A model generated the notes under the pieces. It ran no database searches. It saw only the letters and a program-made list of their open reading frames with translations, and had not been told where the DNA came from. DNA of 64,000 bases from Salvia splendens (Eukaryota > Streptophyta > Magnoliopsida > Lamiales > Lamiaceae): contig NC_056034.1 in NCBI RefSeq assembly GCF_004379255.2, positions 40,096,887 to 40,160,886 of the forward strand, in the 5' to 3' direction. The position numbers and the translations under genes are program-made. Positions 1 through 64,000 of the stretch are shown piece after piece. Numbering within the stretch: the stretch's first letter is position 1; the number at the start of each line of letters is the position of its first letter.

Positions 1-76
1 TAATTTATTTCTTTTTCAGTAGTGCTAGAGTTCTGAATGAAGTATTGATTGTTGGTAATGGTAATAAATTATAGAC

Positions 77-254
77 TAAAGGTCAATTTTGATCCGAAAT
101 ATATTGTCGAAATATGAATTTGATCCAAAATATTTAATTTTTGAAAAACAGGTTTATAACAAATGAAATTCATATCGATCCGATCATTTATTGACGGTGC
201 CGTCAATTTTCGATTGTCAACAGTCAATTAGTGTTTTGTTGACTGGATTAGGGC
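77..254 (+). repeat. Left arm of the outer inverted repeat
   Basis: This arm pairs with the reverse complement of 9901-10079. Shared blocks include TAAAGGTCAATTTT, TTTTTGAAAAAC, CATAACAAATGAAAT (here TATAACAAATGAAAT) and TTAGTGTTTTGTT. No coding sequence is seen in it. Confidence 0.75.
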
Positions 255-476
255 TAATTATTATCTAATTATTTTGTTAAAAAATCAATATTTCTTATTT
301 CAAATTTCATTAAAAAATCTGTCAAACACAAAGAACACCGACTTTTGGTCTCCACCAAATCAAACCAACTGATTTCTCTTCTCTCTCCTCTCTCGTCGTT
401 CTCGACGACAAACCCTAAATCCGCTGTTCGATTCTGACCAAAATCGAGTAACTGTTGTTGGAGATGTTGGAACATA

Positions 477-794
477 CTCCCTCCGTCTACGAAAAATAGA
501 GCACATTTGTCTTTTTTGGTTGTCCACGAAAAATTAAGCACATTTAAAAAAGGAAAGTTTTCAACAACTTCTTTCTTACTTTTCCCCTTCTCTCTTACTA
601 ATAATATGGACCCCACATTCCACTAACACTACTTCTCTCTTACTTTTTTCCCTTCTCTCTTACTAATAATATGGACCTCACATCTCACTAACACTACTTC
701 TCTCTTACTTTTTTCCATTCTCTCTTACTTCACCAATTCCACATTAAAACATGCGTCATTCACAATGTGTCATATTTTTCGTGGACGGATGGAG
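477..794. mobile_element. Stowaway-type (Tc1/mariner) MITE
   Basis: The element starts CTCCCTCCGTCTACG and ends with the near-perfect inverse CGTGGACGGATGGAG. It is flanked on both sides by the dinucleotide TA (475-476 and 795-796), as expected for Stowaway insertions. It has no coding capacity. Inside, a segment of about 65 bp beginning CCCTTCTCTCTTACTAATAA is tandemly duplicated (about 584-713). It lies inside the outer inverted-repeat element. Confidence 0.85.
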
Positions 795-796
795 TA

Positions 797-1388
797 TATA
801 CTAAAAAGCATTTTTTTGAGTTTATTATAAATTTGATAAATTGCTTGTATATTGTAAACTCTCCTTTTATGAGAATGATAAATGTTTTCTTCATGCTGTG
901 TATTTACTTTAATGGGCATTGACCGTCTTTAATTATATATTTAATTATATATAATTAAAACGATGGAAAGTAAAATCAGTCTAAGTCTTCTACATTAAAG
1001 GTTAGGTCGTGGAACAGGTCATTACAGTAGGTGACTCAGCCGGAACCTTGTAGAAGTAAAACTTTTTCACAACCTAGATAGGCTTTGGTTACCTATCGCG
1101 AAAGGTTGCAGTGTCCATCTGCAAGTTATTTTTACCTTGAGAATGACTAGTGACACTGGTGTGGTACATTGAAATGATCTAAAGTATAGACACGTCTTTA
1201 TTGCTATCTACTGAAATACGATGTCTTGGAGATTTAATATTTCTTAATCATTGTAATAATATATGACATATGTTATTAATCATACAGTGCTTTGACTTAT
1301 CAGTAGGTGCGAATTTTTCGCAACCCAATATTTCTGATATCTTTGGGTAGTAGTAATTAATAACTAGTACGGTGTCAGTTTTATTATT
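797..1388. other. AT-rich spacer inside the outer element
   Basis: No gene is seen. The stretch runs from the Stowaway element to the target-site duplication of the copia element. Its continuation resumes at 6741, after the copia insertion. Confidence 0.5.
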
Positions 1389-1393
1389 ACATT

Positions 1394-1969
1394 TGTTGGG
1401 TCGTGATACCGCCGATCTCACACACGCACGAACGAGGAAATAAAGCACGCAAACGATATAACGTGGTTCGGTGATAATCCACCTACGTCCACGGAGAAGA
1501 TGACCGGAATCTTATTGATGGAACTCTCAATACAAGAACTTCACACTCACAATCTATCACTCTAAGCAAACGCTAGCTAGTGCAAGAATTCTCTTCTTAT
1601 TGTGTGTGTAATCTGTGTTCTGCGTCTCTCACTACTGAGCTCTATCGAGCTATTTATACAAGATGCAATCAAGAAATAAAATCCAACTAACTCTATTTCC
1701 CAAAGTTAGTTATAACCGCTGCTCGGCTAAAACCGAACTGCCATTCTTGGTTAGCAACCGAACTGCATTTCTCGGCTATCAACCGAACTGCCTTTCTCGG
1801 CTATCAACCGAACTGCCTTTCTCGGCTAGCTCAAAGCCGAGCTTTATTTCTTGATCTCTTCTCGGAGCTGCCGAGGCTCCACCACTCGATCACAACCGGA
1901 CTCAAAACCGAGCTTCATTTCCGAGCTCAGAAGCCGAGCTCCAGTAGTTTGCATGGACACACTTTCACA
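1394..1969 (-). repeat. 3' LTR of the copia element (left in the window)
   Basis: 576 bp, beginning TGTTGGGTCGTGATACC on the plus strand. It is identical by eye to 6160-6735. In element orientation this copy supplies transcript 3'-end processing. A TATAAATA word sits at 1651-1658 on the minus strand. Confidence 0.96.
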
Positions 1970-1981
1970 AATCTCCACCTT
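1970..1981 (-). promoter_or_regulatory. Polypurine tract of the copia element
   Basis: On the minus strand this reads AAGGTGGAGATT, directly abutting the 3' LTR. This is the usual position and form of the plus-strand primer in plant copia elements. It lies 56 bp after the end of the polyprotein frame. Confidence 0.85.
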
Positions 1982-2037
1982 GTCCTTGCAAAACTCCATC
2001 AATATCTGGATTCCCTTCTCAATCCTTGTTACAAGCT

Positions 2038-5000
2038 TCAACACTCCACAATCTCAACCAACTTCAAACAATGTTTGAATTTCGAAGTTGGCAGAGATTT
2101 TGTCAACATGTCTGATGCATTTTCTTCGGTAGGAACTTTCACCACATTGATCTTTCCACTTTGAATCTCATCTCTGATGAAGTGTCTCCTCACATCTATA
2201 TGCTTCGACCTCTCATGGAACATTTGATGTTTTGCTAAACATATAGCCGAGTTGCTGTCACAGTTAATCTTCACTGCTCCCAGCTTCATTCCTAAATCTT
2301 CCAAGATTCCTTGCAACCATTTTCCTTCCTTTGCAGCCTCAGTCAGAGAAATATACTCAGCTTCGGTTGTGGACAGTGCAACCACAGACTGCAAATTTGA
2401 TTTCCAGCTGATTGCTGTGCCATATAGTGTGAAGATGTAACCACTCTGAGACTTTCTGTTGTCTAAGTTAGCCGCATAATCCGAGTCACAGAATCCTTCT
2501 AGGACTTCCCTCTCCTCAGACCAAACTCCACCACCAAACTTCAAGCCAACCATGACAGACCCTTTCAGGTATTTCAGAATCCACTTTAGTGCTGCCCAGT
2601 GATCCCTACCTGGATCAGCCATATATCTGCTTGCAACGCTTATGGCATGAGCCACATCCGGCCTTGTACATATCATCAAGTACATCACACTTCCCACTAT
2701 ATTTGCATAGGGTATCCTGCTCATCTCTTCTCTATCTTCAGCTGTCTTTGGCATCTGTTCTTTACTGAGTTTGAAGCAGCTAGCCAATGGAGTGGATACT
2801 GACTTTTCACTCCTTACCTGGTATTTTTCTACCACCTTTCTGATATAATCAGCCTGAACCAATTTCAGTTCTTTCTTCTTTCTGTTCCTGACAATATCCA
2901 TACCCAAGATTCTCTTGGCTTCCCCAAGATCTTTCATATCAAATCTCTGCTTCAACTCCTCCTTGACAGACAGCAGCTCACTCTTGCTTGATCCTGCCAG
3001 CAGAATATCATCCACATACAGCAGTAGATAGGCCAGTATTAGATTTCCACTTCTCTTGACATACACGCAGCTATCAAAACTGGATCTCTCAAATGCCATC
3101 AATTCCATCTGCTCATGAAACTTCTTGTTCCACTGCCGGCTGCTTTGCTTGAGCCCATATAGGCTTTTCTTTAACAAGCAAACTTTCTTTTCTTCTCCCG
3201 GCTTCTCAAAACCCTTAGGCTGCATCATATAGATCGTTTCCTCTAGATCTCCATGCAAAAATGCTGTCTTCACATCAAGTTGATGCAGCTCCCAGTTGAA
3301 ATGAGCAGTCATGGCCAATAAGATCCGAATGGAAGTGTGCTTCACCACTGGAGAGAACACCTCTGTGTAGTCAATACCCTCTACTTGTGTGAATCCTCTA
3401 GCAACCAGCCTTGCCTTAAACCGTATGCTTTCAACTTCCCCCACCTCTACTTTCTTCTTAAACAGCCATTTGCAACTGATCAGCTTCTGAGTCCCTGGAT
3501 CAGTCACCAAAATCCAAGTCCCATTTTTCAGCAAGGACTCTATTTCTTCTTCCATGGCCTTGATCCATTTCTGACTTTCCTTGCAACTCATGGCTTCTTC
3601 ATAGGTTGAGGGTTCTGAAAACATGAGTACTTCTGCTACACATAGAGCAAAGAAGCTCATGTCATAATCTGAGAATCTGCTAGGTAGGCCTGCATTTCTT
3701 CTTGGATTTCTTCTGGCCCCTTGAGCTGCAGCAGCTTGCTGCACTGGTGACTCCTGCTCACCTGTGTTCTGAGTATGTTGAGAGCTAGTTGCTCCACCTT
3801 CTTCTTGATTTCCTGTGATCACAACATCCTCATCAGTGTCTGTTCCAGCAGATTCTCCACCAAACTCAAGGTTTTGCATTTCAGAGCTACTGCCACCACC
3901 AGAGGGCTTCCCATCATCTTTAAATGGCATCTCCTCTTCATTGAATGTCACATCTCTGCTCACAATGATATTTCTGCCTTCTCTATCCAAATTCCACAAT
4001 CTGTATCCTTTTACCCCATCTTGGTATCCCAACAACACACATTTCTTTGCCCTTGGCTCCAATTTACTCTGCTTAATGTGTGCATAAGCAGCACACCCAA
4101 ACACCTTCAAGGCTGAGTAATCACCTAGGCTTCCATACCATCTTTGATCTGGGGTCTCATTGGATATAGCAGATGATGGACACTTATTGATCAGATTAGC
4201 TGCAGTAGAGACAGCCTCTGCCCAGAATCTCTTTGGCATTCCAGAGTAGAATAGCATGCACCTCACCCTTTCTAGCAATGTCCTATTCATTCTTTCTGCC
4301 AGCCCGTTCTGTTGAGGATTTCTTGGCACGGTCCTATGCCTTCTTATCCCTTTCACCTTACAGAAACTATCAAACTCCGCAGACAGAAACTCCATGCCAT
4401 TATCAGTCCTTAGATATTTAAGCACTGAGCCCTTTTCATTCTCATATCTAGCATGCCATTCTCTAAATTTTTCAAAAGCTTGGGACTTCTCTCTTAGAAT
4501 GTAAATCCACACTTTTCTTGAGTAATCATCTATGATGGAGATGAAATACTTACCTCCACCTATGGATTCAGTTTGGGATGGCCCCCACAAGTCACTGTGG
4601 GCATACACAAATGGGGCTGATGAAGTGTGTTTCCCACCAGAAAATGGCAGCTTATTTGCCTTTCCTAGAATGCAAGATTCACATTTCTTTAGGCTGTCTG
4701 ATGCACTTAACTTCATCACTCCTTGTTTAGCCAGCTCTCTTATGCCTTTCTCACCCACATGTCCAAGCCTGGCATGCCATAGATGCAGGTCTTCTGTCTG
4801 GGCAAGATTCACAGCATCAACCACGGTTTCACCCAGCAAATAGTATAGGCTGTTCTTTCTCTGGGCCTCCATCACAATTCTGGTGCCTTTTGTTACTGTG
4901 AGGATCCCATCACCAGAGTTGAATCTGCACCCTTTTGACTCTAGCATTCCAAGAGATATTAAATTTCTCTTGATTTGAGGAATGAATCTGACTTCTGTGA

Positions 5001-6036
5001 GAGTCTTCATACTCCCATCCTTCATCCTCAATCTGATGTTCCCAATGCCCTTGACATTGCACACTTGATCATTTCCTAGCATCACTGATCCTTCCCAAGC
5101 TGATAATTCTTGGAACCAAGATTTGTGTGAGCAAATGTGGAAGGAGCACCCTGAATCCATGATCCAGCATTCTTCAATCTTGGCCCCTGAGTGGATATTC
5201 AAAGCTTCATTATCTTCAACATCCTGAGCCAGATCAGCAGTCTCTATGTTCCCAGCCTTTTCTTGCTCTTGTTTCCTCTTCCAAGCAAAACAATGCTTCT
5301 TTAAATGGCCCGGTTTCTTACAGTAGTGACAGCTTCTCTTCTCCTTCCATACTCCACCTTCTTCCTTCTTCTGGAACTTCTTCTTGGAACCCCTTTTATT
5401 CTGATTATTTTTCACATGCAGACTCTCAGCTACTGGATCAGTTTGTTTGTTATTAGCCTTCTGCGATTCCTTCATCTTCAATGCAGAATGAATCTCTTCA
5501 TAGGTGACCTTGGTTTCTCTTCCAAGAAGCACTGCATCCTTGAAGTGCTCATAACTTTTAGGCAGGGAATTGAGCAACATCAATGCCTTATCCTCATCTT
5601 TAATGACCTCATCGATATTCTCAAGATCATCTATGCATTTTCCAAACTCCTCGAGCTGTTCAGAAATGCTCTTCCCATCTGAAAACTTGAAAGCAAGAAG
5701 CCTTTGCTTCAAATGTAACCGGTTCGCCAGAGACTTGGTCATGTACAATGACTCAAGTTTCCCCCATACTCCTGCAGCCGTCTCCTCCTTGGAAACTTCC
5801 CTTAGCACCCTGTCCGTGAGGTTCAAGATCAGGGTGCTATAAGCCTTATACTGCATATCTTGAAGCCTTTGCTTCTCCTTTTCATCAGCATCAGGCTTGC
5901 CTTCTTTAGCGTCACCTTCATTCTTCAAGATATCCCATAGGCCTTGCTGCATCAAGATGGCCTTCATCTTCAGCCTCCACAGCCCAAAATCATTTCTCCC
6001 GGTGAACTTTTCCACCTCGAACTTGGCTGTAGACAT
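2038..6036 (-). CDS. Copia gag-pol polyprotein
   Basis: A single uninterrupted 1332-residue polyprotein, full length for this class. In order: gag (about 1-230); a CCHC zinc knuckle at C236-C249 (CHYCKKPGHLKKHC); aspartic protease with the DSG triad at 294-296; integrase with the zinc-binding H421/H426/C452/C455 and catalytic D482, D545 and E581; reverse transcriptase with YVDD at 1007-1010; and RNase H with D1184, E1225 and D1260. No stop, frameshift or missing catalytic residue is visible. The start is the ATG at 6036, about 100 bp inside the primer-binding site, opening MSTAKFEVEKFTGRN. The product copies and integrates the element itself and has no host role. Confidence 0.97.
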   Translation of the reverse strand: MSTAKFEVEKFTGRNDFGLWRLKMKAILMQQGLWDILKNEGDAKEGKPDADEKEKQRLQDMQYKAYSTLILNLTDRVLREVSKEETAAGVWGKLESLYMTKSLANRLHLKQRLLAFKFSDGKSISEQLEEFGKCIDDLENIDEVIKDEDKALMLLNSLPKSYEHFKDAVLLGRETKVTYEEIHSALKMKESQKANNKQTDPVAESLHVKNNQNKRGSKKKFQKKEEGGVWKEKRSCHYCKKPGHLKKHCFAWKRKQEQEKAGNIETADLAQDVEDNEALNIHSGAKIEECWIMDSGCSFHICSHKSWFQELSAWEGSVMLGNDQVCNVKGIGNIRLRMKDGSMKTLTEVRFIPQIKRNLISLGMLESKGCRFNSGDGILTVTKGTRIVMEAQRKNSLYYLLGETVVDAVNLAQTEDLHLWHARLGHVGEKGIRELAKQGVMKLSASDSLKKCESCILGKANKLPFSGGKHTSSAPFVYAHSDLWGPSQTESIGGGKYFISIIDDYSRKVWIYILREKSQAFEKFREWHARYENEKGSVLKYLRTDNGMEFLSAEFDSFCKVKGIRRHRTVPRNPQQNGLAERMNRTLLERVRCMLFYSGMPKRFWAEAVSTAANLINKCPSSAISNETPDQRWYGSLGDYSALKVFGCAAYAHIKQSKLEPRAKKCVLLGYQDGVKGYRLWNLDREGRNIIVSRDVTFNEEEMPFKDDGKPSGGGSSSEMQNLEFGGESAGTDTDEDVVITGNQEEGGATSSQHTQNTGEQESPVQQAAAAQGARRNPRRNAGLPSRFSDYDMSFFALCVAEVLMFSEPSTYEEAMSCKESQKWIKAMEEEIESLLKNGTWILVTDPGTQKLISCKWLFKKKVEVGEVESIRFKARLVARGFTQVEGIDYTEVFSPVVKHTSIRILLAMTAHFNWELHQLDVKTAFLHGDLEETIYMMQPKGFEKPGEEKKVCLLKKSLYGLKQSSRQWNKKFHEQMELMAFERSSFDSCVYVKRSGNLILAYLLLYVDDILLAGSSKSELLSVKEELKQRFDMKDLGEAKRILGMDIVRNRKKKELKLVQADYIRKVVEKYQVRSEKSVSTPLASCFKLSKEQMPKTAEDREEMSRIPYANIVGSVMYLMICTRPDVAHAISVASRYMADPGRDHWAALKWILKYLKGSVMVGLKFGGGVWSEEREVLEGFCDSDYAANLDNRKSQSGYIFTLYGTAISWKSNLQSVVALSTTEAEYISLTEAAKEGKWLQGILEDLGMKLGAVKINCDSNSAICLAKHQMFHERSKHIDVRRHFIRDEIQSGKINVVKVPTEENASDMLTKSLPTSKFKHCLKLVEIVEC

Positions 6037-6139
6037 TTCTCAAAACGAGCGGTGGGCAATCGCCAAGATCAGCTTATACAACGGAACCTCTAGACACGAA
6101 CTCACCCAGAAACCAATCAATCGGCAAATCGTGGAAGTC

Positions 6140-6157
6140 TTCCCACAGACGGCGCCA
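6140..6157 (-). promoter_or_regulatory. Primer-binding site of the copia element
   Basis: On the minus strand it reads TGGCGCCGTCTGTGGGAA, two bases inside the 5' LTR. The leading TGG complements the CCA end of a tRNA. It is not the initiator-methionine type (TGGTATCAGAGC) common in copia elements. I did not assign the tRNA. Confidence 0.75.
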
Positions 6158-6416
6158 CTTGTTGGGTCGTGATACCGCCGATCTCACACACGCACGAACG
6201 AGGAAATAAAGCACGCAAACGATATAACGTGGTTCGGTGATAATCCACCTACGTCCACGGAGAAGATGACCGGAATCTTATTGATGGAACTCTCAATACA
6301 AGAACTTCACACTCACAATCTATCACTCTAAGCAAACGCTAGCTAGTGCAAGAATTCTCTTCTTATTGTGTGTGTAATCTGTGTTCTGCGTCTCTCACTA
6401 CTGAGCTCTATCGAGC

Positions 6417-6424
6417 TATTTATA
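6417..6424 (-). promoter_or_regulatory. TATA box of the copia 5' LTR
   Basis: Perfect TATAAATA on the minus strand, with the element's transcript expected to start about 30 bp further toward lower coordinates. Confidence 0.6.
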
Positions 6425-6487
6425 CAAGATGCAATCAAGAAATAAAATCCAACTAACTCTATTTCCCAAAGTTAGTTATAACCGCTG

Positions 6488-6600
6488 CTCGGCTAAAACC
6501 GAACTGCCATTCTTGGTTAGCAACCGAACTGCATTTCTCGGCTATCAACCGAACTGCCTTTCTCGGCTATCAACCGAACTGCCTTTCTCGGCTAGCTCAA
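6488..6600 (-). repeat. Tandem repeats in the U3 part of the copia LTR
   Basis: Four consecutive units of about 25 bp are built around TTCGGTT and AGCCGAG (minus-strand reading). They lie just upstream of the TATA box. The left LTR has the same array at about 1722-1834. In Tnt1 of tobacco, repeated U3 boxes act as stress-responsive enhancers; a similar job here is inference. Confidence 0.7.
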
Positions 6601-6740
6601 AGCCGAGCTTTATTTCTTGATCTCTTCTCGGAGCTGCCGAGGCTCCACCACTCGATCACAACCGGACTCAAAACCGAGCTTCATTTCCGAGCTCAGAAGC
6701 CGAGCTCCAGTAGTTTGCATGGACACACTTTCACAACATT

Positions 6741-7300
6741 GAATAGTGTGCTTTCGCGGTTTGACTATATCCCCAAGAGGTGTTCGAGAAAAGTTCTACC
6801 GATTTTGATTTAATCCAAGAATAATAGTAAAGCAAAGTGTATTATTTAATATACATCTCGTACTAGACAAACTCTAGAAAATAAAATATTAATTTATTTA
6901 AAGTCCATAGCAGACTACAAATTAACTAATGGATATAGAAAGTCTTAAACACGGAAAATAATATATTAAAGAGGTTAACCCAGATTGCTTGTAATCATGG
7001 ATTGGATGGGCGGTCAATATTTTCAACACAACATCAACGGTTGACATTGTGTTGACATTTTTTATTGCTATTATTCTATCATCTGTTGATATTTTCTAAC
7101 GGTTCAGATCATAGTTTGGAGTTTGTACAATATTTAGAGTTTGCATTTGATCACATTCCTATAGTATACTGCATTGGAATTATTTGGTGGAATATGACAT
7201 GGATATGTGATTGATGCAAGTGATATGTTTAAACATGGTTTTGGAATTGTTTGAATAATTGGATTAAAGAGGATCTGTGACGATCTTGCCTGGGTTTGAT
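6741..7300. other. AT-rich spacer inside the outer element
   Basis: Continuation of the sequence interrupted by the copia insertion. No gene is recognised. Confidence 0.4.
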
Positions 7301-7462
7301 ATCAATGGCAATGAACCTACGAGTCATATATACAATGGCAATGGACCTTCGGGTCATATATATGTATACAATGGCAATGGGACCTACGAGTCATATACAC
7401 AATGGCAATGGACCTTTAGGTCATATATATATAAAGGCAATGGGACCTTTGGGTCATATACA
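7301..7462. repeat. Minisatellite, about five imperfect units
   Basis: Units of roughly 30-40 bp repeat CAATGGCAATG, then a GACCT variant, then GGGTCATATA. They differ by small indels such as extra TA steps. No coding role is apparent. Confidence 0.75.
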
Positions 7463-8065
7463 ATGGAATCACGGGCAGATACCAGACTTGATTTGTCACA
7501 GAATAATAAATTGAACAGATAGGCATATGCATACGGATATGAAATTGTTTATGATATTTAATATCTATGATTATATGTGTTGATTTAGAATATTTGTAAA
7601 GAAACTAATAAAGATGAATTTTTGTAATTGTAGTATTTGGACGGTGATGTAATTAATATTTGATTTATTTACTTTAACTTGTATTTGTTTATCATAAGTA
7701 TATGTGTCAACGGGTTAGGTGTGACAATGACGGTTGCCGGCGGCGAAGTCCCGCAGGAAGAAGATGAAGCAAGGAGGACGACAACGAACCCTAGTCCATA
7801 CTCTAAATACTTGTTTTTGTTGTTGGCTACCTTTTTTAAACGGTGGGTACTGATATTTGGATTGTGGGTACTGGTTTTTGGATGGTGACCTGTTTTTTTA
7901 TGGTGGATACTTGTTTGCCATAGGGTTTTTTGACATCAATCGGCACTGGCCATGCTTAGAATTGCAAATGTTCAGGATATTTGATATTGACAATGAATAT
8001 GTTGGACTGAATTGACAGTATTTTGTTTTATTTTTCTGCTTCATCTTCAACGAAATAGCAGTCCA
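7463..8065. other. Spacer without a recognised gene
   Basis: AT-rich. At 7841-7925 GTGGGTACTG / GTGGATACTTG phrases recur, a short degenerate repeat. Confidence 0.35.
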
Positions 8066-8158
8066 TAATGCTATGGAGGAAATCGGGTTTATAGGCTACT
8101 TTGCCTTTAAAATAACGTAAATGTACTCATTTTGTTATCTATTCCATAAATGGGAAAA

Positions 8159-8399
8159 ACGCCACTCTCGTTGGCGTGTTTTAAGTGAAAACGCCACCCG
8201 TATTGGCGTTTTACAACGTATGTGTCGTCGTATTGCATGTACGTTGAAAAACGCCGACGTGGTTGGCGTTTGAACGAAAAACGCCAATCCCACTGGCGTG
8301 TTTCAAAAAATGCCAATTCGGGTGGCGTTTTTCATGCCTTCCGCCGTGAAAAAAAGGCCAAAAATTATCCCAAGGTATACACGCCAATGGGATTGGCGT
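8159..8399. repeat. Array of six 19-bp palindromes, left arm
   Basis: ACGCCA-N7-TGGCGT units occur at 8159-8177, 8191-8209, 8251-8269, 8281-8299, 8310-8328 and 8381-8399. Two units carry single changes in the outer words (ACGCCG; ATGCCA). The seven central bases differ between units, but the length stays at 19 bp. Spacing between units is irregular (10-60 bp). Confidence 0.9.
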
Positions 8400-9271
8400 G
8401 TTTCAACCTTTCGTTAAGGCAAACTTTCGTTCAGGCATTTCATCAAACACTTGGAGGGCAAACTTTCGTTCAGCATTTCATCAAACAGTTGGTTCAAAAT
8501 ATTTAACAGTGCTTGAAGACTTGAGTCGACGATGACCCACAGCCTCATTTGCCCCGTTGATCACGTAATGTATATATAGACGTCTTCACAATCCGAAAAT
8601 TGTTTATTTTTATCATTCAACCTCAAAATATTTAACTTATAATGAGCTGAAATAGACTTAGAATGAAAGATGGAACGACTTGGACCAAAAGTATAGTGAT
8701 GATACATACGGACCCGAGGAGCAGCCAAGAATGACCAAAATAATTCGGACTTTAATTTGATTAATTATAATAATATTTAATCATAATATGGTCAAAACAT
8801 CTCTGATCATTAATTTTTTATGCAAACGTTAGATATGAAACAAAATATTTTATGATTAGAAATGAACACACTAGTGTGTGTGTGTGTCTTGACCAATAAG
8901 TAAATTGGTTAATGTTATAACCGTTAAAAATTTATGTTTCTTTACCAATATAACTGTTAATGCTTTACCCATGTGGATGACAAAAATCTATTTTTTTCCA
9001 AATATTGACTATTCACCCATGTGGATGAAATAAACCTGTTTTTTTATCGTTAAATGATAAAAATAAACAATTTTCAGATTGTGAAGACGTCTATATATAC
9101 ATTATGTGATCAACGGGGCAAATGAGGCTGTGGGTCATCGTCGACTCAAGTCTTCAAGCACTGTTAAATATTTTGAACCAACTGTTTGATGAAATGCATG
9201 AACGAAAGTTTGCCCTCCAAGTGTTTGATGAAATGCCTGAACGAAAGTTTGCCTGAACGAAAGGTTGAAAC

Positions 9272-9512
9272 ACGCCAATCCCATTGGCGTGTATACCTTG
9301 GGATAATTTTTGGCCTTTTTTTCACGGCGGAAGGCATGAAAAACGCCACCCGAATTGGCGTTTTTTGAAACACGCCAGTGGGATTGGCGTTTTTCGTTTA
9401 AACGCCAACCACGTCGGCGTTTTTCAACGTACATGCCATACGACGACACATACGTTGTAAAACGCCAATACGGGTGGCGTTTTCACTTAAAACACGCCAA
9501 CGAGAGTGGCGT
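9272..9512. repeat. Array of six 19-bp palindromes, right arm
   Basis: Mirror image of the left array: units at 9272-9290, 9343-9361, 9372-9390, 9402-9420, 9462-9480 and 9494-9512, all 19 bp. One unit that is degenerate in the left arm (ATGCCA, 8310-8328) is perfect here at 9343-9361. Confidence 0.9.
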
Positions 9513-9605
9513 TTTTCCCATTTATGGAATAGATAACAAAATGGGTACATTTACGTTATTTTAAAGGCAAAGTAGCCTATAAACCCGATTTCCTCTAATG
9601 CTATG

Positions 9606-9900
9606 TGGATGTTTCAAATCCAGTTTCAGAACCTTAATATGCATTTCAACATTGTCAGAATTCAGGGACATAGATTAGGCTTTAGGGACTTACATTCAAG
9701 ATTCAGGGACTTACATTCAAGATTCAAAATTTGGACCAAGTTGCACAGAAAGAAAATTAGGTTCTTAGTGGTGTGGGGAAGAAGAAATGAAATAGAGAGA
9801 GAATAAAAAAAATTAATTTTGATTCATGCTTTTATTTAAGGGTTTTCTATTTTACAAATATTTAAAAATTTAGAAAAAAATAGCTACAGTAATAAAAAAA
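9606..9900. other. Spacer with a short tandem duplication
   Basis: A 22-bp phrase beginning AGGGACTTACATTCAAGATT is present twice in tandem near 9684-9727. No gene is recognised. Confidence 0.5.
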
Positions 9901-10079
9901 ATGGCTAATCCGGTTAACAAAACACTAATTAACGGTTGACTGTCGAAAATTGATGACACCGTAAAAAAAGGACCAGGTCGACACGGATTTCATTTGTTAT
10001 GGACCCGTTTTTCAAAAAGTGAATGTTTTTGACCAAATTCGTATTTCGATTATATGTTTAGGACCAAAATTGACCTTTA
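9901..10079 (-). repeat. Right arm of the outer inverted repeat
   Basis: Reverse complement partner of 77-254. Its outer edge reads AAAATTGACCTTTA on the plus strand. Confidence 0.75.
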
Positions 10080-10807
10080 CTTATAACTACTCAAGTTTCT
10101 GTAAGCTTTATACCAAATAGTTATTAGGAACAAAATTATCATTGGCTCACCGAGACACGATTTTATAAGTAACAATTAGAAAATATGTCTCATTAATTTA
10201 TGAGATGTTTATTAATTGTAGGTATTTAAATTATAAAGTTTAGTTAAATTCTAATCGATCCCTTGAAGTTTAAAATTGGAATTTTCCTATTTATATACAA
10301 AATGTTGTCTTTAAATGTTATTCAAAATTACGAGTTTCATTAAAATGGAGTATTTTTTTTCTTTTATTTTCTTTTCTTATTTTAATAAAATTTTCATATT
10401 GAATATCATACATTTTGAATACAAAGGGGACAATTGAGAAATTGATACTTTATGATTTAATAATCCAATTTTAAATTTCACGGGACGAACCAAAGGTTGA
10501 CTGAATTTCATGCGTTAAATACATTAATTGAGATATTTGCCAATCGATAAACGTTTATTTCACAATTATATAACCGGCCATAATTAAGGTGCATGCGACG
10601 TGCCAACGAATGCTCAATAAGTAGAAATAACATGAATCTCGTTGACATAGTTTTGATATTGAAAAACAAAGAACCCTTTGATTAGAAGAAAACATCGAAA
10701 ATACATGTTATTGGAAATACAAAGTCGAAGAAACAAGAAACAAAATCACACGAAACAACAGTACTTTTCAAGCATGCATGGCTCATGGGTGTGTATAATT
10801 GGAGGTT
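10080..10807. other. Intergenic spacer
   Basis: AT-rich, no gene seen. The end nearest the PR-10 frame presumably holds its 3' untranslated region. Confidence 0.4.
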
Positions 10808-11271
10808 TTAAGCATCAGGATTGGCATGGAGGTAAGCTTCAATGGCCTTGAACATAGCCATGGCCTTCTCTTTCCCTTCCTTGATCTTCTCCTCACTAAT
10901 CTCAGCATCACCCTTCGTGTTGTAGATGCTCCTGTTCTTACAAATGCTCCCTCCATCTTCAGTTGGGACGATCTTCACATGATAAGTAACGGATTCATTA
11001 ACTCCTCCAAGAACATCCCCCTCGATTATGCTGTAACTGTGGGTCAAGTTCTCTTTGTCGATAGCATCCACGCGGTGATTGACGCTCTTGTACTGACTCC
11101 CTTCGCCAAAATGGATAAGCTTGATTGTCCCAACGCCACCATCCCCTTCCAAGATCTCGACGTTCTTGATTGCCTGGGGCATGATCTTGGGGACGAGGGT
11201 GTCAACATCGAGCACCACGGCCTTAAAAAATCCTTGGGGCCGAGATGAATGGAGTTATAATGAGAACCCAT
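10808..11271 (-). pseudogene. PR-10 / Bet v 1 family protein, single-base frameshift near the start
   Basis: The 136 residues from 11218 to 10808 are a clear PR-10/Bet v 1 body: the GDGGVGT phosphate-binding-like loop, FGEGSQYK, YSIIEGD and an ending YLHANPDA. PR-10 proteins are small cytosolic proteins with a hydrophobic ligand cavity, often induced by stress. The natural ATG at 11271 opens MGSHYNSIHLGPKDF, then the frame is lost at a run of six A's (plus strand 11225-11230), exactly where FFKAVVLDV should follow. One more base in that run would give a 154-residue protein, the normal family size. There is no intron. A good TATA box lies upstream. Either a recent inactivating deletion or a sequencing error in the homopolymer is possible. 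Confidence 0.85.
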
Positions 11272-11387
11272 GATCAGTAGAAGTAAAATGAGAAAAATGG
11301 AGTTATAATTAAGCAGGAAGATAAGATTTGTGTAATGGTTGTAAATGTTGCTTAGTGAGATGGGAAAATGTGAGAATCCAAGCTCTC

Positions 11388-11395
11388 TATTTATA
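11388..11395 (-). promoter_or_regulatory. TATA box of the PR-10 gene
   Basis: TATAAATA on the minus strand, 117 bp upstream of the ATG at 11271. The implied 5' leader is about 85-90 nt. Confidence 0.6.
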
Positions 11396-11399
11396 GCAT

Positions 11400-12463
11400 A
11401 GAATAGAATCGATGGTTCACTTTTTATTTTCTTAATTGTGTGGGCTTGTGTGTGTACGTAGCAAAAGTTGTTGACAAAGTTTACTCTTTCTTTTTGGTGG
11501 AGATTGTGAAACAAGAGTGCATGGCGTTCCAATGTTGCAGTAGAGTTTCATCTTCGTTCATAACTTAACATATTTATGATTCTATTCACTCATATACGCA
11601 CGATTATAGTCAACCTCATCTAGAAATGCAATTAATTTATAATTGAGTAGTTCAGCCAGTCTTTTCTTATTTAGATTTTAGGATCAACAACTTATTTCAT
11701 TATTATCAATTTGTCATTGTTTTCCGCCCGTCCTTACCATACATATAATTTGATTTCAACGTAGTCCATATTTTAAGTTTTTGGTCACTCTTCCCACTTT
11801 CAATTTTAAATCAAAGTATTAGTATATGATTGCCCTAGACTCCTAGTGCGTACCAACCTGCATCTTAAAAAATGATATTTTAGAATAAACTAGTGTAACG
11901 ATGTACTATTAATTATTTACTTTTACACTAGTTTAAATTTTTAGAAAATTAAACAACATTTATATAGCACAAAAATAATATAAATATATGGAGTATATAG
12001 GAATGTAATCATTACAAATTTAGCATTTGTCAAAATAATTACAAATTTAATAAATTCATAAAAAATAAGTATAATGCATTAATATTGTTTGTGAGAATAA
12101 ATCAAAATTGAATTAAATTATATACAATCAATTATAGAAAGTTTAGAATTTTAATTAAATGTATATATTAGAAACAGTTAATACTCAATTACTTCACTAA
12201 GAGTATTTAGGCCTGGTCTTTTATACATTTGGGCTCATAGTGCTATTTCGAATTCTAATCTTTTCATGACTATTTATATTTATTAATTGATTTTATAAAC
12301 ACAGTACAAAAACTCGACTCATCCCTAATGGGCTCAAACTCGACTATTGGCCAATAAACCATTTCAAATAAATTCATAATCAACTAAACAATTTATTGAA
12401 ATAATAATAGGAATAATAACTGGAATAATATTAACATTAAATTGGTACTGGAAAAAAAACATT
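11400..12463. other. Intergenic spacer
   Basis: Very AT-rich from 11880 to 12460. No gene or clear repeat boundaries are seen. Confidence 0.4.
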
Positions 12464-13657
12464 CTATCTCGTAATATGAGCAATGAAGGAATCCAGCTGA
12501 ACCCGCAATTCCCCGTCCGCCTCTCTCACAGCGGCCCCCAGCTCCTCCGCCGTCTTCCTAATCCGCTCCCCTTCCTCCGACGCCATCAATCTCCTCACCA
12601 TCACCACAATCCCCGTTTTCAAAACATCCGCAACCAGTGTGGGCTGATCGGCATGCATCGGCCTCGCCGCAATCGCCACCCCCGCCGTGATGCTCTCCAC
12701 GCACGAATTCCACCCGCAGTGGCTCATGAACCCCCCCGATCGCCGAATGCGTCAAAATATGCGGCTGCGGGGCCCACTCTCTCACTACAAATCCCTGATC
12801 ATCTCTCTCCCCAAACCCCTCCGGCAGCTCAGCCCTCCTTACGTCGCCATCGAACACGTCTCATTTATCCGCATCTCTCAGCACCAATAGGAACTTCACC
12901 CCGCTCTGCATTAGCTCCTGAGCTAGCTCAATTGTCTCCTCGTCTGATAAGGTAACCGTATTCCCGAAAGAGACGAAGATCACGGATCCCGGCTTCTGCT
13001 TATCCAGCCACTGTAGGCATTCATGGTGGAATTCGTCGGCAATTATGTGCGATTGTGATCTAGAATTAGGGCAAATTTTCCAGGCGAGCTTGTTTTTGCT
13101 AAGCTCTGACTTTTCTATAACCTCGATGTAAGCAGCTTCGATCGATTTAGAGGTGTTGCAGATCGTCCCTGACCTGAGCTCATACGACTCCGCTTGGAGA
13201 GAAGCGAATTTCTTCGCTCCGTCGCTCATATTGAAAGCAGGCAATGGTGTAGGATGCGGGAGAGGGAAGGGCAGCCCTAGCATCTCGCATTGGTAAGCGA
13301 TGGACGAGAAGGCGGAGAAGCAGACGGATTGGTACGATTCGGCGTTGTGGATCTGAGCGATGTCTTGGACCACGTGCGACATCCAAGGGTCGTGGACGAC
13401 GACGAGGCGCGTGAATTTGGGGGCGGTTTGGCGGGAGAGGGCGGCCTCGGCAACGGGCTTGAGGTGGGAGGGGTAGCGGGAGTTGGGGTTGGGAGGGATG
13501 GGGGGAGTGGGGATGTCGTGGAACTGGATTTTGGCCAGGTCTTGAGGCCGGCGGAGGAGATGAGGCATGCCAGCGGCAGCATTTGGTTTAGGTGGCTTTG
13601 GGGTAGATGTGGCACGGCCACCACTGCCACCGGAGATTGTTTCTCATCACTCATCAT
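12464..13657 (-). pseudogene. UDP-glycosyltransferase, zeatin O-glucosyltransferase-like, disabled
   Basis: Family 1 glycosyltransferases of this group move glucose from UDP-glucose to the side-chain oxygen of zeatin-type cytokinins. The N-terminus (VPHLPQSHLNQMLPLACLIS), mid-part (LAKIQFHDIPTPPIPPNPNS, VVVHDPWMSHVVQDIA, SVIFVSFGNT) and PSPG box ([26 protein letters not shown]) fit zeatin O-glucosyltransferases. Lesions: about 35 codons are missing, with a frame change, near 13550; an in-frame TGA at 12861-12863 follows RDADK; an extra base in a seven-C run (12731-12737) shifts the frame inside the PSPG box; and about 20 codons are missing after VLKTGIVV. Four independent defects make this a pseudogene and not a sequencing artefact. 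Confidence 0.88.
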
Positions 13658-14463
13658 AGTGTGTGTGTGTTGAAGGATTGTTTTGTGTCTTTTTTTTCAG
13701 TTCTTATAGGGTCCATTACCAAAAATGATAAAAATTGATATGAGACAAATTTTGTGAAACGGACGGATTTAGAAAAATTGGACAATCTTTGTGGGATAGA
13801 GGGAGTAAATGAATAATGGCAAAGCGTGTATTAATGCGATGGCGTATTGGCGTGGACTAAGTAGTAGTAGTTAGTGGCGTATCCAGTATAGGAACAAGGG
13901 GGTATTGATAGAATTTTAAAGAAAAAGAAATTTTGTGAGACGGACGGAAAAAGAAAAATGATCGATATAATTTTAAAGCTTCAAATCAATATAAGTATCG
14001 CACCCCGAATAAAAAATCCTCAACTGGTAGTAGTCTAAAAAAACAAATTTTGTTAGATGCGACGATGGATAATTTTTTAAATCTCGCAATTTCATATTCA
14101 GATTTTGAAAAGAGAGAGATAAACCATAAATGACATATTCTTCATGCTTTTATGTGTATCCAATAAAAATACATATGCATAAAATTAATTAAAAACATTA
14201 TCCACGACGGGTATATAGAATTAATAAATTGTGTATATAGAAAACAATTCATCTAATTAAAACCTAGTTGATTGTTCATTCCTTTTTAACGAGATGACCT
14301 TTTCTCTACCATGAAAAAGTAAATGACTATATCCTACGTGGTGAAAACTTTTGAAGCCATTGAATTTGCATGCATCACTCTTTATCACACAATTCCAACA
14401 GTCCTCCTTCCTTTGAGCTCCTAAATATAGAAGCAAAAACAACCACACCAACATCTCCAAAAC
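13658..14463. other. Intergenic spacer with a Stowaway-like remnant
   Basis: Near 13710-13806 lies CCATTACCAAAAATGATAAA and an end reading GATAGAGGGAGTA, typical of one half of a decayed Stowaway MITE. Nothing else is recognised. Confidence 0.4.
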
Positions 14464-14471
14464 TATATATA
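14464..14471 (+). promoter_or_regulatory. TATA box of the pectin methylesterase gene
   Basis: TATATATA, 74 bp upstream of the ATG at 14545, giving a short leader of about 45 nt. Confidence 0.5.
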
Positions 14472-14544
14472 ACCCCCTCTCGTCTTCCCAAAATCATCAA
14501 CCGCTCAGAACCAAACATTGAGCTCTAGTAAATAATAATAATCG

Positions 14545-16383
14545 ATGGCTGACACAAGGAATAAGTTCACGGCCGCGGCCGCCCTCGCCATCCTCCTCCT
14601 CGCGGCCTTCATGATCTCCGCTGCCAACGCCGCCGGGGACCCCCCAACGGAGGCCCCTAAAGAAGACAAAAAGGAGGGCGAGAAAGGCGAGTCCGGAACG
14701 GCGTCCACATTCTGCGAGAGCACCGACTACAAGGAGACGTGCCACAAGAGTCTAGAGAAGGCCAACGGCACTGAGCCTAAGGACCTCATCAAGGCTGCGT
14801 TCGACGCCGCCATAACCGAGCTCGAGAGCTCCATCAAGAACTCCGAAGCCTACAAGACCGTCCAGTCCGACCCAATGACCGAGAAGGCCCTCGCCGTGTG
14901 CGAGGAGGTTCTCAACATCGCCATCGACGATCTCAGAAGGTCGTTCGAGAAGGTCGATCAGCTCGACACCGGGACGCTTAAAAACAACATCGCCGACCTC
15001 AGGAACTGGCTCAGCGCCACCATTGCGCACAAGGAGACTTGCATCGACGCATTCGACAACACCACGGGCGAAACCGGGGCGAAGGTGAGGGATCTTTTGA
15101 AGACCTCGGGCGAGCTTTTGAGTAATGGTCTTGCGATGATTTCTCAATTGCAAAAGTTCGTTTCGTCGATTGATTTTGGGAAAATCGCGGAGGGGATTAA
15201 AGGCCTCACCGGCGGTGGTGAAAAGAGGGCTCTGTTTAGCAGTGATGAGGAGGTTCCGGATTTCGTGGAGTCGCACGCGAGGAGACTGATGGCGGCTGGA
15301 CCGGCGACGTTGAAGCCGGATGCGACGGTGGCGCAGGACGGGAGCGGGCAGTTCAAGACTATTAGTGAGGCGCTGGCTACGTTGCCTCCTAAGAATACCA
15401 AACCGTTTGTGGTTTTTGTGAAGGCCGGTTTGTATAAGGAGTATGTCGTGGTGCCGAAGGGCATGAACAACGTTTCGATCATCGGAGAGGGGCCGGAGAA
15501 GACGAGGATCACTGGTGACAAGTGTGTCAAGGGAGGGACACCCACCTTCCAGTCTGCAACTCTAAGTGAGTATCCTCTATTATATTCCTATTAAAGCATG
15601 ATGAATTCAAATTACGGATTTCACATCGATTGTGCAAGGCAATTACAAATTGTCGGCCGGTTATGCAAAATCTAACCATTTTTCACCGCAGCCGTGACCG
15701 GGGAAAGCTTCATGGCGAAGGACATAGCGGTGGAGAACACGGCCCCCGAGAGCCAGGCTGTGGCACTACGTATCAACGGCGACATGGGCGTGTTCCAAAA
15801 CGTCCACCTCGACGGCTTCCAAGACACCCTCTACTCCCACAGCTACAAGCAGTTCTACCGCGACTGCCGCATCAGCGGCACCATCGACTTCATCTTCGGT
15901 GACGCAAAGACCATCCTCCAAAACTGCGAGATCGTAGTGCGCAAGCCGCTCCCGAACCAGGCGTGCATGGTGACAGCGCAGGGGCGCAAGGACAAGAAGG
16001 GAGACGGCGTGATTGTCATCCAGGGCGGCACCATCACGGCTGAGAAGGCCTTCGTCGAGGCCAACCCGCCGCACGAGGCCTTCCTCGGCCGGCCCTGGAA
16101 GGAGTTCTCGAGGACGATCATCATGCAGGCAAACATCGACGCGTGCATCCAGCCCACCGGGTGGTCGCCGTGGATGGGGACATTCGCACTCAACACGCTC
16201 TACTACGGGGAGTGGGCCAACACCGGGCCAGGGGCGGACCTGTCGAAGCGGGTCAAGTGGAAGGGTATTAAGAAGATGACGCCGGAGATTGCGGCGGGAT
16301 TCACAGCTCAGAAGGTGTTCGTTTATGATGATTGGATCAAGAAGACTGGAGTTCCGTATGAGGCTGGGATGCTGCCTAAATAA
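14545..16383 (+). CDS. Pectinesterase with N-terminal inhibitor domain (group 2 PME)
   Basis: Removes methyl esters from cell-wall homogalacturonan. Two exons: 14545-15565 and 15692-16383, in phase, 570 residues. Residues 1-29 are a signal peptide or anchor. A PME-inhibitor-like pro-region has four cysteines (C57, C66, C119, C166) and is followed by an RRLM processing site (246-249), where subtilases cleave in the Golgi. The catalytic domain runs from about 255 to the end and keeps Q362, Q384, D385, D406 and R474 of LGRPW, with the spacing of the carrot enzyme. The disulphide pair C399/C419 is present. The coding sequence is markedly GC-rich beside its surroundings, notably in exon 2. The paralogue within this large family cannot be fixed from sequence alone. 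Confidence 0.95.
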
Positions 16384-17356
16384 GTGCCCTTGCTGTCTCT
16401 CTTCTTCACTTTTGGATTTTTAACAAAACTATATTCTTTCCGTTTCTTCATTTTTAGTGATTTGTTGGTGGCGATGGATATTCCGCCCCACTTAGGGTTT
16501 TCCTCTTTTTTTTGTTTGTCACTTCAAATTTAAATTAGTGGTAGTACAATCTTATGGACTTCTTTTTATTGGAGGTCCTCATTAGATAATTGTGTCAAAT
16601 GTATTTAAAACATTTGCACTGATATGATGATATCCATTTTTTATTATTGAAATTTTCGTTTTGGGTTATATTTTGCATTCATATCTGCATTAGTTTTTAC
16701 AATTATTTATAGTTCACCAATCTAACTAGAGCGGTATTATATTTATTGTGCAATTTTTAAGTAAATGATTGATCATGCGTATGCTTTATTATTCCATAAC
16801 TAGAAAATATAGTAACCCTTACATCCCACCATAATCAACTATAGTATTCTTTATTTAGAAATCCCACTAAAAACAAAGTCATTTCTTTTTTAAATACTCC
16901 CTTCCATCCTCCAATATGTTGTCCCATTTTAACTCAACATAGATTTTTTAAGAAATGTATTATAATGAAAAGTGGATTTAAAAAGTTAGTGAAATACAAA
17001 TCCTACTTTTTTATATTAATTTTATAATAAAATATGAATGAAAATAAATTAGTGGAGTGTAAGGTTCATTACCAAAAATGATAAAAATAAAGTAAGACAA
17101 TTAATATGAGACAGATCAAAATGAAAAATTGGGATACGTAGGGTTTATCAAGCTTGTACAATAGTACAAATTAAGAAAAGCACAACAACCACATGGAATA
17201 CAAATTAAAAGTTCCAAGAACTGTATAGGTATTGAACAAGATTACAATTCATCCTATTTTGGTGTTTTCCCTTGCAATCACGAACTAGAATTGATACATA
17301 CAATTAACCCGTAGGTTAGGTATCATCTAGCTTGCATTTTGCTTAATTAAGTAAAG
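16384..17356. other. Intergenic spacer with a probable Stowaway MITE
   Basis: From 16897 a left end CTCCCTTCCATCCTCC preceded by TA, with internal ATTACCAAAAATGATAAAAA and a degraded right end near 17135, suggests an old Stowaway element. The remainder is the two genes' 3' flanks. Confidence 0.4.
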
Positions 17357-20300
17357 CTAATCTTGTCCTTTCTTAAGTTGTTTTCGTTGCTTTCGTCTTT
17401 GCTCGTGCAAACCTGGTTACAGAGCAGAACGCATAAGAGACTCTAGTCAAGGGAACCAAAATGCAAGTCGAAGATTGAATATTAACAATGAAGAAAGGGC
17501 AAGTGATAATACGTTTTTTCATATCTTTCCTCTTCCTTCTCAAGTCGTTTGAATTTCTCTGCTTTTCTGCAATTGCTTTGAGATCCAAGTGTGGCTGAGA
17601 AGACAGTAAGAAACAAACATGAGTGCAGTACGAGAAAGTGCAGTGATTTATGCATCCTAACATGGAACAAGAGCCAAGCTTTTATTGTGCGAGATGGAAA
17701 TGGAGGTCGGAAATTTTTAGCATTACCTCATTACTTGCACTGCGCAATGCCTGAAGTGGTTCTACGCAATTTTGACCTATAACGACCAACCTTCTCCTTT
17801 TATTCGGACCTAAATCATTTGCATCCTCTGGTTTTCTCCTTGCAATTTCTTCAAATTGATTTTGAAGCAGCGACGAAACACCAGACTGGAAAGGTTTGAA
17901 ATCAGCTCGGATAATTAGAAACAGGCTTCAACCATAAGAGAATAATCGTAAATGATGACGTGACAAGTGGAAATACTATAGATATACGGCAGGCAGGCAG
18001 GTAGCATGTCTTAACACAACAAAAGTTTATCACTGAAATGTTAATCAAGCATAGATAAAATCCTAATTTTCTCTTGGCAGACTTTTCCACAGAAGTCATT
18101 ACATACTTACACGGCTGCAAAAACCGCCAAAGGCATGCAACCTAGATCTGGCAGAGTGAGGTCAGGAAACTTACATACTGAATCTGAAAACTCACTGTAA
18201 TTATACTATTCCTGACATAAGCCGGTCGAAGATAGAGGTAAATGAGAAAAAAAGGAAAAAGGTACTACATTCTTTAATTTGTTCCACACGCACAAACCTT
18301 TTACAACATGCTCTAGGAAGTGAGTGAAGTGAGAGTGTGCATGCACTAATTACTAATGTCAGATCAAATAATTTAAAATTGACATATGCTTACCCCAGTC
18401 ACAAAGCGCTTTGAAAATGTTCTGGGTTGTAATGGTCTGGAAAGTAGTGTGTTGAGCTCCTGCAATTTTAAAGGTCAAGACATGTCTTATTAAGAAAATA
18501 TAATTCATACGAATTCCATCTGCTTTGCTCAGAGTTCAGATGTGTGTAGATCAAACAATTGAGAACACTTCTTTACTAAATCCACACCTGCTGCAACTGC
18601 TTCAACTTATTTGATTGGGCTTTGTTTTGCCGATATTTCTTCACTCTGTCCTCCTCACTATCATTATCATCCAAAATCAATTCAACTGATTCAGCATTTC
18701 GCTCCAACCAACTTCTCTCAGCCTTTTCCTGATGAATTTAAGTTCATGACAATAAAAAATGTTAACATACAGCATAACATGAACAATTAAATCAGGACTA
18801 TGTAATAGCAGAAGACAAAACCTATGCTAAGGGGTTAATAAGTAACACGATTCAAAGACTTTTTATATATAAACAATGAATGGAATCCAAATGAAATTTC
18901 AGAGGACCTTCAATGATCAGGACTATAGGGGTTGGAAAAGTAAATGGTTTTACTGGACAGTTCAGAAGAAATATTGTAACAGAATGCAGTTCTCATTACC
19001 TGGGAACCCTTTCTGGCAATCTTGTCTATTTGATGTGCAAGAGATGATTGCTTCGTAATCTCTGGCATGCATGAGACCTCAACAGGGAACCGCTGGAAAC
19101 TTTCCTGGATAACAAGCCAATGAAACCATCACTTATTCAACCATTAAATGAATATGTATAGGTAAATAAATATTTCTTTATAACTATTCATATAAAATTT
19201 AGAAAGGCTACTGTAAAAGAAAATACAAGGGTAGTGGCTCACTTGACTAAGTACAAACTGACATAAATTCTATTTAAAATTTTGAATAGAATCTGTTAAC
19301 AACCTCATACATTCTACATAGCAAAGCCATAAAAAAGAACGTATGTAAAGATAAAGAGGAATATCATCATCAAATATCAAATCAAGAGGGTTTAAGGCTT
19401 AGGGTAAGTGTGTATGCATGAGTAAAGGAGCATCACCATGTTAACATTTAACAATGTACACTTACATTAACTTTAGGAGGTCTGGAAACTTTACATACTT
19501 AAAATGCCCATAAAACCTCATTAGGACTCGGTACACCGGTTGTACTTGTACATGGTTAAAAATATCAATCATTGTCACTGCTACAACAAAATCCAACAAT
19601 GTATTACCTTTGAAAAGGATCTGCACAAAGACGCAAATTTTGATGCATCATTCGGTGATATTAGAGCAATGCTACAACCATCCGTAGAGGCTCTAGCTGT
19701 TCTTCCACATCTATGGACGTATACCTACAGCAGTAAACTTATCCTGCTTAAAAACTGCAAGTCTCAGATAGAAAGCACCAAAATTTTAATAATGGCAAGA
19801 ATTACTTCAGCCGAAAGTGGAAGCTGGTAATGAACCACGGTCCGAACACCAGGAATGTCAAGGCCTCGTGCCGCAGCATCTGTAGCAACAAGAACGACAT
19901 GTTCATTTGCTCGGAAACGATCTATCGACTGCATTGAGCAAAAACACATGAAGCAAACAAAAGTGAGGAGTCAGAGAAAATAGGTTGAATCTCGGATAAT
20001 AACCATATATGCAGGTTGAGAATGGAAGTATCAGCATTGGCAAGAAATAAAAAGGTAAATTTTGGTCTTATTTCTCCAAAAGAGACTAATGTTCACCATA
20101 AGCTTGGGAGAAATAACACACTATCTAATTTAAATTTATTGTGCAAGCGCTATCAATGTTTCAATCAAATCACACTATGCTGTTGAATACCACGACCAAT
20201 CATTTAACTATGAAGTAGAACGTATTTCCAGTACTTCACAAATATTTTTTCAACTCTAAGAATATTGTTGTCTACATTTAAACTCTAGCCAAACTAAGTC

Positions 20301-23300
20301 TGTTGTTCATAACCTTGCCCCAGAGAGATTTACATTTGACATAACAGAAAAGATAGCACAATATTGAGTTCTAAATTCCCAAAACTGAGGGTAAACATAT
20401 GAGGAACTTGGATATCAAACTGGTATGACATATTAAGTCAATATTTGGACCGAAAATATGCAATCATTGACCTTTCATGGTTTCTTAGTGCACACGGATT
20501 GTACATTATATCCACCTGAAGCTAACCAACTCGCCCCAAACGACAGTCCTCAGCATATGCCACAATCAAAGGACAAAGTATATGCCTTAGTTGGTACACC
20601 GTACTTATTTATCTACAACTAAAACACCCTGAAAGTGCACTATGCATGAATTTTTTCGATAGACCAAAGACTTGGATAGAGAAATGAAAAAACACATTAT
20701 ATGGCGTAATATTCCCTACAAGACTATGATAGCACAGCTAGGAATAGGATATGAAACCATTAGAAATGCAAAAGATCGAATATTCAAACCTTCAGACGTG
20801 CCCTCTGCTGCATTTCTGAATGAAGGGTCCAGATATCTAAGTTGAGGATACGCAATATGGAAGAAATGCGGCGTAGAGCTGCAATGGAGGTGCAAAAGAC
20901 AATTGCACGGCCCTGTCCATGAATGCTTAATATGTAATACAAATAGGCATCCTTTTCATCTTCTTGACACCTGCAATTCATAATACACAAGGGACTCTCA
21001 ATGAATAACTTAGTCCACTAAAACATGGAAATGTGAAAGAGGGCTAGAATTCAGCAATTGATGGAACTACACGAAGCATGGTTAGCACAAGGATCTGATT
21101 ATATAGATATTTTTGGCAGAAAACGTACTCAATAATTGATTCCACAAGCTTGTTTGCTAAAATTGAAGAGCTAGTAAGATCCACTATAGCAGTGTTAGGT
21201 CTCATTCCAGCTCTCTGTGAAAGGGTCTCAAATGAACTAAGATCATCTTTTTTTGCACGCAAAGATCCATGCTTCAACTTCTTACGGAAATCAGCTGATA
21301 ATGCTAGAGTTGCAGAAAACACAAAGGTTTGTCTTTTCTTCCTAGGAAGGTTTGCAAGAGTCACGCAGTTTTGTGTATTATCGGGCTGGCTCTCTGTTGG
21401 TTCCTTGCCCATTGGAAGCATGTCAATGATGGACTGTAACTCGCGGAAATGACCAGCTTCAATCATGCGGTCGGCCTCATCTAGCACAAAAAATGACAAG
21501 CAGTGCATCTGCAATAATAAAAAAAATTATACGTATATGAACCATCACACTAAATTATACAACCACATCAACCTTCTGAAATAATGATCAAGATCGAATG
21601 GTTGATCAATTAAAATCCTTATTACGAACAGTATTTAGTTGTTTTATATAAGAGACATACACAAAAAGTACCAGATGCGTCAGATTGTTTTAAAACAAGC
21701 AGAATATTCGTTTCATAAGAAAAGATTGAAACAAGGACTTCTCCAATTTTATATCTAGTTGTTATATATTATCACCCAATCAAGTTAAGAAAAACATGAA
21801 ACAGCTTAAATGAGAAAATGAATACATTTGTCAAAAAAACTGGGGACCGCCAAGTGACAAGGCAAACTCATAATAAGCTTATGCTTTTTTTGCTATAGGA
21901 GATTGAAGAAATTCTAATGAGACCTATACAACAATTTACATAACAACCGCAGAAGGTGAGTGTCTCTTATTTTTAGTCTTACCTCCACAAGGTGCAGTTC
22001 TCCACCTGACATAAGTTCCCACAGTCTGCCTGGTGTTCCAACAACAATTTCAGGCCTTCCTCTCAGAAGTCTTTCCTGTTTCTCAGTTGACATACCACCA
22101 ACAATAGGAACTACCCTAACATTGGTGCCTAAAGCAACTGCCTTGAGATGATCTGTCACCTTCAATAAGGGACACATTGTATGTTTGTATTATTGTAAAA
22201 TATAACTATGTAACATTCAATAAGCTACAGACTGAACGAGCAGTGCTTGAGGATAGAATTTTACACGATTCCTCTTGCTACTCAAGTAGCTATTTAGCAA
22301 ACTATAGAGAAATCATCAAAGCAAAGAAGTATTGAGAACCTGGAGTGCAAGCTCCCTCGTAGGGGTAACAATGAGAGCACGTAGACCCCCTTGTGGAGCA
22401 ATCCCATCACTGCCATCTGCTTTTTCGACCATGAGCCTCTCGGCCTTTTCTCGTTCTTCCAGAAGACGCTGTAAGATGGGTAACCCAAAGGCAAGTGTTT
22501 TACCAGATCCTGTCTCAGCAGCACCAATTACATCCTGTCAAGACAACTAAGTCATCAGTACAATGCATAGTTGCCATCATCCAATGCAATGCCAACTTAT
22601 TTAGAAAAATCAACCTTCCCTTGATGAGCAGCAGCTGGAATGCAAGTTTTTTGTATTGGAGTGGGCTCCTTAAACTTGAGCCTGTATATTGATTTCATAA
22701 TCATGGGATGAAGTCTCAACTCATTCCATGAATAATATTCATCTTCATCAATTAATTCCTCTTCAACATCGCAATCGTCCTTTGCATCACTAGCTGAAAG
22801 CAATTTGTTATGTTAGCTTAGTCCAGTTATTCTTCATGAGACCCAAAAATTCCCCCAACTCTACAAAACTACAATAATAAGCATTGCACAATCATTGTGA
22901 AAACAAACCGGTACCCGTCTCTGCATTTTCCTGTGCTTTATCTGTCTCGTCATTCTTCTGATTATCTTTCTTTTTCTCCCCCTCTTTTTTCTTCCTCTCC
23001 TTTTTCTTCTTTTTCTGCTTCTTCTTCTCATCACCCTCTTTGCTTTCTTCATCCTTATCACTACATTCACCATAACTATCAGCATCTAAGCTCTCATCAG
23101 CATCCCCTTCCTTTAGCTTACTTCTCTTTGATTCTTTTTTTCCTTTTAAATCTTTTCTCTTGGTTTCAACCTTGACGTTGGGGATTTCCAACCCATACTC
23201 TGCTTCATCAATCTCTTCGAGAGTAAGAAACCCTGCAACCAAGGTAATTAATTTAGCCCCAAGCCAAAACTAACCAATTACAACTTCCTATATACGAAAA

Positions 23301-23745
23301 TTATAAAAAGAACCTCAAATTCATCAACTTTAGTCGTTACCAAGTAAAAAATACTTCAAAGAAGAACGTTGCAAGTTGGAAATTTAGTTGGTTACAAAAT
23401 ATACCAGCATAAATTTACACAATATAAAGTCTTGACCTCATATTCACCTATCAATTCTACCAGCAAACGAAAGCTGTAGCATTCAAAAAATCACATTACT
23501 TCGGCATGGAACTAAAAAAATTATACACAGATAATATAATTAATCAGAAAATTACCTCCTTCTAGTTCGTTGGAGCCGATGAAGAGAGAGAGATCATCGT
23601 CGCCGTCGCCGTCGCCATTACTCGCTGGAAGCGAAGAGCTCCAGGGCAGCGACTCCAGCCGTTCAAGCTGCTGGTCCATCTCGCTTCGAGCTCGCTTCTT
23701 CAACTTACGATAAGCTTTCTTCCTCTCGGCAGACTCCGACGCCAT
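17357..23745 (-). CDS. RH13: DEAD-box ATP-dependent RNA helicase, RH13 / Mak5 (DDX24) type
   Basis: Nucleolar helicase; Mak5 in yeast acts in 60S ribosome assembly. Fifteen exons: 23556-23745, 22909-23232, 22615-22793, 22340-22534, 21983-22159, 21129-21508, 20790-20970, 19806-19928, 19608-19724, 19000-19104, 18588-18728, 18394-18459, 17727-17885, 17513-17594 and 17357-17412. The sum is 2475 nt (824 residues), as long as Arabidopsis RH13. All junctions are GT-AG and in phase. Residues 80-170 are a Lys/Glu-rich region. The Q motif is in exon 3 (EPTPIQ); AETGSGKT is at 237-244, DEAD at 365-368, SAT at 420-422 and HRCGRTAR at 587-594. The C-terminus is basic ([14 protein letters not shown]). The last two exons rest on phase and on this basic ending. 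Confidence 0.95.
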
Positions 23746-25990
23746 TTTTGAACTGGGAAAAGTGAAATGGAATCAATGAGACGTTTTCCTATTCGTAAAA
23801 TTCGATTACTTTTTGCGGCAGAAATTTTGAGGGTTGTTTGTTTTGTTCGATTTTCTGATTCAGAATATATGGGCCGACGACCCGAACCGTCCTGAACTAG
23901 GTTTTAAAACTGAATCCGACCCTAACTGATTAAATAATCCATATTCCTCCGAAAATCTTGAATATGTTTGGATTAAATTTCGTACTACACCATCCGCCCC
24001 AATTAAGTTGAGTTAAAACTTTTAGGTACGGAGATTAAGAAATTAAATTAAAAAGTAGAAGCAAATAATAAAGTAGGAAGACGATTTGTCATTCAATCCA
24101 CCCTTGGGAGTATTTTCATTAGTTTTCTTATGTCCAATTCAGTTTCTATGGATTCTTCTTGTGTATTTGAGTTGAATATGAGTGGCTAAATCTTTGTAGA
24201 GTTTTGGTGAAGACTACAATGAACGCTTTTGATTAATCCAAGGACTTTTGATTATCTTTGCTCTTGTGATTCCTTTGTTTCATTCTTGTGCTTTTCCAAT
24301 TCAATTGCTTAGCTACCAATTGAGTTTTTTGACCTAGTTTTGTGTAACCGAGAGATACCTAATTAGGAGTGATAAAAGAATGAACAACATCTAAATAATT
24401 TGCATCCGAGAGAATGGATTCTAGAGTGAGGGCTTGAGCCTTTTGTTTTAAAGAGTTAATTGTGAAGTGTTAGAATGAGACTTCAATATTAATAGTTAAT
24501 CAACGGGTTGAGTGCACTCGAGAAGGGGCTTGGCATAGGTTAGCCGACTTTCCTAGTAATCCTAGATACTTCAATTGGATAATCGAGGTTGTTGAATTGT
24601 TTGCATTGTGTTAATTGTAGTTGGATCCAAGGCTCTACCTAGTTCTCTTATTTGAAACTTATTTTTTATTGCGTGCTTTTAGTTTGTTTATGTTTAATAG
24701 TTTTCTAAAATCAAACCAAATTCTCTGGATTGTCTAAATAGTAGTTTAAGTCGGTTCATGGTACTTGAGTTTGCACAATTTGTCCCTCAGGCATACGATA
24801 CTATTACTTGTTTTATGCTACACTAGCCCCGTACACTTACGGGTATTTCTCGTGTTAAAAATAATTCGAGTCAAACACATTCCTCTATTTTCTCTATAGA
24901 ATTTCCTTGCCCATGCCCAAGCCAAAATCTGTGTTTTTTTCAATTTCGATGACGAATTCTTTGAAAGTTGTAACCTTAACTCACGCCCAGTACCAAAGGG
25001 GTGATCAGCTAGGGTATTTCTTGACATGGATTTCCCTGGTCCTGTCTTCATCAGCTTTGGTAGCTTCGTCTCCCACTTCATCTTCCGTCGCGAGCTCCAA
25101 GGCATGTTTTTCGTTGTTGGCCTAAAGTAGGTAAGTCTAAGAGAGAATGGGAAAAAAGTAGATAGAATAGTGTTAATAATTTGAGAGAAACTTTTCATTT
25201 TTCATGAAAGTATTTTTGGTGAACACCCCAACATAAAAAAATGAGACTATTTCTTATGGTCAAATGTAGTAATTTTTTAATGAAAACAAATTATCGAGAC
25301 CAGACTGTTTATTCATTCTTTTATTTATTTTTTTGCATATGCATTCAAAATCATAACAAAACAAGGCAAAACTATATAAATTGTACAAGGATCTAGTAGA
25401 AGTTATGATAAAAGTATAAAAACCTACCAAAACAAAAAAAATTTGTGGATCTTATGAAAATTATGATAAATATAAGTACTATAAAATCTACTAAAACGAA
25501 AAAACTGTGCAAGGACTTAATAAAAATTGTGATAAAAATATGAGTTAACAATGTGTTTTGCCAATTTAAAATAAATAAACTATGACCATTGCATGTCACA
25601 TATTTCCATTTTCACGCTTTCATAAAGCTCTCAATTAATTTTTACTATTTTTAATAAATAAGGAGTATAAATTTAATTAACTTATTTGATTGATCTCACT
25701 GAGTTTAACTTCGTGGTCGTTGATGCATTCAAATTGCCATGCGTCAACATATGCTCGCTTTGGGTCCCTTAAAATCTCCATATCACAAGATCCAAATTAA
25801 ACTTTAATTTATATCACAACGAAAACATCTTCGTCAGCTGGAAACCTCTTCTTCACACACTCTCTCCCTCTCTTCGGGAATCACAACTAACCCCCAACCT
25901 AATTCATAATTAAATCAATTAATTCCATTTTTGCTCTTCCTATACTCTTCTGGATTCCTCCTCAACTCAATCTCTTCCTTGTTACCACCA
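23746..25990. other. Intergenic spacer, partly decayed repeat
   Basis: 23990-24110 resembles a Stowaway fragment (CATCCGCCCCAATTAAGTT). 24600-24850 resembles the untranslated leader of decayed Ty3-type elements (CATACGATACTATTACTTGT, then CACTAGCCCCGTACACTTAC). At 24935-25130, minus strand, a 30-codon stretch reads ALELATEDEVGDEATKADED but ends at a stop; I do not recognise it. No intact gene is seen. Confidence 0.35.
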
Positions 25991-25997
25991 TATAAAT
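25991..25997 (+). promoter_or_regulatory. Possible TATA box of the folate-biopterin transporter gene
   Basis: TATAAAT 94-100 bp upstream of the ATG at 26091. An ATG at 26007-26009 opens a seven-codon frame ending at 26030; it would be a uORF only if transcription starts before it. Confidence 0.35.
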
Positions 25998-26090
25998 TCC
26001 ATCGCCATGAACATTCATTTCCTTACTTGAACAAAACCTTCAGAGAATCTCACCAAATTTCGGAGATTTTCTGTAGTGATTCATTCAATC

Positions 26091-28472
26091 ATGTTGATTT
26101 GCAGTAGAATCCCATTGCTTCCAACGAGGCTGGGCACCCAATCCCATATGAAAAACCAAGCTTTATTCTCTCCAACATCAAGAATCCTCTGTTCTCAGCA
26201 GCAGAGCCCCAAGAGCACTATGAAGGAGTACAGAAGGCGAAGAGCTCTGAACCCAATCATCATCACCCCAGATGAGCAAATCTCTCTGATCAGCAAACAA
26301 TCCGAGAAAAAATTGATCTTGGATGGGAAGAAGGGGTTTCTGCATCAGGAGATGATGATCCTGTGCGCGCTTGGTTACTATGTGAATGGTTTCAGGGGAT
26401 TCCCGTGGCTGGCGCTCAACTTTCACATGGCCCATAATCTCAATATGAATCCCTCGACATTGCAGATTGTGCAGAACATGGGCAATCTGCCTATGGTGGC
26501 GAAGCCCTTTTATGGGATCTTGTCTGATGCTCTCTACATTGGTGGCGCTCATAGGATTCCTTACGTTTCCATTGGAGGTAAAAGTCCAAATCCAGATTGT
26601 TTATTTGTTGAAATTCTGTTTTAGAATTGTGTGTTTTGTGATGTTTATAATCTGGTTTTATTTACTTCTAGTTTACTTGATTGAGTAGTTGTTCTTGTTT
26701 TGTGTTTAGTTAGCCTTATGAGTTTACTGTGTTACTATGCCAATGGGATTTGGTTTCTTGTGATTGTTTTTGGCTTTATTGCAGCTTCATTATTCAGTTG
26801 ATATGGGCTTATCTCGTAGCTTGTTTCTTTCTTTGTGTGTGTGTATGCGTGTCCGATTTTCTTTTTTTAGGACCACCTAAATGGGAGTTTCAGTGTGCAT
26901 AGTTCTTAAATTTTTACTTTGCTGTTATTTAAAGAAATTGTCTGTTCCAATCTGATCTCTGCAGTATGGAGCAAGCAAAATTGCTGCTTTATAATTCAAT
27001 ATCTCTCCATAATTTGCATTGTTTGTCTTTGTCACTATGGTTGAAACAAAGGCCACATTTAGGATCTGGAGTTTAATAAGGCCTTTTTTATAATGTTCCA
27101 TGAAGTAAATCGTGTGTTTAACTCTGCTCATCCCAAAATATACATCATGACTCAAACATGTGTCATATGCATAATCGTGTTGTAAATATGAGTTTCTCAG
27201 TGCAATGCCTCCTATGTGCATTCGATTTTGATTTATGAACTGAAGTAGATTTACTATATTGTATCTAGCAACGGACCAGCCATGAATGAAGCTGATTTTC
27301 TGTATATCTCTTCAGTGGTCTTGCAGGCGCTATCTTGGGGCTCGTTGGCACTAATCCCGGCAGCTAGTAAAGCTTTTATACCCCTCATGGCATGCGTGCT
27401 TCTGACTAATTTTGGAGCTTCGATTGCAGAAGTTGCAAAAGATGCACTCATTGCAGAGTATGGCCAATACAACAAAGTACCGGGGCTCCAATCTTATGCA
27501 CTCATGGCCTCAGCTGTAGGAGGGGTTTTGGGAAATTTACTCGGAGGCATTTTCTTGGTGAAAGCACTGCAAACTAAATCAATGTTTCTAGCTTTTGCTG
27601 CTATTCTTGTGCTCCAACTCACTGTATGTTTGAAAGCAAGAGAGGAATCACTCGGTTTACCTCAACCATCAAACTACAATCCTGTAAGGGAATCAATCCC
27701 ACAGATCATCAAGAGACAGTACTCTGATCTTATGGTGGCAATTAAGGACGAGAGTGTATCACACTCTCTGATTTGGATTGTTTCTTCAATCTTACTAATC
27801 CCAGCTCTATCAGGCTCAATATTTTGCTACCAGACTCAATGTCTGAATCTTGATTCCTCAGTTATTGGAATGTCAAAAGTAACTGGTCAATTGATGCTTC
27901 TGTCGTTAACTATTCTCTATGATCGATTCGGGAAGAATATTCCTATGAGGAAGTTGGCCAGCATTATGCAGATCTCATATGCGTTTTCTCTGCTACTTGA
28001 TATGGTGCTAGTCAAGCAGATAAACATCCAACTTGGGATCTCGAATGAGGTATTTGCTCTGTGTTTCTCGGGTCTTGCAGAGGTTATTGCACAGTTTAAG
28101 CTTTTGCCATTCTATATGCTGTTTGCAAGTTTAGCTCCATCAGGATGTGAAGGTTCTTTGTTGTCTTTTGTGGCTTCTGCTCTGTGTCTGTCATCCATAT
28201 TCAGCGGGTTCTTAGGCGTTGGTCTAGCCTCGTTTCTTGGTATAACATCCGGTGATTACTCAAATCTCCCTTTAGGAATCATGGTGCAGTTTCTGGCAGC
28301 TTTACTTCCACTCCGGTGGATTGGATGTGTAACTACATCACAAGATCCTACCGAGAAGAATGTCAAGAAAGGTAGAAGTAAAAGAACCCGAAGAACTAGG
28401 AGAGTGGGAAGAGTCTCGTACGATCCTATGTACTCCTATCGCCGTGAAAGAGAATCTGACCTACAAAGGTGA
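26091..28472 (+). CDS. Folate-biopterin transporter (FBT/BT1) family protein, probably plastid-targeted
   Basis: A membrane carrier of the major-facilitator-related BT1 family. Some plant and cyanobacterial members carry folates or pteridines, but most are untested. Two exons, 26091-26577 and 27316-28472, join in phase (G|TG, Val) to give 547 residues. The junction restores SIGVVLQALSWGSLALIPA, a strongly conserved stretch. Residues 1-60 are basic and Ser/Thr-rich without a helix, fitting a transit peptide. The rest holds about ten or more hydrophobic helices, including ALGYYVNGFRGFPWLALNF and the family hallmark VAKDALIAEYGQ. The C-terminal tail is strongly basic (KKGRSKRTRRTRR). It looks closest to the plant FBT8/FBT9 branch, from memory. 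Substrate unknown. Confidence 0.93.
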
Positions 28473-30308
28473 AAAATCTAATCTCACAAATTTTCGACTT
28501 AGTAAAAGCAATGGAATTTACAGAATTAGGTCTGTGAATGGTGTCTTGGTATACAATAAGGGCGAGATCACTTAATTGATTCTCGCGTTTGTTGTGACTA
28601 AAGGTGCTGGCACGCAACAGTCGGTTGGTGGGGAGAGTAACTGACTGAGGCAGCATGGTGTCACCACAAGGGCTAGAAGCCATCAAAGCTTGAGATGTAT
28701 GGATGCTTAAAATGGCAACTTCAAATTTTCATGGACCACTTCTAGAATTCTCCACATGGTTGGTTTGGCTTCTGCTTCATAACCCCACCCTCGACGTGCC
28801 AACTTTGTCATGTAGCTATGATTCAAAATGCTGCAAGGTGAGGAGAATCTTCTGCATGCGAGATCCACCTACCATGGCTACACGTGAACCCCCTCGTTGC
28901 TCGAGGGTCGTTGTTCAAATATTCGGGAAGAAGGCATTCTAGTATTGTAACTTGGTAGCATGTTAGTTGCATATGTCAATAATAATGAGATTTGGTTCTA
29001 TTTGAAGAAGTACTAAATCTTGTCTTGGTTGCTACTTGCTAGAATTAGCTTTTTTGTTGTAGTATTTGGTAATACAGCTGCAATATGCATAAAGCTAGAA
29101 GTTGGTGCGATTTATATGCTCTTGCTTCAAGTTGTTGAAAGATATAGTAGTAACAAATTTCAGATGAAGATCTTTTACTAGTAATTTACCAGCATTTGCA
29201 GTTTTGGTAGGCTTCCAATTTTGGCAAAGGGAATAATATATGGCTGTGGTTCCAAATTTTAATTGGTGGGACTGTAATGTTGTAAAAAAAGTTATTTGAA
29301 GCTAAAAATATCATGCAAAGACAACATTTCAGTGAGATGTTTTTAAAGATGTTATTTTTATGTCTAAAATTTTAATGAGTGTGATGTGTGTGAATAAGAC
29401 GGATGGCATCTTCAATTAATGAATAGATTTTATTTGCAATGAGAAGTTATAAATGAAAACGAAAAGTTTTGAGTATTTTTTTTAAAACCAAACACATGTA
29501 GATAGGGGTGTGGCTGAAAAGTGAAAATTGGCACGATCAGTATACTGAAAGTGAGTCGGGGTTTCTTACGATAATATTGTTTTGAATTTGATTTTTCATC
29601 ATTTTATAGGGTATTTGCTATAAATTACAAATTTTTGTCAAATTTAAAATTTGCCTATAAATTACCAGAACAATTGATTTATTCTGATTTTCAACTAATA
29701 AAGATTTTAACTCTAAAATGCCTTAATATCAGTCATAATTCAAGAAAAGAAAATATTTTAATTTAGAAAAATACTATATAATATTATTTCGTTGTCTAAA
29801 ATATTATGTCATTTGGTTGACACCCTATAGTGACATGTAAGCAAGTTATATAAAGCTATGTTAGCACTATAATCTTGATTAGTGCAGAATCAGAACAAAT
29901 TCATAGTTCAATAATTTGCGGATGGATTTTAAAATTGATATGCAAAACCAGAATTTAATGAAAGTTTAAGAATTTACTGATAGATAAGTAACATGATATA
30001 GTCATGGACAAACATTAATCAATATTATTGTATTAATATAAGTTGTGTCAAATTAAAGTCCATTGTTATTAATGCTATTGACTATTTTTCACATCATTGT
30101 GAATAGCAATATCAAATGAACTACATATTCTAGTCATCAATTAACAAAATTTGTTAATTGACAAAATTCATTAATTTCCTAAGTCGCGTAGATTATAAAA
30201 GTAGGTTAAACTAATCAAATTACTCCGAAAACATAAATCTATGCGGATTATTAATTGAATTGCTAGTAAAGCCTCTTTTAATGTGGTTATGCTAAAAGTG
30301 AAGACTGT
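28473..30308. other. Intergenic spacer
   Basis: 28473 to about 29000 probably contains the 3' untranslated region of the transporter gene. The remainder is AT-rich with no recognised gene or repeat borders. Confidence 0.4.
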
Positions 30309-30311
30309 TAG

Positions 30312-30989
30312 AGCATCATTAACCCTGGCCCGGAATCAGGCCTCAAGTCTCCTCCACGTCATCATTCCCCTAAATTTGAGTCTCGGGCCACAACTGCTCT
30401 AACCCTGCAGGCCTCAACCCGGGCCGCAACTAATAAATGACACTATTCACAATTCCAACTTATTTTACTCGTAAAATAGAATACGTTGAACAATTAAAAT
30501 ATGAAAAATTCATTTTTAATTCAAAAATAATAAATTATAAACTAAAAATTAAAAACATTGAACAAAATAAGAAAATCAAAATTAGAGCTCCACTTCCAAA
30601 TTTCCAACATATAATTATAAATTATACTCCATAAACTAAAAAAATGAGAGAATTAAAATAGTTTCCTCTTCCCAATAACAATGTGAAAATTAAAATAAGC
30701 TCCACTTTCCAACATTTATGCACGCATCTTTCCCTCCCTCTCCCTCTCCCTCTCCATTCTTCTTCCATTTCTTCTTCAAATGCTAAAAAAATCAGAAGAA
30801 AAAAAAAGGAATGGGGTTTGTGGCCCGGCCCAGGAGGTTCCAACGCAGGGACTGACCGGACCCTGGGACCGTCCCCAGGCCGCAACTGCGGCCCCGGGAC
30901 CGGTCTGGGCTGGAACTTCGTCTCCTCCAACGATGAGCTCGGGTCGGGACTCGCGATTTGCGGCCCGACCTAGAGCGTTAATGATGCTC
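30312..30989. mobile_element. PIF/Harbinger-type MITE, first of three
   Basis: Ends are GAGCATCATTAAC and its inverse GTTAATGATGCTC, flanked by TTA at 30309-30311 and 30990-30992, the PIF/Harbinger target. GC-rich flanks surround an AT-rich core. No transposase. It is inverted relative to the next two copies: GGCCCGGAATCAGG lies at its left end here and its counterpart at their right ends. Confidence 0.88.
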
Positions 30990-30992
30990 TTA

Positions 30993-31544
30993 GAGCATCA
31001 TTAACGCTCAGGGCCGGGCCGCAAAAAGTGAGTCTCGGCCCGAGCTTGGCGTTGGAGGGGGAGGAGTTGCGGCCTGGGCCGGTCCCGTGGCTGTAGTTGC
31101 GGCCTGGGGACGCTCCCGGGGTCAGGCCAGGCGTGCGATGGAGCTTCCGGTTGGAGGGGGTTCGGGCCGCTCCTGTGCCCCAAGTTCTGAATTTTTACAT
31201 TTGGAAGAGGGAGGGGGAGAGGAAGAAGATGGAGAGGGAGAAGGGCGACGTGGCCTGCAGATTTTTAAATTTTTTTTATTTGCACTTTTTTTTAATATTC
31301 TAATTTTTTATATTTTTTCATTTATTGTTTTTGTATTAAAAATGAAATTCTCATGTTATAATTGCTCAACGTTTTCAATTTTACAAGTAATATAGACTGG
31401 AGTTGTGAATAGTGCAATTTAATAATTGTGGTCTGGGATGGGGCCTGCAGGGTTAGAGTAGTTGTAGCCTGGGACTCAAATTTAGGGGAATGATGACGTG
31501 GAGGGGACTTGGGGCCTGAATCCGGGCCGGGGTTAATGATGCTC
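30993..31544. mobile_element. PIF/Harbinger-type MITE, second of three
   Basis: It begins GAGCATCATTAACGCTC immediately after the TTA shared with the previous element and ends GGTTAATGATGCTC before TTA at 31545-31547. It is related over its length to the other two. The proline/glycine-rich open frames in it are a consequence of GC-rich repeats. Confidence 0.88.
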
Positions 31545-31618
31545 TTAGATCATCTTTCTCTAGAAGGTTCCGTGCAGCCATATTTTGGGGAACAAAATCA
31601 AATGAAATTTGGAAGTTA

Positions 31619-32202
31619 GGGCATCGTTAACGCAAGGGGCCGGGCCGCAAATCGCGAGTCCCGACCCGAGACGCGCATTGGAGGCGATGGAGTTCCGGCC
31701 CAGGCCAGTCCCCGGGCTGCAGTTGCGGCCTGGGGAAGGTCCCGGGGTCCGGCTTGGCGGGCGATGGAGCTTCCGGTTGGAGGGGGTTCGGGCCGCTACT
31801 GTTCACCAATTTCTGAATTTTTACAATTCGGAAGAGGAAGAAGAGGGAGGGGGAGAGGAAGAAGAGGGAGGAAGATGAAGAAGAGGGAGAGGGGCGACAT
31901 CAATTTTCTAATTTTTATTTTTTTTTGCATTTTTTTGCATTTTTTTATATTATAATTTTTAGTTTTTTAGTTTATAATTTATTATTTTTGAATTAAGAAT
32001 GAATTTCTCGTGTTATAATTGTTCAACGTTTTCAATTTTTACACGTAAAATAGGTCGAAGTTGTGAATAGTGTCATTTATTAGTTGCAGCCCGGGCTGTG
32101 GCCTGCAGGGTTAGAGCAGTTGAGGCCTGGGCCGCAACTGTAGAGGAATAATGATGTGGAGGAGACTTGGGGCCTAAAACCGGGTCGGGGTTAATGATGC
32201 TC
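31619..32202. mobile_element. PIF/Harbinger-type MITE, third of three
   Basis: Starts GGGCATCGTTAACGC after TTA (31616-31618) and ends GGTTAATGATGCTC before TTA (32203-32205). Same orientation as the second copy and closely similar to it. The 5' end carries two changes from the family consensus. Confidence 0.85.
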
Positions 32203-32205
32203 TTA

Positions 32206-33444
32206 GGACCATTCAACTAAAATTAACCAGGTGGATCATAGTACACCGTTGTTACAATTATGTCATTTTCACTATCACATTACTGTGTGAATATATATAT
32301 TTAATTCAAATCCTATATAGTCAATATTTTACGAACCATAAAACCTAAGCCGGAATTTGCGTGACAAGTGGAACACTATATGTAGGTAATTACAAACTAA
32401 ACTAGTTGTAGTTTAGTGAGGAGGAGTTTGTAATAAGTGACGAGCCCACGACTCCCAAATAAGGGGTCCAAATTTTTTCAAAAATTACAACTTACAACTA
32501 GAGGATGTCATTTTATATTCCAATATAAACTTGTTACTTTTAACTATAGTGCTATAATAGCTTCAGAAATACATGTATGAGAACATGTTAAATATATAAA
32601 ATGAATAGCAGTTTTATTCGTGTGCAGTCACCTAAGAATGCCACAAGAAATTAATTTATTTAATATTTTGAACGACTATGAAAAAATTTCTATTTTTGTC
32701 ATTTCAGTTAATTTATTTAATATTTTCAACGTCTATGAAAAAATTTCTCATTTTGTCATTTTGAAATGTTCGTGATTAAAAATCTCATTTACTTTGTTTA
32801 TAATATTAAGTAATGGAACCATCATTCAGCTAAATATTACACTCATATTTTATTATAAAACCAATTATAAAAGTGGAGGCGATCCAATTTATCGTAATCA
32901 ATTAGTTAACATGTTGGTTAACCGTATTCTAAAACACGGAAAAAATCATTAGCTCAATTAGTGAAATAGTATCTCTCCCTCAAAATCATGCTTTTTTTAC
33001 AGACGCACAAAGAAAATATTTTATTACGAATGAACAAGATATTGAGGAATTGTGCAATGTAAAATCATAATAATTGATACGGGTCTTTTTCCATAGAAAA
33101 GGGGAATCTTGTGTTATAGTAGAAGCATAAGTGAGGTGGATTATTCAAGAATCGAAGTCGATTCACGTTTCACTAACTTCTTTTCTTTTCTTTTTTTTTT
33201 CCTTCACGAAGTAAAAAAATTCTTGTAACTCGTAGTGAGTCAAAACAACATACGAGTACCCAATAAACTACACTAATACATAATCAATTTGGCTGGCTAA
33301 GGTAGGTGGGGCCGGGCCGGGCGGAGTAGGCTAACCCCAAAATCAAATGCCTTTCATCAACCCTTCGACATCCGCACCTCGGCCTTATCTGAACTGTTGT
33401 TTGCAGTCGACAATCCGAACATTATCCCTGACATAAAGTTGTCG
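32206..33444. other. Intergenic spacer holding a plastid-derived scrap
   Basis: Apart from the rps7 fragment at 32881-32953, no gene is seen. 32995-33180 is not AT-repeat-like (ATTATTCAAGAATCGAAGTC) and may also be organellar, but I could not place it. Confidence 0.4.
32881..32953 (+). pseudogene. rps7: Nuclear fragment of plastid rps7 (ribosomal protein S7)
   Basis: The translation [20 protein letters not shown] matches residues near the start of plastid S7, and the DNA itself (GATCCAATTTATCGTAATC) is very close to the plastid gene. The A-run after CACGGA has lost a base and the frame breaks in LAQ. It is a short nuclear insertion of plastid DNA with no function. Confidence 0.75.
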
Positions 33445-33449
33445 GCGAT

Positions 33450-33772
33450 TGATACGATTATTATTATTATTTAGTTAGTTAATTATAGATTTGCATATCT
33501 TTTTCATATCTTTTGTCTTGCTCATTAAGTTAGTATCCACTATTATAAATAGTGGACATTGTTCTTTAGTTCAATCATTCAAGAAATATCAATCCAGTTT
33601 ATCATTTATCGTTACTTTATCTTTTATTGTACTTTATTTTCCGCAAGTTCATCTCATCAAACCCTAATTGACCGAGAACCCTAGGCTGCTCGACGGGAGG
33701 ATCCCGCGAACGAACCTAACCCTTCTCCGGCGACTTCGCGCTGCCGGAACCGATACGAGTACCCTCGTATCA
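33450..33772 (+). repeat. 5' LTR of the short LTR element
   Basis: 323 bp. It contains ATTATAAATAGTGG, a likely TATA box, at about 33542-33555 and ends GAGTACCCTCGTATCA. Confidence 0.92.
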
Positions 33773-33816
33773 TCTGGTGCTTTCATTGAGAGCTCATCCT
33801 CTGTATTTCCGCCATC

Positions 33817-34929
33817 ATGTCATACACCTACACTGACTACGTCCATCGCCAGTTCAATAGACCGTTCCTCTCGTCACTGCCCATGCCGAGCCCCACATCG
33901 TGTTGGTACCTCCAGAGCCAGAACGTGCAATTTGGATACTCCTATCCAGACTCGACATTGTTATATCCGCAACCTCCCGATCAACCGGATTGGCAATGTC
34001 TCCCAACGACCAACGATGTCGGCCATATGGAGCCTCTCAACATGCCACGTGATCCAGTGACGCCGGAGTCTGAACCGAACCTAACGGTGGCTGCCTTGGC
34101 TTCACAGCTCGAGCGTTTGACTGCTACTATCAAGCAATTGACGTCTCGGATGGATGCAAACAAACGCTGCATGGGTGATCCACACGCCACGACACGACCT
34201 CCACCAGACCCTACAGCCAGTGTCATGTACACATAGCCGGTATCGTGTCCCCTACCACAGATGACAGCCGCCGCCCCAGCTGATCTCCATCACGATCCAT
34301 CTAGAAGCTCGCTGCCTGTTGTCGTTGCTATCCCGCCTCCACCAGCCACAATATCTCTGTCATGCGACTCCAATTTCGGGTATGACTCGATGGAATTAAT
34401 TGTCGTTGATAATGATGAAGAGGAAAAAAATGTTATTCATTCTAGTGTTGATGTTAGTGGACCAATTTATGGTAGTAAAGATGGCATAGATGATCCATAT
34501 AATGTTGTTTTTACTTGCCGAGTACCTATACATGTGGTGGAGCATAACATGTTGGATATTACAATGTTGAGCAACAAGATTGATTCTTTTTTGTTGAAAG
34601 AGGACGAAGATAGTTCCATTGAGGATATGAAGAAGGTAATTGCTTGTGTATATGCGGTTTGGCATGTTGGTGATGTTACAAGTATTAATCATCGATCAAC
34701 TTTCCTCGACGCCGATGCCTGGTTGATTCCTCTGCAAAATGACACTGTATGCTTGAGTATTCATGGACGCATTGATGCAGGGAGACGCTCAACTATTCGG
34801 TGTATGTTTGACCCAGGAGGATTCCTCGACACTCATTGTTGCTTCATGGTGCCCACCTTGGGGACAAGGTGGATTTCAACCGTGGGGGAGTTGATACGAT
34901 TATTATTATTATTATTATTATTTAGTTAG
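33817..34929 (+). pseudogene. Gag-like remnant frames of the short LTR element
   Basis: A 139-residue frame (33817-34236, opening MSYTYTDYVHRQFNRPF, with LERLTATIKQLTSRM near its end) resembles the N-terminal part of Ty3-type gag with a short coiled segment. A second frame from 34261 runs 222 residues into the right LTR and has no domain I recognise. No zinc knuckle, protease or polymerase motif is present. It may derive from the start and end of a longer polyprotein after an internal deletion. Confidence 0.5.
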
Positions 34930-35223
34930 TTAATTATAGATTTGCATATCTTTTTCATATCTTTTGTCTTGCTCATTAAGTTAGTATCCACTATTATAAA
35001 TAGTGGACATTGTTCTTTAGTTCAATCATTCAAGAAATATCAATCCAGTTTATCCTTTATCCTTACTTTATCTTTTATTGTACTTTATTTTCCGCAAGTT
35101 CATCTCGTCAAACCCTAATTGACCGAGAACCCTAGGCTGCTCGACGGGAGGATCCCGCGAATGAACCTAACCCTTCTCCGGCGACTTCGCGCTGCCGGAA
35201 CCGATACGAGTACCCTCGTATCA
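34892..35223 (+). repeat. 3' LTR of the short LTR element
   Basis: 332 bp, differing from the left LTR by an ATT-run expansion and about five substitutions. Confidence 0.92.
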
Positions 35224-35228
35224 GCGAT

Positions 35229-36202
35229 GTCCGTCCTACTTGCAGAATGCAATTATGCAACTGCAAATTGAACTCTGCGGCCTTTTCTTTTAGAGTACTT
35301 CTTACTAATTGGGCCTGGGTCTTCTTTTATTAGTCATACATATAAATCTTCCGTCTCCTTATTTTAATTGGGCCTTCTTTTAGAGTACTACTAGTTACTG
35401 GGCCTTCTTTTATTAGTTATAGTTGCCTATTATTAGATTCGTGCACTTTCTACTTTTATACTATTATAATGTTTTATTCAATATTCTATTTATTATCTCA
35501 TCCAATTCTACGATTATCAATTCCAGGATGTAGTACACAAACATTTTAATTAATAACTAATAAAGTGCGGATTCAAGTTTTTCTCACATAAAATACTACT
35601 CCTTGTTAATGCGTTTGAGTCACTCATGCTCTGAGATTGAATTGATTATAAAGTGCCCTCACTTTCAACATAGTGAAAGTTGACAAGAGTATGAAAGGAC
35701 TAACATAGCTTTAAACGTATCTGTTTTATTATTTTATATGCACTTTATTGGAATAAAGTCAATATTTAAATGCATTTAAGAAATATTAAATCCCAAATAC
35801 ATGATGTAACTAAACAACCAATACTTTTGCAAATTAACTATAGCTGGAATGTGGAGAATATGCACGCCTAATGAGTGATATATATGGAGTATATCACTTC
35901 AAGTAAAATTTAAGTTAAGTGCGTTAACATTTTTTTTAACTCAATTGATTTTCAAAAGGATGTAAAAATGAAAGAGCCTGTGTTACTCATTCAATATGGC
36001 TAGCTAGTGAGTCGTGACTTACTTCACCATCTGGATTATGATGGCTGTTAGACCAATAATACAATAAAATTTTCTCAACAGTTAAAATTTAATAAATAGA
36101 AATTGTTATCGACACATCAAGAATCGCAAAATTGACCAAAAACAGCCATAAATATTTCATTAAGTCGAAAACCTTCTTTGATTTTCATTGATTTGTTTTA
36201 TT
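35229..36202. other. Intergenic spacer
   Basis: A GGGCCTTCTTTTAGAGTAC / GGGCCTTCTTTTATTAGT phrase is repeated at about 35300-35420. No gene is seen. Confidence 0.4.
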
Positions 36203-38061
36203 TCAAACATGAAAACTTGTACTAAAAGAGCTCAAAACTAAATGTGACGGCAAAGTGTGCTGATAAATAGCTCTATTTGTGCTACTACATCCGTGAAGAT
36301 CAGCCATGCTCCAAAAGCCATCCCATATGCTCAAATCGTTTGGGGTCTCATGAGGCAACACTTCTTGCTCGACCTGTGGGTTCGTTTTTACAAGTTCATG
36401 GCCCGATTCATCAAAGGTTGATAGATTATTGACGTTTTCATAAAACAACGGCATAATATATTTCATGTTTGTTTCTTCTTGTTGACGCCGTTGTTCTTGT
36501 TGAAATTGTTGTCTTTTAAGAAGGCGAGCCCGCAATTTTTCAGAATTCCGGGACGGGAGTTTGCCTTTTTTCTTGAAGCGTGTTCTCCAGTAGTTCTTGA
36601 TTTCATTGTCAGTCCTTCCCGGTAAGCTTCTAGCAATTGTTGACCACCTGTATTCATAATTTTGAAATTTGTTGGTTTAAGTGGTATGTACATATATGCA
36701 TCTCTAATCAAATTAATTTCTATGTGAAAATTAATGAGTAATTATTTGTTTTTAGATTAAAATGTACTTCCACCTTCCACGAAAGTATACAATGTTTGAT
36801 TAGTATACGTTTTAAGCAAATAGTAGTTGGATGTTGATGAATGTATATTTTTTAGTGATTAAAGCGTATTATCACTATTTAGAGAAGACGTGGCTTTTTT
36901 GTATGTAAAATTAAGAGGTGTTAGTAAGCTAAAATATAAAGCGGAATATGAAATTATGTTGAAAAAGGTATACCCTTTATGGACCTTAAATAAGACATTT
37001 GTAATATTTTTTTTGGAGAAATTAGGAATAATATTTAAACAATTGGTCTAGTCTAAGTAAGACATGCTGCATCAAACTTACTAGGAAAGGGAGAAATTAT
37101 TGAGTGATTGATGGTGAAATATTAAATAGTAAATGGGTGCATGTAAGAAGAATATTACCTGTTACCCCATCTAGCATGTAGTTCAAGGATGACACTCTCC
37201 TCATAAGGGGTTATTCCACCCCTCTTGAGATCAGGCCTCAAGTAATTCACCCATCTTAATCTGCAGCTCTTTCCATTTCTTTTTAATCCTGTTGTCCAAA
37301 TATTGAGAAAATTTAAATAATAAATTATCTTTATTGATTGATGATAGATAGATATTCACTTAATTTTTTTTTCTAAATTAAATAAAACTGCAACCTAGTT
37401 AGAAGGAAACAACACTAATTAAAGAGAGGAAATTGGAAAGATTGTATATTGAAAACAACCATGCATACTAGATTAATTAGTATATGTAAAAATAATAGTT
37501 GGAGCTCATGAACTTATCTTTTAGAAAACTTATAAGCTATAGTTTATTTGTATACCATAATTATAAGTGGTTAAGTTACATACATTTATTGCTAAACACT
37601 CCTCAAGAGGCTATATCTGGAGTAGGAGTACTAAATAACTTACAAACCGATTTAAAGAATATACTATGTTGATGCTCAGCAAAACACCTTCTAAAGAGGG
37701 TATTTTCAGAGCATCCGGACGGATGTCCGCGCGGGATGTCCGCCATTAGGCGTGGGAGGGGCGGATGCGGACGTCCGCTGCTGATACCTCACATCCGCGG
37801 CTTTCCGACGACGTTGACATTGTTGAACATCATTTCATTCGCATCATTTTGAGATGGAAAATGATCTTCTTACATACTCCATATAATTTGTGAATAATAT
37901 GTTTGAATTTTTTATAGAATTTAAAAAAACGATCGATGAATAACCTAACCTGCAAGCGTAGCGATAGCGTTCCATTTGCCGTCTCCATGCAAGTTCACAT
38001 ACTCAACAAGCAATCTGTCTTCTTCAGCAGTCCAAGCTCCTTTTCTCCACTCTTCTTCCAT
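36203..38061 (-). CDS. R2R3-MYB transcription factor
   Basis: Nuclear DNA-binding regulator. Three exons, 37950-38061, 37159-37288 and 36203-36647, phases intact, 228 residues. R2 begins [19 protein letters not shown] and R3 follows [18 protein letters not shown], with the regular tryptophans and the recognition-helix words GKSCRLRW and [11 protein letters not shown]. Intron positions are those of typical plant R2R3-MYB genes. The bHLH-interaction signature in R3 is absent. After the repeats comes a Gln/Arg-rich stretch ([15 protein letters not shown]) and an acidic-aromatic ending with [12 protein letters not shown], recalling activators of subgroups 19-20, although I cannot assign a subgroup. 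Intron 1 holds a Harbinger MITE fragment. Confidence 0.93.
37709..37860. mobile_element. Harbinger MITE fragment in MYB intron 1
   Basis: Begins GAGCATCCGGACGGATGTCC and continues with GC-rich GGACGTCCGC words typical of one end of this family. No opposite end is found, so it is truncated. Confidence 0.6.
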
Positions 38062-38072
38062 CACTCATCAAC

Positions 38073-38111
38073 CTCTCTCTCTCTCTCTCTTATGTGTGTG
38101 TGTGTGTGTGT
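38073..38111. repeat. Adjacent CT and GT microsatellites in the MYB 5' leader
   Basis: A (CT)n run followed by a (GT)n run, 12-50 bp upstream of the MYB ATG and downstream of its TATA box. On the transcribed strand this is an AC/AG-rich leader. Confidence 0.85.
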
Positions 38112-38162
38112 ATGTAGTCTAGTTAATTCCTAGCTTGGCTAAAGGTGTTTGTGCTTGCTGCA

Positions 38163-38170
38163 TATTTATA
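38163..38170 (-). promoter_or_regulatory. TATA box of the MYB gene
   Basis: TATAAATA on the minus strand, 102 bp upstream of the ATG. A short leader of about 70 nt would include the microsatellites. Confidence 0.5.
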
Positions 38171-39131
38171 TTGGCCATTATAGTGCAATATGACTTAATC
38201 AAATTAATCATCAATCTTCATGTCATTATCAAACACTTAGGATACCTATCTTGACATAAGATAAAGATCAACCTTCCTGGCCCATCTAGCATCAATAAAT
38301 TAATACGCCATAATATTAATTTTGTCAATAATATCTCATAGTATCTTATAACTTTGTTTAATATATTTTCGGATTGATGATCGTAAAAATAGTGTAAAGA
38401 TCATTTGAATCTACGTAGCCTCTACGTTGGATTTGAAATAGTTTCCTTGACAATTTGGATGGACTAGTTTAATTAATTTTAACTTCAATAATACCTTTAA
38501 AATTATTATTGATATCATTAAAAAGAGTATTACTTAAAGATATTAGATTGGTCCTTTTTTATTGATTTATTTGAAATTAAAAGTACAAAAACAAATCTAA
38601 TTTTAATTTTTATAAAAACTAATAATGATATTTGTTAAGGTATTAAATGCTTATGAACTAATGTAAGAGGTGCTCAAGAAAGATGCTCGTGTAGTCGTGT
38701 AATATATCGCTTCTCTATAGTTATATAGGAGTATAGTTTTTTTTATTTTTGTCTTTAAAAGTATTCGCTATCGTCTTATAACTTTGTTTAATATATTTTC
38801 CTTAGTATAACGAGTGTCCAATATGACATATAGTAATTAATATCTATCTATATTTATAATAGAGTAATAAATACGAGATTATGGAAAGCTGTGTGGACTA
38901 ATGAATCTCGAGTTTGGTGGGCAATTATTTATTCTTGAAAACCACTGAATAGCCAATGCAATCTCAACAGGTGTGGATTTTGTCATCTTGGTGCTATATA
39001 ATTAAAGATTCTTTTTGTGCTTATTATGGGTATTTAAGCCTTTAAATATACTCCATTAGCAGACAGGTGCTATGCTACTAATATCATGGTTTCAAATTTA
39101 TATAAGTGGAGATTGAATCAATTGTAGCTTT
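38171..39131. other. Intergenic spacer upstream of the MYB gene
   Basis: A phrase CTTATAACTTTGTTTAATATATTTTC occurs twice in parts (38344 and 38775), hinting at an old duplication. No gene is seen. Confidence 0.35.
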
Positions 39132-39134
39132 TTA

Positions 39135-39830
39135 GAGCATCCACCGCGGAGAGTACACTGCTGTCCGTGCCAGCGGCATGGCACCGCTGTTCGCCGTTGC
39201 GCTCTTGCCGCTGGCACGGCGCGGCTCTTAGCTAAGAGCACGTCCGTGCCAGCGAGCAGGGCGACGTGACGCGTTTCTATTGGTCGTTAGCATTTTTTTT
39301 CTTTTTTTTGTAAAAATTTAAAATAATACCAAAAATTAAAAATATATATTTTTGGATTCCCAAAAATATAGAGATTTTATTACCATTTTTTGAATTTTTT
39401 TTTTAAAAAATTAATCCCAAAATCATCTATAAATACACACATTCATCATCCATTTAGGCGAAATTCGGCCACGAGTAGTGAGTTTTTTTATTTTATGAAT
39501 TTAATTATGTAATTTTAAATTTTTAGGATTTAAATTATGTAATTTTTAATTTTTAAGACTTTAATGAAGAAAATTTTAATTTTTAGGATTTTAATTATGT
39601 AATTTTTAATTTTTTTTGTAATTTGTAATATTATTCCGGTTATTTTTAATGCATTTTAATATTGTGAAAATGTTTTTTATTTAAATTGAATAATAGAATG
39701 GTGGGACCATTGAGCATTCCTTGCGGAAGAGCACGGATGTGGGTGTTGTGCTCTTACCTAAGAGCAGGGAGTAAAAGTGGATCCGGGTCCACATCCGTGC
39801 TTATTGGCAAGAGCACGGATGTGGATGCTC
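39135..39830. mobile_element. PIF/Harbinger-type MITE
   Basis: Ends GAGCATCCACCGCGG and CGGATGTGGATGCTC, flanked by TTA (39132-39134 and 39831-39833). GC-rich ends carry repeated GTCCGTGCCAGCG and GAGCACGGATGTGG words; the centre is AT-rich. It belongs to a different subfamily from the three at 30-32 kb. Confidence 0.85.
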
Positions 39831-39833
39831 TTA

Positions 39834-40745
39834 AGTTATTCCAAAGGGCAAGAATGAGTGCTACAAAATTGAAATTCATCATAGTATTTTCAAGGAGAAG
39901 AAATAATATCATGAGGGCGTGTCTTATATAGTTATATTTGATGTAAAATTATGCATATTTCTTTTCCATTATTACCAGCAAACTATTTTTTTTCTTATTT
40001 TCAGCCTAGTTCAGAACAATATTTCTTTTATGTGCCGACATATCTCAAGATTCAAGAATCCATTTCTATTTATTTTCTTTAAAATAAATGCATAAAAATA
40101 TTGCGATCCAAAAGTGATAACATAGTCATTTATAGTTGTATGAATGAAATATTTTCAGTTATTCGTAATACATGACTGATTTGAAATTTGCTAAAACTTG
40201 AGAGTTGATTACTTTTTTTAATTGCCGAATCAAATGGATCAGCGATTATATATTATCTGATTAAATGCAACCCCCTTAAAAATATATTACTTTTAGTTAT
40301 TTTAAGATGTCATTTCAAAGCAGATTAGGATAAGATGAAGATCATATAGTAATATTTTAACTACATAATTAATTGAGATTATGGAATGTTTGAGGGATGC
40401 CAACGGGCAGGGGCTTCTCTAGAAACATTAATTAGCTTTATGATCACGACATCCACGTTGTCGAATCTACTGAATCTCATAACAATTTATGATATACAAC
40501 AACTAGGGATTTTCTATATTATTTCTCTCTTTTCTAACTCATTACTATGTCTTTGGGTTTAATGTAGCCATTATTATATAAAGGAACTTATAATGGACTC
40601 GTGCAAAAGGTTTTATTGTGGGATTCTAGACTTTAAATTAGTATTTTGATCAAATCTCTTGTAATATGAAAGTCTTTAGTTTATGTTATCAGTACAAAAG
40701 TGAGTATTTATTCTATTACGTCGATTGACTTGAGTCTTCCTGATA
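39834..40745. other. Intergenic spacer
   Basis: AT-rich; no gene or repeat boundary recognised. Confidence 0.4.
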
Positions 40746-40753
40746 ATAATACT

Positions 40754-41599
40754 TAGGGCAGAGTAAAAATACCGAAATACCGAAATATCGCCCTTACCGT
40801 ATCGAAAAAATAACGAAAATACCGGATTTTCGGTATACCGCAATTTTCGGTAAGGTATCATACCTTACCGATTTATTTCGGTACGGTAACGGTAAGAATT
40901 TCATATACCGAGGTATATCGGGGTATACCAAAAATACGGTATATACCGTAATTTTAGGTATATACCGAAAATATGGTATATACCATAATTTTCGGTATAT
41001 ACCGATATCAATATATGCCAAATTATATCAAGTAAATTCATACTTTTACAAAACAAATAAATATTTACATGTAGAAATCAAATCTTGCCTCATTATAGTT
41101 GTCGGGTAATCATGTAAATATAAAATCAAATAAACTCAATTAGGAAAACTTGATATCGTTGAATCAATTAGTTTCAAATAAATATAAGATTTTAGTTAAT
41201 TTAGTTCCAAACAAATATCGGTGAACGTTATGTGATTGCGTGGAGTTTAATTGTTGCAGTTTTTTTATTGAATATATTTGAGTTTGATTAAATTTCATGT
41301 TTTCTAAGTATTTTTGAAATTTTATTTTCATTTGTGTTTGTATTTAGAATTATTTACAAAATAATGATACTTTGGTATGTCGTATTGTAGTCCGATATAC
41401 CGCAAAAGTACGGTATACCGAATTTAGATATGACATACTGAAAATAAGGTATGGTATTGATATTGAAATTTGTCATACCGAAAATAAGGTATACCGAATT
41501 TTCGGTTAGGTAAAGGTATGATTTTTTCTCATATCGAATTTTCGGTAAGGTATACGGTATGATGGTTTCGATAAGGTATACCGTACCTACCCACCCCTA
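40754..41599. mobile_element. Non-autonomous hAT-type element with GGTATACCG-rich interior
   Basis: A perfect 8-bp duplication ATAATACT lies at 40746-40753 and 41600-41607, the hAT signature. Ends are TAGGGCAGAG and, reading inward from the right, TAGGGGTGGG. Both flanks of the 846-bp interior are dense with short palindromic words (GGTATACC, CGGTAT, ACCGAAA). There is no transposase; short open frames come from the repeats. Confidence 0.88.
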
Positions 41600-41607
41600 A
41601 TAATACT

Positions 41608-42080
41608 GTTCTAAGATGAGGGAAAATTCAAATTTTGGATGAGTTTGGAAAAAAATTTCCATTGAAGGGATTTTTTTTTTTGCTTTCTATAAATTGGAAA
41701 AATGTCAATCTTATTGGCGTGTTTAAATACGTCATATCATTGGCATTTTTTCAGATTATGTACGTACGTATATAGTTATTTTTCTTTCTAAAAATATAAT
41801 TGAAACCGGTAATATACATCTTTCTGCTAGAATGGTTGGCTTAGCTTTTGTCAATAAAACTATAAACACCTTTATATGCTACACTAAACTTTATGCCATA
41901 TCATCCAATAACCAAAATACCAATTGATTATTACCAAAGCTATCAACAAAGAAAACTCCACAATTTTAACAAAGGCAATAAATTACTACTGTACTATCAA
42001 TCAGTAGCACTGAGACATATGGCTCAATGCCCAATATATAAAATCCTAAAATAAAAAAAATGAAAAAAAACCATTTGTTA
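41608..42080. other. Spacer with a palindrome-motif remnant
   Basis: 41702-41720 reads ATGTCA-N7-TGGCGT and 41729-41746 ACGTCA-N6-TGGCAT, degenerate relatives of the palindromes in the fold-back element at 8-9.6 kb. No gene seen. Confidence 0.5.
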
Positions 42081-43631
42081 TCAAACTTGTCTTATAATCA
42101 CTTGGGCTGTGGGGGATGATTTGGGCATGTTCATCACCTTCTCCTCTGCCAAACTGAACATTTCTGGTTTCAGAGGTTTGCCTCCATCTTTACACGATTG
42201 AATAAATCGAATAACCATCTTTTCAAACACACCGCCATTTCTCAAAAGAACTCGTATAACTGGAATTATTGAGACGTCACATATCGACCTATTAATCTCA
42301 ACTCTCTTTAGATGGAGCAGAGGCGGATTCCGGAAATTAGACTCTTCGCCACTCTCATCACTCTACAATGTTTAGTTCAAGGAAACGTATCGACCGATAA
42401 TCCGAAACAGAAGAAGAAGAGGAGGAAGAGCAAATTAACCAACCTTATAGCCAACATGAAGAAATAAGGTCTCCACCTTAGGAAACATCATCTCAACAAG
42501 ATGGAGCATATCTTTAGCATCTTTCACATCGTTGAGCAGCAAAAATTTAGCATTAGACGACGGCACAGCCATATCTTTCTTCTTCATCTCCAGGAGGAAC
42601 TGCAGGTAACCACATGACATAGAATTCTTCTTGCAAATGATCAAAAACAATAACAATCAAACAAACAATGGAACAAACCTCAACGCAGAATCTGGTTAAC
42701 AGTGACCTTGTCAACATGGCAAAGGCTTTTCGAAACTTGAAAAATGGTATCGAATTTTAATGAGACATTTTCATAGTATTTCAAACAAAAACTTGCATTA
42801 CTCAAAGATGGTACATCCAAAACACAACCTCCACCTTTCGTAAAAGCAGCTGAGAGTTGTAGATTCAAGAGATTAGGAGCCCAAATGTTTAGAAGCCCCT
42901 CCTTCACCTAAATACGAGGAGTCAACCAAACATCCCCGACTACATGCGTTGTCAAACTAGAAGATCGGATATCGAAGTTTCCTCTAATTGCACTAATGTT
43001 CAAAACTAACTCTTCTAACGCAGGAGAGCCCAAGAGAATTTTGGTCATGGCTTCTGCACTCATGCAATCTTTCTTATCATGATATGTTAGGCTCTTGAGG
43101 TGTCCCCACTTCACATTGTCCTCAAATCTCGATTTCACAATCGCGAAGGGATAGTTTTGTAATGGTGGAACATGAATACAGAGGGGGGGGTGCCGAGTAT
43201 CTGTGGAAGTGTTTGATTGACGGAATATACGTAAAGATATATAGCTCTTCTACTTGCTTTTCGATGGCGAAAAGCAGCCACGAATCGACATCGCTTGCAT
43301 CGCTAGTCCGAAGCGGCTTCTGATTAAATTGGCGCATCCAAGAAAGCGAGTCATCGCTACCATCGTCGGACCAGAAATAAACATGTAGGTTGAATCTGAG
43401 AATGTTGGGACCTTTCCATTGTGCGAGAGAGTTTGAGTGTTGTTGGGAGAGGTCGAGGCAGGGGATGGTGATGGTGGTCCATAGGTTTTTCCAACGTTTG
43501 GAGAGAAGACTTGTGGCGACGGCATCTTTTAGCTGCGTCAATGAAAGAATTTCAAGGATTAACGAGTCTGGTAACTCGCTAATTCGATCAACAACATACT
43601 TTTCTTCCATCTCAATAAATTTACAAACCAT
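42081..43631 (-). pseudogene. F-box / FBD / LRR protein, disabled
   Basis: F-box proteins select substrates for SCF ubiquitin ligases. The N-terminal frame opens at 43631 (or a second ATG at 43610) with an F-box (ISELPDSLILEILSLTQLKD, then SLLSKRWKNLWTT) and reaches LRDCEIEI at 43122, where the frame is lost. The LRR-like part continues one frame over (VKWGHLKSLTYHDKK, ILLGSPALEELVLN), is cut by an in-frame TAG at 42908-42910, and a second frame change is needed before FLLEMKKKDMAV. The C-terminal exon, 42081-42365, is a good FBD domain (LKRVEINRS, VIRVLLRNGGVFEKMVIR). Introns lie near 42610-42675 and 42366-42440. Two frame changes and a stop make it a pseudogene. Confidence 0.82.
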
Positions 43632-44808
43632 AGATGAATTTTCAGTTTAATTATGATGAGTTTAGGGTTATACCTCCAAATCTTGAAACAAATCAAATTT
43701 TGATATGGATATACTACAATACATCATCAAACGAATAATCTTTAAGATAAAGATTACTAGATGAAAAAGCGCGTGGCCTGGTCGTTTTATACTTACTGAT
43801 AGCAAAAAGTGGTAACGCTTAATTATTTTGATTATTTTATTATATGTGTAGATGAATTAATTAGTGAAGTCTCGAATTATTTCTCAAAATAATTTCGAGC
43901 ATATGTTTGCGAGCAGGGTTGTTTCTCGTAGTGGAACTCTTCTAAATAGTGCAGATTAGGGCAATTATTCTTTCACTCCTCTCTCTCCAGCGCCGATCTC
44001 CCTCCCTCGATATCCCCAATTCTCTCGCGCCACCGCCACCGAGATCCTCCCCGCCCTGCCGATCTCTCTATTTCTAAGGTGCAATCCCTTTCTCATTTGA
44101 TTTTGCTTTTGATTTTGCTTTGACGAATTATGTTTCGATTTCGTTTAATTTTGGTGCAAATTGTGATGCATTGTTGTGCTTAATGTTTGAGTTATGCTAT
44201 TAGAAACCTGATGTTGGTGTTTATGGGTTGGATGTGTAGATTAGATAAATGTGAGATTTACAGCTTCTGCTCGGGAAAGAGTAGAGGAATGTTGATTAGG
44301 TGTTCTTATTTTAGATCGATATACCTCTTGCATTTGATGCGGGAAGAAGCTTGACAAACAACTTTGTTTTATTAGACAAGTGGACATGTAAAAATGCATT
44401 TTAAGCGAGTTTTAGAGTCTTTAACTCTCCAGAAGCATCACGAAATAATAACACTAACCTAATGAAAGAGACGAGCCAGCCAGCATAAAAAATGATGAAC
44501 TGATCCTGCACTTTTGGGAATTTGTTGATTTTCCTTTTGTTTTCATTATGTGGCACATCACATCAAGTTTGTGGGCATCCATTTCTACCATTTAACTGAA
44601 CTGGTAGTTGATACCAGTTTTGAACTCAAGTTGTTACCAAAATACTTTGTCTATACCTAATGCTGAAGACAGTTTATGTGCCATTAATTACATTTTGTTT
44701 TGTTATATTTGGTATGAGTTGAAATTCTGTTTTGTTTTGTCATGAGTTGATGGTTGTCAAGCCTAATGGCAAATTGATGTTTATTTTTGCGCTTTGTCTA
44801 CTTTGTAG
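43632..44808. other. Intergenic spacer and possible untranslated leader of the next locus
   Basis: 43950-44080 is C/T-rich (CTCTCTCCAGCGCCGATCTC) and ends at a plausible donor, AAG|GTGCAA, so it may be a 5' untranslated exon spliced to 44809. Sequence from about 44238 onward is repeated at 49777 onward. Confidence 0.45.
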
Positions 44809-46640
44809 AAATGTCTCAAGAAGCATCTACAGGAAGCACAACTTCACCTTCTGATGACTCTTCGCCACAGTGTGTCCTGGAGATGTTCCGCATGGTATTG
44901 TTACCTGATAATAATCATAATATAGAAGAGGAAGATACAGCAGATTCTTCTTTTGATTGGAGTGAATGGGATGAAGATGATTTTTACACTTTACCGTGTA
45001 TGGAGGATGAACTTGGCCGTAAAATGATAAAGCCCAAGGGTGAAAAGTAAGTGATCGTATAATATTTTACATTTTTCATATTGTTTTTGAAGTTAATAAC
45101 TATCCATTGATTGCAGGTTGGTTCCTTCCTCCGATGTATCCGACATATGTAATGATGCTTTCAAGAAGATAGTTGACCCGATAGGCCATAAAGATCTTTA
45201 TGATGAATACATGAACATTTATTGGGAAGAGTTTAAGGTAATTGTGCATTTTATATTTGTACCCAATTATGGACTATTAGATTAATTAATACTTTTCTAT
45301 TATTTTGTAGAAATGAGTTAATACGGAGGGTTATGATCAAGACCTTTACAAGAAAGCTTTTATTAAAAAATGTAAAGTTAAGTACCGTGACTACATCAAC
45401 AAATTGAAGAAACGGGGGAAGAAGAAACCGGACTACTTCACGGATGCCTTGTGGAAGGCTTATACTGACGCTTGGAAGACGTATAACGATGCCTTGTGGA
45501 AGACTTACAATGACGCTAGCAAGACGCATGATCCAACTTGTGAGAGGTAAACCAGGGTAGGAGAAGGCCCTTGGCAGACACAGTAACACCTCTGTTTCAT
45601 TTGCCTAACAACTTTGTTTCATTTTCTGAGTTGTTATTGATTATATTTTCTAGATTAATTTGTTCTATTTTTCTTGATTTTTGACTCCTTTTTAATGTTG
45701 TTTTCAACAGAATAACGGGAAGCGCTCTTATTGTTTGAAGGACGACGTTATGGCAAGGGTTGAAGAACTGCGAACTCAAGGGATTTAGAATCCAAATCAT
45801 TATGCTATTTACATGGAACTTTATGGGAAGGCGAAGAAGAGAATTAAGATTTCTAGCACTGGACAGGCAAAGAGCACACACTCCTCATCTGCCACCACCT
45901 CGTCCGCATCTGTGGGCACAACCAACATCGAGCGTATCAAGATTGGTGAGCTCTACGAGCAACAAGCACGAGAAGCTCGATAGCAGGTGTCAAACGAGAT
46001 GAAACTCAAGTTACAGGAGGAATTTGAAAAATTGCTGGCGGAGTATGATAAGCAAAGAGCAGCGTTGGTGTAGGAAATGAAGATTCTAATGGAACTAGGG
46101 GTGAGTCGATACGAGATATCGTATCGAAAACGTTGTATCGTATATCGTATCGAAAATATCGACATGAAAGAATTTCATATCGTTATCGTATCGAAAGTTT
46201 CGATATATCGAGTTTTGATATATCGAACTTTCGATATGGATAATATCAATATCGATATCGTATCGAATACTTGTATATCGAAAATTTTAATTTCAAATAT
46301 GTTTCGATATATACGATATATTCGAATATTCGATATAAAACGATATATCGAAAATATCGATAGATATCGTATATTCGATATAAAACGATATATCGCGATA
46401 TAAGGAAATTCATATCGTTATCATATCGAAAACTTACGATACGGTATCGTTTCGTATCGAAAATTACGAAATATCGAAAATCTGATAATTTTTTGATATT
46501 TTTCAATACGATACGAGCGATATATCATTTTTTCGATATTTTTCCTCAGCCCTAAATGGAACAATGCAATCAAATTACATGACAGAAATAGTCTCCAAGC
46601 ATTCTGAACTCAAATGAATTGTAAAATAATTTTATTTTAT
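44809..46640 (+). pseudogene. Decayed transposase-associated gene, copy A
   Basis: Exons 44809-45046 and 45117-45237 read in phase: an acidic Ser-rich start (MSQEASTGSTTSPSDDSS), then DAFKKIVDP and DEYMNIYWEEFK. The third exon starts at 45311 but meets TGA at its second codon. The remaining parts (YKKAFIKKCK, KKPDYFTDALWKAYTDAWK, later YMELYGKAKKRIKIS and KLQEEFEKLLAEYDKQR) contain further stops. The layout, with a W-x-x-Y-x-D-x-W region and a Gln/Glu-rich coiled C-terminus, resembles the plant Ptta/En/Spm transposase-associated domain, but I am not certain. The tail is interrupted by a hAT-type element. A truncated 120-residue product is conceivable. Confidence 0.55.
46096..46554. mobile_element. 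Non-autonomous hAT-type element with ATCGATA-rich interior
   Basis: A perfect 8-bp duplication AATGGAAC flanks it at 46088-46095 and 46555-46562. Ends are TAGGGGTGAG and, reading inward from the right, TAGGGCTGAG. The 459-bp interior consists largely of ATATCGAAA, TCGATA and CGATATATCG words. No coding capacity. It interrupts the tail of decayed copy A. Confidence 0.9.
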
Positions 46641-46683
46641 TTTTTTAATAACATTTGAATTTTGTTTACTTTTTTATTTGGTA

Positions 46684-46909
46684 CTCTCTTCTTCCTTCTA
46701 TAGTAGAGACGATTCTTTTAAACACGGGATTTAAGAAAATTTGTTTTAAGTGCGTTAAGTAAGGGAGAATAAAGTAGAAATGAAAAAGATAGAGAGATTA
46801 ATAGATAATAAATGTATTGTTTTTTGTAAAAAAAAATGAAATGACTCCATTTACAATAAGACAACCTAAAAAGAAATAGTATAACTTAGCTGCAAAGGGG
46901 CGGAGAGAG
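46684..46909. mobile_element. Stowaway-type MITE
   Basis: Ends CTCTCTTCTTCCTTC and GGGGCGGAGAGAG, with TA on both sides (46682-46683, 46910-46911). Internal AACACGGGATTTAAGAAA is typical of this family. Confidence 0.65.
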
Positions 46910-46911
46910 TA

Positions 46912-47960
46912 CTAGTAATAATTTATAAAAGTAAAAAATTCAAATAATAGTAATTAGAAAATAATACTAATAACTATATTAAAAAAAAGTGCAACAATTC
47001 CCAGCATCGGCATGCTCGGAAACATAACACGGGCCGTGCGATAAACACCTGACATGTGTGTAGGTCACAAGACTCACAACTACATTCAATGATTCAACAT
47101 AACCCACAGAGGGGGTGCTCGGATATAGCACAGAGTATTGTTTGTAAATTACGAGCAGCTAGAGCTGCTCGGATAATTCGAGTACAATGTAGTGCTCGGA
47201 AATGTTCGCATTAAATCCAAAGTACTTGAAAATAATTTCCTTGCTAGTTTTTGCCACAATTCGTCTTGATTTTCCTCTCCAATTTCTCGGTATTTTTCCT
47301 ATACTTTTCTAATAATATCTTTTCTATTTTAATTCCTTACTCTAAATATTTCCATTGTAATTATTTGCATCGCATCAAAAAATATATAAACTTTAGTATT
47401 TGGAAATCTCATAAAACCAAGAAAATAATTCGACGAAAATAGTGAAATACTTAATATGTACTTTTAGTGGTGTTCGGTGTCCTAGATAAAAGAGTACCAA
47501 GATATAATTAAAGATTGAGTTGTGAGATTATTTTCGCCATACAGGATTAGCTATGACTATTTACCGCATTATTATCCATCTAAGATTAAATCTCATGAAC
47601 CAAACATACTACATATTTAATTTCGGGATACAATCTTGCATATCGAACACCCCTACTATGCTATTTTAACTAATCCATTATTTTGACAACAATAATCATT
47701 ATTCGACGGAAGTATCAAAAAGTTGCAACAAACTGAAGACCTCTAATCTAATCCATTATTTTGACATAGGAGTACATTTTAACAAATTGGGCTTTACTTA
47801 AACTTTTTGTTTGATTTAAAGATGCCAATTCATTGGAGGCACACCTCTTATCCCATTTCAGTATTAATTCTTTTAAAGGTGTGATTTTCATACAGATTTG
47901 ACATGAAAAAAAAAAAACAAAAAACAAGTGCCACCGTGTGCGTATTAGTGCCTGTGTGCA
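46912..47960. other. Intergenic spacer
   Basis: GCTCGGA words recur at 47017-47200 (CATGCTCGGAAA, GTGCTCGGATA, GCTGCTCGGATA, AGTGCTCGGAAA) without a clear unit. No gene. Confidence 0.4.
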
Positions 47961-49343
47961 TTTCTTCGACTTTTCAGACTCAAAACTTAGCTCCATGACC
48001 ATTTTCTGAATCCTCTTGATGTCTTCTGTGCATTTCTGCATCTCCTTTTCGGCTGCTTGCTTTATGTTTTCTGCTTCTATTTTCATCGCAGCCTCTTCTT
48101 CCTCGAGCTTCCTCCTCAAGGAATCAATTTTATTTTGAGCTTTTGTTTTCTCCTTCTCCTCCTGCTTCCACAAAGCCTGAAATGGTAGAAAAGTAAAAAC
48201 TTGCGTACATCAATCCCAGGTTATGATTTATTAATGTGAACACAAACACAAAGACATAAGAATGTGCGTGGGGGTGCATGCGTGTGCGTAGTTTGGAAAC
48301 TGAACTTATTCTAATTCCATCAGGGGCAAGATGTTTATACACTGCTAAACTAATTGATACAGAAAAAAAAAAACAATTTATGCCATACCTTGAACTGAAC
48401 CTTGCGGCCTCTAGCCTTTTCTAGTCGATTGTTGAGTGCAGTTATCTGGTGTTTGAGATCCGTGAGTTGGTCTTGGATGATGGCCTTGTCTGCATCCAAT
48501 GACTGCATTTTCCGTAGGGTCTCCTGCTCTCTTTCCGTAGCGGAATGCAGGTTAGTGGCCACCCTCATCGCGCGCATCTTAGCGGCTTCCATATCATTCA
48601 TCAACAGATCATGCTCCTCCTCAATGCGAGCGACAGTGCAGTTAGCCACCTGAATCTGACCCGTAGCATTGGTCATGGCGTACTCCAATTCCGACAGCTG
48701 CTTTATGGTACTATCCACCAAAGCATGTTTTACCTTCTTCAATTTCTCCAACTCTGCCCGGGCCTTCCCAAGCCTCTGTGCAGCATGCATGACCTTCTCG
48801 TTAGCCCACTCAGTCCATCCTTGGAGCTCCTTCTCGATCTTGCACTTGTGGGGGACTAGTATCCGAATGGCTTCATCTTTAATATCTTCAACGATGTACT
48901 CCTGTAGAGTTTCGTCGAACCGGATTGAAGAGTAATAATCCTTAGCATCAGGAGTATCAGAAACATCGGCTCCGCCCTTCAAACCACCATCGGGAGGCCT
49001 AACCTCTCGAAGCACAAATCATCTTCAGTAGTGTATAGTCTACTAGGCTCTGCAACCTCTCAAATACAGGAAACTTCATTGCAATACTCATCTCCTTTTC
49101 TCTCTTTAGTGTAGTCAAAGCACTGTCGACAACATTGAATACAGTGTCTTTACTACCATTGAACAGGCTGCTATATAAAATGGCCGTCTCTGCAACTTCT
49201 TTAGTGTACCCACTTTCAACAATCTTCTTCAGTGCACTGCACAATGTTGCACTTAAATTTTTGGTCAATAGTTCTTCAATATGAGAGGCCACAGGATTAT
49301 CCCAATCGGACCCCTGTAGTTCTTCTTTGTCCTGATCCTTCAT
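47961..49343 (-). pseudogene. Truncated RF298/MIP1-type E3 ubiquitin ligase copy
   Basis: The first 345 nt (49343-48999) encode a region typical of RF298/RF4/MIP1 proteins: DWDNPVASHIEELLTKNLSA, then LFNGSKDTVFNVVDSALTTL and SLVDYTLLKMIC. A frame change at about 49018 (probably two bases lost) separates it from LREVRPP. About 200 residues of coiled coil follow (KELQGWTEWANEKVMHAAQR, IEEEHDLLMNDMEAAKM), an intron lies at about 48180-48389, and a second coiled-coil exon (WKQEEKEKTKAQNKI) ends near 47961. The middle of the normal protein and the whole C-terminal RING are missing, so it could not act as a ligase. The retained intron shows it is a DNA-level duplicate, not a processed copy. Confidence 0.82.
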
Positions 49344-49776
49344 AACTCCATTATGGAACCCAATTAATTTGTGAAATCGGATACAAAATTCCTTCTATTT
49401 CTACCCTTCTCTTTAACCAAAAGAGCTGAGACTCCGCCACTGCACAGATTCACTACCACTTCAATTTTGACTCGTGCGGCTTACTCGCACGACAACATCC
49501 GTCAGGTCCAACACCTTCAGTTTCCTGCTGTGAATGGTCAATATAATAACAGTAATAGGGGCATATGACAAATACTTATAAGAAAGTTTATTGTAAAAAC
49601 AAGGTATTCTATTTAATCTAGGAAGCAAATTCCTATCTATCTTGATCAATATAGAAAATATTATGGAAAAAACCACCATTAAATCCAGGTCAGATTTAGC
49701 AATAAATGATGAATTGAACATGCCAGTAAACTGAACCTATTCAAATTTATTCTGAATTACAATAACTGGAGTTGGA
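49344..49776. other. Intergenic spacer
   Basis: Between the RF298-type pseudogene and the start of duplicated copy B. No gene. Confidence 0.4.
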
Positions 49777-50998
49777 AGTGTAGATTAGATAAATGCGAGA
49801 TTGACAGCTTGTTGTTTGAGGTGTTTCTGCTCGGGAAAGAGTAGAGGAATGTTGATAGGTATTCTTATTTTGGATCGATATTCTTCTTGCATTTGTTGAG
49901 GGAAGATGACAACTTTGTTCAATTAGAGAAGCGGACATGTAAAATTGCATTTTAAGCGAGTTTTGGAGTCTTGACTCAACTGATCTTGCACTTCTGGGAA
50001 TTTGTTGATTTTCCTTTAGTGTTCATTCTGTGGCACATCACCTCAAAGTTACTAACTATGTATTGATTGCAGGTTGCATCCTTTCTCCGATGCATCCGAG
50101 ATATGTAATGATGCTTTCAAGAAGATAGTTGACCCTCCGTCTTTCTGATGAATACATGAACATTTATTGGGAAGAGTTTAAGGTAATTGTGCAGTTTATA
50201 TTCTTACCCAATTATTTTAGATTAATTTATTTTTTATTACTCCATTTTGAAGAAAAAAGCTAATACAGGGAGTTATGATCAAGACCGCTACAAGAAAGCT
50301 TTTGTTAAGAAATGTAAAGGTAGATACTTTAAGTACATCAACAATTTGAAACGGAGGAAGAAGAAACCGGCCTACTTCACAAATGTCATGTGGAAGGCTT
50401 ACACTGACGCCTGGAAGATGCTCGAGGCTGCTGCCGGGTGCTCGGAAAATTGTGAACAGAAGCAGGAGAAGGCCCACAGCTCACGTAGTGACGACTCTGT
50501 TTCATATGCCGGGACAACAGAAACAATGGTTAAAATTATATTTTCATACATTAATTCATTTTATTTTGGATGCTTTTTTACTCCTTTTTAATGTTGTTTT
50601 CAGTCTTAGAAGTGTGATGGGAAGCGTCCTGCATATTTCGATCTCCCTGACATGACCTGCAAGCGAGCGAAAAAAAATTCACTGGAGATATGTCCGAATT
50701 GTACGGTGATGGCCGCACAAATTCGAGTAATTTCATTTAAAATTTGATTGCTAATATAATTTTGTTTAATTTTAGTTTGAACTATGTAACACTATGCATT
50801 TGTTGGAAGGATATGGTAAGTGCTGGATTACTACAGATTCCTGGGATAGAGAACGCATCTGATATTACCTCGTCCGCATCTGTGGGCCCTGTCGACAATG
50901 ACTCCCCCGCATCTGTTGGCCCCGCAGACATTGACCCTATCACATACAATGAAATGCCATCACTGTCGTGTACCGAGTTAGAAAGCGAGGCTACATAG
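49777..50998 (+). pseudogene. Decayed transposase-associated gene, copy B
   Basis: A direct duplicate of copy A's locus: 49777-50040 matches 44238-44560 (intron), and exons matching 45117-45237 and 45311 onward follow. The first coding exon of copy A has no counterpart. The exon with DAFKKIVDP carries a small deletion and ends in PPSF-stop, while the next exon (from 50253) is open and better preserved than in A (NTGSYDQDRYKKAFVKKCK, KKPAYFTNVMWKAYTDAWKM, HSSRSDDSVSYAG). A final frame around 50810-50998 has a duplicated TSSASVGPVDNDS / PASVGPADIDP. Non-functional as it stands. Confidence 0.55.
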
Positions 50999-51581
50999 CA
51001 TTACATTACAAACTATGGGCATCTACCGTTGTGGACTTGTGGCAGTGACGCTGCCTATGGGTATCGAATGAGATCTGAGGATGCAGGCACTGAAACCTTT
51101 CATTGGTGGGGTGAAGCTAAAACACGAAGGACCATGTGAAGACGAGAATGATAAGCAAAATGACTACATAACACGAAGGATGCCGGCAGCACTACAACGA
51201 CATTACTTTTCATTTTCTTATCGCTTCTTTTCGTCTCCCTTGCTCACTGTCTAATTCTATCTCGTCCCTCTTGCTCTACATTTTGTCGTGGATATATTAG
51301 ACAATGGGATGTGGATTAATAGATTATGAATATGAATATGAATATTTCATGTATGAAAATTATCATTTATATGAGCCTGAGCATTTATTCAGTTCAAACT
51401 CTATTTGCAAAAACAGATCTAGTTGTACGAATAGCATGGCATTTATGTTAAGATTATATTATACTATAAAAGGAACCATAGATGGTAAAAAAGCTGGTTA
51501 GCAAAAACACAATCAGAATATTACACGAGAAAAGCAAGTGTGGTCTAATTTATAGCTAATGTGAAACATAATCCAAATTGC
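50999..51581. other. Intergenic spacer
   Basis: Includes the 3' flank of the choline-transporter-like gene. TATGAATATGAATATGAATA at about 51326 is a short hexanucleotide repeat. No gene. Confidence 0.4.
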
Positions 51582-54500
51582 TCATTGCATCAGTCTCTGC
51601 ATCTCATTTTCGTCGTTGAGGGTTTCAATAAGCAAGGGAGGAGCGTATTGAGCAGTTCCTTGGTGTTCATCCGAGTCCTGACAGAACGAAAGGATTATCG
51701 TATCAATAGACATCTCCACCACTCCGAAGAAGAGAGTAGCCACTATGTAACCGAACCCCCAGCAAACCTGTATAACCAACTTCATCAGTCACCTTGCTTC
51801 ACTTTCTATTAATCTCTCAGAAAATGTGACAGAAAGAGAGAGAGAGTGTATACCAGTACAGGAAACAGAGGCGACGTGATCTTGTTGTGTGAAGATTTGT
51901 ATTTGTGTGTGTCCAGCATGAGAAAAGCAAATAGTGCACTGGTAAGGCTTACGCAGAGCTTCCCAAGGAAGAGAATAACGTCTCCTATCACGTTCACTTT
52001 CCCAATCCGAAGAATGTTACTCATTATCAACTCTGTTGCAATCTCCGAAGATTTGACAAAACCTTTACCTGTTATAGCAATCTGGAGAAAGGAACATATG
52101 AGAGACCTGCATATTTATCTTAATCTGAACCTCAACAAAATAAAATGAAATAAACATAAGCGGACTACAAACGTCTCAGGTCTCAACACCTTAAGACGTA
52201 AGGATTTTCCACTTTGAGCTTCAATGTAGCCAAAACGTCTTCACATTTTACGCAGTTAATCAGGAGACACTAATTATAGATACACCTTATCAATAGATCA
52301 ATAGTGACATTTTAGCACCAGGTAGTTGATCAAATTGGATCTCCATATTATAGAGTCTAAAAGTATGCAAAAAACAAGTGCACGTCAACTAATTCTCAGT
52401 AAATTCATAAACTTGACAAACCCAAAACTCTCCAACCTACCATAATGTAAGCATTGTGGTTCACGGATTTGATGATGCATCCAATAAGCCTCAGGCAGCC
52501 TTGTGAAGTGTGATACATCACCTTCCCAATCCAGCTTCCAGGCATGGAATTAACATGCTTAAGCTTACGACGAAGAGCTTCAAGTATAAAACGTACTGAT
52601 TCAACGGAAGACACGATCAGAGAACCAAGAGCAACTGATCCTAGACTGTATCGTGCAAGCCGCTTCATTGAAGCAAAAACAGGAAGGAACGGGATCTCAG
52701 GCTGCATATAGAGAGGAAAGGACGATCCGTCATGGGAAAATCTAAACAAATATATTATACTATGAATTAACTATCAAAATTACAATTTCAGAAGTAACTA
52801 GCAGATGAGTGACTTAGAAACACGTGAAAAACAAGTACTACTATACTAAAAATTTAAATACACTTTATAAGAATGAGTATCTAGTGAAGAAAACATTTAT
52901 GGCATCTAAAGTTAACAAAAAAGTCTTTTCATTCATTCATAAATGATTGTAAAAGAATTCAACTGGGTGAAACATTTAAACTAATTGATCACTGTCCATT
53001 GCAATCGTATTTGGAAAAATTACATGCAAGTAAGCAAGGATAACCCCAGGACTCACTTAGATCATACTAATAGTATCCTACAGACCAATTTTTCCTTCAA
53101 TGGGAAGTTGACCATGTGATGCAACATCTTATGATGAGTAAGAAAGATGAGACAAGAAATGAAACATGTCCACTACACAATCAGCTTAAAGAAATAGCTC
53201 TAAGTGAATCCCAACTAACAATGCAATCTCTTGAAGTTGAACATAACAAAGCCTCTTGACGTACAAATAGACTTTCTAAGAGGCTATTCTTTTCAAATCA
53301 CATGGAACGACTATCATACTTATGGCAATGTTAAAACTAGGAGAGTATAATTTCTGAAGGTGTTCTTTAATAATATTGAAGTTTCTTCCAGTGTCTTACC
53401 GAAGTTGCTCCTCGAGCCCAATAATATGAAGCGACTGAACCAGCAACCACAGTTGATGAGCATGCCATGAAAAATTGGGTGGCCCAATAGCAACCAAATA
53501 GGTGAAAAAGGATTGCAGCAGCAATATGAGAAGTGTAATGAATGCTATAGCCACAGCAACTATTACAGCTAAGCCTCTTTTCTTTGAGATTATAAGCACA
53601 GCAGTTAGCACCACAATCATTTTGTAGTACACTTCCGGAACTAAAAAGATGAAGGGCGGCTGACAACCAGAACATATAGAAAATAGCTAGCACGGCATAC
53701 GGTATAACTGGGAAAATTATCAATGCCTGGACTTCTCCAATGACCTTAGCAGCAACCTAAATTTACAATTGAACAAGTTAGGACAATAAGATCTGATAAG
53801 CAAGTACAAAGGGCCAACAGCAGAAACATATACAACAACTTCATCATAGTTTCAGTTTCAGGGTACTCATTATTAAGAGGCAAAACAATTATACCCTTAG
53901 CTTGTATAAAAAGAATTAGCTAAACATAGCAGTGCATAAAAATTCAATTAAGCCTTGTAAGACTTAGACGGATAACATCTTCGTATATATAAATGCAGGA
54001 AATGGAGAAAGTTCACTTTTCATGGTCCATTTCTTCAAGCAAACTAAGATCCACCCTTAATAAGAAAAGAGGGTACATGTTTAAGTGATCAATTAAGACC
54101 ATGAATATTTTTTCTAGTCCTGTCAATTTGTTTAGTATCTTTTGAAATCAAGTGTTCTATGATCTCATAAGAGGACTGACAAAATAATAAACAACTTAAG
54201 CCTCTTTCACATATTAAAGTAAAACTTAACATTTTAGCTCTACAATTCACATTGGCATTACAATATATTAGTCTGTTTTAGACAAGTCTCTACATGGGCC
54301 CAAGCACAATGTAGCAAGAATCTGTGGTCTAGGTTACGTATGGTGCCTTTCAGTTGACAAATAGCAGAAAATATGTTAGCAATAGGGAACTCAGAATGCT
54401 CCACTAGTAGACTAAGCATAACTTTTCAACAATAATTCCATTAATATTACAGAAGTTCACATAACTTGCCTTCAAAACAGATGTTGCCATAAGGATACGG

Positions 54501-57500
54501 CGGACAATAGCAATGGAGGAGAGAAAAGCGACAATCATCAAAACAGTCATGAAAAAAGCAGCTGCATGGAGATGATTCACCTCCTGAAAACATATAAACG
54601 CAAACGCATATTGATGTGTATGTAATGATTAAAATAATAGGGTCGAGCTAGGTAATGAAGAAATAGAGATTCAGAATCGGCAGGAAAGCATCTTGCTGTG
54701 AAGGTTTGAAGAGATTTTACTGAATGCAGAAACTCCAAGTTGAAAATTTGAAATCCAAACTTTACGTAAGACATCAAGAGTATAAGTCCTACCCTTGCTG
54801 ACACGCGATAATATGGGTCGTGCTCACCAATGATCGGAGAGATGGCATCATTTCCAATCCATCCAGCTGAAGAGCAATAGAACAAGCACGAAGAGGAAAG
54901 TCATTACAAAACAAAAATAAATTGAACTAGTTCTTAATTTCAACAAAGAAGGAAAAACACTTGAACCAACAAATATGTTATTTCAAATTTCAACTGGTAA
55001 TGGTAACTAGGTAAGCAAGAGATGCTAGTCAACACCAAGGTAGACGATAACATGAAACAGAAAACAAAATACTCAGAAAACATACAATATAAAATCCTGA
55101 AGGCTAAATGATTTTGTTGGTTTTGGCCCTATACATTATTAATGAAAGGTGCGAAAACTATACTAGATCTTTGAACAATAGTATTTCAGCACATTGCAAT
55201 CTTAGTTTTTTTTTTAGTATTCTCAATTCTGTCTTAAGTAAAGGCTGGTTTGAAGGCACTTAGGGCTTTTTCCAAAAACTATAGTCAGTGTAGTAGAATT
55301 TCGGTGATAAATCCTAAATCTGGTTGAAACAAATATTGCTAGTTCTGAAATAAATTGATTGTGTTAAGCAACCAGTTACATAGAAGTTGCCCTAGTTGTA
55401 TCTTATCTTTAAATGGAAATAGAGAGAAGATGACAGCTGAACTCATTTTTCTCTCAGTAGATTTCAATTGTGTGCATGCTTAGGTTCTTAGCTTATCAAA
55501 TTTCATTACCTGAATAATGTTTCCTAAATCATTGATGAAGCACCTCCATCACTTACTCACTCTAATACTCTATTCGTAAGTGTATGTAGAAACTAGTAGG
55601 GGATCTTACCTATAGGACATGCTACCTTATACGCTCACTATTTACACCAATAGGAGTGAGTATATCGGCTGTTATAGTTAATACTTAATATCATATATCT
55701 ATTAGTACTGAAAACTAATATAGTAACATGCAGAAGTTAATATGGCAAACTATATTTTCCTAGGTTCAGCCTTAACTAATCAAACATATGTGGCAGTTAC
55801 CTGATCTAATTATTCAAATATAGGTTAGGAAAAGCTAAAACAGAAGTTTGCCTTGTCAAAGCAGTGTCAACAGATAGTATCCAAACCTTTCAAATAGTAA
55901 AACATTGTCACAGATACCATGAGGACATTGAAAACAATGACAGTGACCCACGGCATCCCAGCAACGAAATGACGGATCATTAAAAGCCATATGATTGATA
56001 GAAACAAAGGCAGCAATCCTCCGCAAACAAGAAGTACGGGCCAAGCTTTTCCGACATCAGCTACATATCTCTGTAGATGGACAGAGTAGCGATACCTTGT
56101 AAGTAGAGAATAAAACAGCAGTAGTAGTACAACCAATAGAATCCATACAAATCACAGAATGTTTAGTGCCCAACAATCTTGAAACCATCAATTGTATGTT
56201 TAGTGCCCAACAATCTTGAAACCATCAATTTTTCATATGCACTTGAAGATAGTAATAAGATTAAGTATTGCATAACTTGTTTCAAAGAGAGCATATCTTG
56301 AAGCATGAAAGTAGAAAAATTCGCCTAACCTTTAGTACTGATGACCGGGAATTAACTGATTTGTGGATAGATTTATCAATTGCGATATCCTCTATAACTT
56401 TCACTCCGCCCATCTGTTCCCAGTGAGTCAAGGATACATTTGATGCCCTAGCAATGAACTGGCAGGTCCAGTAAACTGACAACAGAACACAAAGACTTGT
56501 ATTTTAAAATTAACTTTTATAAAGAAAATAAGAAAAATTATTATTTAATCAACTAGGATTGTCTTAAACAAAAGGTTAATAGTTGTAGAGTTTTACCATT
56601 GACACTAGGAAATATAACAGGATAGCAGGGACCCTGAAGCTGAAGAGAAGTGTTCCTGAGCTCAGGGGTCAAGTCCGCAAAATAATCATAGTTTCTATCA
56701 ATCCAATCATCCAGTGAAATACGGATATCTCCCTCAGGATAATCACAGACCCAATTGAGGGAGTCTTCAGATGGGATAGGACAGTCCATCAAGCAAATAC
56801 TCCGAGCATTGGAGAGCTGGAATTTACTGTTCTTCACACCAGTTTCATAAACCTGATTGGGATTTGACCAATATCTGAGTTCCAATTCACGCAGATCCCG
56901 ATCACCATGTCTATCGCCACAAACATTCCCTTTATAGTCCAGCCCATAGTTTAGCCTGCCACAACAATATAATTATGTACCATAAGAAGGAACAGAAAGC
57001 AATGCATAAAAACGTAAGGAACCATGATGAACAAGCAAGCAGAAAAACTACAAAATGATACAGTTATTTATGTTCAAACACAAAAAATAACTTATTCTTT
57101 CTTCTTCGGGTATTTGGTTCCTTATAGCTGTAAAATCTTGACGATATTAGTCAGAAGGTGCACATACTGAAACTCTTCAAAAAAATAAGAAAAACTGTAT
57201 TTCCGGGGCAATCCAAATTTTGGAAAGTTCAAGATACAATTTTTCCGAAAAAACAGCTTGTGACACAGTAAACGGGAAATGCCAAATTTCTGTCTCCACC
57301 ACTATCCAGCATACCGATATTAGCATGCAAAGACTATGATATGAAGAAATACAGTAGTCATGCCATGAAAAGCCCAAATGTAGAGAAGGGCAAATATAAC
57401 ATCATTGAGTTAGATTGGCTAAAGAAACAGATCAGGATTGCACAAAAAGGTAACTCGTGAAGAAAATGTCAGGCAAAAGGAAGCAGTTTTTCAGTACTGG

Positions 57501-57708
57501 TTAATTACCTCAATGGGTTTCCTTGGTTGAAAGCGAAGCTGGAGTTAACAATCATTGCAATCCAAAAGGCAATGAAGATGACAAGAAACACCAAATCTCT
57601 GCATTTCCTGTTGTGTTTTATGATATCATTGTTTCCACTCCCCATTTCACCATTAGAATCACTAGATGATGGATACTTCCCTATCACTGGCCCCAATGGC
57701 CCTCTCAT
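51582..57708 (-). CDS. Choline-transporter-like protein (CTL/SLC44 family)
   Basis: Multi-pass membrane protein. The best-studied plant relative, CTL1/CHER1 of Arabidopsis, controls choline distribution, membrane trafficking and sieve-plate formation; this is a different paralogue, recalling At5g13760. Ten exons: 57509-57708, 56597-56955, 56330-56475, 55887-56070, 54793-54866, 54470-54583, 53400-53756, 52441-52701, 51854-52081 and 51582-51767. The sum is 2109 nt (702 residues), all in phase. The first helix is FLVIFIAFWIAMIVNSSF. A large Cys-containing outer loop (SICLMDCPIPSEDS, CQFIARASNVS) and about nine further helices follow. The SLC44 core holds FFMACSSTVVAGSVASYYWA, SLIVSSVESVRFILEALRRK and FLMLDTHKY. 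The intron after exon 6 has a GC donor. Substrate not provable from sequence. Confidence 0.95.
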
Positions 57709-58707
57709 ACTTCTTTACAATATATCTGCTCTTCTGCAACCAGAAAGGGAATCTCTTTTGCTACTACTGTATGGATCTATATCTCTATAAAATTGAATAA
57801 TTCCCTTTCCCCCTAACAGATTCCCAATCAAACGTGAGCTCTCTATCTCTCTTTAGGTGGGAAATTGAAGAAGACTAGAAGCAGTGGAAGTTCACAGAGT
57901 GTGAAAGGAAACTTGCCGGTGGAGTTCGGAGTTCTGGCGTCGAAGATCCTTGGAAGAGAAAAGCTCCAAACAGTGAAGAAAATGTGAATTTGGTAAGAAG
58001 AGTGAACACTGATTTCCAGAAGGTGTTTGATGTTTTACTAAAATGGTAGAGAAATGAGCTCGAAAAGTAGAAGAAACGGAACAAAATTGAAACAAAAAAA
58101 GAAGTAGAAGATGAGGATGAAGAAGAATCAGTAAAGCTGAAGAGTGAAGAAGAGGCGTTGGTAGAGAATGAAATTTATTAGGGCTTTTAATATTTCTTTT
58201 ATTTAATTTTATAGTAACATTATCTGTCTCTGTCGGAGGACATCCTTTATTGTTAACCCTTCTTTCCATAATATTCCATTCATTTTATAAAGGATGTGAG
58301 TTTATTATCATTTTCCTTCGTCAGAAAATGGTATACGTGCTTTAGGATTTAGACAGCTTTATATTTTTGTCACTGTTCATGTTTACTATATTTACAAAAA
58401 GAAATATTTATTCCTTTTGTAAAAAATAATCTCATTTGTTAATGACAACGGGATCCAGAAAAAGGTTATCATAGAATCGAACGAATTAACAATGAATATA
58501 ATATTTGAATTATTATTTAAAAATATATTGTAGGATTCAGTATTAAATATCGAGATGGTTAATTTGAGGGGTTAGAGTTTGCTTGCTTTGATTAAATATT
58601 GCATGACTTTAGTGTATTTTGCCTAATTTTCTATCAATTGTTTTGATTAGTTTAGAGTTTTGAAGGAAAAAAGCTAAAATGATTAATACCCGTCCGTCTT
58701 TAATCGA
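57709..58707. other. Leader and upstream region of the choline-transporter-like gene
   Basis: 57709 to about 58190 is probably 5' untranslated sequence, rich in short CT/GA tracts. A possible TATA word (TATAAAAT, minus strand 58282-58289) exists, but the start is uncertain. No other gene. Confidence 0.4.
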
Positions 58708-58709
58708 TA

Positions 58710-58976
58710 TTCCTCTCATTCGCATTAATTGTCACACTTTAACCTGACACGGGTTATAAGAAATGTAATGGAAAGTGAATTGAAAAAGTTACTAGAATGT
58801 TGATCTTACATTTATATATATTACAATAGTTTTATATAGTATTCCACTTAATAATTTGTGAGTGAAATAAGTTAGTAGATTATGGGGTCCACTAATTATA
58901 GTAAAATTAAGTGTGACAAGCATTGACGGATAGGCCGAAAAGAAAATTAGTGACAAATAGTGGCACATGGAAGGAA
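58710..58976. mobile_element. Stowaway-type MITE
   Basis: Ends TTCCTCTCATTCGC and, inverted, TTCCTTCCATGTGCC, each followed by a run ending TTGTCAC. TA flanks both sides (58708-58709, 58977-58978). 267 bp, no coding. Confidence 0.7.
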
Positions 58977-59170
58977 TACTAATGTCTTCAGTTTGAAAAG
59001 CGCTTGAGTGTGGGTATCTCGTATGTTTTATTGTAGTTATGTAAAGAAAAGTTATGTCTATTTTATAATAGTTGCTCAATTTAGTCCATAAGTGATAGGA
59101 TTTTGGCTGAATTTTAGGAAAATTTAATCACTGCTTTCTTTTTCCGTATTAATACATACAAATAAATTAA

Positions 59171-61273
59171 GAGTGAACTACGCAAAAAGTCCATGAACTA
59201 TGTGTTTTGCATGCAAATGGTACATAAACTTTAAAAATATCATGAGTAGTCCATGAACTAAGGTGTAATCACATTTATGGTACCTTTTCACTATTCATCA
59301 CAATTTTACATCCAAAATGTCCTAAGGCATAGAGGTCATTTTTGGACTTTCATATTTAGGTACTGGATTTGATATTTTCTCTATCTATCTATCTATCTAT
59401 AGTACTGAATATGATATTTTCTTATAGTTTGAGTACCTAAAATGATATTATTCACTTCACTGTTTCAATCACTTTATATCAGAACTTCTTTCTCTCTATT
59501 TCTCTAAAATTTTTAGAAAGTCAAAAATAAAAATAAAAATAAAAAATAGTAAATTCTTAAATATATTAATTATAAAAATTTTAATTATAAATTTAATTAT
59601 TAAAATAATTTGTAGCAATTTTTAATTAACATTTTAATTGTGATTTGATTATTTTTTTAATATAAAAAATTATTATTTTTTAATTACCACTAAATTTGTT
59701 ATTTTAAATTAATTCTAATTTTTAATATTTAATATTAAAAAATAATCGAATTAGAATCAAAGTTAAATTTAGCTACAAGTTATTTTGATAAATAAATTTA
59801 TAATTTTAAATTTTATTCCATATTTAAGAATTTCATAGTAGTATTTTTTATTTGAATTTTTTACTTTCTAAAAGTTTTAGAGAGGGAGAGAGAAAGAAGA
59901 TCCGACATATTGTGATTGAAAACAGTTTTAGAGAAGGGGAGAGAAAGAAACCCCAACATAAAGTGATTGAAAAAGTGAAGCGAATAATATCATTTTAGGT
60001 ACTCAAACTATACGAAAATAGAGTGAACTACATAAATGATACCTGATCTTTCACTTTCGCATATAAATGATACATGATCTTTATTTTATATCATTTTTTG
60101 TACCAATAAATCACATTTTTGGTACCTGATGCAATTTCCATCCCAAAATACCCTATAAACAAATTCATTTTTCTATTTGTATCATAAAGGATATTTTAGG
60201 CATTAACAGAACTAGTACCAAAAGTGATATTATAATATCTTATCTCATTCTCCTAACTCTTTATACTATTATTAAACAATATTAATATTATTATTTTAAT
60301 GTTATAAATTAATAATTAATTTATTTTTAATATCATTTAAATATACTTAATCATAATTATAGTTATAATTATATTTAATTATTATACTAATATTATTATA
60401 ATGGTAAAAACTAGTAGTAATTAATAAATAATAATTATTATTTTATATTAAATTAATAACTAATTAATATAGTCTTAATCAAAATTTAAAATTGTGAATT
60501 CTATTCGTAATGATAAAGAGTTGAATATTTTTAGTTAGGTGTTTCAACTCTAAAATGAGTATAAATAATTTAATTAAAAATATTTAATTGATTTAATTAC
60601 TTTAAATAATTAATTTAATTAGGTGTTTTGTTATTGATTTATATTATGAATGCAATTAGATGTATGTATAAAATACTAAAACGAAAGAAGAAAAAGAAGA
60701 GAAAAGAAAAAGAGGAAACATAAACTAAGGAGAAAGAAGAAAGAAGAAAGGAAGATAAAATACTAAAAAGAAAGAAGAAAATGAAGAAAAAAGAAAGAAG
60801 AATAAACTAAAAAAAGAAAAAAAGAAATAAGAAAGGAAGAAAAAAAATTCACATATTTCGTTCTATTTAATTGAAAATTCCAAAATTATCCTCCATAACA
60901 AAAAAAATCACATGTTTGGTACCTAGGGTTATTTTTGTCATGGGGTACCAAAAACGATATAAAATAAAGATCAGGTACCATTTATGTGCGAAAGTGAAAG
61001 ATCATGTACTATTTATGTAGTTCACTCAATAAAATATCATGTATTTAGTAATAGAGAGAGATAAAAATATCAAATCCAGTACCTAGATATGAAAGTCCAT
61101 AAATGCCCTTCATGCCTTGGGGATATTTTTGGTGCAAAATTGTGATAAATAATGAAAAAGTATAAAAAAATGTGATTACACATTAGTTCAAGGACTATCC
61201 ACAATATTTTAAAAATGTAAATACTATATGCATACAAAACGCATAGTTCATGGACCATTTGCATAGTTCACTC
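59171..61273. mobile_element. Non-autonomous Mutator-like element (outer of two nested)
   Basis: Both ends read inward GAGTGAACTA followed by CATGAACTATG. Flanks ATAAATTAA (59162-59170) and ATAGATTAA (61274-61282) match at eight of nine bases. The left arm (59171 to about 59560) pairs with two separate right-hand blocks, 61273-61030 and 60020-59840, because another element interrupts the right arm. Without the insert it is about 1.09 kb. AT-rich core, no transposase. Confidence 0.85.
60021..61027. mobile_element. Non-autonomous Mutator-like element (inner of two nested)
   Basis: Ends read inward GAGTGAACTACATAAAT on both sides, with matching stretches CTTTCACTTTCGCA and CTTTATTTTATATC. Flanks ACGAAAATA (60012-60020) and AATAAAATA (61028-61036) agree at seven of nine bases. 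Same terminal word as the element it sits in. The core has a 190-bp purine tract (60670-60850, AAGAAGAAAAAG-like). Confidence 0.85.
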
Positions 61274-61590
61274 ATAGATTAAAAATGGGTGATAATCATC
61301 TGAATAAGAAATGGTAAGTATGTTTGTGGAAGTAGTGGAATTTCTTTCACGATAACTATACCAAGTGCTTTTTTTTCCAACAGGTTAAGGAGAGGAAGAA
61401 AACAGAATGCTTAGGTACATTTTTGCGCGAGAGAAAAAGATAGAGATCGAAACTGAAAAAAACACTTATATATATTGTTGAAATGGACAGTTGATTAACT
61501 ATTAAGTGTCACAATTACGAAGAGTTATGTATACAAGGCTTAAGTAGAATTAATCGAATGATAATATTATATTTAATTAAATAATAGTAC

Positions 61591-61975
61591 TTAATAATCA
61601 CGGTGTTTTCAATAGAAAAACATAGCTAAGACGGAAACACGACTATATGAAATTACGAGAATATCTTGATTAAATATAGTTGTACTTAATAATCATGGCG
61701 TTTTCAATAGAAAAACATAGCTAAAGTATACGGAAACACGACTATATGAAATTATGAGAAAATCTTGATTAAGTATAGTAGTACCTAATAATCATGGCGT
61801 TTTCAATAGAAAAACATAGCTAAGATATATGGAAACCCGACTATATGAAATTATGAGAATATCTTGACTAAATATAGTAGTATTTAATAATCATGGAGTT
61901 TTCAATAGAAAGACATAGCTAATATATACGGAAACATACGGAAACATGATTATATAAAATTATGAGAACATCTTA
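61591..61975. repeat. Minisatellite, four units of 95-104 bp
   Basis: Each unit starts TAATAATCA and includes GTTTTCAATAGAAA, ACATAGCTAA, CGGAAAC and ACTATATGAAATTA (variants). Units begin at 61592, 61687, 61786 and 61885. The last unit has a small internal duplication of ATACGGAAAC. Confidence 0.9.
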
Positions 61976-64000
61976 AATTAAACTCAATATAAAACTCGAT
62001 TTCACCCTTCGACCATAGTTCAATCTTCACAATCAAAGGGCTATGTACAAAAAGCAAGACAAAATTGGTCACTTTTATTATGCTTTTGAATTTGAGTGCT
62101 AACGAGTATCCATTTTATCAACTATAGCCCAATTAAATTGGGGGCATAGCTCGCTATTCAATTTCTTGATCATATTATTTAATTAACTAACCCAAAAATT
62201 TAATTTATCCAATTGGCTCCTAAAAATAAAAACTTAATTAATCCATAACTGGGCCAGGCAGTAACCCCAGCAACATTAATTTAAAATAGACTAAACCAAT
62301 TTAGTTTAAACTAAATTTAGCCCAATTAACACTACAAGCTCAAATAGCCCATCTTACATCCCTTATATTAGCTCCTAAAAAATTATTTAAAATATCATAT
62401 TTCAAAATCAATCAAATTTTAAATGATGATGACTTTCTCAGTTCAAATCTACTACACGTTTTACTATCCATCAATTTGAGTATATTCTTTACTGGGGAGA
62501 TGATCAATTGCTAACTAATTATCAATCCAAAATCAAGACAAATTCTTAATCATTAGATTAGGAGGTCTAGTGGTTGATATAATGCCAAGTGGATTATATT
62601 TTAAATTTAAATAATTATTAATTAAAATTAAAGAGTATTAATGTCAATTTACTCTTATTAAAATTATCCCAAAATTTTAAAATTTACGTAACTCTCATTT
62701 AAATTATTTTTTCGTAAAAAATATATCAAATTAAGGTAACTTTATAAGGATTCTAACGAGATCTCAATTGCATATATTCCGACGACGTTCGGATGATGAA
62801 ATTTGATACTTTATTTCAGTTTTCGTAAATGTTGATAAGTTTTTTATCAACAAATACATCAAAAAATCTCAATAAAACCATGTAAAAATTTCAAAAATCT
62901 GTGTTGATATTTTCATGTACTTGTGTTGAAATATTCATGTACTTGTGTTGATATTTGTTATACACTATGTTGATATAAATAAAAAAACGAAAATTATAAT
63001 ATGATAATAGAATGATGATCTTACCCCTCTAATGATATTTGTTTACTATTTATTGAAATTTGTAAGATTTAATCTTATCCACTCATTTTAAAATCTAAGT
63101 ATGTAAATTTGGTCTTAATTTTATATTATAGTACTATAAGCATTAGAAGATACCCATTCTCATGAACTTAACTTCGTATGCATATTAAATATGTTATTAT
63201 TTAGTCAAATTATTAATTTTTTAAAAGAAAGAAAGATTGGTTAAAATTAAAATATAATAAAAGGAGGGAAGCAAAATAAATGTGAAATTGACTTTTCCAC
63301 ATTAAGTAATTAACACTAAACCCACCTCTGCCGCATAAGACTTTCAATTCAGACTAATTAACTGAAATTGCTATTGAAATTCATGCAGCTAATTGCGCAA
63401 GTCTAAATCTAAATCTAAATATATCTTTGCAATGCTATAATTAGATTTTTTTACTCAAAAGTTATTGTACATTTGTGTTTATTGGACTATTAGGTATTAG
63501 TTGTTGTGCTCAACAATAAGGTGGATGAAACTATTATCAACGTAACTAGCAAAACGTGTTTTCTATGTCACGCGTATTATATCACCGTTGTTAATATTTA
63601 TAATTACTTTTACGACCGACGTATATGTCGTCGTTTGAATTTTGATATGAGAGCATTTGTAATTAGGTGAGTGTATTTTGTATATTTATTAAATTTTTTT
63701 CTAAATAATTTTTTAATTTATGTAGTTATACATCTCCATCTTGATTCTTTTAGTATTTATTTTCTCATATTTGATGGAAGCAAACATTGTAGTACATCTT
63801 ATCAATAAATATGAGACTGGTTGCTGTTTGTTTAACATCTTAATATTGTTAGTGCACATGGAATATCTACAGTGTGATTAATGACTTTTATGTCAATAAA
63901 AATGTAGATGGATGACCAAATGATTTTTCTATATCTCAATGGTGTAATTTCGTGTAATTTATTTGGATAAATAAAGTTTGACGTGAGTTTTCGATTTAAT
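61976..64000. other. AT-rich intergenic sequence
   Basis: No gene recognised. A phrase TGTGTTGATATTTTCATGTACT recurs three times with variation at 62900-62990, a short degenerate tandem repeat. Confidence 0.45.

Follow-up and report, generated by a model that had tools for sequence, protein, structure and literature searches.

A putative Mutator-like fold-back element of Salvia splendens whose arms carry arrays of fixed-gap interrupted dyads

In many DNA transposons, the terminal inverted repeats (TIRs) or subterminal regions contain short motifs that recur in direct or inverted orientation, as set out in the accessible text of a report on tomato Mutator-like elements (MULEs), which also gives 9 to 11 bp as the length of MULE target-site duplications and describes Mutator TIRs as containing MURA binding sites and promoters (PMC3310237). 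In Aedes aegypti, 10 of 12 long-TIR families have subterminal tandem repeats of 9 to 15 bp, and Muta1, which its authors class as a type 2 fold-back, has nine 12-bp subterminal repeats in its TIRs (PMC5225508). For Tm1, a Mutator/Foldback family of root-knot nematodes, the commonest internal unit is reported to be 14 bp long, and duplications of 8 to 10 bp were found in 45 of 53 complete elements (PMC3169594). Two further systems concern protein binding: for VANC21, motif density matters for localization (PMC5735166), and FHY3 and FAR1, which are described as derived from MULEs, have CACGCGC as their binding site and assemble into homo- or heterodimers (PMC6000157). Our searches returned no literature on Mutator or other transposable elements in Salvia splendens. 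To our knowledge, transposase recognition has been mapped for few MULEs, and the cause of repeat build-up in fold-back arms is not settled.

The fold-back element described here lies in a 64-kb stretch of S. splendens DNA (the window, to which all coordinates refer), where it occupies positions 8076 to 9595 (1,520 bp) and fills, together with its target-site duplication, the segment from 8066 to 9605. The same 10-mer, TAATGCTATG, flanks it on both sides (8066 to 8075 and 9596 to 9605). Local alignment of both ends delimited a left arm of 546 bp (8076 to 8621, plus strand), with outer end GAGGAAATCGGG, and a right arm of 547 bp (9049 to 9595, minus strand) that mirrors it; over 547 alignment columns, the arms differ by eight substitutions (six of them transitions) and one indel. 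They make up 1,093 of the 1,520 bp and enclose a central loop of 427 bp (8622 to 9048, plus strand). With a 10-bp duplication, both ends read GAGGAAATCGGG and show perfect complementarity right from base 1, GAGGAAATCGGGTTTATAGGC inward, and a length of 10 bp is therefore better than one of 9. The initial annotation, made from the same DNA, had recognized the fold-back architecture with its long, near-perfect TIRs, and rightly so; it had also called the duplication perfect, as it is, albeit with a length of 9 bp, and the additional base pair moves the start of the element from the 8075 proposed there to 8076. Its long inverted repeat was likewise real, with arms slightly longer than the 545 bp given.

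From the outside in, each arm consists of 83 bp without palindromes, a palindrome array (arm positions 84 to 324), a direct repeat, and a TATA-like word, and thus has the long, internally repetitive make-up of FB-like elements. The direct repeat, detected with Tandem Repeats Finder, has a 38-bp unit in about 1.9 copies in the left arm (8418 to 8492, plus strand) and a 39-bp unit in its right-arm counterpart (9178 to 9253). The TATA-like word TATATATAG, identified by word match only, points inward in the left arm (8571 to 8579, plus strand) and has its mirror, by the same sort of match, at 9091 to 9099 in the right. Among stop-to-stop frames of at least 150 amino acids, none overlapped the element, and searches of the 64-kb window with Rfam (at gathering score) and ARAGORN yielded 0 matches and 0 genes, respectively. 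The loop contains an imperfect 34-bp direct repeat with ACCCATGTGGATGA (8964 to 9045), the two copies being 48 bp apart; the resemblance of the loop to the right flank (ATGTGGATG), with a score of 18 compared with 18.4 on average in shuffles, was set aside as chance. We also disregarded scans of the element for bacterial-type promoters (three promoter-like sites; shuffle mean of 5.2) and terminators (six sites, four of which are a palindrome unit followed by T; shuffle mean of 1.6), both being meaningless for a plant.

Since no transposase was found in or linked to the element, we infer its membership in the MULEs from the long, near-perfect TIRs and the perfect 10-bp duplication, which falls within the 9 to 11 bp reported for the group (PMC3310237, as far as its accessible text goes). 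The arms, at 546 and 547 bp, are slightly above the 100 to 500 bp that is typical of long MULE TIRs. The placement of the element near Mutator-like elements, already proposed in the initial annotation, is consistent with both features.

The palindrome array is built from a 19-bp interrupted dyad, ACGCCA-N7-TGGCGT, of which the element holds 12 sites, six per arm, nine of them exact and three with one mismatch (starts at 8159, 8191, 8251, 8281, 8310, 8381, 9272, 9343, 9372, 9402, 9462, and 9494). In the left arm, these are unit 1 (8159 to 8177; ACGCCA-CTCTCGT-TGGCGT), unit 2 (8191 to 8209; center CCCGTAT), unit 3 (8251 to 8269; one mismatch, ACGCCG), unit 4 (8281 to 8299; center ATCCCAC), unit 5 (8310 to 8328; ATGCCA here and ACGCCA in the right arm), and unit 6 (8381 to 8399; center ATGGGAT). 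All twelve of the palindromes claimed previously thus exist, but only six are independent, because the second arm copies the first. Allowing up to two mismatches, the window contains 13 matches (the 13th at 41702), compared with a mean of 0.66 and a maximum of 3 in 100 shuffles, and exact sites, of which the element has nine, appeared in none of 3,000 element-sized and none of 60 window-sized Markov simulations. With the 6-letter words allowed to lie up to 28 bp apart, the shorter pair ACGCC...GGCGT was found 11 times in the element, always with a gap of 7 bp (the 12th site has ATGCC instead of ACGCC); at longer distances, the pair is also present, between different units. Neighboring units, meanwhile, are separated by 13, 41, 11, 10, and 52 bp. 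With its gap fixed at 7 bp and the distances between units varying, the site is a fixed-gap dyad within a looser frame.

The two half-words of the dyad and its center are unevenly conserved. The right arm has 1 non-consensus base among 72 half-word positions (the left arm has 2) and 14 among the 60 positions formed by the five bases on each side of a unit, whereas its centers, with units oriented as given, deviate at 19 of 42 (Fisher test of half-words versus centers, P = 3e-9), a comparison in which the fixed orientation of reversible units overstates the divergence of the centers. With the units turned in favor of the centers, 13 of 42 center positions against 1 of 72 half-word positions are changed (P = 6e-6), and with units 5 and 6 dropped, 9 of 28 against 1 of 48 (P = 4e-4), figures to be read in the light of a half-word conservation that is partly ascertained, the units having been found via their half-words. 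Because about a third of the center positions have changed but 71 of 72 half-word positions are intact, tandem amplification alone does not explain the array. Either the half-words and their gap have been selected, or the stems have been homogenized more than the loops, and the present data fit both. Between the arms, there is one substitution in 72 half-word positions and none in 42 center positions, counts too few to speak to recent constraint.

The arrangement of the units carries traces of how the array arose. Start-to-start intervals within an arm are 32, 60, 30, 29, and 71 bp, four of the five deviating by no more than 2 bp from a multiple of 30, a period picked after viewing the data. 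At the place expected from this phase between units 2 and 3 (8220 to 8238), there is a weak candidate for a decayed unit, matching 7 of 12 half-word positions in its right-arm version, a score that three other places in the arm also reach. In addition, the center of unit 2 is an inverted copy of that of unit 5, and the center of unit 4 is one of that of unit 6 (6 of 7 bases in each pair); two such inverted pairs occurred in 0 of 4,000 random sets. Across all 15 unit pairs, the mean best-orientation identity of the centers is 3.6 of 7 bases, compared with 2.4 for random 7-mers, and yet 13 of the 15 pairs have at most 4 of 7 center bases in common in either orientation while agreeing at 11 or 12 of 12 half-word bases. 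The roughly 30-bp step and the units repeated in inverted form suggest that the array grew by duplication as well as by inverted copying. The idea that the centers vary freely does not survive the two inverted pairs and the raised overall identity, and the spacing, described as irregular, is not wholly so, four of five intervals fitting the step. Similarly, the argument against simple tandem amplification is borne out by the better-kept half-words and weakened by the phase and the inverted copies.

Elsewhere in the window, a BLAST search with the element and its arms recovered a 43-bp block (41685 to 41727) with 81% identity to positions 8142 to 8184 (42.8 bits, compared with 35.6 for the best of 60 shuffles). 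This block is part of a decayed relative at 41618 to 41755 (plus strand; left end uncertain), in which a possible end, GAGGGAAAATTC, is followed by two units: ATGTCA-ATCTTAT-TGGCGT at 41702, with a length of 19 bp, and, 27 bp after the start of the first, ACGTCA-N6-TGGCAT at 41729, with a length of 18 bp. The distance from GAGGGAAAATTC to the first unit is 84 bp, compared with 83 bp in the main element, although the alignment of this outer part is weak (equalled or beaten by 2.2% of 15,354 other placements), and the end is only suggestive. Relative to units 1 and 2, 4 of 24 half-word positions differ, all by C-to-T or G-to-A changes; between unit 1 and its counterpart, two of 12 half-word bases and three of seven center bases differ. 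The total length of 19 bp, said to be invariable, is kept throughout the main element and lost in the relative's second unit, so that copies breaking this length, which the initial annotation had itself named as grounds for abandoning its reading, have in part turned up, as one 19-bp and one 18-bp unit. The 18-bp unit counts against a strong 19-bp rule, though little weight can be placed on a decayed copy in either direction. The relative has no established right end: the region from 41618 folds strongly as a small fold-back (RNA z score of -7.6), but its inverted alignment was equalled in 19% of 881 neighboring-segment controls, and a search for duplications of 8 to 10 bp with at most one mismatch gave a single candidate (8 bp), implying slightly different ends. 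With its weak terminal match, this partial relative was the only candidate in the window for a further copy with the same ends.

A second palindrome-rich DNA element ends 18 bp short of the relative's possible end. This non-autonomous element (40754 to 41599), which we take from its general features to belong to the hAT superfamily, has the ends TAGGGCAGAG and CCCACCCCTA and a perfect 8-bp duplication, ATAATACT (40746 to 40753 and 41600 to 41607), and its outer parts (about 40766 to 41004 and 41405 to 41585) are rich in palindromes of the GGTATACC and GGTATATACC type. Closer to the fold-back, an LTR retrotransposon (about 1390 to 6720) with identical 300-nt blocks at 1390 to 1689 and 6156 to 6455 and an uninterrupted 1,333-amino-acid frame on the minus strand, of copia type by the look of its polyprotein, is probably a recent insertion. 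An inverted repeat of about 180 bp, some 80% alike (69 to 251 and 9905 to 10086), encloses both this retrotransposon and the fold-back; it may be a large nested transposon, or else a common repeat that is present twice independently. The window further contains a tandem array with a 99-bp unit (61569 to 61936; 3.8 copies, 88% matches) and a pectinesterase frame (14545 to 15570) that is 100% identical over all 342 residues to S. splendens SASPL_109383, a match in one gene that points to plant nuclear DNA of this species or of a very close one.

Among described systems, Muta1 and the Aedes MULEs resemble the element in their long TIRs, outer motif, short subterminal repeat array, and many non-autonomous derivatives; their duplications, however, are 8 to 9 bp long, compared with 10 bp here, and Muta1 has 12-bp tandem repeats with 3- to 4-bp spacers in place of 19-bp interrupted dyads with changing centers and starts mostly about 30 bp apart (PMC5225508). 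Tm1 shares the composite TIRs with internal repeats, the mostly non-autonomous copies, and the duplications of mostly 8 to 10 bp, but its tandem units vary in number and length, and the arms of one element may differ in repeat number (PMC3169594). According to the same report, through which alone we know of it, FARE of Arabidopsis is likewise a plant fold-back and contains a MULE-domain transposase, and Mcmar of Meloidogyne chitwoodi is a mariner-like element that also has long TIRs of direct repeats and palindromes but belongs to the Tc1/mariner superfamily (PMC3169594). VANDAL21 and its VANC21 protein offer a dense short motif in the non-coding parts of a MULE-type element that acts via a protein encoded by the element itself; unlike the dyads here, the YAGTATTAY motif is arrayed in a single orientation, and the string "palindrom" is absent from the accessible text of that report (PMC5735166). 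VANDALs have degenerate TIRs, the opposite of the fold-back here (PMC10398659), and the SIRC repeats of Arabidopsis are described as direct repeats, not dyads (PMC10342631). The array in the present element is dense too, its binding by a protein being putative, and VANC21 would appear to be the best precedent found in plant MULE-type elements for dense motifs that serve to address a protein. A resemblance between the FHY3/FAR1 site CACGCGC and ACACGCCA is only a lead. In the literature searched on fold-back and Mutator-like elements, we found no fixed-gap interrupted dyad array with changing centers; repeat-filled MULE TIRs are already published (Muta1 and Tm1), and the dyads look like a variant rather than a new kind. 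Additionally, the extended palindrome AAACGCCAN7TGGCGTTT was present in at least 118 stretches of bacterial or archaeal genome contigs and in 26 of viral contigs, with one exact palindrome per locus and no cluster in the 144 loci listed; these single palindromes were taken as chance matches rather than relatives, and the collections concerned say nothing on plant relatives.

How the array came to look as it does can be explained in several ways. The palindromes might have no binding function and be a by-product of mutation in a fold-back, in which stems pair with one another when the DNA is replicated and template switching maintains their likeness, the loops escaping correction, an explanation that we consider a serious possibility, though on balance doubtful. 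The inverted copies 2/5 and 4/6 include the center, as template switching would leave them, and the 30-bp phase fits as well. Because the array consists of self-complementary units, moreover, the left arm folds strongly over its outer 345 nt (-139.1 kcal/mol, compared with a mean of -88.7 in 100 shuffles; z score of -10.7), and a hairpin is predicted for every one of its six units in single-stranded DNA form (energies of -6.2 to -10.8 kcal/mol; z scores of -2.7 to -6.6). Copying of this sort should, however, bring the loop along, which the low center agreement of 13 of the 15 unit pairs speaks against, and by itself it leaves the constant 7-bp gap unexplained.

Hairpin formation could also matter at the level of RNA, with read-through transcription yielding a hairpin of about 546 bp that is processed into small interfering RNAs (siRNAs) of 21 to 24 nt silencing the family, the palindromes being incidental. 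Near-perfect arms would indeed give long double-stranded RNA, and a long hairpin RNA from both arms is possible for any element with such arms, but this account, which we regard as improbable, neither needs nor explains the palindromes. In a 265-nt segment of the right arm, permuting the centers among units gave a fold equal to or better than that of the actual order in 36% of 400 trials, and random centers did so in 5.3% of 300; the permutations of this segment gave no sign that the centers are arranged for a hairpin. With the order of the centers making so little difference, selection for hairpins was dropped as the main explanation, and the hairpin-forming RNA role suggested in the initial annotation gains no specific support. 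Nor do the CpG columns, which hold three of the eight inter-arm substitutions (70 of 546 columns being CpG), depart significantly from expectation (P = 0.07). Finally, the fold-back might belong to another superfamily altogether, being, for example, P/Galileo-like or hAT-like. Duplications in those groups measure 7 to 8 bp (8 bp in the hAT superfamily), against the perfect 10 bp found here, and although no transposase is seen and the fold-back structure is common to unrelated transposase classes (PMC3169594), we hold this to be very unlikely.

The reading that we prefer, tentatively and at a probability just short of even, is that of a non-autonomous Mutator-like fold-back, mobilized in trans, whose composite arms carry putative dyad sites for protein binding that have been amplified and partly homogenized. 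A transposase encoded elsewhere would move the element, and the 19-bp interrupted dyads, lying outward of the TATA-like word inside each arm, would be bound by a dimeric protein, which could be the transposase of the family or an accessory anti-silencing protein acting like VANC. Several sites per arm could raise the occupancy of both ends, and the sites may have been multiplied by slippage, in steps of about 30 bp, and by template switching between units. Protein binding by the dyads is plausible, judging from their sequence: in the right arm, half-words are kept at 71 of 72 positions (70 of 72 in the left) but centers at only 23 of 42 (29 of 42 with units turned to favor the centers) and the five-base flanks at 46 of 60, and the relative retains the context of unit 1 and a 19-bp unit at a nearly equal offset (84 versus 83 bp). 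Against the preferred reading, there are only six independent units, two pairs of which are copies; the similarity of the centers is such as common descent would give; and one of the relative's two units is 18 bp long. We know of no protein that binds ACGCCA/TGGCGT. We speculate further, and consider it rather unlikely as it stands, that a dimeric protein encoded by a transposable element reads the two half-words at a fixed center-to-center distance of 13 bp, ignoring the seven bases between them, and that the array is a fast-evolving address label with which one MULE family draws its own transposase or an anti-silencing protein to long TIRs otherwise prone to siRNA silencing.

As the arm combines a fixed-gap dyad, changing centers, and inverted copying, selection for binding sites and homogenization of hairpins could be compared across aligned copies of the family. 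Should the dyad turn out to be bound, it would represent, in a plant other than Arabidopsis, a dimer-type equivalent of the motif arrays recognized by VANC.
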